Shown: in pieces, positions 1 through 64,000 of the stretch
How positions within the stretch are numbered: the stretch's first letter is position 1
How the letters are laid out: each line of letters starts with the position of its first letter
DNA from: Ceratothoa steindachneri
Lineage: Eukaryota > Arthropoda > Malacostraca > Isopoda > Cymothoidae
Assembly: GCA_963969495.1 (NCBI GenBank)
Contig: OZ018321.1
Coordinates: 192,356,204 to 192,420,203, forward strand
DNA: 64,000 nucleotides
Reading direction: 5' to 3'
Program-made: the position numbers and the translations under genes
The notes under the pieces: generated by a model
What the model saw: only the letters and a program-made list of their open reading frames with translations
Databases searched by the model: none
Told to the model about the DNA's origin: nothing

Positions 1-810
1 ATTAATTTCGAATGATGAAATGTATTTACATATGTCAGTCGTTACAGTCTTCACATCTTTGTTTACTTATATTATGGAGTAAGTGATAGAATGTGTGGTA
101 GGTTTTATAGGGGTGAAATAGTTTGTAGGTATAACCCAACGAAGGCAACACACAGTCGATAGAAAATCGTTATTCTCAATCGGAAGAAACTGTGCAAGAG
201 AAAACATACGACCAATTTACACTTAAAACATTGCAATCAAGACCATAAAACCGGATATGAAAACTAAAAAGAAAAGAGAGAAAAATGCCCAGATTAAGAT
301 CGCAAGGTGTTACAAAAGTAAAGAAATAAGCAAAAGAGGTGAAGTGCCCTAAACTAAAAAACGAAGGAAAAAACAAAACAAAACAAGAAAAGCGTAAATA
401 AATGAGGCGAAGTGCCCAAAACTAAAAAAAAACGAAAGGAAAAAAAACAAAATAATAAAATGCCCAAGTAAAAACCGAACTATAAGAAAGATATAAGAAA
501 GTAAACGAAAGTCTTGGTGTGTGCCAAGAACCTTATTACTGATTGGCTCTGCTCAAATTTCAGGATTCCCATCCTCCAATCAGAGATCGAGTTTAAGATA
601 ACACGTGAATTCGCCAACATTTCTAAACGTTGCGAGAATCTTTGAGCCGATCCTAGCAATGTTATTTTTAAACGCCTCTATGTTTATAATTACTTTCTAT
701 TCTTGTTTATTTTTCTCACTTACATAGTAAAAATGTTCGTTGTAATGATTTCTATATACGACAACTCACAGTTCTGGCTTTCTTCTTCCCCATCCCTTAC
801 TACCAAACCT
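1..810. other. AT-rich spacer with A-rich tandem repeat
   Basis: No coding signal. From about 285 to 470 an A-rich purine unit recurs, seen as GAAGTGCCC near 341 and 409 and AATGCCCA near 285 and 458, with a spacing of about 70 bases and runs of A between. The rest is AT-rich sequence in which I see nothing. Confidence 0.5.
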
Positions 811-910
811 GGGCACTAAACCATTAATCGTTAATTAACGAAGTTAACATTTTCGTTAACGATTTAACTTTTAAGTTAAAGTTGGAAATCATTATCGGAC
901 AAATTAACTT
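811..910. repeat. Palindrome-rich block, possible hAT terminus
   Basis: Dense repetition of GTTAA/TTAAC and CGTTAA/TTAACG words makes nested hairpins. It lies upstream of the decayed hAT gene at 1880-4193. The younger hAT copy (28425-30402) also has ends packed with short palindromes, there built on TTATCG. By analogy this could be the left end of the older copy, but no matching right end is visible after 4193. Confidence 0.35.
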
Positions 911-1860
911 CCGTTAAGTCAAGTCCGCTAACCTTAAAATTCATAAAAACTTGTACACGTTTAAAAGTTTCTATTATTTTTAGATTTTAAATACAGATGT
1001 AGTCTTAGAATATTTAATAATGTATGCGTCATTCTTTCAATCCCGATATAACGCCACTTATTATTATAAATAACTTTTCAATCAACTTCGAATTGTGAGT
1101 TCAAAATGAAATATTTTATATATTTGATATTTAAGCAATTATTTTCTATTAATAGATCATTTTAAAGTTTCTTTAATAAACAAATAAGATCTTGCACCAT
1201 AGCACGCAACGCAGCGCTAAAAATAAAAGGAAGTGACGGTAGAAAGAGGCTTCATTTAACTCTGGAGAGCTATTACGGTTACAACGTGAGTATCTGTTAT
1301 TATAGCGATACCATTAGTGTTAATTAAAATAAAATAAATAAGTCAAATTTCATTAAAAGAATATATTAAACATTTAGTATTTGCATAGGCAAATTATATT
1401 TTTTGTATTGTAAGATCCGGTTTGTTAATTAATAATTAGCCACATGTTATAAAATAGTTCCAAATATTTATATTGTTTAAGATTTTAGACTTTAGTTGAT
1501 GATATAGCTTAATATCCATATAAATTGCATGTTGATTAATGATTCAATAGAATATATATTGGCCCGGGTATACCTTTAAAATTAAACTACAGTGCTTATA
1601 TATATTATTATTAATTTATTATAATTATTATTGCGTATTGCACAACAAATATTACAAATATTATATTGCTACTATTGTCCGCAGGCTGGCTACGGTCCCC
1701 TGCATTTGTTTAATTTTCTACTCCGATGGTTTGTAGGTCCAAATTCATTTAATAAACCTCTTTCCATATATAGTTAATTTAAGTTTTTATAAATAAATAA
1801 CTAAAACGGAAAACCATTAAAAAACCTATCACTTAATCTTTTACAGACACTAGTGTGATT
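911..1860. other. AT-rich spacer
   Basis: I see no coding signal, RNA gene or organised repeat. It may be the degraded 5' region of the hAT element that follows. Confidence 0.5.
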
Positions 1861-1879
1861 TTGAATTTTATAAGTCATC

Positions 1880-4193
1880 ATGGTATCATAAGAACTTGAA
1901 TCTGTTGATGTCAGCAGTGTTGACATCGTCGAGGTTGAAACTGCCAGTGCCCAGAACCCCTGGCTCCACCTGGACGACTACTTCTTGATTAAGTCAAGGG
2001 AAGGAGACAAGTTGATTTTCGACTGTAAGCTGTAAATGGCCAGGACTGTGTTAATCAAGGGGTACATGACAAGCCTCAACAACCTCCCGCAGCACATCAA
2101 GAGGACACACCCAACCAAGTTCATGCAGTTTGAGTAGAAGGTCAAAGCAGGTTTATCTCGTGGAAAAGCCCAAAAGAGGTTTTCTTCTGGTGCCAACAGC
2201 GGCAGCAGCACTTCGGAAATATTGAGTCTGTTTTCACCTCCTTCTGGCAAGAAAACACGCCAACAAACCATTGCCAAGTCCTTTGGCATCGCTGCTACTG
2301 GCAGTGGCATACCACAGGCTGCTATGGATCAAAGGATTGTGGATCTGTTCGTAGCCAACATGCTGCTACTCCACTTTGTAGAGTCTGACACGTTCGAGAG
2401 GCTGATCAAGACGCTGAACCCCAGTAAGAGCTCCATATCGAGGAGGACACTGGACAGGCGAATCGTTGATTTGCATACTGACTTGAAGCAGTACTTGATT
2501 AGGTAATTGACTAATTGACATAATTTTATCTTTTTTATACTTGAGTTAATTTATATTCCCAATATTTACATTTTAACTTAAAAACTTAAAATTTAAAACA
2601 TATTTTAGAGTTCTTGGCGATGTTAAGTGGGTGGCTACCACAGCTGACTGCTGGTCTGCCTACAAGAAAGGCTACCTGGGCATGACTGTCCACTGGTTGG
2701 GCCCCACCACTAGGCAGAGGCAGAAAGCAGTGTTCGCGTGCATTAAGCTTAGAGGCCATCATAGCTATGATGTGCTTACACAGGCTATGGTCAACGTCCC
2801 CTATGAATTCCACATTGAGAAAAGAGTCACCAGGTTAGATAGTTGATAGTAAATTAATATTATGGACATCGACCCTGATGCTGCTACTGAGGCTACCTTG
2901 TTGGCTGGATCCGTGGAAGAGCAGGAGTTGGAGTATTTCTTCCTGGAAGACTCCCTGGCTGTGCCTGACGATGTCGATGCTGTCGTTGGCAACCCCACCA
3001 ACCTGCCAACCCACATGAGGTGTCCTACCCACACCTTCAACCTAGTGGCCAGCAAGGATGCAGATGCTGCACTGCAGATTGCAGTGTTCAAGAGGCTCTA
3101 CAGGGATGACATTGCCAAGGCACGTGCCCTCTGGAACCATCAGGATCGCAGCACTGTGGCAGCAGACAGCATCTACCTTGAGGTGGGAAGAAGGCTAATT
3201 GTCCCCAACATGACGAGGTGGAGCTCCACCGATGACTCTGTGGTGGTCCTCAAGACCATCCTGGAGACTAATAGGCCTGTTCTCCACAGAGTCATGACCC
3301 AGTTGAAAGTCAACAACTTTAACGATCAGGATATCAACTTAATGAAGGAATATGCAAAGGTAATAAATAAATAATAAAATAATAATATATATTATTATAA
3401 TAAATATATTATTATTTTGTGAATTTCAAAAATTTACTAATTCTCCATTGTTTTATTTCCAGGTCATGTCACCCATGGCCAAAGCGATCGAAAAGATCCA
3501 GGGGGAGGAACAAACCTATCTTGGGACTCTGCTACCAACAGTTGCTGTGACCATCTTCAGGCTCAAGGACTTGAAGTCCAAGTGCCTGGTCTACTGCAGC
3601 CTCTTGGTCGATGCACTTTTGGCAAGCATCGGCGAATGGTTTAGGACCCTCCTGGAGGATGAGGAATACCAGCTGGCTGCTGCCTTCCACCCCAGGTTTC
3701 GCCTAATCTGGTTGGATAAGTATGACAACACCAAGGTCGCCAAGGTAAGGAAAAGCGTGTAAGGTAAGGTCGAGGAGGACATGAGGTAGGAGTCTTACGA
3801 AATGAGCAGCAAAATTGGATGCAGCAGCAACGAGGAGGAGGAGGAGGACTTCTTCAGAGGTGTAACCCAGCCAAAAAAAAGAGCAGAAAGAGCCACAGAT
3901 CACTCAAGAGCAAGGCCCAGAAATTGGTCAAGATCTGGTTGCAGACTAACTCCAAGGATGTGTTGACAGATGCTGCCTTCTTGGGTGAGCAAGTGTTGCT
4001 GGACTTGTTCATCAAGTTCAAAACCGCCAGGCCCTCCAGTGCTGCAGTAGAGCATTTGTTCTCTATGGGCAAGGACATCTTGAGGGTCAAGAAATCATCC
4101 CTATCTGATGAAAACTTTGACATGCTAATTTTCATGAAGGGCAACATGCATCTCATGAACAAAATGGAGAATGAGAAGAAGGGGAAAAATTAA
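1880..4193 (+). pseudogene. hAT-superfamily transposase (hAT-1), decayed, with introns
   Basis: DDE transposase of a cut-and-paste hAT element, normally acting in the nucleus on the element's own ends. A BED-type zinc finger region lies near 1960-2130: FDCKL is followed by a stop where the second Cys belongs, with HIKRTHP downstream. The body follows in open pieces at 2222-2502, 2609-2833, 2845-3359, 3463-3762 and 3819-4193. The last piece carries the hAT dimerisation signature RPSSAAVEHLFSMGKDIL. Candidate introns are 2503-2608 (AG|GTAATT to TTTTAG) and 3360-3462 (AAG|GTAATA to TTCCAG). Compared with the related copy hAT-2, sequence around 2834-2845 has lost an intron acceptor and the start of the next exon. 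A frameshift lies near 3800-3880. Stops and shifts make it inactive. The hAT assignment is firm; exon edges are inferred. Confidence 0.8.
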
Positions 4194-4543
4194 ATTATGT
4201 ATATATCGTTTTTCATTCCTTTCTTTCTTTTGGCCATTTTATAAAAAAAAAAATTTAAGTATATTATTAATATTGTTTCATTTAAGTTTCATTTAAGGAC
4301 AGAGCCGTAGATGCCTCGTAACATTTATTTTAAACGTTTCAGGATTATAACTAATCCTATCATCAATGCTAAAGAAAGAATACAAAATACAGACCTAATT
4401 AAATATATACATAAAAAGTTAACACATGCAATAAAATTGTGAAACATGAATATTAATTTGAGATGAATTGATTACATTGGAAATACGGAGAAAAAAAACA
4501 ACAAGAGAATTTCTATAAAATAGGAAGGGAAATAATTGCTGGT

Positions 4544-4544
<1 letters not shown>
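4194..4544. other. AT-rich spacer between hAT-1 and PLE-1
   Basis: AT-rich sequence after the hAT stop codon. No clear hAT right terminus and no coding signal were found. Confidence 0.5.

Positions 4545-4619
<75 letters not shown>
4545..4619. repeat. (TA)n microsatellite
   Basis: About 74 bases of uninterrupted TA abutting the left tail of PLE-1. Reading frames through it give only alternating Tyr-Ile and are not genes. Confidence 0.95.
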
Positions 4620-4620
<1 letters not shown>

Positions 4621-4622
<2 letters not shown>

Positions 4623-4717
4623 CACGGTGAATGTAAGGACACATAGGAGGCTGAGGTACATGTGATTTATTTATGGAACAACATTTCAGGCGTATCACCC
4701 ATCTTCAGGTTCTAAAA
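4621..4717 (-). repeat. PLE-1 terminal inverted repeat, left, with hammerhead-like motif
   Basis: On the minus strand it reads CTGAAGATGGGTGATACGCC followed by TGAAATG. The GAAAC strand of the motif is mutated here compared with the right copy. Confidence 0.75.
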
Positions 4718-5013
4718 TCATAAAATAATCAGGTTAAGACTATGTAGGTAAATCAAAAATTAAAAAATAACTCAGGAAATTAAAAGGCAAGAGAATCAAA
4801 TTATCAATCTAATGTAATCACTATTGACACGAAAAAAAGAAGCAAAAACACAAAAATAAAAAATTACAGTATAATATTGCTTACCGATGAAGTCCAGGAG
4901 AAATCACAAAGTGAAGAAATTATAAAGGATGTGGCTTAAAGAAGGATAGAAATTTGATTGGTTGGTTGTTAAATGAGAGAAGGTTGGTTGGTTGTTGAAT
5001 GAGGTAATTAAAA

Positions 5014-6660
5014 TTAAGAAATAAGAAGGGGAACAGCGGTATTATCTATGTTGAGTGTAGGAGATTTTGTACGTATTAGTAGGGATTCCAAAATTCTTAG
5101 ACTATATTCATTGTTATTATGACCAATTATTTTGAAGTTATCTATGGAACATTCTGTCTTGCATTGTATACTATGATTTCTAATTACAGAAGCTTCCTTC
5201 TTAGACAATATTTTTCCAGTGAGATGGCTAATTCCCATGTGAGAACAAAACCTCTCTTTCAATGAGCGAACCGTACTACCAATATAGGTTTCTTGCAAAC
5301 AACAAGGACAAGTAAAAGCATAAACAACACGGCTGCTCATTTCTAGAGGAAGTTTGTCTTTTGACGAGAAGAAACTTCCTATGGAAAGTGGGTTAACAAA
5401 AGTGATTTTGAAGTTGGTATGAAAGAAATATTTTTTGAGTAATTTGTTGCATTTTCTAGTCAATAATTTATTGTAAGGTCCCATTTCAGGTAGTACGAAA
5501 TTTTTTTCATTTTTGGGAACATTATATGAGAGAAAGGATGGAGAGTAAATTTTGGTAAGAAAATTATCGATTAGTTTGTCAACCAAAGGTGGGGGGTAAC
5601 AATTATTTTTAAAATAAGACTTTAGAGTCTGGAATTCATTGTGCATTAGGGAATAATTGGAGGAGAGATGGTAACCTCTATATATTAGAGATTTAATTGC
5701 ACTGAGTTTGTGTGACAAGTCACAATGGCTGAAAAAATTGATTCCTAGGCCACTAAAGGTAGGCTTTCTGTATATTGAGGTAGTTAGTTTGTCGGTTTTT
5801 TCTATAATGACGTCTAGAAAAGGAAGTTGATATTACTCTCTAATTCAATGATATATTTAATGTTTGGATGGTAAGAGTTTATAAAATTAAAAAAAATGGT
5901 GGGCATGTTCTATATTATCAAAAATAGCAAAGAAGTCGTCCACATACCTACGATAAAATATGGGTTTGAAATCTAAAGGGCAATGTTTCATAGAGTTATT
6001 TTCAAGATGAATCATGAAAATATTAGCTGCTATTCGAGCAATTGGTGAGCCTATTCCTACTGCATCTATCTCTTGGTAAACCTTGTTATTAAATAAAAAA
6101 TAATTTTCATTAAAACTCATTTCTAAAATAGTCTTGAAATTTTTACGAGAGAAATTGTGAAAGGTGCCTGTTTTGTTAAAAATTAGATTTAAAATAATAT
6201 CAATTGTTTCATTAACAGGAACATTTGTAAATAGTGAGGATACATCGTAACTGACTAGGACTTTTGAGGGTGAAAAATTGTGTGACAATAATTCATTAAC
6301 AAAAGAATAGCTGTTTTTTATGGTGTATTGACCTATGGATAACCCAGAGAGAAATTTAGCAACATATTTAGAAAAGTTAAAAGTTGCAAGAGAATAGGAA
6401 GCCAGAATTGGTCGGAGAGGAACACCAGCTTTGTGTAGCTTAGGGAGGCCGTATAATAAACCTAACCCAGAACCACTAGAATGTAGAGCATCATAAGTTT
6501 GCTGGTCTATAACTTTAGTGGATTTTAGATTTAACAGAACTCTGTTAACTTTATCTTCTAGTTTTAGAGATATTTTTGTAGGTGTTTCTGAGAGCAGTTT
6601 AAATTTTGTTGTGTCTGCAAGTATGGATTCCATTTTAGATTGATAATTTGATTCTCTTGA
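5014..6660 (-). pseudogene. Penelope-like reverse transcriptase with GIY-YIG endonuclease
   Basis: Polymerase of a Penelope-like element: RT followed by a GIY-YIG nuclease that nicks target DNA. The RT part (6633-5887) shows GLPKLHK, the motif A stretch LVSYDVSSLFTNVP, GSPIA, and the active site YRRYVDDFFAIF. A frameshift near 5830-5880 separates it from the C-terminal part (5718-5014). That part has the nuclease core YAFTCPCC...TYIGSTVRSLKERFCSH, ends in a conserved LRILESLLI region, and keeps the CPCC cysteine pair typical of PLE nucleases. The N-terminal RT region is missing, so the gene is 5' truncated. Identification is secure; it is a pseudogene because of the shift and the missing start. 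Confidence 0.9.
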
Positions 6661-6770
6661 CTTTTAAATTCCTGAGTTATTTTCTAATTTTTGATTTACC
6701 TATATAGTCTTAACCTAATTATTTTTAATATTTTTAATATTCTTTAACTGTATTAGTTTAATTTATGTTT

Positions 6771-6867
6771 TAGAACCTGAAGATGAGTGATACGCCCGAA
6801 ACGTTGTTCCATAAATAAATCACATGTACCTCAGCCTCCTATGTTTCCTTAAATTCACAGTGAAATT
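6771..6867 (+). repeat. PLE-1 terminal inverted repeat, right, with hammerhead-like motif
   Basis: Contains CTGAAGA (6777-6783), a weak stem region, and GAAAC (6798-6802). It is the inverted partner of 4621-4717. PLEs are known to carry hammerhead ribozymes in their terminal repeats; whether this copy folds and cleaves is inference. Confidence 0.7.
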
Positions 6868-6895
6868 GAAGATTAGACTGGTCTGCAGCAACTCA

Positions 6896-6902
<7 letters not shown>

Positions 6903-6973
<71 letters not shown>
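6903..6973. repeat. (TA)n microsatellite between PLE-1 and PLE-2
   Basis: About 70 bases of TA, directly between the right tail of PLE-1 and the left tail of PLE-2. Confidence 0.95.
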
Positions 6974-6975
<2 letters not shown>

Positions 6976-7214
6976 AAAACCACTGTTATTAGAGCATAAA
7001 GTTTATTATTATTATTAAAATGGTTATAAAAACGGGACTAGTTTCGATATGTAGTTTACCATATCATCTTCAGCCGTTAACTAAGAGGTATCGACAAAGA
7101 AAACTGAAATATTGGAATATACAATAACAGGCAACTGACATTAATCTGGAGGCGCTAGCTTTAGGTGATTAACAATATCCTTTAGAATGAGGTTTGATAT
7201 ATGGGGGCTACATT

Positions 7215-8760
7215 TATGCTGGCCTTCTCACAAATTGAAATTTGGAATTTCTTTGATTATTAAGGATTCAATTAATTTTCTTTAATTATAATCGCTACAA
7301 TTGTAAATTATTTGGTCACTAGGGAAATCTATTATATGATTGGCGTTTTTCACATGGTTAAAAAGACGAAGCATTGCTCGCTCTACGAATGTCCCCCCCT
7401 ATGTTCATATATGCGTTTATTTAATGACCTTCCGGTCTCTCCCGCGTAGAAGGAGGGGTAATTTGGGGCTTTACACGGGGTTAAATAGATGCTTGCATCC
7501 TTATTTTGCGATTCTGGCTTTGTGGAAGGGAAAGATTTTTTGATAGTTAGGAGATATTTGAAGGTGGTCAAGTTGAGATATATAATGGAGTTTAGTCTGT
7601 TGAGCAAGGGGGAATATGGTACAGATAAGCAATTTTTTTTACATGTAAGATTATTTTTTTTTTTTGGGGGGGGGCTGTAGAATATTGCCCTGGCTTTAGA
7701 TAGGCTCCATCTATACAATAGAGTGGATATTTTAATTCAATGAACATGCATGTTATGAAGGTGATCTCGACTTGTAAAAAACAGGGGTCACAAATTCGAA
7801 AGGCTCTTAAATACATAGATATTACAATTGCTTTTTTTATTTCAAAATCATGACATGGAAAAAACATGTATATGAGAAATGGAATTAGTAGGTTTTCGGT
7901 ATACCATAAAATATGAATTATCATTAATTCTTAAGACTTTTACATCAAGAAACGGTAAGCAATTGCCTTTTTCCTATTCAACGTTGAATTTTATAGTTGG
8001 ATGGAGGTTGTTAAGCTTTGTCAGAAAATTATCAAAGGAGTCTATTTGATTTGATGGCCATGTGGAAATCAAATCATCTACATACCTATACCATACGAAA
8101 TTATTATTGGGTTTAATACTTGTGAGTAGGGAAGTTTCAAAATGTTTCATGAACAGGGGGATAACGGGTTACCCATACTAAGGCCATATTTTTGTCGGAA
8201 AAATCCCATGTCACTCTTGAATACATTATCCGTAACCCACAGTTTAACCAGTTTGACAATTTTGGCTTTGGGTAATGGGAGGTTCAATTCAGGGTTATGT
8301 AATACGTTCACTAACACTTGAATAGCTTCATCAATAGGGACATTGGTAAAAAGGCCATCAACATCGAAACTGACAAGGCGACTATTTTTTATATTGATTT
8401 TCCTAAATTTCTCAATAAAATCGGACGGATGAAGTAAGTGGGAAGAAGACGGTAATCCAACGCGTCAGAGAAAATAGACGCCAACCATTTGGGGAGTTTG
8501 TATGCAAGTGAGCCAATGTTTGATATAAGAGGACGGAGGGGGGTTCCAGGTTTGTGAGTTTTTGGCAATCCATATATACGAGGAAGGGATGGATTAATAG
8601 GTTTGAAACGATGAAGGAGATTAGGATTTGTTCGTTTTAAAATTTTTGATACAGATTGGTTGAAAGTACTCGTTTTATCACATAATAGATTTGAAGTTTA
8701 TTTTTCATATGTGTTTGAGTCACTAAGTAAATCAGTTAACTTTTCGGAATATCATTACTT
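7215..8760 (-). pseudogene. Penelope-like RT/GIY-YIG polyprotein, heavily frameshifted
   Basis: Translating the minus strand piecewise gives PLE landmarks in the correct order. These are YGLPKTHKPGTPLRPLIS near 8575-8520, a motif A stretch LVSFDVDGLF near 8385-8350, the active site YRYVDD near 8090-8070, then the nuclease piece AGETGRSLNKRIYEHR near 7435-7390. Downstream, near 7320-7240, is a C-terminal stretch with IIYNCSDYN. The YVDD catalytic residues and the nuclease Gly-Glu-Thr and Arg appear kept, but multiple frameshifts and stops prevent translation. Within the family this is a normal domain order. Confidence 0.8.
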
Positions 8761-8772
8761 CATTATCATCAC

Positions 8773-8841
8773 TAACTCTATAATTTAAGAAGTGGATTTT
8801 TTTGAGTATTTGAATAATAATTTCATCTTAGTTTGGTTATG
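8773..8841. repeat. Dispersed 69 bp repeat, copy 1
   Basis: Nearly identical to 53322-53390 in the same orientation, with only a few mismatches. Sequence diverges sharply on both sides. The source family is not recognised. Confidence 0.8.
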
Positions 8842-8854
8842 ACGTTATTTTCAT

Positions 8855-8905
8855 CAGCGGACGAGTCACATTTAGTGACTCGTCTTAATTGTGACTCGTC
8901 CGCTG
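8855..8905. repeat. Perfect 15 bp stem hairpin
   Basis: CAGCGGACGAGTCAC (8855-8869) and its exact complement GTGACTCGTCCGCTG (8891-8905) flank a 21-base loop that itself holds another GTGACTCGTC copy. GC-rich compared with its surroundings. Confidence 0.8.
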
Positions 8906-9149
8906 CTTCCCTACTTATGATATAACTCTACTACCAATATAATCTTACCTATGTCCACTTCAATCCCCCCTCCCCACTTCTCTCTGGAGTCAGCCCAACG
9001 ATGGTGAGTGTTTTGATGGTTCTCCCTTGTATTCCTCTAGGATTTTTAATATCCTAACTCATTATAAATTATGTATTTTCTTAGGTTTTGCTTTATACGA
9101 AAAAAGTCTCTCTTTGTAGATATTTGTCAACACTCTTAATATTATAATT

Positions 9150-9411
<262 letters not shown>

Positions 9412-9440
9412 AAAATTAATGCAATATCGCAAGAAAAGAT

Positions 9441-9803
9441 GAGGAATTAAACCACATTCTCCGAAGAAAATTTAATTCAGAACAGTTTCGGTGTATTTCA
9501 CACCCTTTTTCAACTGACACTGGATAGAAAATATAAGAAAAGTGCATACAAGCATGACACAAGGTCAGGTCGGAAAGATCCCCTCTTTTTTCCCTAATAT
9601 CCTACTTGTGCCTAACCCATCCCCCCCAGATTAGCGAAAAGTAGTGGATTGGGGAAAAAAGAGGGAGTCTTTCACGACCTGACCTTGTGTCATGCTTGTA
9701 TGCACTTTTCTTATATTTTCTATCCAATGTCAGTTGAAAAAGGGTGTGAAATACACCGAAACTGTTCTGAATTAAATTGTCTTCGGATAATGTGGTTTAA
9801 TTC

Positions 9804-9806
<3 letters not shown>
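9441..9806. mobile_element. Foldback element with hammerhead-like arms, flanked by (TA)n
   Basis: Two arms of about 155 bases (9441-9596 and 9652-9806) are inverted copies around a centre of about 55 bases. Each arm contains a motif with a GGTGT/ACACC stem closed before GAAAC (9485-9514 minus, 9732-9762 plus). (TA)n abuts both sides. It looks like two PLE-type tails joined head to head with no coding sequence. A mobile hairpin or MITE is the alternative reading. Confidence 0.75.

Positions 9807-9845
<39 letters not shown>
9807..9845. repeat. (TA)n microsatellite
   Basis: About 38 bases of TA. It is followed immediately by an 11 bp stem hairpin with a 3-base loop (AATTAGGAC TCC GTCCTAATT, about 9846-9870). 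Confidence 0.9.
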
Positions 9846-9851
<6 letters not shown>

Positions 9852-9922
9852 GGACTCCGTCCTAATTTTAGAATGTCAGCTTCATCCTTGCTTCTACTAG
9901 GTTACATTTACATGGAAATAAT

Positions 9923-10100
9923 ACTTAGTTTGGTCGTCTTGCGGTGCACTCTAACATTTTTACATCTTCGTTATTGTTAGGAGACCAAAATTGAACCGCA
10001 TATTCAGGATGCGTTGAACTAATGATTAATATAGGGGTAAAATTATCTTTAAACTTATTTGAGAAATTCCTTGCGATGTATCCTAGCCTTCGATTTACTT
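9923..10100 (-). pseudogene. LINE reverse transcriptase fragment, C-terminal side
   Basis: The minus-strand translation gives NRRLGYIARNFSNKFK and then PEYAVQFWSP. These match the conserved region after the RT active site in Jockey/CR1-type non-LTR elements, where LxYAVQxWSP is typical. It continues the fragment at 11150-11428; about 1 kb of other sequence lies between. Too short to assign a clade. Confidence 0.75.
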
Positions 10101-11149
10101 TTCAGGGGCTTCTACGCTGTGGAGGAATTCCACGTGCAATTTTTTGTCCAGCACGGAACTTCCTTGCACTGTTGAAGGCTCTGTTAGGCTTAAATTAGTA
10201 AGCCTACCCCCCCCCCCCTCCTTCCACAAGCGGTAGCCTCAAACCGCGTCCACTACGATTCACCTTTACACGGGTTAGAATAACCTCGGCAAGAAGATTC
10301 GAGGCCATTCGAGAGTAGAGCTGTTTCCCACTACCCCCGCGTCCCCCGCGGGGAGAGCCTCAGACATATATATTGCTCGTTTCCCAAGAGACAGAGACAG
10401 AGTTGAGAAGTCTCGCCCGGACCCAAGAAGATTCTCCCTAGTTCCAAGTCAGGTGCTAACAACAAAGCAAAGTGACAGCTGAACTATTTGTGTATTCGAA
10501 TTAGCCCCAACCAGCGAGGTAATTCCATTTAACGATCGCTACCGAGTGATTTTTTTTACTTCTCTCATCAACTCCTGTCGAAGCCCTCCTCGTTCGCCCC
10601 TCGTTTTCAGGTGGCCGAAATACTCTCCCCTGGACTAGACGTTACCACCCCCACCCCCGCTTTTTTGGAGAAACGTCATCACTTCAAGTTCCCGCTCAGA
10701 AGCTTTGAGCGCCCTCGCCTCTCGTGCAGAAGACATCCGTGAAGCCTTACTCCATCGTTTCACCCGGAATCTTCTGTAAGCAAACCCCTCACCCCCTTCA
10801 GTAACCCATTTGCGTTAATTCCCCTCATTTGAATAGTCTCCTCCCGTAACACATTAATTTTTACTTCATAGTCTGATTCATAACTACAATTTGCCCCCCT
10901 TCGTTCATCTGATGTAATTTTTGGCCATCATTTCTCTCATTATTTTTATGTAAATAAAATTATATTTTTGTACATGCCTTTTTAAATAACCTTGAGCTTT
11001 GCCATTGCCCATATGTTACCTGACCTCGTTGCACTCTTATCTCGCATTTTCGCCCATCGAAACTCGTGGTTTACCGTCCCTTTTGTCGGTTTGCCTTCAA
11101 GTTATTAGTCCCTCCCCCATAGATATACTATGGTATTGATATAATATAA
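10101..11149. mobile_element. Roughly 1 kb insertion inside a LINE fragment, type unknown
   Basis: It separates two parts of one RT reading. It is richer in C than its surroundings, contains a C13 run near 10210 and an AATAAA at about 10956, and has no coding signal. A solo LTR is possible, but I could not find convincing TG/CA ends or a target duplication. Confidence 0.4.
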
Positions 11150-11428
11150 TGTCATACCACGACATACGCATTGATTGAATAGTTTGATGTCCGCTGAAAT
11201 TATAACCACAAGGTCTTTTGCATGTCTACGGACTCAAAGAGTTGACCATTCTTATGGTGAGTCGAATTCAGATGTCTGCGTTTTAAATGCAAGACTTTGC
11301 ATTTGCGTGCGTTGAAATTCATTTTCCATTGATTCCTAGACTCGACACTTTGTTTAGGTCTCGAAGCAGTGCCACAACATCGCGTCTAGCTCCAGCTCTA
11401 TTTCCTATCTTGGTGTCGTCCGCGAATT
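11150..11428 (-). pseudogene. LINE reverse transcriptase fragment with FADDTKIG motif
   Basis: The minus strand reads KFADDTKIGNRAG and continues into the downstream region with MENEF and KCKVLHL-like residues, in different frames. FADD is the catalytic motif C of non-LTR reverse transcriptases; the following block is the conserved thumb-side segment. Stops and frameshifts are present. Together with 9923-10100 this is one 5'-truncated LINE copy broken by an insertion. Confidence 0.8.
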
Positions 11429-11439
11429 TCGAATTTTAC

Positions 11440-11592
11440 TAAGAAGAAGAAGGAGGTGAATTAGTAGTAGTGAGGGGAGGAAGAGGAGGAGGAGGAGGAA
11501 GAGGAGGAGGAGGAGGAGGAGGAGGAGAAGAAGATGGAGAATGCGAATGAGGAGAAGAAGGTGGAGAATGCGAATGAGGAGAAGAAGAAAAC
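11440..11592. repeat. GGA-rich purine microsatellite with a 27-30 bp duplication
   Basis: Long run of GAG/GGA triplets. A unit containing GGAGAATGCGAATGAGGAG is repeated twice in tandem near 11535-11588. The Leu-rich minus-strand reading is an artefact of the triplets. Confidence 0.9.
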
Positions 11593-11872
11593 TCCTTCTC
11601 ACTTTAACCACAGCAAAATATTCAGTCATTATCGCTGAAAGTAAGTAGATGATGTGACAGGGTGATGCCTCTGTTACACCTGAAACCTGGAGGAGTAGCA
11701 CGCCCTTGCGTCCTTAGTGTTCCAAGAGAAACTGGCGCTCTCTCTCATGTCGTCTTTTGCACCTCTTTTAAATCTCCCACCATCCCCTCCATGCCAAAAT
11801 AGACGCCTTCAAAAGGGGAAAGTGGGTATTAAACTCTTAATTAAATAAATCATTGATGAACTTAGGTTGGCG

Positions 11873-12304
11873 CTGTTCTAAATTGCGGTCTACCACGGAG
11901 GCAGGAACAGCATTTCACCGAGGGAAGGTTGGTAGTTAGTTTTAAAGGTTGAGAGACTAATCAAAGGGTGGTTAGTTCAGGGTGTTAAGGGGATAGTTAA
12001 AGGGTGGTTAGTTTTTGTATATTTCTTTCAAATTATCCGTGTTGCCCTCCTGAATAAACCGTGTTTCGCGAAGTTGATAAGACAATTCGGTGATTTGCAC
12101 AGTCTGTATATACCAGAGCGCTGTTGTTTTGTTTCTTTTATATATAAAACTAACTACTCTTAAGTTAAACCCAAACATCTCAAACTAATCACCGTCTAAA
12201 TAACCCAGCAGCACCCCAAGGATAACTATTATTTACTTAAGCTTGCAACCTTCCCCCGGTAAAATGCTATTTCTGCCACCGCGTTAGACCGCAATTTAGA
12301 ACAG
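11873..12304. mobile_element. 432 bp MITE-like element with long terminal inverted repeats
   Basis: The left end CTGTTCTAAATTGCGGTCTA (11873-11892) is matched by its complement at 12285-12304, and similarity extends to about 60 bases on each side. The interior has short repeats of AGGGTGGTTAGTT and no coding potential. This is the structure of a non-autonomous DNA transposon. The superfamily cannot be assigned because no clear target duplication is seen. Confidence 0.8.
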
Positions 12305-12864
12305 AACAGATTTTTTTATTCAAATTTGCGTCACTTACTTGTCCACTAACTTCTCTACTTTCTGACATCCATTGTAGTTTATTTAGGGTATTTATACTTA
12401 CTTCAAACTTCATTATCATGAATTTATTTTCAATATTCATCCTTAAGCAAATGCCCTCGTTCGATTTTGCTAAAAACGTCCCTAAGTATGTCTAACAGGT
12501 CGATCTCACAGTTTGCATCATAGGAAAGAATTTGAATTTATTGACGCTTCTCTTTTACTATAAGGTGGCGCCAACCATTTATGTCATGTGTGAATGACGT
12601 CGGACTAGATTTGCTTAAGGGCTAAACGAATTTGCCAAGGAGGATAAAGTAGCGGTTCCATTCTCTCAGCAGTAACAGCTACTTGGAGTTTTCGGATCAA
12701 ATGACTTTAATGGATAACCTCTCTTATTTGTGATATTTCTGTTAGTGTGTCTATTTTGCACGTTAATTAGTTTGAGCTGTTAGTTTAGGGTAGAGAGCAG
12801 TGATTCAATATCTATATAAATGAAGATATCCTAATCTTGCTATCTTATAAAGATAAACGCCGAA
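12305..12864. other. Spacer
   Basis: No coding signal or repeat structure recognised. Confidence 0.4.
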
Positions 12865-12894
12865 AATGCTCAATAACTTTACCCAAGGCTACCC

Positions 12895-13139
12895 ATGTAT
12901 TTAAAGGCCCAAGGAAAAGGAAAATTGGTAACATAACCCGGAAAAACGCTAAGGAGAATATTACATGAACCAATGAAAGCTTAAGAAGGAAAATGGGAGA
13001 TGTAGAGAAGGGAAAGATAGGGCAAACTATTTTAACTGTTATACGAAAATAAATAAAGAAGTTGGATTTGAACCTGTGTAATCAAGCGCTCATCCGGGTC
13101 GTGTTACCAATTTCCATTTCTTTGGGCCTTTAAATACAT
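12895..13139. mobile_element. 245 bp inverted-repeat element containing a tRNA-like B box
   Basis: Ends ATGTATTTAAAGGCCCAA and TTGGGCCTTTAAATACAT are perfect inverted repeats for 18 bases; similarity continues to about 46 bases. On the minus strand near 13060-13120 a tRNA-like 3' half ends in GGTTCAAATCC, a good pol III B box. It sits inside the 13165-13575 minisatellite family, because a matching unit (ACCCAAGGCTACCCATG) lies just to its left. It may be a MITE that captured a tRNA-derived segment, or a SINE with inverted ends. Confidence 0.7.
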
Positions 13140-13164
13140 CTATATATCACGCTTCATGCGATTT

Positions 13165-13575
13165 TCAATTATTACCAAGGCTACTCATGTTTATTGTGTT
13201 TAGTAAGGCTATATAAGGCTTTCCATGGTTACTTGTTTAGTATGTTTATCTAAGGTTTCTCACTGTTACTGTGCTTAGTAAGGTTACCTTATGCTTTCCA
13301 CCGTTGTGTTTAGTAAGGTTACCTAAAGCTTTATGCCTCTATGGTTATCTGTTTAGTAAGGTTACCCAAGACTTTCATTGCGCCCATGGTTACTTGTTTT
13401 GTAACGTTATCTAATTATTTCCATGTGTCTTTGGTTATTTATTTATTATGGTTACCCAAGGCTTTAGATCATTACCTAGGACCTTCCTTTCATGGTGACT
13501 TGTTTAGTATCATTACCCAAGGCTTTCCGTGTATCCATAGTTACTTGTTTGATAACTTTACATAAGGCTTAAATG
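13165..13575. repeat. Degenerate minisatellite, unit about 35-50 bp
   Basis: Repeated AGTAAGGTTACCYAAGGCTTTCCATGG-like units, often followed by TTACTTGTTT. About nine diverged copies; one more copy lies before the inserted element at 12895. Open frames here are by-products of the repeat. Confidence 0.85.
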
Positions 13576-14220
13576 GTGGATATTTCAGCCTAATATCCAG
13601 AAGCCCATGATTATTTGTCCTCGCGATGGGGAAGCTTATTTGAGGACTGAAAAAAATGCAAGAAAAACTTGCATTTTAACCGCTAAAAACTAATGGTTAA
13701 ATTTAATCCCCCAACTGACATCATAAAAACTAAAAGACGTGAATATCAAACAACAGCCTTTGTATTTATTTATTTAAACTAAAAATCATCGACTGTGCCA
13801 AGACCAGAATGTTTATCAAGAGAAGATCGTAGCGACAATGATGAAGTTGGAGTAAGTGAAAATGCATGCAAGTTAAATAAACTACGTACGCTAAGCGCTA
13901 GGGTACAGGAGAAAACGTCGCTCTCCTAAATGATGCCATCATTTGATCGTGAAAGGAGGAGTACTTACCGGTGCATTTGCTGCTATTCCTGACATAACAT
14001 CTTTAAAAAATATTTATTTCGCTGCATTTCACTAGCTACCGGGTAAAGATAATCTTTATGTTGTCCTTGGAATATTATTTTGCTACACAAACCAACATGT
14101 ATCGAGTTTTCTGATGCCTGTATGTGCACAGATCCACCCATATCGGACCATCTTTAATTTTCGTCAACAAACTTGATGCTATTTCTCTCCACATTATTTG
14201 TTATAACTGTCGCGTATCGC
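13576..14220. other. Spacer
   Basis: Only a small hairpin (AATGCAAG...CTTGCATT near 13656-13678) stands out. No coding signal. Confidence 0.4.
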
Positions 14221-15955
14221 TGCGGCTCGTAGACGATTTGTCATCTCCTTTGCTCATTGTGCGTAGAGAGGGTCTACTAGAGGGGATTTGTCATCTCATT
14301 TGCTCATTTTGCGTGGAGAAGGTGTACTGGAGGCGATTTGTCATCTCCTTTGCTCAATGTGAGCAGAGAAGGTGTACTTGAAGCGATTTGTCATTTTCAT
14401 TGCTTATTCTGGATAGAGAAGGGGTACTAGAGGCAATTTGTCATCTCCTTTGCTCACTGTGCGTACAAAAGTTGTGCTAGAGTCGCTTACTATGTCCATT
14501 GCTCAGTCTATGTACATAGGAGTACTAGAGGCAATTTGTCATCTCCTTTTCTCATTGTGCGTACAGAAGTGGCACTAGAGTCGATTTACCATGTCTACTG
14601 CCCAGTCTGTGTAAAAAAGGAGTATTAGATGCGATTCATCATCTCCATTAATCATTGTACGTTTAGAAGTGGTGCTATTGTTGATTTACTGTCCACTGCT
14701 CAGTCTGTGTACAGAAGGAGTACTAGAGGCAATTGGTCATCTCCTTTGATCATTGTGCACACATAACTGGTGCTAGAGTCTATTTACCATGTCCACTGAT
14801 CAGTGTGTGTAGAGAAGGAGTACTAGAGGTGATTTGTCATTTCCTTTGTTCATTTTGCGTTCATAAGTGGCGCTAGAGTCGATTTACTATGTCCACTGCT
14901 CAGTCTGTGTACATAAGGAGTACTAGATGCGATTTGTCATCTCCATTGATCATTGTGCGTACATTAATGGTACTAGAGTCGATTTACTATGTCCACTGTT
15001 CTGTCTGTGTACATAAGGAGTACTAGATGCGATTTGTCATCTTCATTGATCAGTGTGCGTACAGAAGTGGTACTAGAGTTGATTTACTATGTCCACTGCT
15101 CCGTATGTGTATATAAAGAGGACTAAATGCGATTTATCATGTCATTGATCATTGTGCGTACAGAAGTGGTGCTATAGGCGATTCACTATGTCTACTGCTC
15201 AGTCTATGTACAGAAGGAATACTAGTTTCGATTTGTCATCTCCATTTATCATTGTGCGTAAATACATGATGCTAGACTCGATTTACTATGTTCACTGATC
15301 AGTCTCTTTACAGAAGGGGTACTAGAGGCAATTTGTCATCTCTATTGATCATTGTGCGTACAGGAGTGGTACTAGAGTCGAGTTTCAATGTCCACTGATC
15401 AATGTATGTAGAGAAGGAGTAATAGAGGCAACTTGTCATCTCTTTTGCTCATTGTGCATACAGAAGTAGTGCTAGAGTCTATTTACCATGTCCACTGCTC
15501 TAACTGTGTAGAGAAGGAGTGATAGATGCATTTGTCCTCTCCTTTGCTCATTGTGCGTACAGAAGTGGTGCTAGAGTCAATTTACTATGTCCATTGATCA
15601 GTCTGTGTACAGAAGGAGTACTACGGCCGATTTGTCATCTCCTTTGCTCAGTGTGCCTACAGAAGTGGCGCTAGAGTCGATTTACCATGTCTACTGCTCA
15701 GTTTGTGTACAGAAGGAGTATTAGATGCGATTTGTCTTGTCCTTTGATCAGTGTGCGTACATAATTGGTGCTATAGTCGATTTACTATGTCTACTGCTCA
15801 TTCTGTAGAAGGAGTACTAGAGGCGATTTGTCATCCCCTTTGCTCATTTTGCTTACAGAAGCGGTGCTTGAGTGGATTTACTATGTCCGTTGTTCACTCT
15901 GTGTACAGAAGGAGGACTAGAGGCGAGTTGTCATATCCATTGATCATTGTGCGGC
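14221..15955. repeat. 50 bp minisatellite with alternating monomer types, about 35 copies
   Basis: Phase markers GATTTGTCAT fall at 14235, 14285, 14335 and 14385, giving an exact 50-base unit at the left edge. From about 14460 two monomer types alternate. One carries GATTTGTCATCTCCTTTGCTC, the other GATTTACTATGTCCACTGCTC, each followed by GTRCAGAAG-like linkers. This gives a dimer of about 98-100 bases. Divergence between copies is moderate. There are no unique spacers, so it is not a CRISPR array. Confidence 0.9.
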
Positions 15956-17650
15956 TGGTTTAAGGAATGAGTTAACAATTGAAGATTCTTTTGACCAAGA
16001 TTTTCTAAATTTGACGTGTCTCTTGTTTTTTTTTCAATTGAATATGGTTTTTCTTCTATTTCTAATGTTTGCGTAATAATTCTTTGTTAAAATGTCATAG
16101 GTGTCACAAATGAAGAGTTCAAATTGATGGAATACTTACAGAATATCGGTATTTATTGCTTAGTACCAAACTTCGTATCACTTATTACATTTATTTCGGT
16201 CGAACTTTCGAATTTTCTTGATTTTATTTAAATCTCGGATTTCTAGAAATATACATATATATATATTGTCAAGTATTTTCCTATTTTATTGAGGTTCTAT
16301 TTAATAAAAAAAAAATTCTTGACAAAAGGAATTAAAGAAAAAATTTGTGCCATGAAATAGTCTCCCCCTAAAAGAAGAATTTTCAATTTTTTTTGTACAT
16401 TGTTCGTAATTAATGATATCCCAAATCTAAATCTTACCCCCAACTTCACTACTTTATTTGGGGATGCCTTAACCCTGAAAAAAACTAAATTTTGGTCATT
16501 TGCTTCGTTGGATTTTAAGAAAAGAATATAATGTCGTTTGGAGGTATAGAACTAAATATAGTCAGTCACTTGTCTAACATTCAAGGGACCAAAATGAATG
16601 TGAATTTAAAGTAATGTTTTGTTATTTTTATTAGTCAATCGAAGTTGAATTCCATCCTCTTCGATAAGATCCCTCGTTTTTATCGATAGTTCTAGGCTAT
16701 TTCAGAGACTCAAATCTATTAATGCTTTCAATATTTTTCAATTTTCTTTGGCTCTTCGCGAATGGGGTGCAATATCTTCTCAACCCACTCGATTTAAGTT
16801 TTGTCTTAGCCCATGAAATTACTCCTTAATTGACACTTAAATTTAGGTTTTATCAAGCTGTCTTGGCATTTTATTATTCCTATATCCGCTATGTCTTTTA
16901 AAATTGAATGCATTTATTTTGGTCCATTGCATAATTTTAAGCGTTGCTTGAAATTGTTGTCGCTTATAAAATATACAAAATGGAAAATGGAAAGCGTAAA
17001 GGTGACAAAATGGAGCATTTTCATAGGAATAATATTTTTTTATAAACTATTTCTGTTAAAATTAATACAAAAGGACGAATGGTCACTTGAATGTTACCTA
17101 GGTTTGAATAAGTTTAAAATGCTTATTTTAATCAAGGACTCTATCCTAGAATAGCCGAGCTGGAAAATGAAAAACACAGATAATCAACTGGGTTTTTTTT
17201 TCTGGGAATCCAGTCATTAGGTGAGAACCGCCATATGTCCCTCGCATCGTGGACAAGATCCCATAATGGGATAATGAAATGCACATAAAGATTAAAATAA
17301 CGCTCATTGGTGAGCCTGAAGTTACCATGGTCGTTGATCGGCGTAGAAAGGCGTCTGGGTTGTGTTGTATTTTTGGCACCAACCAGTGATGGAGGAACCA
17401 TTCGTAACCGCAGAGTGGGGATCCAGTTATATTATAAACTACTACTTTAAACATGAATATCGATAAAATAGGGTGAAGGAAAGAGATGAATAAAAAAGGG
17501 GTTTTAACAAGGATCAGAGGCAACCTCTTTTCTCGTTTCTTCGATGCATAGGGAATAAAGGAAACTGGAATGTTTTGATATACAGTTCTATGGGTTTGCT
17601 GATGGGGTATGGAGGGACACACTTATATTCTTCAAAATAGAGGAAAAACT
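15956..17650. other. AT-rich spacer
   Basis: Open frames of 87 and 158 codons (16891-17154 plus, 17146-17622 minus) have no recognisable domain. I see nothing else. Confidence 0.4.
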
Positions 17651-17654
17651 TACA

Positions 17655-17925
17655 TTAGAGTTGAGAGTCTGATTTTTTAAATTTAATATGAATTGGACTC
17701 TAATATTCTGACATTATTTTAATCATTGACAGTGTCTATAATAGAGAAATCATTGGGTTATGGATAGGGGCTTGTGTTCTATTACTAATGTCAAGCTGTG
17801 CAAATGTACTCACAAGTAATGTCCGCTGCGTCGATCCAAGATAAACATCAGATTTAAACAGTGAACAGTTGTATTTATAAATGATGGATGACCGATGCAG
17901 CGACAACTCTTTTAGCGTTTTCAAA
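17655..17925 (-). pseudogene. Penelope-like GIY-YIG endonuclease fragment
   Basis: The minus strand reads IIYKYNCSLFKSDVYLGSTQRTL, the GIY-YIG core with the order (I/V)YKYxC then YxGSTxRxL. After a frameshift it continues as DFSIIDTV and VRILESNSY, matching the C-terminal FKIIG...LRILESLLI region of PLE-1. RT sequence is absent. Downstream at 18038 is CTGAAGATGGAGG, resembling the start of the PLE tail motif. It is a third, separate PLE copy, 5' truncated to the nuclease. Confidence 0.75.
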
Positions 17926-18069
17926 TAATAAATTATTCATAATTAATAACTACATATATTTCTCTCATTTAGTGTAAATTTAGTCAGGGTGACTAGAGTA
18001 CCTTTTTCACTTTGACTGTGACTAACATTTGGGTCATCCTGAAGATGGAGGACTGAATAAACGTTACCA

Positions 18070-18740
18070 GTCATAATGGTAACCAGAGTATTTCAGTGCA
18101 CAATCATTGTTATTGAAATAATCATCGATGTTTTAAGGGCGGAGACTCGCACGATTTTGTTGAAGCCATTTTCTAGTATTGTTTATGTTCTGTTTGCTGT
18201 ACTGATTTTGGGGTTTTGTGTTGTTATTGATATGGTAGTACATATTTGTTTGAATAGCTGAGGCTTATGGTTGTGTAAAGTCATGAGTGAATTAGTGAAA
18301 AAGTAGGGGCCAGAGGAGGGCACCCTAGTGGATGTCATTATGAAGTGGTAGAATGCGTGATTTATGTTCTTTGTGTATAAGTTGACCTTATCTGCAGAAT
18401 ATTTTTGCCCCTTTTTTTTGCCTTTGTTAGTGAAGATAGTGTTTGGGAATTTGGGGGCTAGTATATGTTCAGGTACACAACTCGAAGACTGTTTCTGTCA
18501 ATACTGCGAGGATTGTTCGGCAGGAGGCGGGAAGTTCCAGACATGTTCACTTAGTGTATCGTCAACACTTTCCTTTACGGACCTCTAATGAAAAGTCATC
18601 TGCCGGAGATGTCTTCAGTTAACTACTGAGCTTTTCCTTTAAACCCCCATTTCCCCCCCTCCCTGATCCATTGTTGATCCCTAACATTGTTGATGCCCAT
18701 TGAGTTATCCCGGATCATCCATTGTACCCTCCCTGAGCAC
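18070..18740. other. Spacer
   Basis: No supported gene. Short open frames at 18076-18261 and 18364-18588 lack recognisable domains. Confidence 0.4.
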
Positions 18741-18744
18741 TTGT

Positions 18745-18860
18745 TAGTAGTATTGCTGGGTGAGGTCCGAGTCTCCTCCCCCCTCTCAACCTCAAGCCTT
18801 GGTCAGTGAGATGAGGTCCGAGTCCCACCCCCCCAACCCCAAGCTTTGGTCAGGGACCTT
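18745..18860. repeat. C-rich tandem duplication, about 50 bp unit
   Basis: TGAGGTCCGAGTC followed by a C run and AACCYCAAGCYTTGGTCAG occurs twice in tandem. Confidence 0.75.
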
Positions 18861-19659
18861 TTCATAAGAATCTCAATCTTAACCCTCCCCCCCACACGCC
18901 CACCACACACATGGAAGTAAATCGGTAGGGTACTTTTGAATTATCATGCATTTTCTTGTACTCGCATAAGAATGGAGTTGCCGCTTAATCTTTTACAATC
19001 CTTTAATTGGTCCGTTTAGTTGACATCTTTTAAATCATTTGCTGCTAAAACTCTCCGTGTGCCACACGTTCTAAAATGATTATCCATCTAAACCGTATCA
19101 CACCCAGACTTAGTAAATATTTTGCAACCGAAGATCTGTGTGGATCGGATTATAAATTTAGCCCAGACTATTCATCTTCGGTTGATTTCTTCGATTATTT
19201 TCGTCGACTTATTCATGAATATCCAATTGATCGGATTGAATTTCTGTATAGTAGGTCAGGCTAACCGCCTTTCAACTACAATAACATAAAAGAAGTCTTG
19301 AATAGCTCCAGTTTATTGATTTAGAAGATTTAATAATCGGGGAAAAATTCAAAGACGAGCTTATGGATCAGTTTTTCTTTGTAGGAGGCCTATCCTATCA
19401 TCACAATAGATGGGTGGATAAGTTTTTTATGCATATTACATTCTAACCTGGCGAATGATGGCGAGAAAGTAGTAAATTTCGCTTTCTCTCGGGATATTCC
19501 CATCAACTCACTGATTTGATGAAAACCGAGACTGAAGAGGCAAGAATGAAAGAATTCTCCTTCTCGCAAAATCAAAAAAATGTGATGAGTTATTTTGTAG
19601 ACAAAATAAAACATTGGTAATATAACACGTAATATTTCATCTTTATTTTATTGATATTA
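18861..19659. other. Unassigned sequence next to the Polinton
   Basis: Holds an open frame (19076-19264, plus) with no recognisable family. This is where the Polinton's terminal inverted repeat would be expected beyond the polB C terminus, but I cannot match it to the other side. Confidence 0.4.
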
Positions 19660-19990
19660 TTAATCAGAGAATATTATTAATAATTTAAAAAAATATATAC
19701 ATAAAGAGGTAATAGTAGCTGGCAGAGATTCAATGTACGAGTATAGTGACTTTTCAATTCCATGTAAGATCTCTTTGAAACCGAAAGGTATGGTTCGATA
19801 ACTCCATAGGAGTTCAACACGTTTGCGAAATGTCTTTCTCAAAACCTTTTTCCCCCTCTCCTCTTTCACTCCACCGTGTTCTTGGGCTCTGAAACCCATG
19901 AATCGTACGGGAATGTGACTATCATCACAGCATCGTAGGTTATTATATCCTTCGTCTGAGTGATAATGGTTAATCCTTTAGCACGAAGTA
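19660..19990 (-). pseudogene. Polinton DNA polymerase B, C-terminal piece
   Basis: Continuation of polB beyond mariner A. On the minus strand the reading after 19990 carries KGLTIITQTKDIITYD and then RKTFRKRVELLWSYRTIPFGF, resembling the extreme C terminus of Polinton PolB, which typically ends with an aromatic PxGF/PYGY-like stretch. A frame change lies near 19860. The open frame ends at 19660. The identification depends on continuity with the middle piece on the other side of the mariner. Confidence 0.7.
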
Positions 19991-21267
19991 CGAGGAGCGG
20001 TCAATAAGTTTTGCGGATCGGTAGGGCAAAACAGAGGAAGGGGGATGGCTGTTTGTGGGGGTGTTAGAACAAGTTATGACAAGTCAGGACCTGCAGCCGC
20101 GCGCTCCTGCCTCGTCTATTTAAGAAGCAGTAGCTGATCGCAGATCGTCAGTCACAAATTTTTTAACAATGGAGAAGGTTAAGCACCGTGCAAGGATCAA
20201 ACTTGTGACCAAGGAAGGCAAGAATGCAAAAGAGATCCATGAACGCATGATTGCAGTGTACACCAATACCGCCCCATCCTATGCAACCATTGTTCGCTGA
20301 AATAGGGAGTTCCGCCATGGTCGTGAGTCCCTTGAAGATGACGCCCGTGACGTGACCAACGAGGACAATGTAGCCCGCGTGGAGAGGATGATCCTCGAAA
20401 ATCGACGCTTGAAGGTTGAAGAAATAAGCGAAAACTTGGAATATCATATGGAAGTGTTATCAACATCATCCAGGATAATTTGGCCATGACCAAGGTATCT
20501 GCCAGTTGGGTCCCTAGAAACTTCACGCCCCATGATCGACTTCAACGTCGTCAAAGTTCGGCGGAGCTGCTGCTCGTGTCCAACCAAGACTCGGCGGGAT
20601 TCAAGTCACGCATAGTGACAGATGATAAATGTGGGTCCATCACTGGGAGCCCGAGACCAAGCTCGAAAGCATGGCCTGGAAGCACAGGGGCTCTCCGACC
20701 CCCATCAAGTTCCGGACCCAACCCTCAGTTGGGAAGATCATGGTCACCATCTTCTGGGATTTTAAGGGAGTGTTGGTGGTGGATTATACGCCTTGTGGAA
20801 GGACCAAAACAGGCCAATATTACGCCGAGGCACTAGCTGGGTTGAAGAACTGCATCCGTCAGAAGCGGTGCGGCTAGTTGACATGCGGTGTCTTGCTCCT
20901 CCACGACGATCCCTTTGTCCACAAGGTCAGAGTTGCACAAGCTACCCTGCGCGAGTGCGGATATGAGGAGCTCAACCATATCCCCTACAGTTCAGATCTG
21001 GCCCCTAGCGACTACTTTTTATTCCGCCAGCTCAAGGCTACACTGCGTGGACGCCAAATTGGGGACCATGAAGATGTCCAGCTCGCCGTCCAGGAGTCAA
21101 TTGAACAGCAGTCGGGAGATTTCTGGTTGTCGGGAATTTGAAGCCTCAGGGACAAGTGGCGCAGGTGCATTGAAGTTTAGGGTAGTTATATTGAAAAATA
21201 ATAAAACACTTTTCCTCATATTTCGTTTCTCTATATCAGAATTGCAAAACTTATTGACCACCCCGCG
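19991..21267 (+). mobile_element. Mariner A (Tc1/mariner), near full length, in polB
   Basis: A 1277 bp element with terminal inverted repeats CGAGGAGCGGTCAATAAG and, on the other strand from 21267, CGCGGGGTGGTCAATAAG. A TA precedes the left end; the right TA has decayed to TT. It is the same family as the element at 53859-54782. It interrupts the polB C-terminal region. Confidence 0.85.
20169..21180 (+). pseudogene. Mariner transposase (DD34D type), inactive
   Basis: Cut-and-paste transposase. The N-terminal helix-turn-helix region starts with MEKV and includes KEGKNAKEIHERM and APSYATI, where the following Trp codon is a stop. The catalytic domain has a frameshift at the first Asp region: VTDDK in one frame, WVHHWEPE in the next. 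The second catalytic region reads LLLHDDPFVH, and the third reads YSSDLAPSDYFLF, a slight change of the usual YSPDLAPSDY. The C terminus includes LSGIRSLRDKWRRCIEV across another frameshift. Length matches the family, about 340 codons. Confidence 0.85.
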
Positions 21268-22465
21268 TTCTTCACCTACTCGTCGTTTGGATACGTACCA
21301 AATAGGATTTGGGACCCGGGGAGCAGAATGAATCTCCATACGCATAAGCACCGTATACATCCTTAATCTAATCGGTGAGATCACCTAGGCATTCTCCAAG
21401 TCGAGGTTGTGGGTCATCTTTCCTAGCAATGAAGATGGCACTGTATGTGTCACATTACAACAATCGTTTACCCAACGTGTATAGGAAGCCATAGATCTTG
21501 ATTCGAGCATAGGTTGTTGTGAATGCTGCAATTGGAAGATTCGTTACGTGGGAGTCAACTTCTTCATGTTCAGCACTCTCCACTTTCGCATTGTATGTAT
21601 TGCCAACTACATCCAATGAGTTTACAATGAAGTCGTCTTTTTTGATCAGGTCGATTACATCATGGTCCGAACCAAAGATGACTGTTCTCATACCGCGAAT
21701 CCTCTGAGCGAACTTTTCCCAGAGACTGTAAAGGATGAAAATATGATCAGGATTAATGGGCTGTTTTCTGTATTATCATTATTTATTATTATTATCATTA
21801 TAGTATTAGCAGTATCGCTTTCAATTTTTAGAAATTATTGACCATATTCGTTGTATAATGTGTTAATATTTCTAAAAATTACATTTGGAATGTAATATAC
21901 CAATGCAGAAAAAACTAATCGAAGGAAGAAATTCTTATCTGTTTAGACAAAGTTTGGCTCTAAAATGCTTTCCAGGATTCCTTTCAGCCTGCTTCCTCAG
22001 ACTGATTCACCCTCTTCACATATTTCATTTTCTCCTTCTCTCCAACCACTCCTCGTGGAAATCCAGAAGCTTCTATTTTTTCTTCTAGAAAAGTTTTTAT
22101 ATACTCTGCGAACAAACCATCTCTCCTTTCAAACTCAAAAAACTCGTAATTTTTTTTAATCTTATACTTCTTTTCCAGGGCAGGTTTTAGTTCCGGGGTG
22201 GTTGGTGTACACTTCGCAAAACATACGTTGCTGTTCAGAATGATCGCACTCGCGTGAGTTTTGCTAAAAGGATGGGGTACAAAGTGTGAAAGTAAGTTTA
22301 CCATCTACGGATTGAGGGAGAAATGGAATATACAGATCATTAGGAGGGAGAACATCAACTTCAACGATACCGAAATATCCCTCATTCACACCCTCAGTGA
22401 ATTCTTGAATAGACGGAAAGAAGACATCTTTCTACAGATTGTAACACAATGAGGCTATTGTGATG
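21268..22465 (-). pseudogene. Polinton DNA polymerase B, palm and thumb piece
   Basis: Protein-primed family B polymerase that replicates the Polinton. On the minus strand, in order: VEVDVLPPNDLYIPFLPQ near 22395-22340 (motif A region), then PELKPALEKKY and FAEYIKTFLEEKIEASG within 22304-21984. Next come AAFTTTYARIKIYGFLYTLG within 21691-21455, CDTYSAIFI near 21450 where family members have the catalytic YxDTDS motif, and LGECLGDLTD near 21395. One Asp of motif C appears replaced by Tyr. Several frameshifts are present. The left junction is mariner A, the right junction the solo LTR. Confidence 0.85.
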
Positions 22466-23871
22466 TGTCGTAGAATGACCCTTGGTTTTGATCACTATAC
22501 TCTTTGACACCATTTTAGTAGTGGTATGCTTTAAGGGGCGTGAGTTACTTCTATGATGAAGTAGGCTTTGTTCTAAGAATGCTAATTCAGTAGTTTTGTT
22601 CTTAAGGAAGAGCTATTTTTAAACACATAAGGATAAGAGGAAACACCAGAATCTACCAAAATAAACATGTATTTTAAATGAAACACTTAACTATTACAAA
22701 CCAACAGTTAATACATTTCTATCTTTGGCATAAAAGATCTTTCAATGACAAAAAATAAACAAATAGGTTTCCCGTAAACATACTAATTGCCGATTAGTAT
22801 TTTTTTCGCGACTCTATTTGATTAGCGTTAAACACTAAATTAACGTACTCTCGTCTACAAACACATATGACCTAGGTTCAAGAACAATGGTTTCTACTCT
22901 CCTTTAAAACGTGGGACGTACTAAACTTCTACTATCTCAATAGAGATATAAATGTTATTTTTAACTTACAGGTAGGTATTAGGGATTGCCGGATGTCGAT
23001 GGAGGACTTATCTCTCGCTTTGAAGTGTTGTGGCCGCTGGTTGAATTTTCGTCGATGAGGGATTGCTTGTCGCCTGTGACGGGGGCTGATTCTTCAACGT
23101 AATTAAAGAACGGGAGCTCGTTGGGGCTGGGTTCTTCTCCTCTCACTCTTACGGAGCTTGAGATGTGAGAGTCGCTCGAGTGTGAGCGGACTGGCTTTTC
23201 TTCAGTCGGACTTCTTTGCAGACTGAAAAGGCTTCTTCGGTATGGCACCGATATAAAGCTTGACTATTTAGGTTAATACGAACCTGAAAGGGGGGATCGA
23301 TTTTCTCAATCTGATCCTATCGTTTCCCACGGAAATAGTCTTGTATGGCTGAAGGATCGATCTTCACGAACTAACCCTTCTTCTGGCGTATCGACTTCTG
23401 ATAATCATCCTCTCTTTCTTTGCGGGGCTTATTTATAGGCGAATTGCCGCCCCATCTAAAGGGGGAAGTGACCAGGCCACAGAGGCAAAGGGGGGGGGGG
23501 GGCGAATGGTGAGTTAGCATCTGGGGAAAGCGAGAATTCCTGAGGTGGCACTGGGGTGCTCAAGTCAGCTCGCAAATTAGAGGCTCGCAACCGCACCGCT
23601 ACTTGGCGTGCCTTCTGACTCACACCGCTTTTTTTTCCATATCCACGGGTTTATGGGTCTCGTAGGTAATTGGATCGTTAGAGCGTCGTTTAAGGACCTT
23701 AGGTGGTCGCCTTAAAACAGATGTTAGCTCCAACTGCCCACAGCGGCGGGGAGATCACACATGGTAAGCAGTTTCGCCGGCTACCTTTCCCACGCTTCTC
23801 CTCATGAGGGATGGGGGGGCTTTAATGTACCTATACTCCTCCAGGATGCTTAATGTAGCCATTTCTCTACA
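22466..23871 (-). mobile_element. Solo LTR (TGTCGTAGAATG family) in polB, 1406 bp
   Basis: Starts TGTCGTAGAATGACCC and ends TTTCTCTACA; it is flanked by the perfect 5 bp duplication TGATG (22461-22465 and 23872-23876). PolB reading resumes correctly on both sides. The terminus matches the LTRs at 32094 and 47273, and an AATAAAC-containing stretch near 22660 is shared in position with them. By analogy with those elements the retrotransposon sense is the minus strand. No internal region remains, so LTR-LTR recombination is likely. Confidence 0.9.
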
Positions 23872-26066
23872 TGATGCAAGACTCCATAGGATCAATGTTA
23901 AATCTCCTGATGAAGGAACACCTAAACTTCTCAAAAAACAGGCGAAGGATAGAAACATCTTGAATGCAATACTTAATACACTGTACGAATATTGTATTCT
24001 CTATCCTGGAAATTCAGGTAAAAATTACTGTCAAAATATAACTTTTACCTCATTTTTCATTTTCTCATAGTTAAAATACTTTTTCCAGGAACCGGACCAA
24101 TATAATTCAGCATTTCTCCTGAAAGAAAAACGTAAGTAAAATGACCTTTTTCCATTTCGGGGACTCCCATGGTTTTGGGCAGTTTTTAGACAATGAGAGC
24201 ATGAATAGGAGTGTGTCCTTAAAAATTATGTTCTGAACGAGCTCTATCCTAAAGATCTTTCGTCCCAGCTTCATTGGATTTGAAGTAAACAGATTAGAAT
24301 CAAAATATTGAAGCATCTCTTCATAGATGAATTGGGCATCGAATTTGGCATTGTTATGTGCCATCACATATGTTTTCACATTTTCTCTCGACTTTCTTAT
24401 TCGTATTAACTTTTCACCATCTCTTTTAAAAATCTTTGTTCGTGGACCACAGTTCTTACATTTATCATAAGTTTCATTTAAATTATCAAAACAGAATTAC
24501 CAGATTATCTACATGAACAATATATAAGGATAAAGTATGAATGATCCCACTTTTTTATAGGTTTCTAAGTCATAATACACTGCATTCCATTTCTTGACCA
24601 CCGACCTCTTCGACCTCTTCATCCAGCACTTATGCTCTGCTCCATCCTTTTATAGTATGCATAACATTATGAACAGAACAATTTCTCACACTCGTGTTGT
24701 CTCGTCCAGTTTGCACCATGCATGATTATACGATTACATCTACGACTACTCCAAATTTTCACATAACTATGTAGCTTCTTGTGCGTGTTAAAACACGATT
24801 GATTGTAGAATGTCTGAATGCACTCATTACATAAAATATTTCAATTTCTTTCTCCATCACAATGCCCAAAACACTGACTGCACACCCCATGACAATCTAT
24901 TATATGGCCCGTTACGTTGTTCTGGAACGTGTAGCAATAAAAATACATACTGTGATTAAATGGAAGTATCTTGTTTTTAATATATGCATCACTAATGTAT
25001 CGAATAGGATATTAGGTTTCACCTTCAAGACCAATGGATAGGAGTGGGGCTTATTTTTTAGGATATGTTGGTGATGGAGTAATTTAAATTGGCGTTCATT
25101 CCCTGTAGCCGTAAATACGAGGATCCTGCATCTAAGCTCGTGTTCTATTAAGGAGAACTGATCTACAGTCACAAGCTCTTCTTACCCGAGATTGCACTTT
25201 CTTGCCAATTCCTGAACTTCTTTTGTTATTGTCGGAAGCCCGAAGTTTTTTTGCAAGAACATTCTCCTTCATTTTTTTTCGCGATGACTGAGGAAACAAA
25301 GGCGCAGCCTGCAGAATTTCTATGGGTGGATATATGTTATGTCCATCAAATCAAACATTCGATGGAATTATAGCATGACCTTCAGGAATCCTATAAATAT
25401 GAACTACGAGATTGGAAGTTCCAAACTCAATTGTGTCCGCAGGCTGGAATGCTGTCTCCATCGTCCAATGATATAATCGAATAGTGTCGAATCACGCAGT
25501 TGAACGAATGGGATGTGTAAATAGATGGTATTACCGGTTGCATCCGCAATTTCAAAACATATATTTACACGATAATAACCTTCCTGAAGCCATTACAGAT
25601 TCAATATATACCGTAATAGCTCACCCATTACTCGACCAAGACTAGCTTCTTCTGGTTTATGCACAATTACACGGTAGAAAATTATGAGAAGGTTTTCATG
25701 TCTGTTTTCTTTTATGGGCATATTTTTTACACGAAAATGACTTTCTCTTTGTTGTAAAGGATTTTCTTACATATGAGGGTAAGACGTTCTACACAGTTCA
25801 TTTACTTCTCCCTCCGAAAAAAGAATCGTGTTGTTACATGATCTATCTTGTATATTTGAACGTTCACCTTCTAGTACAAGTACTACATCTTCATCTTCGG
25901 AACTCAATGTAATGACACCATAGGTATTGTTACGAACGTCAGGTATTATTTGCCGATGAAAAACTTTATCACCCCCATCTTTATCGTCGTCGTCTTCTTC
26001 ATTAGACACACTAGTTGTAGCAGAATAGGATATGGGTAAAATTTCACCGCTGACACCTTCACTCAA
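23872..26066 (-). pseudogene. Polinton DNA polymerase B, N-terminal and exonuclease piece
   Basis: The 3'-5' exonuclease domain of family B polymerase is visible on the minus strand. Exo I is YYDLETYKK near 24575-24545. Exo II, AHNNAKFDAQF, lies near 24365-24330 and is followed by KDTLLFMLSLS. Exo III is YCIQDVSIL near 23985-23955 and is followed by FNIDPMESCI, at which the LTR inserted. Upstream, 26066-25767 is a Ser/Glu/Asp-rich open stretch that may be the N terminus; 25172-24912 is another open piece. Frameshifts and stops are numerous. The three exo motifs keep their acidic residues. Confidence 0.85.
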
Positions 26067-26169
26067 TGAGGGGTTGGGTAAAAAGGAAGAGGTTGGCTTA
26101 TTTCGGTAGATCCGCTTTCGTTTTGCAGGAGGAATAAACTTCTTTTTGATGAACTAAAAAGAGTAAAAA

Positions 26170-26360
26170 AAGATTTTGTATATAATTATCTGAAATAAGT
26201 TGGCTCATTCATTATAGAAAAGGAGAACATGAGTGAAGGAAATATGAAAAAAATTAATTTGTAGAGAAAATATTTTGTATATGGTTATCTGAAAAAAGTT
26301 GGCTCATTCATTATACAAAAGAAAAGTATGAGTGAAGGAAATGTGAAAAATTTATTTATA
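26170..26360. repeat. Tandem duplication, about 101 bp, at the polB/ATPase divergent gap
   Basis: TTTTGTATATAATTATCTG...GGCTCATTCATTATA...ATGAGTGAAGGAAAT is repeated with about 101-base spacing (26173 and 26274). The second copy supplies the ATPase start codon at 26328. A duplicated promoter/start region between two divergent genes is a reasonable inference. Confidence 0.8.
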
Positions 26361-26830
26361 TCCCCATGTTCTTTATCTATCATTGGGCCGACGTCTAGCA
26401 GAAAAATCCAATTCCTATTACGTATACTCCGGAATAGAGATAGGATGTTTACACAACATGTTGATAGATCATCTGGTGTTACACTATATGACAGAAAGAC
26501 TATGAAGAACTTAAAAATAAATAATGTTTCACGAAGGTGTGTATGATGTATCATCTTTGGATGTAAGAAGTCATACACTCCTTATTTTAGATGACTTAAT
26601 GCAGAAGGTAGATGCAAATATATCAGAGATATTTACAGTGACCTCACACCCTAAGAATATCTATATTCCTAGTGGTCCAAAATCGATTTGATAAAAATTC
26701 TTATATGCGTGATATTGCCTTGAATTGGCACAATCTTAATGTTATTTGGCCAGAAGAGAGACATCTTCCAGATAAATATATTCACTGGCCAAATAATGCC
26801 TGGGGAACGAAATAGCTTCATGAGAATATA
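26328..26830 (+). pseudogene. Polinton packaging ATPase (FtsK/HerA-like), N-terminal piece
   Basis: P-loop ATPase thought to package the genome into capsids. It starts at ATG 26328. Walker A lies near residue 20 and reads GPTSSRKIQ where the family has GxTxSGKT, so the invariant Lys/Thr context is altered (G to R, T to I). Walker B is LLILDDLMQ, reached after a frameshift near 26480. It continues past frameshifts with VVQNRFDKN and MRDIALNWHNLNV, the usual Q-N and R regions. It is split by mariner B at a TA (26829-26830). Confidence 0.85.
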
Positions 26831-28195
26831 CAGGGTGACCCTCCAAACGGGCCGCAACTTTCGATAGGCCTCATTTCTTAATTTTCTGCAAGGATTGAAG
26901 GAAACTTTGGTGATAACTAGTTTATTGTGTTTAAAAACATCATATCAAAACATGAGATTCTTTGGACCTTTCTTCTTTATTCTAGAGCACGTGTTCGAGA
27001 CGACCTACATTTAGCTCTGTGCTTTTCCTGAGGCGCAACACAAAGTTGTCCATGACGTCCTTACAAACCGACCGACTAATGGCTGTGATCTCCTTCCTGA
27101 TGGCTTCCTTGAGTTCAATTATGGTCCTGGGTCTCCCTGCGAACACTCTGTCTTTAAGGTAGCCCCAGAGAAAGAAATCTGGGAGGGCTAAGGTTTGGGA
27201 TGTGAGGTGCCTACTCAAAATCAATCTTTAAACTGATCACACGGCCAACAAATTTCTCTTTCAGTAAATTTCTGAACAGGTTTGAGGTGTGAGAACTTGC
27301 TCCATTTTGCTGGAACCAGAACTTCCCCATAAGCGACAAAAACAGGGTCTGTAGCTCGCTCTTGAAAGTTTTGAGGACCTCAACATATCGCTCCTTGGTG
27401 ACTGCCACTGTCGTGCCAGATTCCTCGAACAAGAATGGTTCGATGATGCCTCTGGCTGAGATTGCATTCCATACCATGCAGATAGGGGAGTGTAAGGGCT
27501 TAGTGGCTACCTTATTTGGTCTGGAGGTTCCCCCCATAAGAAATTTGTCTTCTAGTTTACCTTTCCTTCAAGATGGAAGTGAGCTTCATCTGAGGTCCAA
27601 AAGAGGTTAGGAAAGTTGGAGTCTCCTAAATATTTTCCAGTATCTTGAATGCCATAGCCTTTCTATGCTCCTTGTCCGAGGCTATAAGGGTCTGCTTAGT
27701 CTGTATTCTGTATGGGTAGGCATTTACATCAATTAGTAACACTCTCCTACAAGTCTCACGGGATATAATGAGGGACTGACTTCACTTGCACACAGAGCGT
27801 TTTGGACTCTGCTGAACTGACTCTCTCACGCTCTCGACCATTTCAGCTGTACGCTTCCTGTGGCGTCCTGAATGGCTTACGCGGTGGTCACTGGCTGCAT
27901 AGAGGCTCTCCACTGTCCCATAGTTCTCGAAGTAGTCCATCCAGTCTTGACTTCTGCTCTTGGATGGGGCTTTTTCACATTCGAACTGATGCATGAAAGT
28001 GTCCTGCACTTTCTTGAACGAGCCTGTCTTATAGTAATATTTGACGCAGTATATTCTTTTTTGGAGCTCCCATTGAAATATAGTTGTGTTAACAGGCGTT
28101 GCTTCTGTCATGTCCTGCAAAGTAAGGGTGATTAGTGAATGAATAAAGGATATATCATAAAAAGTGTGCGCAGGGGCATTTTTTCGGTCACCCTG
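26831..28195 (-). mobile_element. Mariner B (Tc1/mariner superfamily) in the ATPase gene
   Basis: A 1365 bp element starting and ending with CAGGGTGACC inverted repeats and flanked by TA on both sides (26829-26830, 28196-28197). Coding is on the minus strand. The ATPase reading resumes directly after the right TA. It is a different family from mariners A and C. Confidence 0.9.
26982..28120 (-). pseudogene. Tc1/mariner-superfamily transposase, catalytic residues lost
   Basis: Transposase with an N-terminal helix-turn-helix (28120-27782: AVKYYYKTGSFKK-like region, SQDWMDYFENYGT). The catalytic domain runs on from about 27620. The first Asp region reads WTSDEAHFHLEG. The second reads FWFQQNGASSHTS, where relatives have QQDGA, so Asp is Asn. 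The third reads SQTLALPDFFLWGYLK, where relatives have SPDLTPxDFFLWGYLK, so the third acidic residue is replaced. C-terminal residues end near RLEHVL. Frameshifts separate 28120-27782, 27537-27211 and 27224-26982. Inactive on several counts. Confidence 0.85.
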
Positions 28196-28342
28196 TATAA
28201 AGAAGCCGTCTCAAAGCCCTATGTTTATTTGCTCTGCGACTTTAGTCCGAGAAACACTACGATTTACATCACGGGCAGGAATATTTCCAAACGAAATCGA
28301 GAGCTTATATCTTTAAGAATGAGGCATAAAATGAAAAAATAA
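28196..28342 (+). pseudogene. Polinton packaging ATPase, C-terminal piece
   Basis: Immediately after mariner B the plus strand reads KEAVSKPYVYLLCDFSPRN, matching the family C terminus (pY.YLLxDxxP). After a frame change it reaches ESRAYIFKNEA, then a stop. It is the continuation of 26328-26830. Confidence 0.8.
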
Positions 28343-28424
28343 GCGTATCTATTTCGTACGTTCCCCACATTCCAAATGTATACGTGTAATGTGTCTTAAT
28401 CTAATAAAAGGTAATGTTACTATA

Positions 28425-30402
28425 CATAGGTTGGCGTTATTGCGATAACAATATCGGGTTATCAGTTATCCGATATTTTTTCCGCGTTATCGGTTCATCA
28501 GTATCGCTGATATTTTTTTGTTCCAAACTAACAATAATTGATAATTTCAGCTTTTGGTTCCAGTTTAGCACAGGGGTGAGCCGCGCGTGCCTTGGAGGCA
28601 GAAATAGGTAGGTCCGAGCTGGGAACCGAAGGTATTTTGAACGGAGTGCGGGACGGCCGGTCTTGACATCTTCTCAAAACGTTCGCTCAGCTTCAGTCTC
28701 TCACCAGCTGTCGGAATAGAGGTCACGAGGTGTTGCTCCTGCGCGCTACCGGTTTTACGCGTTCTTTGATGATTTTTTCCCTATGTTCTCGTGCTTCTTC
28801 TGTTCTAATTTTTTGTGCACGTGTATATGAATGCATGTACTATTCAGTGCTATTCTTTAATATCCGTTTATTAACCTTTTGAACACTTACGAAGTTACGC
28901 CCCTATTCTTAAATGATCCTATTTTTTTTTAATTTAGTAGTGCAGTACTTTGCTATTTTATAGTATGGAATTAGTGATGGCGTCGCAAGAGACTCTGCCT
29001 GCATCAAGCCAAAGAGACTCAGCGGAGTCTATTGACTCTGAACTCACTGGAGCTGCCCCTCAGTTACCCTGGCCATTCCTTGGTAAGTGGGTGAAGTACA
29101 AGAAGATGGTTGGTGACAGCTACATCTTCCAGTGCTTGTCCTGCCTCCCCAAGATCACGAAGGTGAAGGTGAACAAGGGCACCAAGGCCAACCTAAAGAG
29201 CCACTTCAACAGGATTCATCCTGGCAATCAAAACAAGTTGATGAAGCCTGCAAGGCCAACGTTGGGACCGGAGGCCGTAGCAGGAACCGGTCCGATCAGT
29301 CAGACGATGGCGGGTCAACCAGCAAGACGCAGCGGCAGATGTCCATCGCCGAGACCTTTGGCATCATGTCCCAGGGCAGCGCCGTCCTTCAGTCCACCGT
29401 CGACAACAGAATTGTCAGGTTTGTGGTGGACAACATGCTGCCGCTGCAGATTGTGGACAGTCAGAGCTTCGGGGACATGGTCCACACCCTCAACCCTAAA
29501 AAAGAGGTACCCTCTAGGAGGACGCTTGGGAGGAGGATCCTCAACACCTATGAGGAGATGAAGGAGAGCCTCACCAGGTAAGAAAATAAGAAAAACAATT
29601 CAAATATTCTTACTATTGTATTATAAAATAACGCTATATATAGTAAATAATCAATATTGTATTATATATTGTATTAAAAAATAACTTCAATGATTAATGA
29701 AGTCAATTACCGTTATGCTTATATTTGGCAAACTGGAGCAAGTCAAGTGGGTGGGCACTACAGCTGACTGTTGGACAAGAAGATGGCGGTCCTGGCCTGC
29801 GAGAGGATCATGGGGAGCCACACCCATGATGTACTCGCCCAGGTCATGAAGAACATCCACAGCCAGTTTGGGATAAAGGACAAAGTCACCATGTAAGTTA
29901 TTATATTTTTTTGTTTCAGAATTCTTGAATATTGTAAGTTTAATTAAGTAGCGATAGCCGATAGAATAAAATTATCGTCTATAACTAAATATTGGGAAAT
30001 AATAATACATTTTAAAAACAAATTTTTTGTTTTATTTGTTTCAGGACAACCACAGACAAAGTTGCCAATTTTCAAAAAGCATTTGTCCAATTTGTCTCTG
30101 ATCTGGATGACCACCAGCGAGAGGAGGCTCACACTCCTGAGGCTGAGGCTGAGGCTGAGGCTGAGGCTGAGCCTGCCGACGCCCACATAGAGGAGCTCAT
30201 CGCTGACCCTCCAGACGGCCAAGGGAGCCTTGAGCTAGAGGTGTGTAGAATACACTGAATAGTACTCTGTACAATGTAAAGGGTAATTCGGTTATCACCT
30301 TATCGGGCGATAAATTTATCGCCACTTATCGATTATCGGTTATCACCGATAAGGCTATCGTTATCTTGATACATTTTATCTTTATCGCACCCACCACTGT
30401 TC
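28425..30402 (+). mobile_element. hAT-2 transposon, internally deleted
   Basis: The right end reads CAGTGGTGGGTGCGATAAAG on the minus strand from 30402, and the left end CATAGGTTGGCGTTATTGCG from 28425 is a diverged inverted match. The flanking 8-mers TTACTATA and TTCCTATG agree at six of eight, compatible with a decayed 8 bp hAT target duplication. Both subterminal zones are dense with CGATAA/TTATCG palindromes (28430-28505 and 30290-30375). The coding part stops after the third exon, so the catalytic and dimerisation regions are missing. Confidence 0.8.
28971..30243 (+). pseudogene. hAT transposase N-terminal half with BED zinc finger and introns
   Basis: Starts near ATG 28964/28976. The BED finger is clear: WVKYKKMVGDSYIFQCLSCLP, then LKSHFNRIHPGN, with the Cys pair and His pair intact. 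A frameshift near 29230-29300 shifts the reading into the frame of 29132-29577 (SIAETFGIMSQGSAVLQSTV, TLNPKKEVPSRRTLGRRIL). This parallels hAT-1 (FGIAATGSGIPQAAMD, TLNPSKSSISRRTLDRRIV). Exon 1 ends at 29577 with AG|GTAAGA, exon 2 ends at 29892 with AT|GTAAGT, and exon 3 runs 30045-30243 after TTTCAG. A run of GAGGCT repeats codes Glu-Ala near 30135-30170. The remainder of the gene is deleted. Confidence 0.85.
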
Positions 30403-30439
30403 CTATGCAATCATAGCAAAAACAAAAGATATCACGATT

Positions 30440-31370
30440 CAAATGGTTGATACGTATGTTAGCTCGGAAGCCAGCTCATATACGTCCAAAGAAAAAACTA
30501 ATAAATCAGCGTGGAGGATCGTTTTTACCGATCTCATTCTCTCTTCTAGCACCTACGGAAGAACTCGATATAACGATAAACTATTCCTTAGTGAGGATGA
30601 GTTTTGGCTTGTGTTCGGGGCAAACACACGTTAAAACAGGGAAATTTCACCTTTATAAATCGACTGGTGAAGGACTACGGTGTAAAACAGCTAAAGTGTG
30701 TAGTGAGGGCAAACACAAACAGTCTTGCATTCAACGAAGGATTCGATGAATGTCGAAAACTTTACTTACCATCACAGAAGATGAGTATATAAAAAATATG
30801 TCGTTTGATGAGTTCCACTGTTTTCTAAACAAGAGTGGAGCACTATCAAACTTGTGAAAGAATTTGTCCTCATATATCTTTACGACTAAGTTACCATTAC
30901 GTGTAAAGAAAATTCAATAGAATATCTATTTATCAACCAGTCTCACCATGAAAGTCCAGACGGTGGAGGGTCACCAGCCTGCGTCATCAAGACTTGCAAG
31001 AAGAAAGTTTAAGTTTACCCAAGATAGAAATAATATTTTATCAGAGGACATTTCTTTAACAAATATGTTTATTTAAATACTGGATTATATAAATAAAACA
31101 TCTGATATTAATTCTAAAAAATATAAAGTTGGATTAAAAATAAACATTGATCATTTTTACCCGTTATATATCGAATACCGATTTCCCGATTCGATTAATT
31201 CTGCTCTTTTGATTCAGAGAATCAGTAAATGTGTACAAAGTAATAAGGTTGCGGACATCACTGAAATTCTAATTAAAATTATGTATTTTCACCTAGATGT
31301 AAAGGAAAATTGGATTTTTAGGTTAGGCAATCTTGTATTGAATAGTTATATAAGAGTCTAAGTTAGTCAG
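30440..31370 (+). pseudogene. Unidentified open stretches between ATPase and integrase
   Basis: Overlapping frames at 30443-30792 and an ATG-less open stretch at about 31075-31360 (YKVGLKINIDHFYPLYIEYR, then LIQRISKCVQSNKV) suggest one or two decayed Polinton genes. Position and strand fit the gene cluster. I do not recognise a family. The sequence is not low complexity, so real ancestry is likely. Confidence 0.4.
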
Positions 31371-31383
31371 ATATTCAGTCAAA

Positions 31384-32093
31384 ATGAACCACTGATTGTT
31401 ACGCTTATATCCATCGACGAGTCTGCCATCATCTTTTGGTGCGGTAAATCGGCTAGTCCAATCTGTAAAATAGATCACTAAAAGATCTGATGTGGAAAGC
31501 TTTCTGTCAGGTTTGGATAACTATACATTGCACAAACCCGTGCGAAAATGATTCAAGACAAAACACATAAAAGCACAAGGTCCAAACGAGATTTGGCAGG
31601 TAGATCTTACTGTGATGTCTAAGTTTGAAAGTTTTAATAGTGGTGTACGTTACATACTCTTTGTAATTGGCGTATATTCTAGATATCTCTGGCGAATTCC
31701 TTTAAAGGAGAAGACGGATCAGATGGTGTCAAATGCTATACGAAATCTCATGGAAGAGACCAGATGGATTCCAGGTTATATATGTTCTGATGATGGAGGA
31801 GAGTTTAAAGTAAAGAAGATGAAAGGCTTATTGAGTGAATTTAATATCGGCATTTATCATGTTCACTCGCTTAACAAAGATAGTCTTTTGGAGCGTACAC
31901 AGAGAATAATAAAGGAAAGACTTTCAGAATTTTGGTTTTAATAACACATGGAAATACATTAACGTGTTAGATGATTTTACAAGGGCTTATAATAATTCTG
32001 CATATAGAATGATTGGGAACATACCGTTTAAAGTTATACATGATGTTGCTATACCGAATCAAAGACCTGAATTTAAAAAAAAAGGTTTCTATA
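31384..32093 (+). pseudogene. Polinton integrase, catalytic piece
   Basis: Retroviral-type DDE integrase that inserts the Polinton. It begins with MNH and a stop, then SLPSSFGAVNRL and, after a frame change, LSGLDNYTLHKPVR, an N-terminal region typical of this family. The catalytic core is well kept: IWQVDL (first Asp), CSDDGGEFKVKKM (second Asp) and SLLERTQRIIKERL (Glu). After a frameshift near 31935 it goes on as YINVLDDFTRAYNN. It ends at the CTATA target site (32089-32093) where the tandem LTR array inserted. The triad is present, so decay is from stops and the insertion rather than from active-site loss. Confidence 0.9.
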
Positions 32094-32160
32094 TGTCGTA
32101 GAATTCTTTCTGCTAAGAACCCTACTGACCTGACCTCTGACACCTCTTTTATTTAGTTAG
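32094..32160 (-). repeat. Extra 67 bp at the LTR end resembling a captured primer-site junction
   Basis: A second TGTCGTAGAATG occurs at 32161, which is the terminus seen in the solo LTR at 22466. The added 67 bases contain, on the minus strand, ATAAAAGAGGTGTCAG and later GTAGGGTTCTTAGCAGAAAG. These resemble the internal sequence next to the LTR (ATAAAAGTGGTGTCAG at 35974-35955, then GTAGG...AGAAAG). The same addition is in LTR 2 (35975-36041) and LTR 3 (39923-39989). Confidence 0.75.
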
Positions 32161-33119
32161 TGTCGTAGAATGTCCCTCCTTTTTGTTCTATTCTAAGAGT
32201 GCTAAGAGTGTCTAATATATTGATATTATAAGAATATCTTAATGAACTGAGCCTTTACCAAACACGTCAGGATATAAAAGAAACGCCCACTAATTCACAA
32301 AATAAACTTATATTTTATCTTTAACCATTGAATACACAACCTTTATACTTTAACTACAGCAATACTCTAAATATTATTATAAACAAGAATTAATTAAATT
32401 AGTTGACCCACAAAATTAAGTTCACGTTTTCTCTAGACAAAACAATAATATTAGAATTAGGCTTACGGACTCGTGGAGTTTAAAGGGCCTCAGAAATATT
32501 TACACTTGACGCGTGTAGATGGGCGGAATTCCACGGTCGTCTTGGCGAGGGTAGCAGCTGGGGGGTCCACACGTTCTTCCGGGGGGGGGGGGATTCTTCA
32601 AGGACGAGAATCAATACGGTGCTCTATGCAACACCCAGGTAGTCGTGGTCTCTCTGGCGAGAGTGAGTTGAACTTGGTTCTTGAATCAAGCTTACTTGGA
32701 GTGCGGTGTGATCACCGAGTAACGAGCTCGAGGAGGAGCTTTTCCTTCGTTACTAATTTCCTTATGGACGAGGACTGAACTCGGGGAGGGTCTTCTTCAC
32801 GGGCGAGGATGACGGAGGGGGGTTTCTCTGGCGAGAATAAGTTACTTACAGTTTGGTGTGGCCACCGAATAACGGGCTCGAGGGGGAGCCTTTTCCTTCT
32901 TCTTCTTAATTCCTCAAAGACGAGGAATACCTCTGGTGTTTAATGTGCACCAGGATATGAGGAATCTCTCTGGCGAGAGTAAGTCGAACTTACCAAAGTT
33001 CACTTATTGTTTGGTTTGACAACCAGGGACTTAGCTCAAGGATGAGCTTTTTCTTAGTCCCTTAAGGTAGGTAGCCCTGCCTCTCTTGCAGGGTGCTTCT
33101 TGGTCTGGCGACACAAGTA

Positions 33120-33392
33120 AACTACCTCTCCAGTCTCGGTAGCTCGGTTGGGGATCCGAGGACTTCGTCACCTAGAGACTGACGTATACTACCAATCCAG
33201 TCTAGGTAGCCCGGTTGGGGATCCGAGGACTTCGTCACCTGGCCTGACGTATACTACCTATCCAGTCTAAGGTAGCCCGGTTTTGGAACCGAGGACTTCG
33301 TCACCTGGCCTGACGTATACTACCTATCCAGTCTAAGGTAGCCCGGTTTTGGAACCGAGGACTTCGTCACCTGGCCTGACGTATACTACCAG
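33120..33392. repeat. 66 bp tandem repeat within LTR 1
   Basis: Unit with CCAGTCTAAGGTAGCCCGG, GAGGACTTCGTCACC and TGACGTATACTACC. Four copies here, five in LTR 2 (about 37010-37339) and five in LTR 3 (about 40957-41287). Copies in the right half are identical; the leftmost is most diverged. Confidence 0.9.
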
Positions 33393-33896
33393 ATTTTCCT
33401 CAGAGTTCCTCCTTTATACCTCGCACCCCCACTGGGGGAGTGGTAAGGGGGGGGAGCTTGAGGACGGCCCCAGGAGAGTTCTCTTCCCAAACGGTCTTTC
33501 CCACGAAGTCAAACATCTGCTCCTCGTTAGCCATCGAGGTTGGGAGAAAACCGTCTCCAATTTCTTGTTCGACGTGAAACTGGATCTCACTCTCCTGGGG
33601 GGAGATCTTTACCTTTTTGACCTTTAGGGTCTTACATGGCCCCTAGTTATGCCACCCAGTGGTCAAACTTTCGCCTCGCCGATGCCTGGGGCGGATGTCC
33701 TTGTGGTAACCACCGCCTTGGGACTGCATCACGAGTGAACGATGGGGGGGGGTGACCTCTTTCATGGCACGGTCTGGGGCAGTGCTGCGGTCACGCGGGA
33801 CCCGCCGATGCCTTCGGCCGGATGTCTTTGCGGTGACCGCCTTGGAACTGCACCAAGAGTGAACGAGGGGGGGGGGGAAGTGACCATTCCCTTACA

Positions 33897-33907
33897 CACC
33901 TCCCACC
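33897..33907 (-). promoter_or_regulatory. Polypurine tract next to LTR 1
   Basis: On the minus strand GGTGGGAGGTG directly precedes the LTR start TGTAAGGG. It is the expected plus-strand priming tract and sets the element's sense as minus. The same tract is at 37845-37855. Confidence 0.7.
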
Positions 33908-34242
33908 GAAGAAAATAATGGGGGGGCGGGGGATGCTCACGGGAACTCAAAACAACTTACTCAACCTAGTCGAGCTTAGCAAAGTTGTATTTCTTTGAGC
34001 CCTCCCTTACATTAAGTTTCCTTACATATGAGCGCCCACGCGCGCGTTTACACAGGCAATGTGTCGAGCTAGACACTCGATTTACAATTTTACATGAACA
34101 TAACAAAACCTTAATTCATCGATTACCCATAAAAAAAAACAACAAAACAAGCTACTTCCTTACATTTCTAAGTTTTTGAGAACTTAATTCCTACCGATAA
34201 ATATTTACACGAACAACAACTGAAAACATGGTTTCACGCTCA

Positions 34243-35655
34243 TTAGGTGCTGAAATAACCCTCAATTGTATTTCGTCTCCGCCTATAGAGCAGCTGTCCT
34301 TTATCGGCTCCTTTGAGGTAGCTAATACTAAAATGGTGCTCTGTGACCATTATTCTACCGCGCCTGAGTCGGCCGTCCTGGTTATAGAGTCTACCCAAGT
34401 ATGTTACTAAATGGTAGTGGTATTTCAACCTACTCGACTTACTCATATTATGGTACTTGACTACCTTTAAATTGAACATTAAGGCTTGAGCGGCCTGTTG
34501 TAGCGGGGCATAATTGATGGGAGCGTAGGTCCCATAGCTTTCCTTTAACCAGGTACACGGGAAGATCGTGTCTGGGTTCGATCTTTGGGGATCGAGAAAA
34601 TTTTTCCCCGCGAGGTCGTTAATGGGCTTGGCGCTCACTATGACTTGGCGATTTAGCGGTAACTCCGTGGACGTTCCGTTCGGGGAGGAGACTACTAGGG
34701 GTAGGGGATACTCATCCGCGTCTACCATTTGACTAGTCTTACCTGAAGGTATTGCAATAGCACCTCTTTCCTCCTTCCTTGTCAACTCATTTGACCCGAT
34801 TCTCTTGGTAGGTAGTTCCTCAGGTACACCTGCTCGTACCTCTACCCTACCTTCTTCTTCTTCCCAGATAACCCCATTTGGCTGGGTTCTCCTCGTAGGG
34901 TTTCCTTTAGGTACTCCTGCTGGTACCTCATCCCTACTTCCTACTTGTTCCATCGTTACCCCAATTGGCTGGGTTTCCCTCGATGGTCCTTTCTTAGGTC
35001 CAGGCCGGGCTCCAACTTCCTCGGCCTCTATGAGATTCTCGATAGATGCTCTTTCGAGTGCGAGCAATCTTTCCTTTTCTTCTCTCTCTTCTCTTTCCGC
35101 TTGAGCACGTTCTATTTCCCTCTTCATTCTCCTTTCATCTATTTCTTTTTTAATCTTTATTCTCCTCTCTTTTGACTCTTTTTCCATCTTCATTCTCCTT
35201 TCCTCGGCTTCTTGTTCTGCTTTCGCTATTTCGTTTTCCCGTTGAGTTCTTCTTTCTTCATCTTCCAGCTTTATCTTTAGTCTTCTTTCTTCATCTTCCA
35301 TTTCTATCCTTATTCTGAATTCTTGTGCTTCTCTTTTCAACAATATTATTCTTTCGCTTGTTTTACCTCCTCTCAGCATTCTTCTTTCCTCTGTTTCTAT
35401 TTTCCGCTGTATTCGGGATTCTTCACTATTCCGGTTCATCCATATTTCCATTAATTCACGTTCTCTTGTATCCTCTCTTATTATATCCTCTTTTTCTCTC
35501 TCAAACTTTATTAATTCTTGTTCCTTTTCTATATCCCAAATTCTTTCTTCTTCTACACAATCAATTCTTAATTCTGCCATGACGTAGTCATGCATTTCTG
35601 TGCCTTCAAGTCCCAGACTTTGGGCTTGTTGGTAAAATCTTTTGACTGGATCCAT
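34243..35655 (-). CDS. Gag-like coiled-coil protein of the array, copy 1 (470 aa)
   Basis: Intact open frame from ATG 35655 in the first internal region. Residues 1-30 (MDPVKRFYQQAQSLGLEG...) lead into a very charged Glu/Arg/Lys-rich coiled coil over about residues 35-215, with ERRMKMEKESKERRIKIKKE-type heptads. A Pro/Gly/Thr-rich linker follows (about 220-345), with imperfect repeats around PxGVPxxxPTRRTQPxGV. The C-terminal region is basic, with YHYHLVTYLGRLYN and RRRRN. No zinc knuckle, protease or RT is seen. The start resembles the Gypsy gag at 46805 (short leader, then charged helix), so a Gag role is inferred. It is identical in translation to the second copy. Confidence 0.7.
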   Translation of the reverse strand: MDPVKRFYQQAQSLGLEGTEMHDYVMAELRIDCVEEERIWDIEKEQELIKFEREKEDIIREDTRERELMEIWMNRNSEESRIQRKIETEERRMLRGGKTSERIILLKREAQEFRIRIEMEDEERRLKIKLEDEERRTQRENEIAKAEQEAEERRMKMEKESKERRIKIKKEIDERRMKREIERAQAEREEREEKERLLALERASIENLIEAEEVGARPGPKKGPSRETQPIGVTMEQVGSRDEVPAGVPKGNPTRRTQPNGVIWEEEEGRVEVRAGVPEELPTKRIGSNELTRKEERGAIAIPSGKTSQMVDADEYPLPLVVSSPNGTSTELPLNRQVIVSAKPINDLAGKNFLDPQRSNPDTIFPCTWLKESYGTYAPINYAPLQQAAQALMFNLKVVKYHNMSKSSRLKYHYHLVTYLGRLYNQDGRLRRGRIMVTEHHFSISYLKGADKGQLLYRRRRNTIEGYFST

Positions 35656-35951
35656 TTCGTGTTGGTCCGTCGATTTTTCCTTTCTGTATTTTCAGATAAT
35701 TATGCCGCCACTCACCAGGTAGCGCTCAGCATAAATAACCCTTAATCCCACTACTATGCTGATTGAAATATCACTCCCGACCTCAAATTTACCACTTGAC
35801 CTACCAATTACCTTTATATTGTTACCACCCCTAACTCTACCAATTTTCCTCTCGTCAATTATTCTCTTATTCCTGATCTTCCTTTACGTGTTGGCTCTTT
35901 CCTAATTAGACACTGCTGGGTTCTTTCTAATAATAACCTACAAAACCTCTA

Positions 35952-35974
35952 GACCTGACACCACTTTTATAATA
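35952..35974 (-). promoter_or_regulatory. Putative primer binding site region
   Basis: Directly inside the 5' LTR on the minus strand the sequence TATTATAAAAGTGGTGTCAG holds TGGTGTCAG, a primer-site type known in some Gypsy elements. The matching tRNA cannot be proved from here. The same sequence is at 39900-39922. Confidence 0.5.
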
Positions 35975-37844
35975 TGTCGTAGAATTCTTTCTGCTAAGAA
36001 CCCTACTGACCTGACCTCTGACACCTCTTTTATTTAGTTAGTGTCGTAGAATGTCCCTCCTTTTTGTTCTATTCTAAGAGTGCTAAGAGTGTCTAATATA
36101 TTGATATTATAAGAATATCTTAATGAACTGAGCCTTTACCAAACACGTCAGGATATAAAAGAAACGCCCACTAATTCACAAAATAAACTTATATTTTATC
36201 TTTAACCATTGAATACACAACCTTTATACTTTAACTACAGCAATACTCTAAATATTATTATAAACAAGAATTAATTAAATTAGTTGACCCACAAAATTAA
36301 GTTCACGTTTTCTCTAGACAAAACAATAATATTAGAATTAGGCTTACGGACTCGTGGAGTTTAAAGGGCCTCAGAAATATTTACACTTGACGCGTGTAGA
36401 TGGGCGGAATTCCACGGTCGTCTTGGCGAGGGTAGCAGCTGGGGGGGTCCACACGTTCTTCCGGGGGGGGGGGATTCTTCAAGGACGAGAATCAATACGG
36501 TGCTCTATGCAACACCCAGGTAGTCGTGGTCTCTCTGGCGAGAGTGAGTTGAACTTGGTTCTTGAATCAAGCTTACTTGGAGTGCGGTGTGATCACCGAG
36601 TAACGAGCTCGAGGAGGAGCTTTTCCTTCGTTACTAATTTCCTTATGGACGAGGACTGAACTCGGGGAGGGTCTTCTTCACGGGCGAGGATGACGGAGGG
36701 GGGTTTCTCTGGCGAGAATAAGTTACTTACAGTTTGGTGTGGCCACCGAATAACGGGCTCGAGGGGGAGCCTTTTCCTTCTTCTTCTTAATTCCTCAAAG
36801 ACGAGGAATACCTCTGGTGTTTAATGTGCACCAGGATATGAGGAATCTCTCTGGCGAGAGTAAGTCGAACTTACCAAAGTTCACTTATTGTTTGGTTTGA
36901 CAACCAGGGACTTAGCTCAAGGATGAGCTTTTTCTTAGTCCCTTAAGGTAGGTAGCCCTGCCTCTCTTGCAGGGTGCTTCTTGGTCTGGCGACACAAGTA
37001 AACTACCTCTCCAGTCTCGGTAGCTCGGTTGGGGATCCGAGGACTTCGTCACCTAGAGACTGACGTATACTACCAATCCAGTCTAGGTAGCCCGGTTGGG
37101 GATCCGAGGACTTCGTCACCTGGCCTGACGTATACTACCTATCCAGTCTAAGGTAGCCCGGTTTTGGAACCGAGGACTTCGTCACCTGGCCTGACGTATA
37201 CTACCTATCCAGTCTAAGGTAGCCCGGTTTTGGAACCGAGGACTTCGTCACCTGGCCTGACGTATACTACCTATCCAGTCTAAGGTAGCCCGGTTTTGGA
37301 ACCGAGGACTTCGTCACCTGGCCTGACGTATACTACCAGATTTTCCTCAGAGTTCCTCCTTTATACCTCGCACCCCCACTGGGGGAGTGGTAAGGGGGGG
37401 GAGCTTGAGGACGGCCCCAGGAGAGTTCTCTTCCCAAACGGTCTTTCCCACGAAGTCAAACATCTGCTCCTCGTTAGCCATCGAGGTTGGGAGAAAACCG
37501 TCTCCAATTTCTTGTTCGACGTGAAACTGGATCTCACTCTCCTGGGGGGAGATCTTTACCTTTTTGACCTTTAGGGTCTTACATGGCCCCTAGTTATGCC
37601 ACCCAGTGGTCAAACTTTCGCCTCGCCGATGCCTGGGGCGGATGTCCTTGTGGTAACCACCGCCTTGGGACTGCATCACGAGTGAACGATGGGGGGGGGT
37701 GACCTCTTTCATGGCACGGTCTGGGGCAGTGCTGCGGTCACGCGGGACCCGCCGATGCCTTCGGCCGGATGTCTTTGCGGTGACCGCCTTGGAACTGCAC
37801 CAAGAGTGAACGAGGGGGGGGGGGGAAGTGACCATTCCCTTACA
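35975..37844 (-). repeat. LTR 2 of the array, 1870 bp
   Basis: Shared between the two internal regions. It has five 66 bp repeats; otherwise it matches LTR 1 except for G-run lengths. Confidence 0.9.
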
Positions 37845-38190
37845 CACCTCCCACCGAAGAAAATAATGGGGGGGCGGGGGATGCTCACGGGAACTCAAAA
37901 CAACTTACTCAACCTAGTCGAGCTTAGCAAAGTTGTATTTCTTTGAGCCCTCCCTTACATTAAGTTTCCTTACATATGAGCGCCCACGCGCGCGTTTACA
38001 CAGGCAATGTGTCGAGCTAGACACTCGATTTACAATTTTACATGAACATAACAAAACCTTAATTCATCGATTACCCATAAAAAAAAACAACAAAACAAGC
38101 TACTTCCTTACATTTCTAAGTTTTTGAGAACTTAATTCCTACCGATAAATATTTACACGAACAACAACTGAAAACATGGTTTCACGCTCA

Positions 38191-39603
38191 TTAGGTGCTG
38201 AAATAACCCTCAATTGTATTTCGTCTCCGCCTATAGAGCAGCTGTCCTTTATCGGCTCCTTTGAGGTAGCTAATACTAAAATGGTGCTCTGTGACCATTA
38301 TTCTACCGCGCCTGAGTCGGCCGTCCTGGTTATAGAGTCTACCCAAGTATGTTACTAAATGGTAGTGGTATTTCAACCTACTCGACTTACTCATATTATG
38401 GTACTTGACTACCTTTAAATTGAACATTAAGGCTTGAGCGGCCTGTTGTAGCGGGGCATAATTGATGGGAGCGTAGGTCCCATAGCTTTCCTTTAACCAG
38501 GTACACGGGAAGATCGTGTCTGGGTTCGATCTTTGGGGATCGAGAAAATTTTTCCCCGCGAGGTCGTTAATGGGCTTGGCGCTCACTATGACTTGGCGAT
38601 TTAGCGGTAACTCCGTGGACGTTCCGTTCGGGGAGGAGACTACTAGGGGTAGGGGATACTCATCCGCGTCTACCATTTGACTAGTCTTACCTGAAGGTAT
38701 TGCAATAGCACCTCTTTCCTCCTTCCTTGTCAACTCATTTGACCCGATTCTCTTGGTAGGTAGTTCCTCAGGTACACCTGCTCGTACCTCTACCCTACCT
38801 TCTTCTTCTTCCCAGATAACCCCATTTGGCTGGGTTCTCCTCGTAGGGTTTCCTTTAGGTACTCCTGCTGGTACCTCATCCCTACTTCCTACTTGTTCCA
38901 TCGTTACCCCAATTGGCTGGGTTTCCCTCGATGGTCCTTTCTTAGGTCCAGGCCGGGCTCCAACTTCCTCGGCCTCTATGAGATTCTCGATAGATGCTCT
39001 TTCGAGTGCGAGCAATCTTTCCTTTTCTTCTCTCTCTTCTCTTTCCGCTTGAGCACGTTCTATTTCCCTCTTCATTCTCCTTTCATCTATTTCTTTTTTA
39101 ATCTTTATTCTCCTCTCTTTTGACTCTTTTTCCATCTTCATTCTCCTTTCCTCGGCTTCTTGTTCTGCTTTCGCTATTTCGTTTTCCCGTTGAGTTCTTC
39201 TTTCTTCATCTTCCAGCTTTATCTTTAGTCTTCTTTCTTCATCTTCCATTTCTATCCTTATTCTGAATTCTTGTGCTTCTCTTTTCAACAATATTATTCT
39301 TTCGCTTGTTTTACCTCCTCTCAGCATTCTTCTTTCCTCTGTTTCTATTTTCCGCTGTATTCGGGATTCTTCACTATTCCGGTTCATCCATATTTCCATT
39401 AATTCACGTTCTCTTGTATCCTCTCTTATTATATCCTCTTTTTCTCTCTCAAACTTTATTAATTCTTGTTCCTTTTCTATATCCCAAATTCTTTCTTCTT
39501 CTACACAATCAATTCTTAATTCTGCCATGACGTAGTCATGCATTTCTGTGCCTTCAAGTCCCAGACTTTGGGCTTGTTGGTAAAATCTTTTGACTGGATC
39601 CAT
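38191..39603 (-). CDS. Gag-like coiled-coil protein of the array, copy 2 (470 aa)
   Basis: Same length and same predicted protein as 34243-35655, at the same distance from its flanking LTRs. Lack of any amino-acid change between the two copies supports very recent duplication, or an assembly duplication. No function beyond a structural Gag-like role can be proposed. Confidence 0.7.
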   Translation of the reverse strand: MDPVKRFYQQAQSLGLEGTEMHDYVMAELRIDCVEEERIWDIEKEQELIKFEREKEDIIREDTRERELMEIWMNRNSEESRIQRKIETEERRMLRGGKTSERIILLKREAQEFRIRIEMEDEERRLKIKLEDEERRTQRENEIAKAEQEAEERRMKMEKESKERRIKIKKEIDERRMKREIERAQAEREEREEKERLLALERASIENLIEAEEVGARPGPKKGPSRETQPIGVTMEQVGSRDEVPAGVPKGNPTRRTQPNGVIWEEEEGRVEVRAGVPEELPTKRIGSNELTRKEERGAIAIPSGKTSQMVDADEYPLPLVVSSPNGTSTELPLNRQVIVSAKPINDLAGKNFLDPQRSNPDTIFPCTWLKESYGTYAPINYAPLQQAAQALMFNLKVVKYHNMSKSSRLKYHYHLVTYLGRLYNQDGRLRRGRIMVTEHHFSISYLKGADKGQLLYRRRRNTIEGYFST

Positions 39604-39922
39604 TTCGTGTTGGTCCGTCGATTTTTCCTTTCTGTATTTTCAGATAATTATGCCGCCACTCACCAGGTAGCGCTCAGCATAAATAACCCTTAATCCCACT
39701 ACTATGCTGATTGAAATATCACTCCCGACCTCAAATTTACCACTTGACCTACCAATTACCTTTATATTGTTACCACCCCTAACTCTACCAATTTTCCTCT
39801 CGTCAATTATTCTCTTATTCCTGATCTTCCTTTACGTGTTGGCTCTTTCCTAATTAGACACTGCTGGGTTCTTTCTAATAATAACCTACAAAACCTCTAG
39901 ACCTGACACCACTTTTATAATA

Positions 39923-41789
39923 TGTCGTAGAATTCTTTCTGCTAAGAACCCTACTGACCTGACCTCTGACACCTCTTTTATTTAGTTAGTGTCGTAGAAT
40001 GTCCCTCCTTTTTGTTCTATTCTAAGAGTGCTAAGAGTGTCTAATATATTGATATTATAAGAATATCTTAATGAACTGAGCCTTTACCAAACACGTCAGG
40101 ATATAAAAGAAACGCCCACTAATTCACAAAATAAACTTATATTTTATCTTTAACCATTGAATACACAACCTTTATACTTTAACTACAGCAATACTCTAAA
40201 TATTATTATAAACAAGAATTAATTAAATTAGTTGACCCACAAAATTAAGTTCACGTTTTCTCTAGACAAAACAATAATATTAGAATTAGGCTTACGGACT
40301 CGTGGAGTTTAAAGGGCCTCAGAAATATTTACACTTGACGCGTGTAGATGGGCGGAATTCCACGGTCGTCTTGGCGAGGGTAGCAGCTGGGGGGGTCCAC
40401 ACGTTCTTCCGGGGGGGGGGATTCTTCAAGGACGAGAATCAATACGGTGCTCTATGCAACACCCAGGTAGTCGTGGTCTCTCTGGCGAGAGTGAGTTGAA
40501 CTTGGTTCTTGAATCAAGCTTACTTGGAGTGCGGTGTGATCACCGAGTAACGAGCTCGAGGAGGAGCTTTTCCTTCGTTACTAATTTCCTTATGGACGAG
40601 GACTGAACTCGGGGAGGGTCTTCTTCACGGGCGAGGATGACGGAGGGGGGTTTCTCTGGCGAGAATAAGTTACTTACAGTTTGGTGTGGCCACCGAATAA
40701 CGGGCTCGAGGGGGAGCCTTTTCCTTCTTCTTCTTAATTCCTCAAAGACGAGGAATACCTCTGGTGTTTAATGTGCACCAGGATATGAGGAATCTCTCTG
40801 GCGAGAGTAAGTCGAACTTACCAAAGTTCACTTATTGTTTGGTTTGACAACCAGGGACTTAGCTCAAGGATGAGCTTTTTCTTAGTCCCTTAAGGTAGGT
40901 AGCCCTGCCTCTCTTGCAGGGTGCTTCTTGGTCTGGCGACACAAGTAAACTACCTCTCCAGTCTCGGTAGCTCGGTTGGGGATCCGAGGACTTCGTCACC
41001 TAGAGACTGACGTATACTACCAATCCAGTCTAGGTAGCCCGGTTGGGGATCCGAGGACTTCGTCACCTGGCCTGACGTATACTACCTATCCAGTCTAAGG
41101 TAGCCCGGTTTTGGAACCGAGGACTTCGTCACCTGGCCTGACGTATACTACCTATCCAGTCTAAGGTAGCCCGGTTTTGGAACCGAGGACTTCGTCACCT
41201 GGCCTGACGTATACTACCTATCCAGTCTAAGGTAGCCCGGTTTTGGAACCGAGGACTTCGTCACCTGGCCTGACGTATACTACCAGATTTTCCTCAGAGT
41301 TCCTCCTTTATACCTCGCACCCCCACTGGGGGAGTGGTAAGGGGGGGGAGCTTGAGGACGGCCCCAGGAGAGTTCTCTTCCCAAACGGTCTTTCCCACGA
41401 AGTCAAACATCTGCTCCTCGTTAGCCATCGAGGTTGGGAGAAAACCGTCTCCAATTTCTTGTTCGACGTGAAACTGGATCTCACTCTCCTGGGGGGAGAT
41501 CTTTACCTTTTTGACCTTTAGGGTCTTACATGGCCCCTAGTTATGCCACCCAGTGGTCAAACTTTCGCCTCGCCGATGCCTGGGGCGGATGTCCTTGTGG
41601 TAACCACCGCCTTGGGACTGCATCACGAGTGAACGATGGGGGGGGGTGACCTCTTTCATGGCACGGTCTGGGGCAGTGCTGCGGTCACGCGGGACCCGCC
41701 GATGCCTTCGGCCGGATGTCTTTGCGGTGACCGCCTTGGAACTGCACCAAGAGTGAACGAGGGGGGGGGGAAGTGACCATTCCCTTACA
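39923..41789 (-). repeat. LTR 3 of the array, 1867 bp
   Basis: Five 66 bp repeats. It ends CCTTACA at 41789 and is followed by the CTATA target duplication. Confidence 0.9.
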
Positions 41790-42125
41790 CTATATAAGAT
41801 CGGCGATTATGTTTGAATCTCACGCGTTCCAGTAATTTTAAAAAAGGATACGAGGTAGGGTGGAGTGAGGCAATCTAAAAGATATATAGGATTTCAAATC
41901 TATTAGACCTGTATTATATTGAAGATTTAAATGGAGAACATATTGAAGGTGGGATTTATGAAGATGAACTAGAAAAAGTAAAATTTGACTCCCGTAAGGA
42001 ATATGTAGTGGAGAAAATAGTTAAATGGAAAGCACATGGAAAAAAAACAAGCGATATTTAGAAAAATGGTAAGAGTACCCAAATTCGTTTAACTCATTCA
42101 TAAAGACATGTGATATCACCCACTA
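41790..42125 (+). pseudogene. Polinton integrase, C-terminal piece with chromodomain-like end
   Basis: Reading resumes after the array: YKIGDYV and RVPVILKKGYEVGWSEAIF across a frame change, then YIEDLNGEHIEGGIYEDELE, a typical integrase C-terminal SH3-like region. Next come YVVEKIVKW and, after a stop or frameshift near 42061, EYPNSFNSFI, matching the chromodomain signature YPxxFNSWI. It is the continuation of 31384-32093. Confidence 0.85.
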
Positions 42126-42183
42126 ACCTTGAGCACATGCATTCGTGAAATAATATAAAGTTGGTTATTTATCAGTTGTGAAG

Positions 42184-43005
42184 ATGGAGTCAGAGATTTT
42201 TTATGTTCCTTCTTCCTCCCTGGATGTTAATCCTCAAAATATCATGTCTGACTATAGATTTGAAAATCACAAATCCATTAAAACAGACCACAGTCAGTAT
42301 GAACTAGAACTTTCTTAGTTTCAATTTACAGGGAATATTTAGAATATTACTAAGCTTACACATGCATTCACAGTCTATCGGAAAATGACGGAAGTAAATA
42401 ATTATGCATCGAATACTATAATGGTAAGAGGAAAGGAAACAAAAATAAAAGGTATTGACTATGCTTATCATGAGATATGGATAGACGCCGTGTATTATAA
42501 AAAATGAAAAAGCACTCATTGAGAAAATGAATCTAAAAATGAGAGAGAAATTATCATCTCAAGATTTACTCTTTCAATCTGACAAAACGCAACGCAAAAT
42601 TTCTACTGGCTATGTGTTAATGCTCACTTCAGGTTCATTGCTCAATGTGAAAATGAAAGAAAATCTCTTACATCATCTGTCAGAACAATTTTCCAAGATA
42701 ATGGAAAAATCTATCAGAAATGTTATCCAAAATTAAATCATTATATAGCGTTTAATAGAGATTTTCCTACTTTTATATCTCATCCGAAATCATCTTACAT
42801 TTAATCTAACCTTGTAGACTATCAGTTAGTATGCGGGACCCATTCGAGGCTGATGAGAATTATTCACCTTCTTTCGAATGATGGTTCATTCAGTATAACC
42901 TTTGATAATCTACACTATCTGAATCTAAGTTGAGGGAACTTGAGATCAATTTATATCTCCATATATAAGAACGGTTGAAGGGGGAAATTTTCCATTCTTT
43001 CTTGG
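42184..43005 (+). pseudogene. Probable Polinton minor capsid protein, decayed
   Basis: Starts at ATG 42184 (MESEIFYVPSSSLDVNPQ) and can be followed through several stops and frameshifts over about 270 codons. Readable stretches include NNYASNTIMVRGKET, YHEIWIDAVYYKK, HYIAFNRDFPTFISHP and SFDDKT near the end. Between integrase and major capsid, Polintons usually carry the penton-like minor capsid gene, and length and position fit. I cannot confirm a jelly-roll fold by eye, so the call rests mainly on position. Confidence 0.4.
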
Positions 43006-43054
43006 TCATTTGATGATAAAACTACACATTAGAAGACATTAAAAATAACTAAAA

Positions 43055-43393
43055 ATGTTGAATGGCCGACGCGTGTTTAAAAGGGGAAGAGCTCAGAGAG
43101 GACATGGTCTTGGATCCCTATTCTCCTCCCTATTACGAAATGCAGCGCTCTATCTAAAGAGTGGTGCTCGCTATCTACGAAAGGAGGCCATTTCCGCCGG
43201 TTTCGATACCGTTCAGGATAATATGCTTGGAGAGACCGCAAAGCAAGCTTTGAAAGATCACCTGGGAAGGACAAAAAATACTATTACTAAAGATAATAGA
43301 CGAAATATTAGAAGAAAGTTAAAATTTGAGAGTGATAATGAGAGGAAATGCGAAAAAATGGGTGCAATAAATAAGCGAAAAGGGATGAAGTAG
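43055..43393 (+). CDS. Small basic Polinton protein, virion core-like (112 aa)
   Basis: Intact frame. The N-terminal part has GRAQRGHGLGSLFSSLLRN then LYLKSGARYLRKEAISAGFD, a Gly/Leu amphipathic segment followed by a basic region. The C-terminal third is strongly basic (TKDNRRNIRRKLKF, NKRKGMK). This GLGSxFSSLxR...LKSGAxxxxKEAxxxG pattern recurs in Polinton and adintovirus small proteins next to the capsid genes, compared by others with adenovirus core or pVI/pX-type proteins. The exact role is unproven. It sits between the minor capsid candidate and the major capsid. It is the one Polinton gene here without a visible break. Confidence 0.6.
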   Translation: MLNGRRVFKRGRAQRGHGLGSLFSSLLRNAALYLKSGARYLRKEAISAGFDTVQDNMLGETAKQALKDHLGRTKNTITKDNRRNIRRKLKFESDNERKCEKMGAINKRKGMK

Positions 43394-43522
43394 TTGAAGA
43401 AGAGAAAAAAGTTGAATATAGATGAAGAGGATGGGGATGTTTTTCTCATAATATAAACAAGCACACATTTCATAGATGTTCGCATAAAGTTATCCTCGGC
43501 TGTAAATCATATACGTGTAAAA

Positions 43523-43765
43523 ATGAATGCTCTTCATCCAGCAAGTTCTATCTTTTCGAAGACAGAACTTGATCTGTTTACTGTTCCACCAACCCAAACT
43601 TCCATTGTTGAGAGCAATTGTTCGTCTTACTCTCCACTTAGCAATATCTCTTCAGATCTTACCCCGGTTAAATATTATATATTTGGTAGCAGACAGTATT
43701 ATATAGACTCGAGTGGGTTCCTACTCAGGCTATCCGAAACACAATTCTCGGATCTTTTTATATAA
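43523..43765 (+). pseudogene. Polinton major capsid protein, N-terminal piece
   Basis: Begins at ATG 43523. SKTELDLFTVPPTQTSI near residue 13 and PVKYYIFGSRQYYIDSS near residue 50 match the start of the double-jelly-roll major capsid of Polintons (ELDLFxxPPTQxSI ... YxxxGSxxxYID). The frame stops at 43765, where a 3'-truncated Gypsy element is joined. A middle segment of the gene is missing before the reading resumes at 49220. Confidence 0.8.
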
Positions 43766-43789
43766 TTAATTTTAAATTTATACTCCAGG

Positions 43790-45290
43790 AGGTATAAACT
43801 CGAGCGTATAAGGCGACCATTGTTGCTTTTTACATTTCACAAATATGCGAGGGGTTTGTGATCCGTCTCTACAAGGAACTCTTTACCAAATAAATGCATT
43901 CTAAACTTCTGTATGGCCCATATAATGACTAGAGCCTACTTTTCGATAATGGCATAATTTTTCTCGCGCGGGAGAAGCTTACGGCTAGCGTAGGCGATGG
44001 GTTAACTATCGCCACCATTGATATACTGGAGTAAAACGCAACCTAGCCCTTCACTACTGGCATCGGTTTTGATACCAAATGTCTTCTTAGGGTTGGAGAG
44101 CCGGAGGATAGGGGCGGAAGCTAATATTCCTTTCAGCTGTTCGAAGTGGGAGAGAGCTAATGGGGACTAGACAAGGTGTTCCAGGGAATTCTTTATCAGC
44201 TAGTCAGAAAAAGTGGCGGAGAAAGAGGTGAAATGAGGAGCGAAGCGGCGGTAGAAAGAAGTAGATCCCATGGAGGATCTCAGCTGCTTCTTGTTCGATG
44301 GACAGGGCATTTCCACAATGGCGCGGATTTAGTCCTCCTGGGAAGGCCAATCAGTTGTGTCCAATGTGAAAGCCAAGGTAGTCAATCGTACTATAAGCAA
44401 AATAGCACTTGTTCGGACCGATTGTGAGTCCATGCTCGCGTCAGCGACACAGCAGGGCCTGGAGGGCGATCACGCGATGGTCCCACTCGCGAGTTGCTAC
44501 ATAAATGTTTTTGAAATAAAAAGTCACGTTTGCCAACATGTCTAATATTCTTCGCATCATGCGGTTGTAATTATTAAAAGCCGTCACCAAGCCGAAAGGG
44601 AGACGGCGGAACTGCATTAAGCTCTTGTCCGTGGAGGAAGCCGTGAATCTCTTTACGCCTTCTTTAAGGGGAATTTGATAGTAAGCTTTACATAGGTTCA
44701 AAACTCCACCTCTTCAAAGAGATGGAGTTTTGGTCGTTCAAAGAGATAAGCTCAACATCGAACAAAGTCACCCAATTAAGTTTCCGAAAATCAACGTACA
44801 GCCTATATGACCAGTCTGACTTCTTTACCAACACAGTGGGGGAACAGTAACTAGATTAGGAGGGTTCTATTATTCTTAACTTTAACAATTTAGTTACTTC
44901 TGCGTTGAAGAGCTCTCTTGAATGGATGGGCAGGGGGTACAGCTTGGAATGAATAGGCTCCAGGATGGTTAAAATAATATCATGCTCAAACTGAGTGGCA
45001 CAGCCGGGAATCTCTGAGATCACATCTCCAAAGTTACTCAGTAGCTGCTGCAGCTGACTCTTCAAATCGGGAGGCAGCTGGGCGTTAACGTCCAAGTCGG
45101 GTGACTGGGAATCGGTGGCGCTGGGCACGGTGGGAATGGAGTACTCCTTGTCCTGTTCTATGCAAGTCACCTGCACCACATTTAGCGGATCTAGGGGGTA
45201 GTCTGCTTCAATGGCTGACTCCTCATCAATGGCCACGATATTATTGATGCAAGCTAGTTGTTGGTACCTCTTGAGCATGTTTAAGTAGTA
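43790..45290 (-). pseudogene. Gypsy pol: reverse transcriptase and RNase H, inactive
   Basis: RT N-terminal region 45278-44856: LLSNFGDVISEIPGC, HDIILTILEPIHSK, LLKLRIIEPS. Finger/palm 44701-44441: NLCKAYYQIPLKEGVKRF and RRLPFGLVTAFNNYNRMMRR, then the active site FYFKNIYVAT, where the catalytic YxDD is changed to FKN, so both aspartates are lost. RNase H from about 44090: KTFGIKTDASSEGLGCVLLQ, YASRKLLPREKNY and FLVETDHKPLAYL, keeping DAS and TDHKPL. Stops and shifts lie between, and the integrase is missing. Confidence 0.85.
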
Positions 45291-45765
45291 CAGCTTGTCT
45301 CCAGACGGAGTTCGAATGAGACAGTTAACGGGGTTGCAAATTTCGACGACAGGGAAGGGTCTCTTCCATTGACTTAGGAGTTTATTATTTTCGGTGGGGA
45401 GTAATAATAAAACTTCCTCGCCGAGATTGAATCCTTATTAAACTTTTGATCAAAATACGTTTTGTATTTGTCTAAGTTCTTGTCCGCGTTCTGAAAAGCA
45501 ATTTCAGCACACTTTTTAACCTCTGCCGAAGTTCTAATAGATATGCATAGGAAGATTGGATTTCCTGGTCCAATTCTTGGTGCGAAAAGTTTACTGATTC
45601 GGCATCAAATTTCAAGGTTCCTGGGGAGCTCTTCTTGAACAAGAAATTAATCTGATGGCCAGCGGCAGGAGAAGCAGACGGAGAGGGAGGGGGTTCAACT
45701 TGCGACGGTGGTGGTTTGAGGGAAGCACAAACTTGGTGCACTTGACTGAGAGAACTAAGACGGAA

Positions 45766-46805
45766 TTAGGAGTTCTGATGGCAGTTGGTCCTCAAATGTC
45801 CTTCAACACCGCAGGAGAAACACAGGATGGGCCTCCTGGGGGAAGTAAGGCGAAGGGGGATTCGATGAAAATGGCTTGACATCACGGGGTTCGGACGAAG
45901 AAATTTTCTGGGCTTGGAGGGGCCATTTATTTTTACGAACTTGCTAGGGTCATGGGGTGTAAATTTTTGTTTGCCACTTTTACCTTTGGGGGACGAGGGT
46001 TCAGCCTTTCTTCCTTCCTTAGGGTAGCAATTGTGGCTCGCAGCGAATACATCGGCTTCTTCGATGCATTTCTTGAAGGTGTAACACCTCCAGTCCTTCA
46101 CAAAAGATCGAATCTCAGAAGAAAGCGATGCCAAAAGCTGGTCCTTCAGAATGAAGTCGAGTAACGCTTCATACTCGTGGGGAACTTTCGAAAAATCAAG
46201 CCAGAAGTTGAAATATCTGAAGCATATACCCAAAGAGTCGAAAAGTTTGATTGGGTTGTATACGGGCGTGACGAAATTTAACGCGGTAGAAATCGGGCGT
46301 CATTTTATACGTGGCTAACAATTCCAATTTCAACGTCAAATAGTCGATCGTTGCCTCCGACGGGAGGGATATGCAAATATCTCGGAGCTTAGAGCATACC
46401 AACGGCAGGAGTTTATTGACAACATCCGCTTCAATGTCCCACTTGTTTAGCTCGAAGAACTTTTCAAAATGCATTAAATAGGACCCGAAATCTTCTCCTT
46501 CCTTGTAAACGGGGAGCTTCACGGACGCAGTTTGTGGGACATCATTCCGCGAGTTAACGGAGATCGTCTCGATCCTCGCTCTAATCATTTCCAGTTCATG
46601 TCGTCGGATGCTTTCTCTTTCTTCTTTTTCTTTCTCACGTTCTTCTGTCTCTTTATCTCGTTCTTCTCTCTATTTCTTTAGTTCTTCTCTCTATCTTCTT
46701 TTCGCTCTCGCGGCTCTCTTTTTTTTCTTGTATATAGGACAGAAGGTCGTTTCCGGAAAACCAAGAGATTCACCTTGTAATTTAAATTGGTCGAATGAAG
46801 ACATG
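45766..46805 (-). pseudogene. Gypsy gag with zinc knuckle
   Basis: Starts at ATG 46805 (MSSFDQFKLQGESLGFPETT), then a charged Glu/Arg/Lys helix with stops near 46660-46690. The capsid-like domain covers 46588-46196: KLPVYKEGEDFGSYLMHFEK, VNKLLPLVCSKLRDICISLP. After a frameshift (46233-45766) come EYEALLDFILKDQLLASL and a zinc knuckle CFSCGVEGHLRTNC (C-x2-C-x4-H-x4-C). This is a complete Gag layout, disabled by stops and one frameshift. Confidence 0.85.
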
Positions 46806-47194
46806 ATGGTCGCGAAATCTAACTAAACCTAAAAAAAACCGTAACTGGATTGTCGACCCGAATTAACTCGGTATATACACAGCGCGATTAATAATTTCCC
46901 TCTGAACACTCAGAAATACACGATTTAATGCGAGAGCCTTTAACTTTTCAACAACACTGAGAACAGAACTAGACTGAGCCTTTCTTGGTATGAAAGGGTA
47001 ATATTTTGCTGGGGGAAATAAATGAAAAGTGCGGTCTCAAATCTTACACACGGTATGTATAAAAGGGGGTACACACAACAAATTGGAGAAATAGTTTGCA
47101 AGATTATTTCTGCTTACTTTCTCAATAGCCAAACCTTCAGCCTTAAAACCTTTAAAAGACCTTAAAAGGAACCTTTTTAAAGACGCTATAAACG

Positions 47195-47195
<1 letters not shown>

Positions 47196-47272
<77 letters not shown>
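47196..47272. repeat. (TA)n microsatellite inside the Gypsy leader
   Basis: About 75 bases of TA directly adjoining the LTR end at 47273. In the related array the corresponding site is TATTATAAAAG, so a TA expansion at the primer-site border is likely and would have destroyed it. Confidence 0.9.
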
Positions 47273-47273
<1 letters not shown>

Positions 47274-47435
47274 GTCGTAGAATGACCCACAAACATATAC
47301 GTTACTTCTACCCGAACTAAGTGGACGCTCAAGGTCAAACGAGTGACCTTGACTCAACTCTGGTCACGACAGAGATGAGGGATAGAAGTGGGGGAAGTTG
47401 GAGACCAACTTCCCTGAAGGAACGCGAGGGAAATA

Positions 47436-48389
47436 AATGAGGGTCTTTCAACAAGGACGCTTGAGCTTTGTCAGGCGATAGTGGCCATGTTGTTAAAGCT
47501 GGATCTGGCAACCTCACTGTGAACTGTTCAGTAGTACTTGGAAAGTCACGATGGAAGGCTGTAGCGTTGAACAGCGTGTGCAAATCATCAAATGTTATTA
47601 TAAAAATCAGTGCTCCTTTCGACAAAAGTTCCGCGCATTTCGTGATTCCTATCCTCTTCAGCGACGAGGCCCATTTTTGGATGAATGGATTTGTGAACAA
47701 GCAAGATTGTTGGATTTAGGACGAAAACAATCCACATGAGATACACCAGCACCAATTGCATCCCAACAAAGTCACTGTTTGGTGCGGATTTTCGTCTAAC
47801 GGAATCATCAGTCCGTATTTTTTTTGAGAACGAAGATGGGATTGCCATAACCGTCAACGGCGAGACCTACAGATCAATGATAAGCAACTTCTTGTGGCCT
47901 CAACTGGATTATATGCCTGATATGGATACTGAGGACATGTGGTTCCAACAGGACGGTGCTACGTGCCACACTGCGCACGCCATGATAGACATTTTGCACC
48001 AGCAATTTCAGGGCAGGGTCATCTTGCACGGAGGCGACGTCAACTGGCCACTAATATCATGTGATTTAACGCCATTAGACTACTTTCTTTGGTGCTACCT
48101 TAAATCGCAGGTCTATGCGAATAATCCGCAAATAGTTGATTTCTTCAAAGTCAACATAACGAATACCATCCAGCAAATTCAGCCAGATTTATGCGACAAA
48201 GTCATCGAAAATTGGGCCTCCCGAATACGTTCTACCAAGCAAAGCCGCAGCGGACTTTTGAAAGACGTCATATTCCACACTAAATGCCATAAAATGTACT
48301 TTCAAATTTAAAATAAATTGAGTGCATATATTACACACAACTTGTTTTATTTACATTTAAAAATTGAGGGATCTTATTGAAAGACCCTT
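47436..48389 (+). mobile_element. Mariner C, internally deleted, in the Gypsy LTR
   Basis: Ends AATGAGGGTCTTTCAACAAG and, from the right on the minus strand, AAGGGTCTTTCAATAAGATC are inverted repeats. TA flanks both sides (47434-47435, 48390-48391). About 100 codons between the DNA-binding and catalytic regions are missing. Confidence 0.85.
47551..48311 (+). pseudogene. Tc1/mariner-superfamily transposase, internal deletion
   Basis: N-terminal helix-turn-helix piece MEGCSVEQRVQIIKCYYKN and CSFRQKFRAFRDSY, then an abrupt jump to FSDEAHFWMNGFVNKQDCW (first catalytic Asp region). After a frameshift near 47720 the long frame 47736-48311 carries KVTVWCGF (other frame), IAITVNGETYRSM, MWFQQDGATCHTA (second Asp) and SCDLTPLDYFLWCYLKSQVY (third Asp). 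It ends near DVIFHTKC. The catalytic triad is present; the linker and part of the DNA-binding domain are deleted. Confidence 0.85.
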
Positions 48390-49219
48390 TACAAACGATA
48401 GAGTTCAGTTGGCTGTTACTAAACTAATGAAGAGTGCGGGCTATAAGGCTTATGAAAAAGTAGGAACAAAATAAACTTTAATATTTACACAGTATACAAA
48501 ATAAATAATTTAAAATGGAATAATGACAATGGATACTCGATGTCTAAAATAATCGGAGCGAACAGGGTCGAACTCTACGGGAGTGGTCGCGAGGCTATAA
48601 CGAGCCTATGTACGTACGCACACAGGGATGACTGGCAAGGAGTCCACAGATGATTCGTCTCAGCTTAGCTTGGGTTTGAGGCTTTAAGAGATGAAACGGG
48701 GATCGGTTGGTTATTTGAGGGACTTTAATGACGGGGACTTTAACATCTATTATTTATTAACAATAACTGGAGGGAGTATTTGTGCCAAACGAAATGTACT
48801 GAAACCAAGAATGAGCAAATTGACTAGGGCTCTTATCTTTCAGTAGAATTCCAGCCTTTGGGCTCGTAAAGAAATGGAGCGCGATCGAGACTGACGTGTT
48901 TCGTTCTAAAAGGCAGTCGATGCTCAATTGGTTCCAACAATATACAGGGCCCAGCCGAAACCGTTACTGCCTCCGCCAAGAGGGGCACGTGGGAACCTCT
49001 CCTTGGACCAACACGGCGCTTGAGGGATGGTAAGTACTCCCGCGGGGGTTTCTTGATAATGCCCCGGGAGGCGACAGATGCGCGCATTTAAGATTCCATT
49101 CCCTCGCTTATCGCAGAAAGCAGTTTGATATTCTGACTGTTCCTACGGTCCTCGCTCACGTTGGCTGACCTCGTGGTTTCGACGGGGCACATGGCGGCAA
49201 GAAACCTCTATTATTTACA

Positions 49220-49669
49220 GTTGTAATTGGTATGGTTGACCATTCGGCATTTTCTGGTAGCTATGATGCATCACCCTTTTAATTTAAACCTTATAATATG
49301 AATCGCATCACTATCTATATAAACGGAAATGAAGTTGAAAGACAATTTGAATTAGACTATTCGCACAATGTAGATCCAGTTGCATTAAGGACTTTTTACT
49401 CGTTATATACCGGAATATGGTGTATTGGAGGTGGGCAGAGTATTGGCCTTACGTATAATTAATTTCTAATAAACAAAAATATTTATTGTATTAACTTAAA
49501 TCCTGAAGAGTACTACTTGAAGAATGCTCCAATCCTATACAACATGGAACATTATCAATACAGTTACAGTTTAGATCTACATTAATAGACCTGGTTTTCC
49601 TTGTTATATATGTAGTTTCAGTCTGTTATTGAAATAGATAAGTCTAGAAACATCCTAATTTATTCTTAA
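49220..49669 (+). pseudogene. Polinton major capsid protein, C-terminal piece
   Basis: Resumes after the Gypsy LTR: VIGMVDHSAFSGSYDASPFN, then after a frame change ITIYINGNEVERQFELDYSH and ALRTFYSLYTG, typical of the second jelly roll of this capsid family. After stops it reaches PEEYYLKNAPILYNMEHYQY, and the C terminus FQSVIEIDKSRNILIYS ends at a stop near 49669. Only 4 bases separate it from the protease start. It pairs with 43523-43765; the middle of the gene is lost. Confidence 0.75.
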
Positions 49670-49673
49670 TAAT

Positions 49674-50126
49674 ATGAAGGCAATAGAAATAGAAGAACTA
49701 TTGTATCCAAATGAAACTACAAAACAAGTTTTTCATAGCTGTTTTGCGAGAGACACTCAGCTCTGTCAACCTTAAATATTGCTAGCAGCTTATATCATTA
49801 ATCTGGACAGCAGCCATCGACCTAGATTGCATTGGATAGCTTTGTTTTTTGATGAATTCTTTTTGTATTTCTTTGACAGCCTATGTCGAGAGTTCCAGAA
49901 CGATGTTTATATTCGTAAAAACCTAGTAAAAATGAATAGAATTATTATCCTCAATCCATTCAGAGTTCAGATTTACTTTTCAGACTCACGCGGCTTGCTC
50001 TGTATCTATTTCATTCAGCAGACGGCACTTGGAAAATCATATCAAGCTTTTATTGAACAATTTGTTTCTTATAATGATCAAAGAAACGAAGAAATCGTAT
50101 TAAGGAGTACTTGTAGTAGAATGTAA
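49674..50126 (+). pseudogene. Polinton adenain-like cysteine protease, inactive
   Basis: Capsid maturation protease related to adenovirus protease. It starts at ATG 49674 (MKAIEIEELLYPNET, then FHSCFARDTQL). A stop near 49773 precedes the readable main part. The catalytic His region is HRPRLHWIALFFDEFFLYFFDS, with His and the FDS motif kept. The catalytic Cys region reads YFSDSRGLLCIYFIQQ, where family members have Cys before Gly, so the nucleophile is replaced by Arg. Length is about 150 codons, normal for the family. Confidence 0.85.
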
Positions 50127-50254
50127 GAAACTTTTCTTTTAATATTTAAGCTCCCCTCGCTTTCTGATTGCCTATGTTCCACGTCTCAAAGTTTTTCTTC
50201 CAGTAGGACCCTCAAGCTGTTCTAGAAAACATTCTTTCCTTGTTTTAAGATTTG

Positions 50255-50470
50255 ATAATCATTTGTGGAAGCTTTATCATAGTCATTCCGGCCTTCAGTC
50301 TGAAATGGCTCTTAATAATCCCCATCGCCTTGGAGACAACAGCACGATCTCGTCAGCAAATCAAAGTTGGTTTCGATATCTCATAAATTCTGATGTTTGT
50401 TTCTTCCGAGTCCAAAACTATAAATATCGCCTCAAGCAATGCTTTTAAGTTTGTGGAAGTGTAGATGTTC
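50255..50470 (-). pseudogene. LINE reverse transcriptase fragment around motif C
   Basis: The minus strand reads FADEIVLLSPRRWGLLRAISD, the non-LTR RT motif FADDIVLLS with the second Asp changed to Glu. Upstream IYEI and downstream remnants contain stops. Clade not assignable; the phrasing resembles RTE/CR1-type elements. Confidence 0.7.
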
Positions 50471-51370
50471 GATTACTTTATTTACTGGGTAATTTAGATG
50501 ACGTAGTTGCGGGAATGTATATGTATGAAACTATAATATAGGTCGAAAAATAAGATGGCATGGAAAAATTAGAGAAAGAGTTGAGTATACTGAATTCAAT
50601 AAACCTTGCGTGAAGTTTGCAGGGCGAGGATTTGATCAAGTTTCATTTCTAAGCACGCTCGTCATTCTTCTTGTCGGGCATACCTGCCTTTACTCATTAG
50701 AGAACTTCTCTGAAGAATTTGTGGAAGCGTTTCAAAAGGATTCAGGGCATGACCACAGACAGGACCCTACTCCGTTCCTCCAGGAAGCTGGACTACCCTT
50801 TCCAACACCCAAGCTGTGGCGAAGTCTTTCGACCACTTTCCTTTGCCATCGCTTTCTCCGCATTCTCTAGCAGGAATGCTGCTCCTTTAGCTTTCTGAGC
50901 ACATCGCTCTGTCGCTGAAGGCCGCCAACTGGACTATAAACGTAAATATCTCTTTAAAGAACAGTTTTCGCTAAGCGAAAATACTATTTGTAAGGCTTTC
51001 CTTCTCTGGCAGCATTTCGTTACGATATTCTTTGGTCTTTTGATCTAGGAAGTTTAGGATACCGCGTGGCGTTGAGACATCCTGGAGACCGTCCATTGTA
51101 TGGAGGCGAGGAAACGCATCCCCAATTTTATACTGAATTCTTGCGAGATCGTCAATTTCGGGTATGGGTATGGGTTAGGGGCTCTCTACTAGCCCGTAAG
51201 TCAAGAGTAGAGCTTTTTGCAGGAAAGCCTCCTTACCGTTACTTTTTTTGCCGAGAGCATAAACGTACTACCTCCAAACGTTTTCGCTGACTCTTATATT
51301 CTTTGTGACATATCTCTTTATTTCAAAACAAACCAGTCTCAATTTTCTTTGTTCCACACCAAGTTGATGC
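50471..51370. other. Unassigned sequence
   Basis: Short open frames on both strands (50610-50870, 51066-51290 plus) without recognisable domains. The right terminus of the Polinton should lie in or before this stretch, but I cannot identify it. Confidence 0.35.
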
Positions 51371-51375
51371 ATTTA

Positions 51376-52475
51376 ATAATAATAATAAGTCTTTTGTAAT
51401 GCGCTCTTCAAGGCTTGAGGCCTTCCCAGAGCGCATGTTGTGCTGAGATGAGAATGGAAATTCAATGAAAATTCAAGAGGAGGAGAAGGCAATACTGAAA
51501 CATCATTTTCGGGAGACGCTTAAATGTGGTAAGAGAGGGAGAAGACCTGATTTCAGCAGGAAGAGCATTCCACAACTTAGGGGCGCAGATTGAGAAGGAG
51601 CAGTCCCCCATTGAGCAGAGGGATGAACGAGGAATATTCAAAAAAGGTGCATGTGATGACCGAAGGGCCCGAGGAACATGGCGTGGCGAGAGGGCAGAAG
51701 AGAGGTAGACAGGGCCTTGTTGTTTAGGGCCTTAAATGTGAAGAGAAGTATCTTGAAGTGAGTACGGGATCTCACAGGGAGCCAGTGCAGTTCATGCAGC
51801 AAGGGTTTCGAGGGAGAGAAGCGAGGGCGACGGAGGAGAAGCCGGGCGGCATAGTTCTATACAAGTTGAAGGGGGCGGAGAGAGGAGGATGGCAGATTCA
51901 CAAGCAGAGAGTTACAGTAGTCAAGGCGTGAGGTGATGAAGGCATGAACAGCAGTCTCAAGACTTTGGCGATCAAAGTGAGAGCGAATGCGAGAGAAGTT
52001 ACGAAGGAAACATAGAGAGGATTTGCTGACATTGCGTATATGAGGCTTAAAGGAGAGATGCTCATCAAAAACAACACCCAGATTCCTAACGCAGTCAGAG
52101 AGAATGATAGTATTACCACCCAGAGTAAGCGAGGCAAAGAGAGATTTAGATTTTTTTGACAAGAGCAGGGGTGCCGACGAGGAGGACCTCAGTTTTGGAG
52201 TGATTAAGCTTGAGGAAGTTGGTAGAGAGCCAGTCAGAAATGGAGGAGTAGGCAGCCAGGAGGTGAGTATTAGAGTAGGCAAGAGACGTGGGGGATGGAG
52301 GAAACGAAAATTTGAGTGTCATCAGCATATAGGTAGAAGGATAGACCGAGATTACGGAGAAGGGAACTAAGAGGGAGAAGGTAGATATGAAATGGTAGAG
52401 GACCAAGGACAGAGCCTTGTGGCACTCCAAAGCGGATGGGGGCGAGGCACACCTTGTGCCTCCCCCCGATCATTT
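51376..52475 (-). mobile_element. L2-like LINE, 5' truncated
   Basis: The 3' end on the minus strand is GAAGAGCGCATTACAAAAGA followed by (TTA)n at 51400-51376, the tail style of L2-type elements. Coding extends to about 52475, where the element is cut. Confidence 0.85.
51420..52473 (-). pseudogene. L2-like reverse transcriptase, C-terminal half
   Basis: Pieces in order on the minus strand: FGVPQGSVLGPLPFHIYLLP (RT motif B) and LYADDTQIFVS (motif C, catalytic Asp pair intact) in 52473-52270; SDWLSTNFLKLNHSKTEVLL in 52430-52146; NLGVVFDEHLSFKPHI and RLDYCNSLLVNLP in 52282-51857. Further C-terminal residues (WNALPAEIR-like region) lie near 51590. At least two frameshifts. The endonuclease and the N-terminal RT are absent through 5' truncation. 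Confidence 0.85.
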
Positions 52476-52479
52476 GGTG

Positions 52480-53287
52480 TTCCTAAATGGGGATCACCCT
52501 GACGTTTTGGATTCACACCGATTTGCTGGTCTTAAATTCAATCGACGCCTCACCTTAGAGGCGCTCATTCAAAGCGGTCTGGTCTCTTATACCCGCGCAA
52601 TGGATATTTGACGTACGGTATCGCTCGACCTGTATGGTGCTGATAGGGTTAGATTAGTTTTCTTTTACCGTTCCTTTTTTTTCACATACTGAGTACACAT
52701 CTGTGACACTATGGCTATTTCGAGTCGGGATGTCGAGATTGTCTTCTGCTGTGATCCTGGACATGTCGGGGTTGCTGCGATCGAGCGCCGATGAAGTGCT
52801 CACGTTATCTGCTCTGACTGAGCAATCTGGCCGTATTTTTGCCGTCTCTCACTCTGAGGACAATGCTGGGATCAGGTTAGCCCTTCGTACTTCATGGAAA
52901 AGAAGATGCAAGATGGTGCAGGAGCATTTAAAAATGCATACCATTGTGAAGCAACTTTTCCCATCGACCTCCCAATAAAAACCTCGACGCTATCAAGTCA
53001 TTTGCCTCCGAATCACATAAAGTTGTGCAATGCAGCGCGATCGGATCAAAAGCTCACTTCAACCCAACTGCGAAGACAACCGATTTAGAATTCTTGAATA
53101 AAACAAGGGTTTCTAAATATATGGAGAGTCATATACATATGTATGGATGCTATTCTCGTCTTATGAGAAAATATATGTCCAAGAGTCCATGGAAAGTTTC
53201 AACTTAAAGTATGATAAATAGTTGTGATTAGTATTTGATTTTTTTTACATTGGTTTTAATTCTCCAGGTCCATGAAAATGGATGTAT
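52480..53287. other. Unassigned sequence
   Basis: Open frames at 52703-52978 and 52894-53088 (plus) have no recognisable domain. Nothing else supported. Confidence 0.35.
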
Positions 53288-53777
53288 TTGCAATCTGAAA
53301 AGTCGGCCCATCTAAATAAATTAACTCTATAATTTAAGAAGGGGATTTTTTTGAGTATTTGAATAATAATTTCATCTTGGTTTGGTTATTACTTATGTTT
53401 TTTTATCAAAGTTATTTCTAATAATTCTTTTATAATATCAAAAAAACAAAATGGTGAAGTTCAGAAATAAATATAAGTAGCGAAGTTTTGTGAATTTTTT
53501 AAAACCCAAAGAATTACAAATGATGAAGTTCAGAAAACTTATTTTTATATATCTTCTATAACTCTATTTTAGCAACGGGATATTTTGAAAGGGAGGAAAT
53601 TTAGTTTAGAGTTCCTGTTTAAAATTATTATAATTGGCGAAGTTCTGAAAATTTCTAAAAATTTAACCATGGCTGCTTTTTTTAGATTTTAAAATGTAAT
53701 CTTGGTAGCGAAGCGCAAGCTCTCACGGGGAAAGTGGCGAAGCCATTGCAATCTGAAAAGTCAGCCCATCTAATTAA
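53288..53777. repeat. Segment between 32 bp direct repeats, carrying the dispersed 69 bp repeat
   Basis: TTGCAATCTGAAAAGTCGGC (53289-53308) with CCATCTAAATAAATTAA recurs as TTGCAATCTGAAAAGTCAGC plus CCATCTAATTAA at 53746-53777. The first copy is followed at once by the 69 bp sequence also found at 8773-8841. Inside are AT-rich imperfect repeats of GCGAAGTT/GTGAAGTTCAGAAA. It may be a small mobile element, a tandem duplication remnant or two adjacent repeat copies. Confidence 0.6.
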
Positions 53778-53858
53778 ACTATGATGCAAATATTTACTGC
53801 AGCCTCATTTTTCTTCTTGAAAATATGTTTAAATATATTTTTTAGAATCAAGTTATTA

Positions 53859-54782
53859 CGAGGGGCGGTCAATAAGTTTTGCGAATCGGTAGGGCAAAAC
53901 AGAGGAAGAGGGATGGCTGTTTATGGAAGTGTTAAGACAAGTTATGACAAGTCAGGACCTGCAGCCGTACGCTCCTGCCTCGTCTATTTAAGAAGCAGTA
54001 GCTGATCGCAGATAGTCAGTCACAAATCTTTCAACAATGGAGAAGGTTGAGCACCGCGCAGTGATCAAATTTTTGACCAAGGAAGGCAAGAATGCAAAAG
54101 AGATCCATGAACGCATGGTTGCAGTGTACACCGACACCGCTCCTTCCTATGCAACCATTACTCGCTGGAATAGGAAGTTCTGCCATGGTCGTGAGTCCCT
54201 TGAATATGTCCCCGTCCAAGACACCCGTCAGACATGACCAACGAGTACAATGTAGCCCATGTAGAGAGGATGATCCTCGAAAATCGACGGGTGAAGGTCG
54301 AAGAAATCGAGCGAGAACTTGGAATATCACATGGAAGTGTTATCAACATCATTCACGACAATTTGGCCATGACCAAGGTCTCTGCCCGTTGGGTACCTAG
54401 AAACCCCACGCCCCATGATCTACTTCAACATCGTCAAAGTCCACAAGGCCAGAGTTGCACAAGCTGCTCGAGTGCGGATTCGAGGAGTTCAACTATCCCC
54501 ATACAGTCCAGATGTGGCCCCTAGCGACTACTTTTATTCCGCCAGCTCAACGCTGCACTGCGTGGACGCCGGTTTGGGGACGATAAAGATGCCCAGCTCG
54601 CCGTCCAGAAGTGGATTGAACAGCAGTTGGGAGATTTCTGGTTGTCGGGAATTCGAAGCCTCAGGGACAAGTGGCGTGAGTGCATTGAAATCGAGGGTAG
54701 TTATATTGAAAAATAATAAAACACTTTTCGTCGTATCTCGTTTCATTATATCCAAATTGCAAAACTTATTGACTGCCCCTCG
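53859..54782 (+). mobile_element. Mariner D, internally deleted copy of the mariner A family
   Basis: Ends CGAGGGGCGGTCAATAAG and the complement TTATTGACTGCCCCTCG are flanked by TA (53857-53858, 54783-54784). It is 924 bp against 1277 bp for mariner A: about 355 bp between the equivalents of 20550 and 20920 is missing, removing the first catalytic region. Confidence 0.9.
54037..54716 (+). pseudogene. Mariner transposase, deletion derivative
   Basis: Begins MEKVEHRAVIKFLTKEGKNA at ATG 54037 with the full helix-turn-helix region and the intact Trp codon (TRWNRKF) that is a stop in mariner A. Then come ERELGISHGSVINIIHDNLA and SARWVPRNPTPHD. The deletion joins this directly to the HKARVAQAA region, followed by YSPDVAPSDYF (third Asp) and LSGIRSLRDKW across frames. 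The first and second catalytic regions are lost, so it cannot be active. Confidence 0.85.
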
Positions 54783-55073
54783 TATGTACGACCTTCTCTT
54801 GATCCATCTTTTAGAGTGAAATTCCTACTTCAGAAACGGGAAAACCACCTCTTGCAACTTATTTCATTTCCTGCATCATCCACATAAGTTCTCCGAATGG
54901 AGCAGTTATGAACAATTTTTTTATAATCTTAATAAAGGTATAAATTACTCATTGTAATATTCCTAAACGACAACAAGAGGCACTATTTTAATAAATACTA
55001 TTTTAAAATTCGTTCTATAAAATCAGACATTGCTTCGCCCAACCTTATATACGAGTATATATATATATACCAA

Positions 55074-55490
55074 ATTCTAACGAGATTTGAAACCCTAATG
55101 TTTTTTTACATTCTCTTTCGAATGATATAATTGCCAAAGTCCTCCCAAGGTTGGCTGGGGAATTATTCAGTAATAACATCATAACAATTTGGCCGATTAG
55201 TAACGAAATTTGAAACCAGTAAGTTGTTTTACATTCTTTTTCAAATGGTATAATTACCAATGTCGTCCCAAGATTACCAGTGAATTATTTTGTTTTGTTA
55301 ATAACATCATAACTATTCGTCCGATTCAAACGAAATTTGAAACCCATATGCTGTATTACATTTTCTTTAAAATTATATAATTGTCAATGTCCTATCAAAC
55401 TTATTTAGGGAATTATGGAAAGTTTTGAAGGTCGCAAGGTCATAAATCAAAATATGTGAGAGCACGCGACATTTTGTCAGCAGGCTTTGT
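55074..55490. repeat. Tandem repeat family, unit about 125 bp, block 1
   Basis: Three diverged units with CCGATTNNAACGAAATTTGAAACC, TTTTACATTCTYTTTC, ATATAATTGCCAA and GGGAATTATT, ending in a unique tail GAAAGTTTTGAAGGTCGYAAG and GTGAGAGCACGCGAC. The same array and tail recur at 57990-58310. Confidence 0.85.
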
Positions 55491-56859
55491 TTCTTATTCC
55501 TTGGCTATGCTTATGAATATGTTAGTGTAGGCTTACATGCATGAGTGCACACATTTGGAAAGCATTTTTAAAGTACAACTTCCTTATAACTTTTATTTAA
55601 ATATCTAAAATGTAGATACTATTGAGATGCATGAAATCCTGGTATCACTATGAGGTATGTTACAATCAAAATATCTTCATATAACATCATATTTCTTGAT
55701 TAATATGATTGTCGAGGAACGACACGGTGGCGTAATCTGTCTCTGACTAGATAGATTACGGGAATGTGATGGACGGACGTTGGAAGAAACTCTCGCTGAC
55801 AATGAATGGAGTCGCTCGCATAAATACGGCGGGTTTCTGCGAGGGACGGGGTTATGGAGAGAGGCGTAAGACCCCTGGCGTCCCATGGGAGACTTGGAAT
55901 GTAGCCGTGTAAACAGTTCCAAGTCACGGGCGTCTCACAGTGGCTAGGGGAAGGGGGTAGGGAGTGATAGTTCTCGTTTTCGACTTTTCACTTGGGGATA
56001 ATAACCGAGTACAATGGAGAGGGGGGGGGGGTGCCCGACAGGGTTTTGAACTGAGTAAACGTTCTGGGGGCCATAAACTAAGGTAATATGGCCAGACTAT
56101 GTCTTGGAATGTTTGCACCTTTGACCTTTCTTGGACTAACCTCCACAATGACATTTCGTATCTAGAGGAGCTGATAATTATAGGATAATGGCGAAAACAC
56201 GTAACTATACGATGAAGGAAAGAAGTCTGATAAGCACGTTGCACGCAGAGGGTCTCAGCTGTTGACAAATCGCCTGGAGGACTGACGGATGATATTTGAG
56301 TGTTGCAGAAGTGTTGCAGAGGATCCATATATGTAGGAACATTTAAGACCGACCTCATTCTGGACTACTCACGGTTAGTACGCAGTTTGACGACAGGTCT
56401 CTGTGCCGCATGACCCTTCGGGATCATAAGAGACCCGCAGTCCAACTGCAACATGAATGGAGAGAGGGAAGCTAAGTTAATGCATCCGTCAGAACATTCC
56501 GCCACAGACACCTTGCATAAGGCCTGAAGTCATGTAAAGCCCGCCAGAAGCTTCTGATCAACCTTCAGTAAATGCGATGTCGACTGGTTTAGGCAGGTGC
56601 TCACCGCAACTGGACAAAGCGTCAGTGGGGACGTATCTTATGGTCTAACTAGTCCACTTCTAGTTGTTCTTGACCCTAAGCAACGTTATAGTCCGCAGGA
56701 TGACAGGGGAGGAGATGGAATCGAGAGTGCATAGTGCCAACAGTAAAGTACGGTGGCAGCTCTATAATAATATGGGGCTCCACGTTAAGTTTGGATGGGT
56801 CCTCTCACCGTTTGTGAGAGCACCATGAACTCACAGAAGTAACAAGCTGTCCAGGAAGA
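55491..56859. other. Unassigned sequence
   Basis: The largest open frame (55924-56358, minus, 144 codons) has no recognisable domain. A G10 run lies near 56025. No gene supported. Confidence 0.35.
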
Positions 56860-57640
56860 TTACTTGCTGCCCTCAAACATTTCACGTACCAATGTACCAT
56901 GCCAGCCCCGTACAAACACCGCATACCCTCTAGTCCCATACATGTACTATGTACCGACTCAGCCCAGTAGATGTATCGTGTACTACGCCAGCTTAGCAGA
57001 GGTACCTTGTACCACCCCAGCTTCGTCCAGATACAGCGTACTATGCAAGCCCTGTTGATGTATCGCATATTACTTCAGCCCGTTATAGGTACTGCGTACC
57101 TCCCATATCCCGTTTAGGCCCGCGTAAAACTCCAGCCTACTAACCATATCTCGTGCATATACCTCTTAACATCCTCGGCCCGTATAGGCATCCTATTTCT
57201 CAGTCTCATATAGGTACAGCGTACCACGCGAGCCTCGTTTACCTACTACGTACCACTCCAGCTCCATATAGTTACGATGGCATAACACTAGTCTCGTACG
57301 GGTACGACAAATCACCTCAGCTAAGTAAAAGTACCACGTACCGCCCTTGGACCCATAGAGATAACGCATACTACATCCTCATCATACAAGTACAGCGTAC
57401 CATCCCAGCCAAGTATAAGTAGTATGTACCACCCAAATACAGTATAGGTACTGCGCACTATCCCAGCTAACTTCAGGAACCGCATGCTACCCCAACCCAG
57501 TAAAAGTATCGCGCACCACGAACACCACGTATAGGAACCGCGTGCCACCTGGACCATGTTCAGGTACCGCGTAAAACCCGAGCCCGTACGGGTAGCACGT
57601 ACCCCCACAGCCTCGTATAAGTACGCCATCCCTCCTCGTA
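56860..57640. repeat. 36 bp GTAC-rich minisatellite, about 21 copies
   Basis: Degenerate units built on CGTACCACCCCAGCCCCGTATAGGTACNG. Each unit holds two GTAC words about 10 bases apart (GTAC-nGC-GTACC), a small palindrome. Divergence is high, so the array is old. Confidence 0.85.
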
Positions 57641-57989
57641 TGAGTGACCTCTTCGTATATGTAACTCGAGGCAGCCTCCACTGTATGGGAAACCTATGGA
57701 CCTCTGCAAGCGCCTGCAGTTGAGCCACAGAGTTGTATACGGTGCCGTTGTACCCAATTTCCCGGTCGCCTCTTCTGTGGCATGATGCTTTCTTTTCATT
57801 TGGGGATGTTCTAGACAGTTTCCTATTCCCCTATTCTTATCCCCTTGTTATTATATTTACGTTTGGGTTACAATTTGCCTTTAAGTTTCTTCCCATCTCT
57901 GTATTTTCCTTTATGCACGTCTTTTCATGATTTCTATTCGCGGGCGACTCTACATCTCACTATATCGGTCGGTCGGTCTCCATTTTGCT

Positions 57990-58310
57990 TTTTTTTTGTT
58001 TTGGTAATAACACTGTAACTATTCGGCCGATTCTAACGAAATTGGAGACCCTTATGTTGTTTTATTTTTTCTTTCGAATGGCATAATTACCAAGGTCATC
58101 CCAAGCTTAGCCCGGGAATTACTTTGTTTTGGCACTAACATCATAACTATTCTCCCGATTCTAACGAAATTTAAAACCCTTATGTTGTTTTACATTCTAT
58201 TTAGAATGATATAATTGCCAAGGTCTTCCCAAGGGAATTATTGAAAGTTTTGAAGGTCGTAAGGTCCTAAATCTGAAAAAGTGAGAGCACGCGACTTTTA
58301 GTCAGTAGAT
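57990..58310. repeat. Tandem repeat family, unit about 125-135 bp, block 2
   Basis: Two units and the same tail (GAAAGTTTTGAAGGTCGTAAGG, GTGAGAGCACGCGAC) as block 1 at 55074-55490, in the same orientation. The two blocks bracket 55491-57989. Confidence 0.85.
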
Positions 58311-59699
58311 ATTGTTTCTCTAATCATTCTCTCTCTGATTGTCTGTTCACTCCTATTCTTGCAAAGATGGAAAGAGTGTGTGTGTAGGGTGAGTCCCCCA
58401 AACACTAAAGAAATCCCCTCTCCCTCTCTGTCTGCTCATCTAAGGCGCATCTCTCATTTCATTTATTATCTCGAGTTTAAAAGAAACCCCAAAAGTTAAG
58501 CAGAAGATTATTTAGAAGCAGAAAATAGCAAACTCATTTTACGATTTAATTAAACACTAAGTTTCCGCGCCTGGAAAAACTTATCTCCAACTTCCAACTT
58601 TAAATTGATTCAGTAATAAAACTAATGATAATTAATAACTATAAGAAGCGACACTACTTGTGAAAAAGAAGAATGGAGGCTGAAAAAGAAAGGAACAGTC
58701 GAAGACATTACAAATCTTAGATTCATTATAACTCATTCCCGAAATAGATGCTACCGAGTCTTTTATTTTGTGGGTGGATTTCTGCTTTGCATTTTTGTTA
58801 GGAGAATTAAGATCTTTTTATGGATGGAGCTTTGGTTTCTAAACATAAAGTTTAATTAAAGACGCTCTAGAGGATTATTAACAAAACGTGTATTATTTGT
58901 AGTGGATAATTAATAAGTTTCAATAAGTGTACTCGGTAAAGTTATTATAGCTTTAGGCTCATCTTGAGCAAATGATGGTCCAGCAGTAATTATAGGGAAA
59001 TAGCATTAGAAGGCCACGACCATAAACATTACAATGGTTGCCACTTAATATTTATGTAAATTAATATTTCAATTCATTTTAAATAGCAATCTATCATTGT
59101 TTGTCATGATTCGTTCATTGTAATTCATTCGATAATATCCGCGTCCTCTCGTTTTTTTTCTCGTTTAGTCATTGCTACATTGTGAATCAAGAGTAGAGTT
59201 GTGAAAAAGAAAGAAGAGTAGATGGACGATAGGGGTATAGACCACAAAGATCGTCGAGTAGAAGGGAAAAAGGTTCGGAATTAACTTTTAGACGGGATAG
59301 GAAGAATTGAAAGATCGGCTAAACACCGATGCGTCGTTTAGTTGTGCGTTTTGGTGCAGGGGGAGGGGGGCAGGGGGGCATGGGGGCAAGGGGAGGAAAC
59401 GCGACATTCATGTATTTTTTATCTTATGTGTGGAGATGTTTTGGCTGAGGGTAGTCGAAGGCTGGCTGGTATCTTAAGGCAATCGCAACCTGTTGTCAGG
59501 CGTGTATATGAGTGTATGTGGGGTCTCTTGCGAATTTCCTCAGCTTTCGTAGATGTATGTATTGAGTGGTATTAGTTTGTTGTTTGCGTATAGTGTGGAC
59601 ATGCGTGTGTGCATAGAAGAGAAGCATGCGCGTTTCAGAGCAGAGTTCTGAATGCGCGGTGCTTTCTTCTGCCGTTTGAATCACTGCTGAGAGTGTGGC
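58311..59699. other. Spacer
   Basis: Mostly AT-rich with a G-rich stretch at 59355-59400. No supported gene. Its last part may be the 3' untranslated region of the minus-strand LINE that follows. Confidence 0.4.
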
Positions 59700-59720
59700 T
59701 GGTTCACATGTAATGAGTGG

Positions 59721-61320
59721 TTAGACTAGCGTTTTATATAGGTTTAGTTGTAGTTTTCGGCTGGTAGGATATAACCTGCACAACTTCTTGTTTATAATTT
59801 TGGCACTTGTTTGTGTGAGCTTTTGGTGTGAGTGTAATTTTAAGAGATTGTAAAAGTCCGCCCCAAGGATTTTTGTGTGTGGTATTATGTAAGTCTTATT
59901 GGGGCCGGGGGTTTTTGATATGGGGGATGTGTATATTTGTATGTTATGCATGTAGTGATCTCGCGCGCCGTATAGTTTAATTTGTGTCTTCTGAAGATTC
60001 GTAGCTATAAGCCACTTGTCCTCATATTCTGTGCATGGCGCGCGATTCTGTATGGACACTGGCCACTGACGAGAATGGTGTCGTAGTCGACGTAGCAAAG
60101 TGTGTGTATGTCTTCAGTTTTCAGCTGGGGGTGGCGTATAATTAGTGTACATTATGTAAAATGTGCATGTCAGCAGGCTGCCTTGGCGTTCGCCTGCGTG
60201 TGGGGTAAAGCGGTGTGATATCGTTTAATTGTATTTGATTTGACACATCTGTTCGGTAAGATGTGGGAGCGAAGCCTTCTGGTGCATGGATGGAGCTCCG
60301 TATTGTTGGCTAGTTTTCAAAGAAGTCCCTCATGTCAAACCTTATCGAAGGCCTTCTTAGCGTCCTTACTGAGGGAGAGGTTTTTTGTCCTTACTACCGT
60401 GATTTTTGTATTATGTCATGAACGTGTTCACAGCCGCTTGGGTGGACCGGCCTTTCCTGAAGCCATATTGACAATGAAAAAATCAGTTACTCTCCTCCAG
60501 AAAATTCCGGAGTACAGGTGTTATTCTTTCGTTCGAGTATTTTGCTTAAGTATTCTAACTGAACAAAAGGCCTGTAGTTGTTTGTGTGTTTGGATATTTT
60601 GTTTTGTTTGCGTTTTAGTATGTTGTGTGATGTTTTAAATGGTTATGGGGGCCCGGGGGCGCGTTTTGTTGTTGTTTTAATGTAGTATATTTTAAGGGAA
60701 AAGGATTGGTTAGTGTAAAAGAGTTGACGAGCACCTCCATTTGTACCAGAAGGCAGGCCCAAGCTGATCTGCGTGAGCCGACAACAATCACAGACTTCCA
60801 GGAAGTGTTCTTCTCCGTGTGGTTAGAATGAGTTGTGTGTGCACCGTCTCCCAGTGTGATCTAAATGTGTCGAGGATGTCGTTAGTATCGGTGGTATGCG
60901 GTTGGTGTGTTGGAGGGTAATTAGTTTTGGTGGGTCTGTACCTAACATCATCTTCACGCCGCGCCAGAAGAAGAAAGGGTCAGTGCAGCGATCATCATCT
61001 GCGATGCTGGTCACCTCGCGTCACTGGCAGTTCTGATACAGTTGCACGCATTTTAGGATGCAGGCACATAAGAATGTAATGTGTTGTCGTAGGTCACTGT
61101 TGTAGTGGTTTTTGTATAGTGTAATGAGTCTTTTTGCGTGTATGAGAATGTGAAGTGTTTAATGAATGTGTATGTCTTGCGTGGTCTGTATATGTTACGT
61201 GCAGTGTTTATGGTGTATATGAGTGTGCGCCATTGGTCGTTTATTTGTGTAGAGATGGTGTTCTGAAGATTGAGGTCGTGTGATGTATTCATGGTTATGT
61301 GTCTCTTGAACTCCTCCCAA
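59721..61320 (-). pseudogene. LINE linker and reverse transcriptase
   Basis: Minus-strand landmarks in order: linker QWRTLIYTINTARNIYRPRK (61230-61170) and FFFWRGVKMMLGTDPPKLI (60980-60920). Then QYGFRKGRSTQAAVNTFMT (60475-60415), motif A KDAKKAFDKV followed by a stop and HEGLL (60370-60320), motif B ERQGSLLTCTFYIMYTN (60195-60145), and motif C LCYVDYDTILVS, where the usual YADD is changed (60095-60060). After that come the thumb region KTQIKLYG, HTKILGADF and LQLNLYKTLV (60010-59721). Loss of the second catalytic Asp and several frameshifts make it inactive. Confidence 0.8.
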
Positions 61321-61432
61321 TTCGTGTTAGTGCAGCCGTAGAAGGTAGAAGGTGGAGGGGGAATTAGGATGGATGATGATAATAGTAGGAGGCATATAGT
61401 GATGGTGTCAGATACTAAGTGGGGAGCTGTGG

Positions 61433-62011
61433 CTATGGGAAGGTGGAAGTGTGTGATGTGTTAATTGTGGAAGACCATGTCCTTGGATGTAGTTCCTTCA
61501 TGATGCCAGAAGAATGTTGGGAAGGAGGACGATGTGCTCGCAATGGAATCGCTGCAATGCACCGGTTAATGTTGTTTAAAAATAGTGTGGGAGGATGTGC
61601 ATTTAGGTTCCGCACAATGAAAGTGGAAGGTTGTGGTTTGATAGAGCCTAGAGTGGGAAGTTTATGTGTATGTTTCGGAGGTGGGCTGTAATGGGAAGCC
61701 ACTAAAATAGGGACACTGTCCCCCTGTACCTTGCATGGTAGAAGAGAATCACCTTGCGTGCTTACGAGAGTGTAGTGCATACAGCACTTAACTACGATCG
61801 CTGATCCTAGATGCAGCGCATGCGGAGGAAGATAGGTTCGGTTGCCTGCAATGCAAAGTGTGTTGCGGTGAGAATGTAGGCCGGTGGAGTTCAAAAGTAA
61901 GAGGTTAGGTCTTTGTGTATTGAGTACCCAGTTGGAGACGGTATGGCGAATACCCTGCCGACTGCGTACGTTTAGTTGGACGACATTAAACCGACCCAAA
62001 GTCGAGATCAA
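61433..62011 (-). pseudogene. LINE AP endonuclease domain
   Basis: One open frame carrying FNVVQLNVRSR at the start, LLLLNSTGLHSHR where family members have the catalytic Glu (ET), GSAIVVKCCMHYTLV, and VRNLNAHPPTLF where GDFNAHHP is usual. At least the catalytic Glu and the Asp of GDFN appear replaced. It nicks target DNA to prime reverse transcription in active relatives. It precedes the RT in the normal LINE order. Confidence 0.8.
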
Positions 62012-62268
62012 AGTGCACGTGAGGTAGTGTTAGTGATAGCCACTTCCCTCTCCTTGATCCTGATATTGCATCAAGAGGGTGAGGGCAAGCAAGGCTACCT
62101 TCACACGTGTCTGTGGTGGGGAGGGTTTGGTGGAAGAGGAGAAAGGTGTGTATTTTGTGTTTTCTGGGGCGTGTGTGCTGGTAGTAGGTTTGAAGGCAAC
62201 AGTAGGATAGAGGTAGGGACCGTGAAAGGAGGGGTAGAAACAATGGAAGGAGGGGAAGGGCTACAAAG

Positions 62269-62912
62269 TCAGGAGGGAGGGAATAGTGGAAGGAAGTGGT
62301 GGGGACAATAAAAGATAGGTGGGAACAGTAGTGAGGGGTCAGTAGAAGGAAGAGGGGGGGCAGAGGGTGGTAATGCTGCAGGAGTCGAGGCTGGGGCCAA
62401 GGGAAGGGGGAGAGAGGGATAGAATATAGGGTGAGTGCTGGAATTGGAAGGTCTGGAGAAGGATTTAGGTGTGAGGTGCTGCTTAGCGCACCCTGGTATG
62501 GGGAGGAGTGTTGCTCTTCTGTTTTTCTGTTCGTACAATAGGGCGAAAACTGCCCCGGAAAGACGATTTACTCTATTCCGTTCGTAGCATGGAGCTGGTT
62601 TAGGACATTGGCGTATAGGCGGGGGTCGCTGCTCCCCCTCGGCATCTCTTTTCCACCGAGGAAAGCACGTTGCCAGCTGTCTTTTTTGGTAGGGTGTTGG
62701 TTGGCGTCAGGTTGGGTGGTGGTGTCGGTGTTGGTATGGGGGCTGTGGGGGCTTGGGTGGGTGGTTGGGTACCCACGCGGTCTTTGCAACGGCGGAAAAT
62801 GTGCTTGGAAGGATAGGGTGAGGGGCAGGGGTGGTGAAGATGGTGAAGTGGAGGTGTGTGGGGTGGGTACTATTGGGGCATCCTTAACTATAATACGTAA
62901 CAGCGTTTGCAC
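62269..62912 (-). pseudogene. LINE ORF1-like remnant
   Basis: Two minus-strand frames (62912-62568 and 62538-62269), rich in Pro, Ser and Thr, immediately upstream of the endonuclease. The first ends with SWQRAFLGGKEMPRGSSDPR and LYANVLNQL, a motif of the SYANVxxxx type found in Jockey ORF1 C-terminal regions. No complete zinc knuckle is readable. Assignment rests on position and composition. Confidence 0.45.
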
Positions 62913-62954
62913 GGGCCAAGGCCCACTCGAACACTGTTACTTAGTTATGTAGCA

Positions 62955-63900
62955 TGATCATATAAAGGAAAAAAGATCGTTTCCTTCTTATTCTCACCAT
63001 ATAATTACTACTGAACCTTCTGAAGTCGCAGAGGTACCTAGGCGATTATTGAGTGTTCTTAAGAAGAAGACAAAATACAAAGTTTACTAGAGGAGAGCAG
63101 ACAAAATAAGACCTAACTCAAGCCCTTACGCAAGCCCTATCTATATCGTTAAGAATTCAGAAAACTATTGCCTAATCGGTCACTGACTCTACTGCAACAG
63201 TACAACGTTGTGACAATTCACGAATATAGATCTTAAAGATGTCTTCATTCAAGTTTCAAAGAATCCATCAGCAATGAAGAAATCAGGGACTATAACACCC
63301 ATCGGGTGTTTAAATGTTGGGTTTCTTCCCCAAGGTATATGTAGCTCTTCACAAACGTGTCAGCGTTTTATTAATCATATTTTGGGTGATTTAAACTTCG
63401 TTTACGCCTACGTTGACGACCCTTTCATTGAAAACGAAGCTCATCAGCTGCAACATTTATAGCAGGTTTTTTCAAGGTTGAAGTTAAACGGTTTGCAAAT
63501 CAACAATGAAAAATATAGGGAGTGGGGGGTCAGTATCCTCACCGCAAAATTTTCGAATAAGATTTATTTCTAAAGGTATATATACCCAGAGGAAAATAAC
63601 GTAGCTGCGACCAATGATTATCCTAGATCTATCACACTAAAAGAATTAGAGAGTTTCTTTGTTTTAATCATTTTGCTTAGAAGATTAAAAAAAAAACATG
63701 CCCCTATTACAATTATTCCTCTCACACGGTTGTTGAAAAACTGGAATAATTGCCGTCTAAGTTTAACTTACAATAGGATGAACTAACTAAATCCCGCTTC
63801 AATGCCACTAAGGAGGCAATAGTTAAAGGAACTCTCTTACTTCACCCCAAACTGAATCTTCATTGCATCTCATTAACAATGCATTCTATCTAGGCTACTA
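62955..63900 (+). pseudogene. Gypsy-type pol fragment (RT to RNase H start)
   Basis: On the plus strand in different frames: HHIITTEPSEVAEVPRRLLS, then IRPNSSPYASPIYIVKN (RT N terminus; SPYASPIxxVxK is typical). Then comes the frame 63274-63462 with FLPQGICSSSQTCQRFINHI and the active site FVYAYVDDPFI, catalytic Asp pair kept. Downstream are LNGLQINNEKY, YPEENNVAA and SITLKELESFF, PLTRLLKNWN, and KEAIVKGTLLLHPKL entering the RNase H region. Frameshifts are numerous. No LTR is visible before the window ends. It is a different Gypsy lineage from that at 43765. Confidence 0.8.
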
Positions 63901-64000
63901 CGGTGGTCCTGATCCGTCACTATCGTCTTTCTGCTAAAAGTCATGCGAGTATTTCCTATAAACAGGGATTTTTGCTACTGTAGGTAGACTCATATGACCT

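What the first reader, a model, noticed from the sequence alone, without database searches (positions are those of the whole stretch)
32089..41794. Three-LTR, two-internal tandem retrotransposon array inside one target duplication
The sequence shows LTR-int-LTR-int-LTR with a single CTATA duplication outside and no duplication at the inner junctions. Both internals are exactly 2078 bp with identical 470 aa ORFs. LTRs differ only in G-runs and one 66 bp repeat. A single insertion later expanded by unequal crossing-over between LTRs, or an integrated tandem cDNA, would give this. Such arrays are known but uncommon, and the near identity makes this one very recent. An assembly duplication is the main competing explanation.
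Basis: partly seen in the sequence, partly recalled or inferred. Interest (0 to 1): 0.75.

Follow-up and report, generated by a model that had tools for sequence, protein, structure and literature searches.

The report
Tandem three-LTR retrotransposon array
A young, apparently non-autonomous jumping element sits here as a head-to-tail double copy sharing its middle repeat, inside one target-site duplication; it looks like a real but ordinary recombination product, of a kind already described in plants and animals, and at least two more occur in the same genome.

Summary
In detail: LTR-internal-LTR-internal-LTR at 32094-41789, CTATA once on each outer side, no duplication at the inner junctions, two identical 2078-bp internals with identical 470-aa ORFs, and LTRs without substitutions (G-runs and one 66-bp unit differ). 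Eight of eight fetched paralogous copies of the flanking Polinton-like sequence run straight through the site, so one clean insertion site is well supported. Among the 40 scored matches this exact internal occurs only here; the nearest of 20 compared copies differs at 13 sites, and those 20 differ from each other at a median of 23. This argues for one insertion duplicated on itself. All 38 other loci of that search are plain LTR-int-LTR. Other searches found two more arrays (C8, C24), each with its own pair of identical internals; C24 lacks a matching outer duplication. The middle LTR is never the odd one at five informative LTR markers, which mildly favours unequal exchange between 5' and 3' LTRs over an integrated tandem cDNA. 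Such arrays are published for rice and other plants and for bivalve TRIMs. No reads were available, so an assembly error is unlikely but not excluded. New member of a known kind; modest interest.

The parts
32089..32093 (.). target-site duplication CTATA, left copy
   Evidence: CTATA once in 7 of 8 fetched paralogous empty sites, TTATA in the eighth (L075)
32094..33896 (-). 3' LTR (sense), 1803 bp, four 66-bp units
33117..33390 (-). 66-bp tandem units in the 3' LTR
33897..35974 (-). internal region of second unit, 2078 bp
34243..35655 (-). 470-aa ORF; no Pfam match; predicted N-terminal long helices
35954..35963 (-). primer-binding-site-like TGGTGTCAGG, 11 nt inside the LTR edge
   Evidence: tRNA match recalled, not tested
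35975..37844 (-). shared middle LTR, 1870 bp, five 66-bp units
36998..37337 (-). 66-bp tandem units in the middle LTR
37845..39922 (-). internal region of first unit, 2078 bp, identical to the other
38191..39603 (-). 470-aa ORF, identical copy
39902..39911 (-). primer-binding-site-like TGGTGTCAGG of the first unit
39923..41789 (-). 5' LTR (sense), 1867 bp, five 66-bp units
40945..41284 (-). 66-bp tandem units in the 5' LTR
41790..41794 (.). target-site duplication CTATA, right copy
31500..32093 (+). left flank with Polinton-like integrase region, repeated in the genome (39 other scored loci at 86-91% identity)
41795..42300 (+). right flank, continuous with the left flank in 8 of 8 fetched paralogous copies

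Best explanation
One young, apparently non-autonomous LTR element inserted once into an old Polinton-like copy, making the CTATA duplication. Later, by unequal exchange between sister chromatids or homologues, the 3' LTR of one copy recombined with the 5' LTR of the other. That doubled the LTR-plus-internal unit and left a hybrid middle LTR. Shown: single insertion site, one target duplication, identical internals whose sequence was not seen elsewhere among scored copies. Inferred: that the doubling was LTR-LTR exchange after insertion.
For: Structure and single TSD. Paralogous copies run through the site without the element, 8 of 8 fetched of 39 scored. Internals 0 differences of 2078, whereas 190 pairs among 20 other copies have a median of 23 differences with 1 pair at 0, and the nearest of those 20 to the array differs at 13 (about 2040 bp compared). 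All 38 other loci of the first family search are single. Two further arrays, also with identical internals: C8 (L067, single GGAAG duplication) and C24 (L076). LTR markers: of five at which exactly two of three LTRs agree (66-bp unit and run 1397 here; runs 445 and 1112 in L067; run 19 in L076), the middle LTR is never the odd one; it is like the 3' LTR at the far-left marker (L076) and like the 5' LTR at the other four, as expected of hybrids broken in the left third of the LTR or thereabouts. Single copies also carry small indel differences between their two LTRs, 19 of 19 pairs measured, so such markers can predate the exchange.
Against: Four of the five markers are homopolymer lengths, prone to slippage and sequencing error, and no one array has markers on both sides of a breakpoint. 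At runs 19 and 1371 of the window array and run 19 of L067 all three LTRs differ. With random changes the middle LTR would escape being odd at five markers about 13% of the time (own estimate). The C24 array has no matching outer duplication, although 37 of 38 single copies have one; a simple duplication of one intact insertion does not explain that. Only one solo LTR, the reciprocal product, was seen among 21 loci; the search meant to count solo LTRs did not complete.
Confidence: 0.6

Rival explanations
1. The element arrived already doubled: a tandem cDNA, for example reverse-transcribed from a read-through RNA of a one-LTR circle or an older array, was integrated in one step.
For: Also gives one target duplication and identical internals; two of three arrays have a clean outer duplication. 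No array shows a substitution between LTRs apart from the LTR tip in L067. Discussed as possible alongside recombination for rice by PMC11899658 (Discussion).
Against: Both outer LTRs would be copied from one template and should agree with each other more than with the middle one; at five informative markers this is seen in 0 of 5. The markers are few and weak.
Confidence: 0.25
2. Assembly error: two haplotypes or reads of one LTR-int-LTR insertion were joined head to tail through the LTR.
For: LTRs are 1.8 kb and nearly identical, and no reads were available to check. The three arrays found all have exactly two units.
Against: The three LTRs are not copies of one another (66-bp unit count, G-runs). 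All 38 other loci of the first family search are assembled as singles. The assembly is in long contigs (529 for 3.93 Gb). The sequencing technology is unknown to me.
Confidence: 0.12
3. A cDNA from another copy of the family recombined into a resident element, or two neighbouring insertions fused by LTR recombination.
For: Tandem formation by cDNA recombination is cited for yeast Ty5 in PMC11899658 (section 3 and reference-list passage; the original was not read). One pair of the 20 compared single copies does have identical internals (L014-L015), so two sibling copies are not impossible.
Against: Internals are identical while other copies differ; flanks are continuous with no lost sequence; one outer duplication only.
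Confidence: 0.03

Closest known systems
Tandem LTR-retrotransposon structures of rice and other plants (TLI1, TLI2; PMC11899658)
   Same: Alternating LTRs and internals that begin and end with an LTR, flanked by a target duplication; TLI2 has three LTRs and two internals, lies inside another transposon (a MULE) within a 5-nt repeat, and has 99% identity of internals and LTRs (passages; sections 3, 10, 12, 13).
   Different: The 28 selected rice tandems carry conserved retrotransposon protein domains; this element has none recognised.
biv-TRIM tandem arrays in bivalves (PMC6934838)
   Same: An animal non-autonomous LTR element forming TDRx_I(x-1) arrays as well as single and solo forms (passages).
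   Different: biv-TRIM is a miniature element with arrays up to TDR58_I57; here the LTRs are 1.8 kb, there is a 470-aa ORF, and only two-unit arrays were seen (3 of 3).
Kangaroo endogenous retrovirus megasatellite and Drosophila double TE insertions
   Same: Cited in PMC11899658 as tandem LTR-element or tandem TE structures in animals (the original papers were not read, one was not held).
   Different: Kangaroo structures are centromeric megasatellites as cited; here an isolated two-unit array.

Membership tests
Tandem LTR-retrotransposon structure (as in PMC11899658) | Alternating LTR and internal units beginning and ending with an LTR | tested here: met
Tandem LTR-retrotransposon structure (as in PMC11899658) | One outer target-site duplication, none at inner junctions | tested here: met
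Tandem LTR-retrotransposon structure (as in PMC11899658) | Confirmed by reads or by empty alleles at the same locus | not testable with these tools
   no reads and no second individual; only paralogous empty sites
LTR retrotransposon | Direct LTRs with TG...CA ends and a 5-bp duplication | tested here: met
   an exact 5-bp duplication at the LTR edges in 36 of 38 single copies plus L011 (37 of 38; L025 lacks it); a few single copies end in TA instead of CA
LTR retrotransposon | Primer binding site complementary to a host tRNA | tested here: inconclusive
   TGGTGTCAGG lies 11 nt inside the LTR edge; resemblance to a tRNA-Leu 3' end is recalled, the host tRNA was not searched
Autonomous Gypsy, Copia or BEL element | Encodes protease, reverse transcriptase, RNase H and integrase | tested here: not met
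   the only ORF of at least 150 aa in each internal is the 470-aa one, with no Pfam match at E 0.1
TRIM | Short LTRs and a very short non-coding internal region (sizes recalled) | tested here: not met
   LTRs 1.8 kb, internal 2078 bp with a 470-aa ORF
TR-GAG (gag-only non-autonomous element; definition recalled) | ORF with a recognisable GAG domain | tested here: not met
   no Pfam match at E 0.1, no homologue among the candidates scored in the protein search

The most novel reading that the evidence does not exclude
The family moves in part as ready-made doubles: tandem cDNA or circle-derived RNA is integrated as one unit, so two-unit arrays are transposition products of this pol-less element rather than later chromosomal recombinants.
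Probability: 0.2. Interest if true: 0.55.

Novelty: new member of a known kind. Interest (0 to 1): 0.27.

Why it matters
How tandem LTR arrays arise is stated to be unsettled in PMC11899658 (Discussion). An apparently large, young family (4467 first-look candidates, 40 scored) with variable 66-bp unit counts in its LTRs (1 to 10 seen) offers built-in markers to tell LTR-LTR exchange from tandem cDNA integration across many arrays. For a single locus the importance is small.

Tried and rejected
Two independent insertions or nested insertion: rejected by identical internals, a single duplication and continuous empty sites.

Named RNA structure in the LTR repeats: Rfam found nothing at gathering score in the window, and one poor miRNA match within 32000-36000 at E 0.42; not pursued.

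Identity of the 470-aa protein: no Pfam match, no homologue at E 0.001 among the 7992 candidates scored, no significant BLASTP relation to the gag-like ORF at 46196-46669 (best E 0.29). A single-sequence AlphaFold model has mean pLDDT 56, with helices to about residue 213 at good confidence and pLDDT under 50 from residue 231 on; I did not search folds with it. A resemblance of the N-terminus to invertebrate Gypsy gag is recalled only.

Autonomous partner, solo-LTR count and a second frequency estimate: not obtained. The genome search was answered four times and was busy at all other attempts.

Script faults: the first duplication checks took wrong LTR edges in part of the copies; one search repeats the check with fixed anchors, and itself took a wrong anchor in L011.

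Full report
Observation. The window holds LTR-internal-LTR-internal-LTR at 32094-41789 with the element's sense on the minus strand. LTRs are 1803, 1870 and 1867 bp; both internals are 2078 bp and identical; CTATA flanks the whole once on each side and the inner junctions show only internal ends. The LTRs have no substitutions; they differ in lengths of G-runs and in one 66-bp unit (5, 5 and 4 units in sense order 5', middle, 3'). Each internal holds the same 470-aa ORF.

Insertion site. The left flank (31500-32093) is repeated in the genome: 40 of 1228 first-look candidates were scored, the window itself and 39 other loci at 86-91% identity. I fetched the eight best of these 39 with the downstream side; in 8 of 8 the sequence continues across the joined window flanks with no element and one copy of the duplicated target (TTATA instead of CTATA in one, L075). 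So the array occupies one clean site, with no flank sequence lost.

Family. A DNA search of the genome with the internal (3.93 Gb, 529 contigs) gave 4467 first-look candidates, 40 scored: two are the internals of the array, 38 are other loci. I fetched the best 20 of these 38 with about 4 kb on each side; 20 of 20 are plain LTR-int-LTR (hits under 120 bases dropped). For the other 18, short stretches at the outer LTR ends showed no internal sequence outside the LTRs in 18 of 18; one of them needed a second pair of stretches. So 38 of 38 are single. An exact 5-bp duplication sits at the LTR edges of 37 of 38 (36, L011; not L025). The number of 66-bp units varies between the 20 copies from 2 to 10, but agrees between the two LTRs of a copy in 19 of 20; the exception is L026, 4 and 5 (L009, missed in part there).

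More arrays. A query spanning the inner junction scored 21 loci of 8569 first-look candidates. By my reading of the table one is another array (C8), one a solo LTR (C6), one a single element with apparently longer LTRs (C36), and 18 are ordinary singles. The window's own array was not among the 21 scored, so this search misses arrays. The C8 locus was fetched (L067): three LTRs, two identical 2071-bp internals with the ORF open in both, GGAAG once on each outer side, and 68 substitutions from the window's internal. A protein query scored 90 matches of 55580 first-look candidates; by spacing these are 88 loci, two of them doubles: the window, which is the query, and C24. C24 was fetched (L076): three LTRs, two identical 2073-bp internals by the edges used there, 45 substitutions from the window. 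Its outer flanks do not match as a duplication. The three arrays differ in sequence and so arose separately.

Which duplication? Among 20 single copies, 190 pairs of internals differ at a median of 23 sites and only 1 pair is identical (L014-L015); the array's internal is 13 or more from all 20 (about 2040 bp compared). In one search only the array's own two internals match the query at 100%. Two identical internals side by side with a sequence seen nowhere else among the scored copies therefore point to self-duplication. For timing: with the U5 end left out, single copies have 16 substitutions over 19 LTR pairs, 6 of 19 pairs having none (L027 was dropped because its LTR anchor was not found). 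The array with none is young but ordinary for this family.

Exchange or tandem cDNA? Unequal exchange predicts a middle LTR whose left part (sense) comes from the 3' LTR and right part from the 5' LTR. Tandem cDNA predicts outer LTRs more alike than either is to the middle. Five markers are informative (exactly two of three LTRs agree): the 66-bp unit and the run at 1397 in the window, runs 445 and 1112 in L067, and run 19 in L076. The middle LTR agrees with the 5' LTR at the first four and with the 3' LTR at the last, leftmost one; it is never the odd one. Three further runs differ in all three LTRs, and the tip base of the L067 3' LTR was left out because it abuts the target. This leans to exchange but rests mostly on homopolymers, and no single array shows both halves of the hybrid.

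The element. It lacks recognisable pol and gag domains and no homologue was found, yet its ORF is well kept: open in 20 of 20 fetched single copies and in 88 of 90 scored matches. Among 93 distinct coding substitutions none makes a stop, against 4.9 expected under a site-shuffled neutral model (P 0.006); the excess of synonymous changes is not significant (P 0.06). The copies were picked for likeness to an intact query, which biases this. I read it as a selected protein of an apparently non-autonomous LTR element whose enzymes come from an unidentified partner (inference).

Known or new. PMC11899658 (abstract, sections 3, 10, 12, 13 and passages read) describes the same architecture in rice, including three LTRs and two internals nested in another transposon, and says that exchange and tandem insertion both seem possible. 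PMC6934838 (passages) describes tandem arrays in bivalves and mentions cestodes. Cassandra arrays (PMC7215508) and maize Wukong (PMC4528315) were seen in a search listing only. The structure is a new instance of a known kind.

Noticed in passing
window 34243-35655 and 38191-39603; genome-wide: The 470-aa ORF has no recognised domain or homologue but is kept open in 20 of 20 fetched single copies and 88 of 90 scored matches, suggesting a selected protein in a pol-less LTR element.
   Followed up: partly
inner (sense 3') ends of the LTRs, e.g. 35975-36080 and 39923-40030, minus strand: U5 holds a second copy of the LTR-edge-plus-PBS-like motif (CTACGACA ... GGTGTCAG, with small variants) shortly before the real edge in the array and 19 of 20 fetched copies; L027's 5' LTR lacks it. 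It looks like an LTR that once grew by taking in its own PBS.
   Followed up: partly
G000:C36:20913217-20919028: A family member whose two LTRs both seem about 54 bp longer, taking in the PBS region, with about 89 query bases unmatched at the internal start (table only).
   Followed up: no
5' LTR edge to PBS in L009-L028: The spacer between the 5' LTR edge and the PBS varies between copies, and about 14 of 30 substitutions between paired LTRs fall in the last 30 or so bases of U5 (19 pairs; 30 with it, 16 without it), while 3' LTR tips are nearly uniform.
   Followed up: partly
window 5014-6633 (-), 44441-46669 (-), 27782-28210 (-), 47736-48311 (+): Remnants of other mobile elements: two weak RT domain hits (5887-6633, 44441-44713), a zinc-knuckle gag-like piece, a DUF4817 hit, and pieces that look Penelope-like and mariner/Tc-like by eye (labels recalled).
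   Followed up: no
L076 (C24:26366750-26376650): Array with identical internals but no matching outer duplication, unlike the other two arrays and unlike 37 of 38 single copies.
   Followed up: partly
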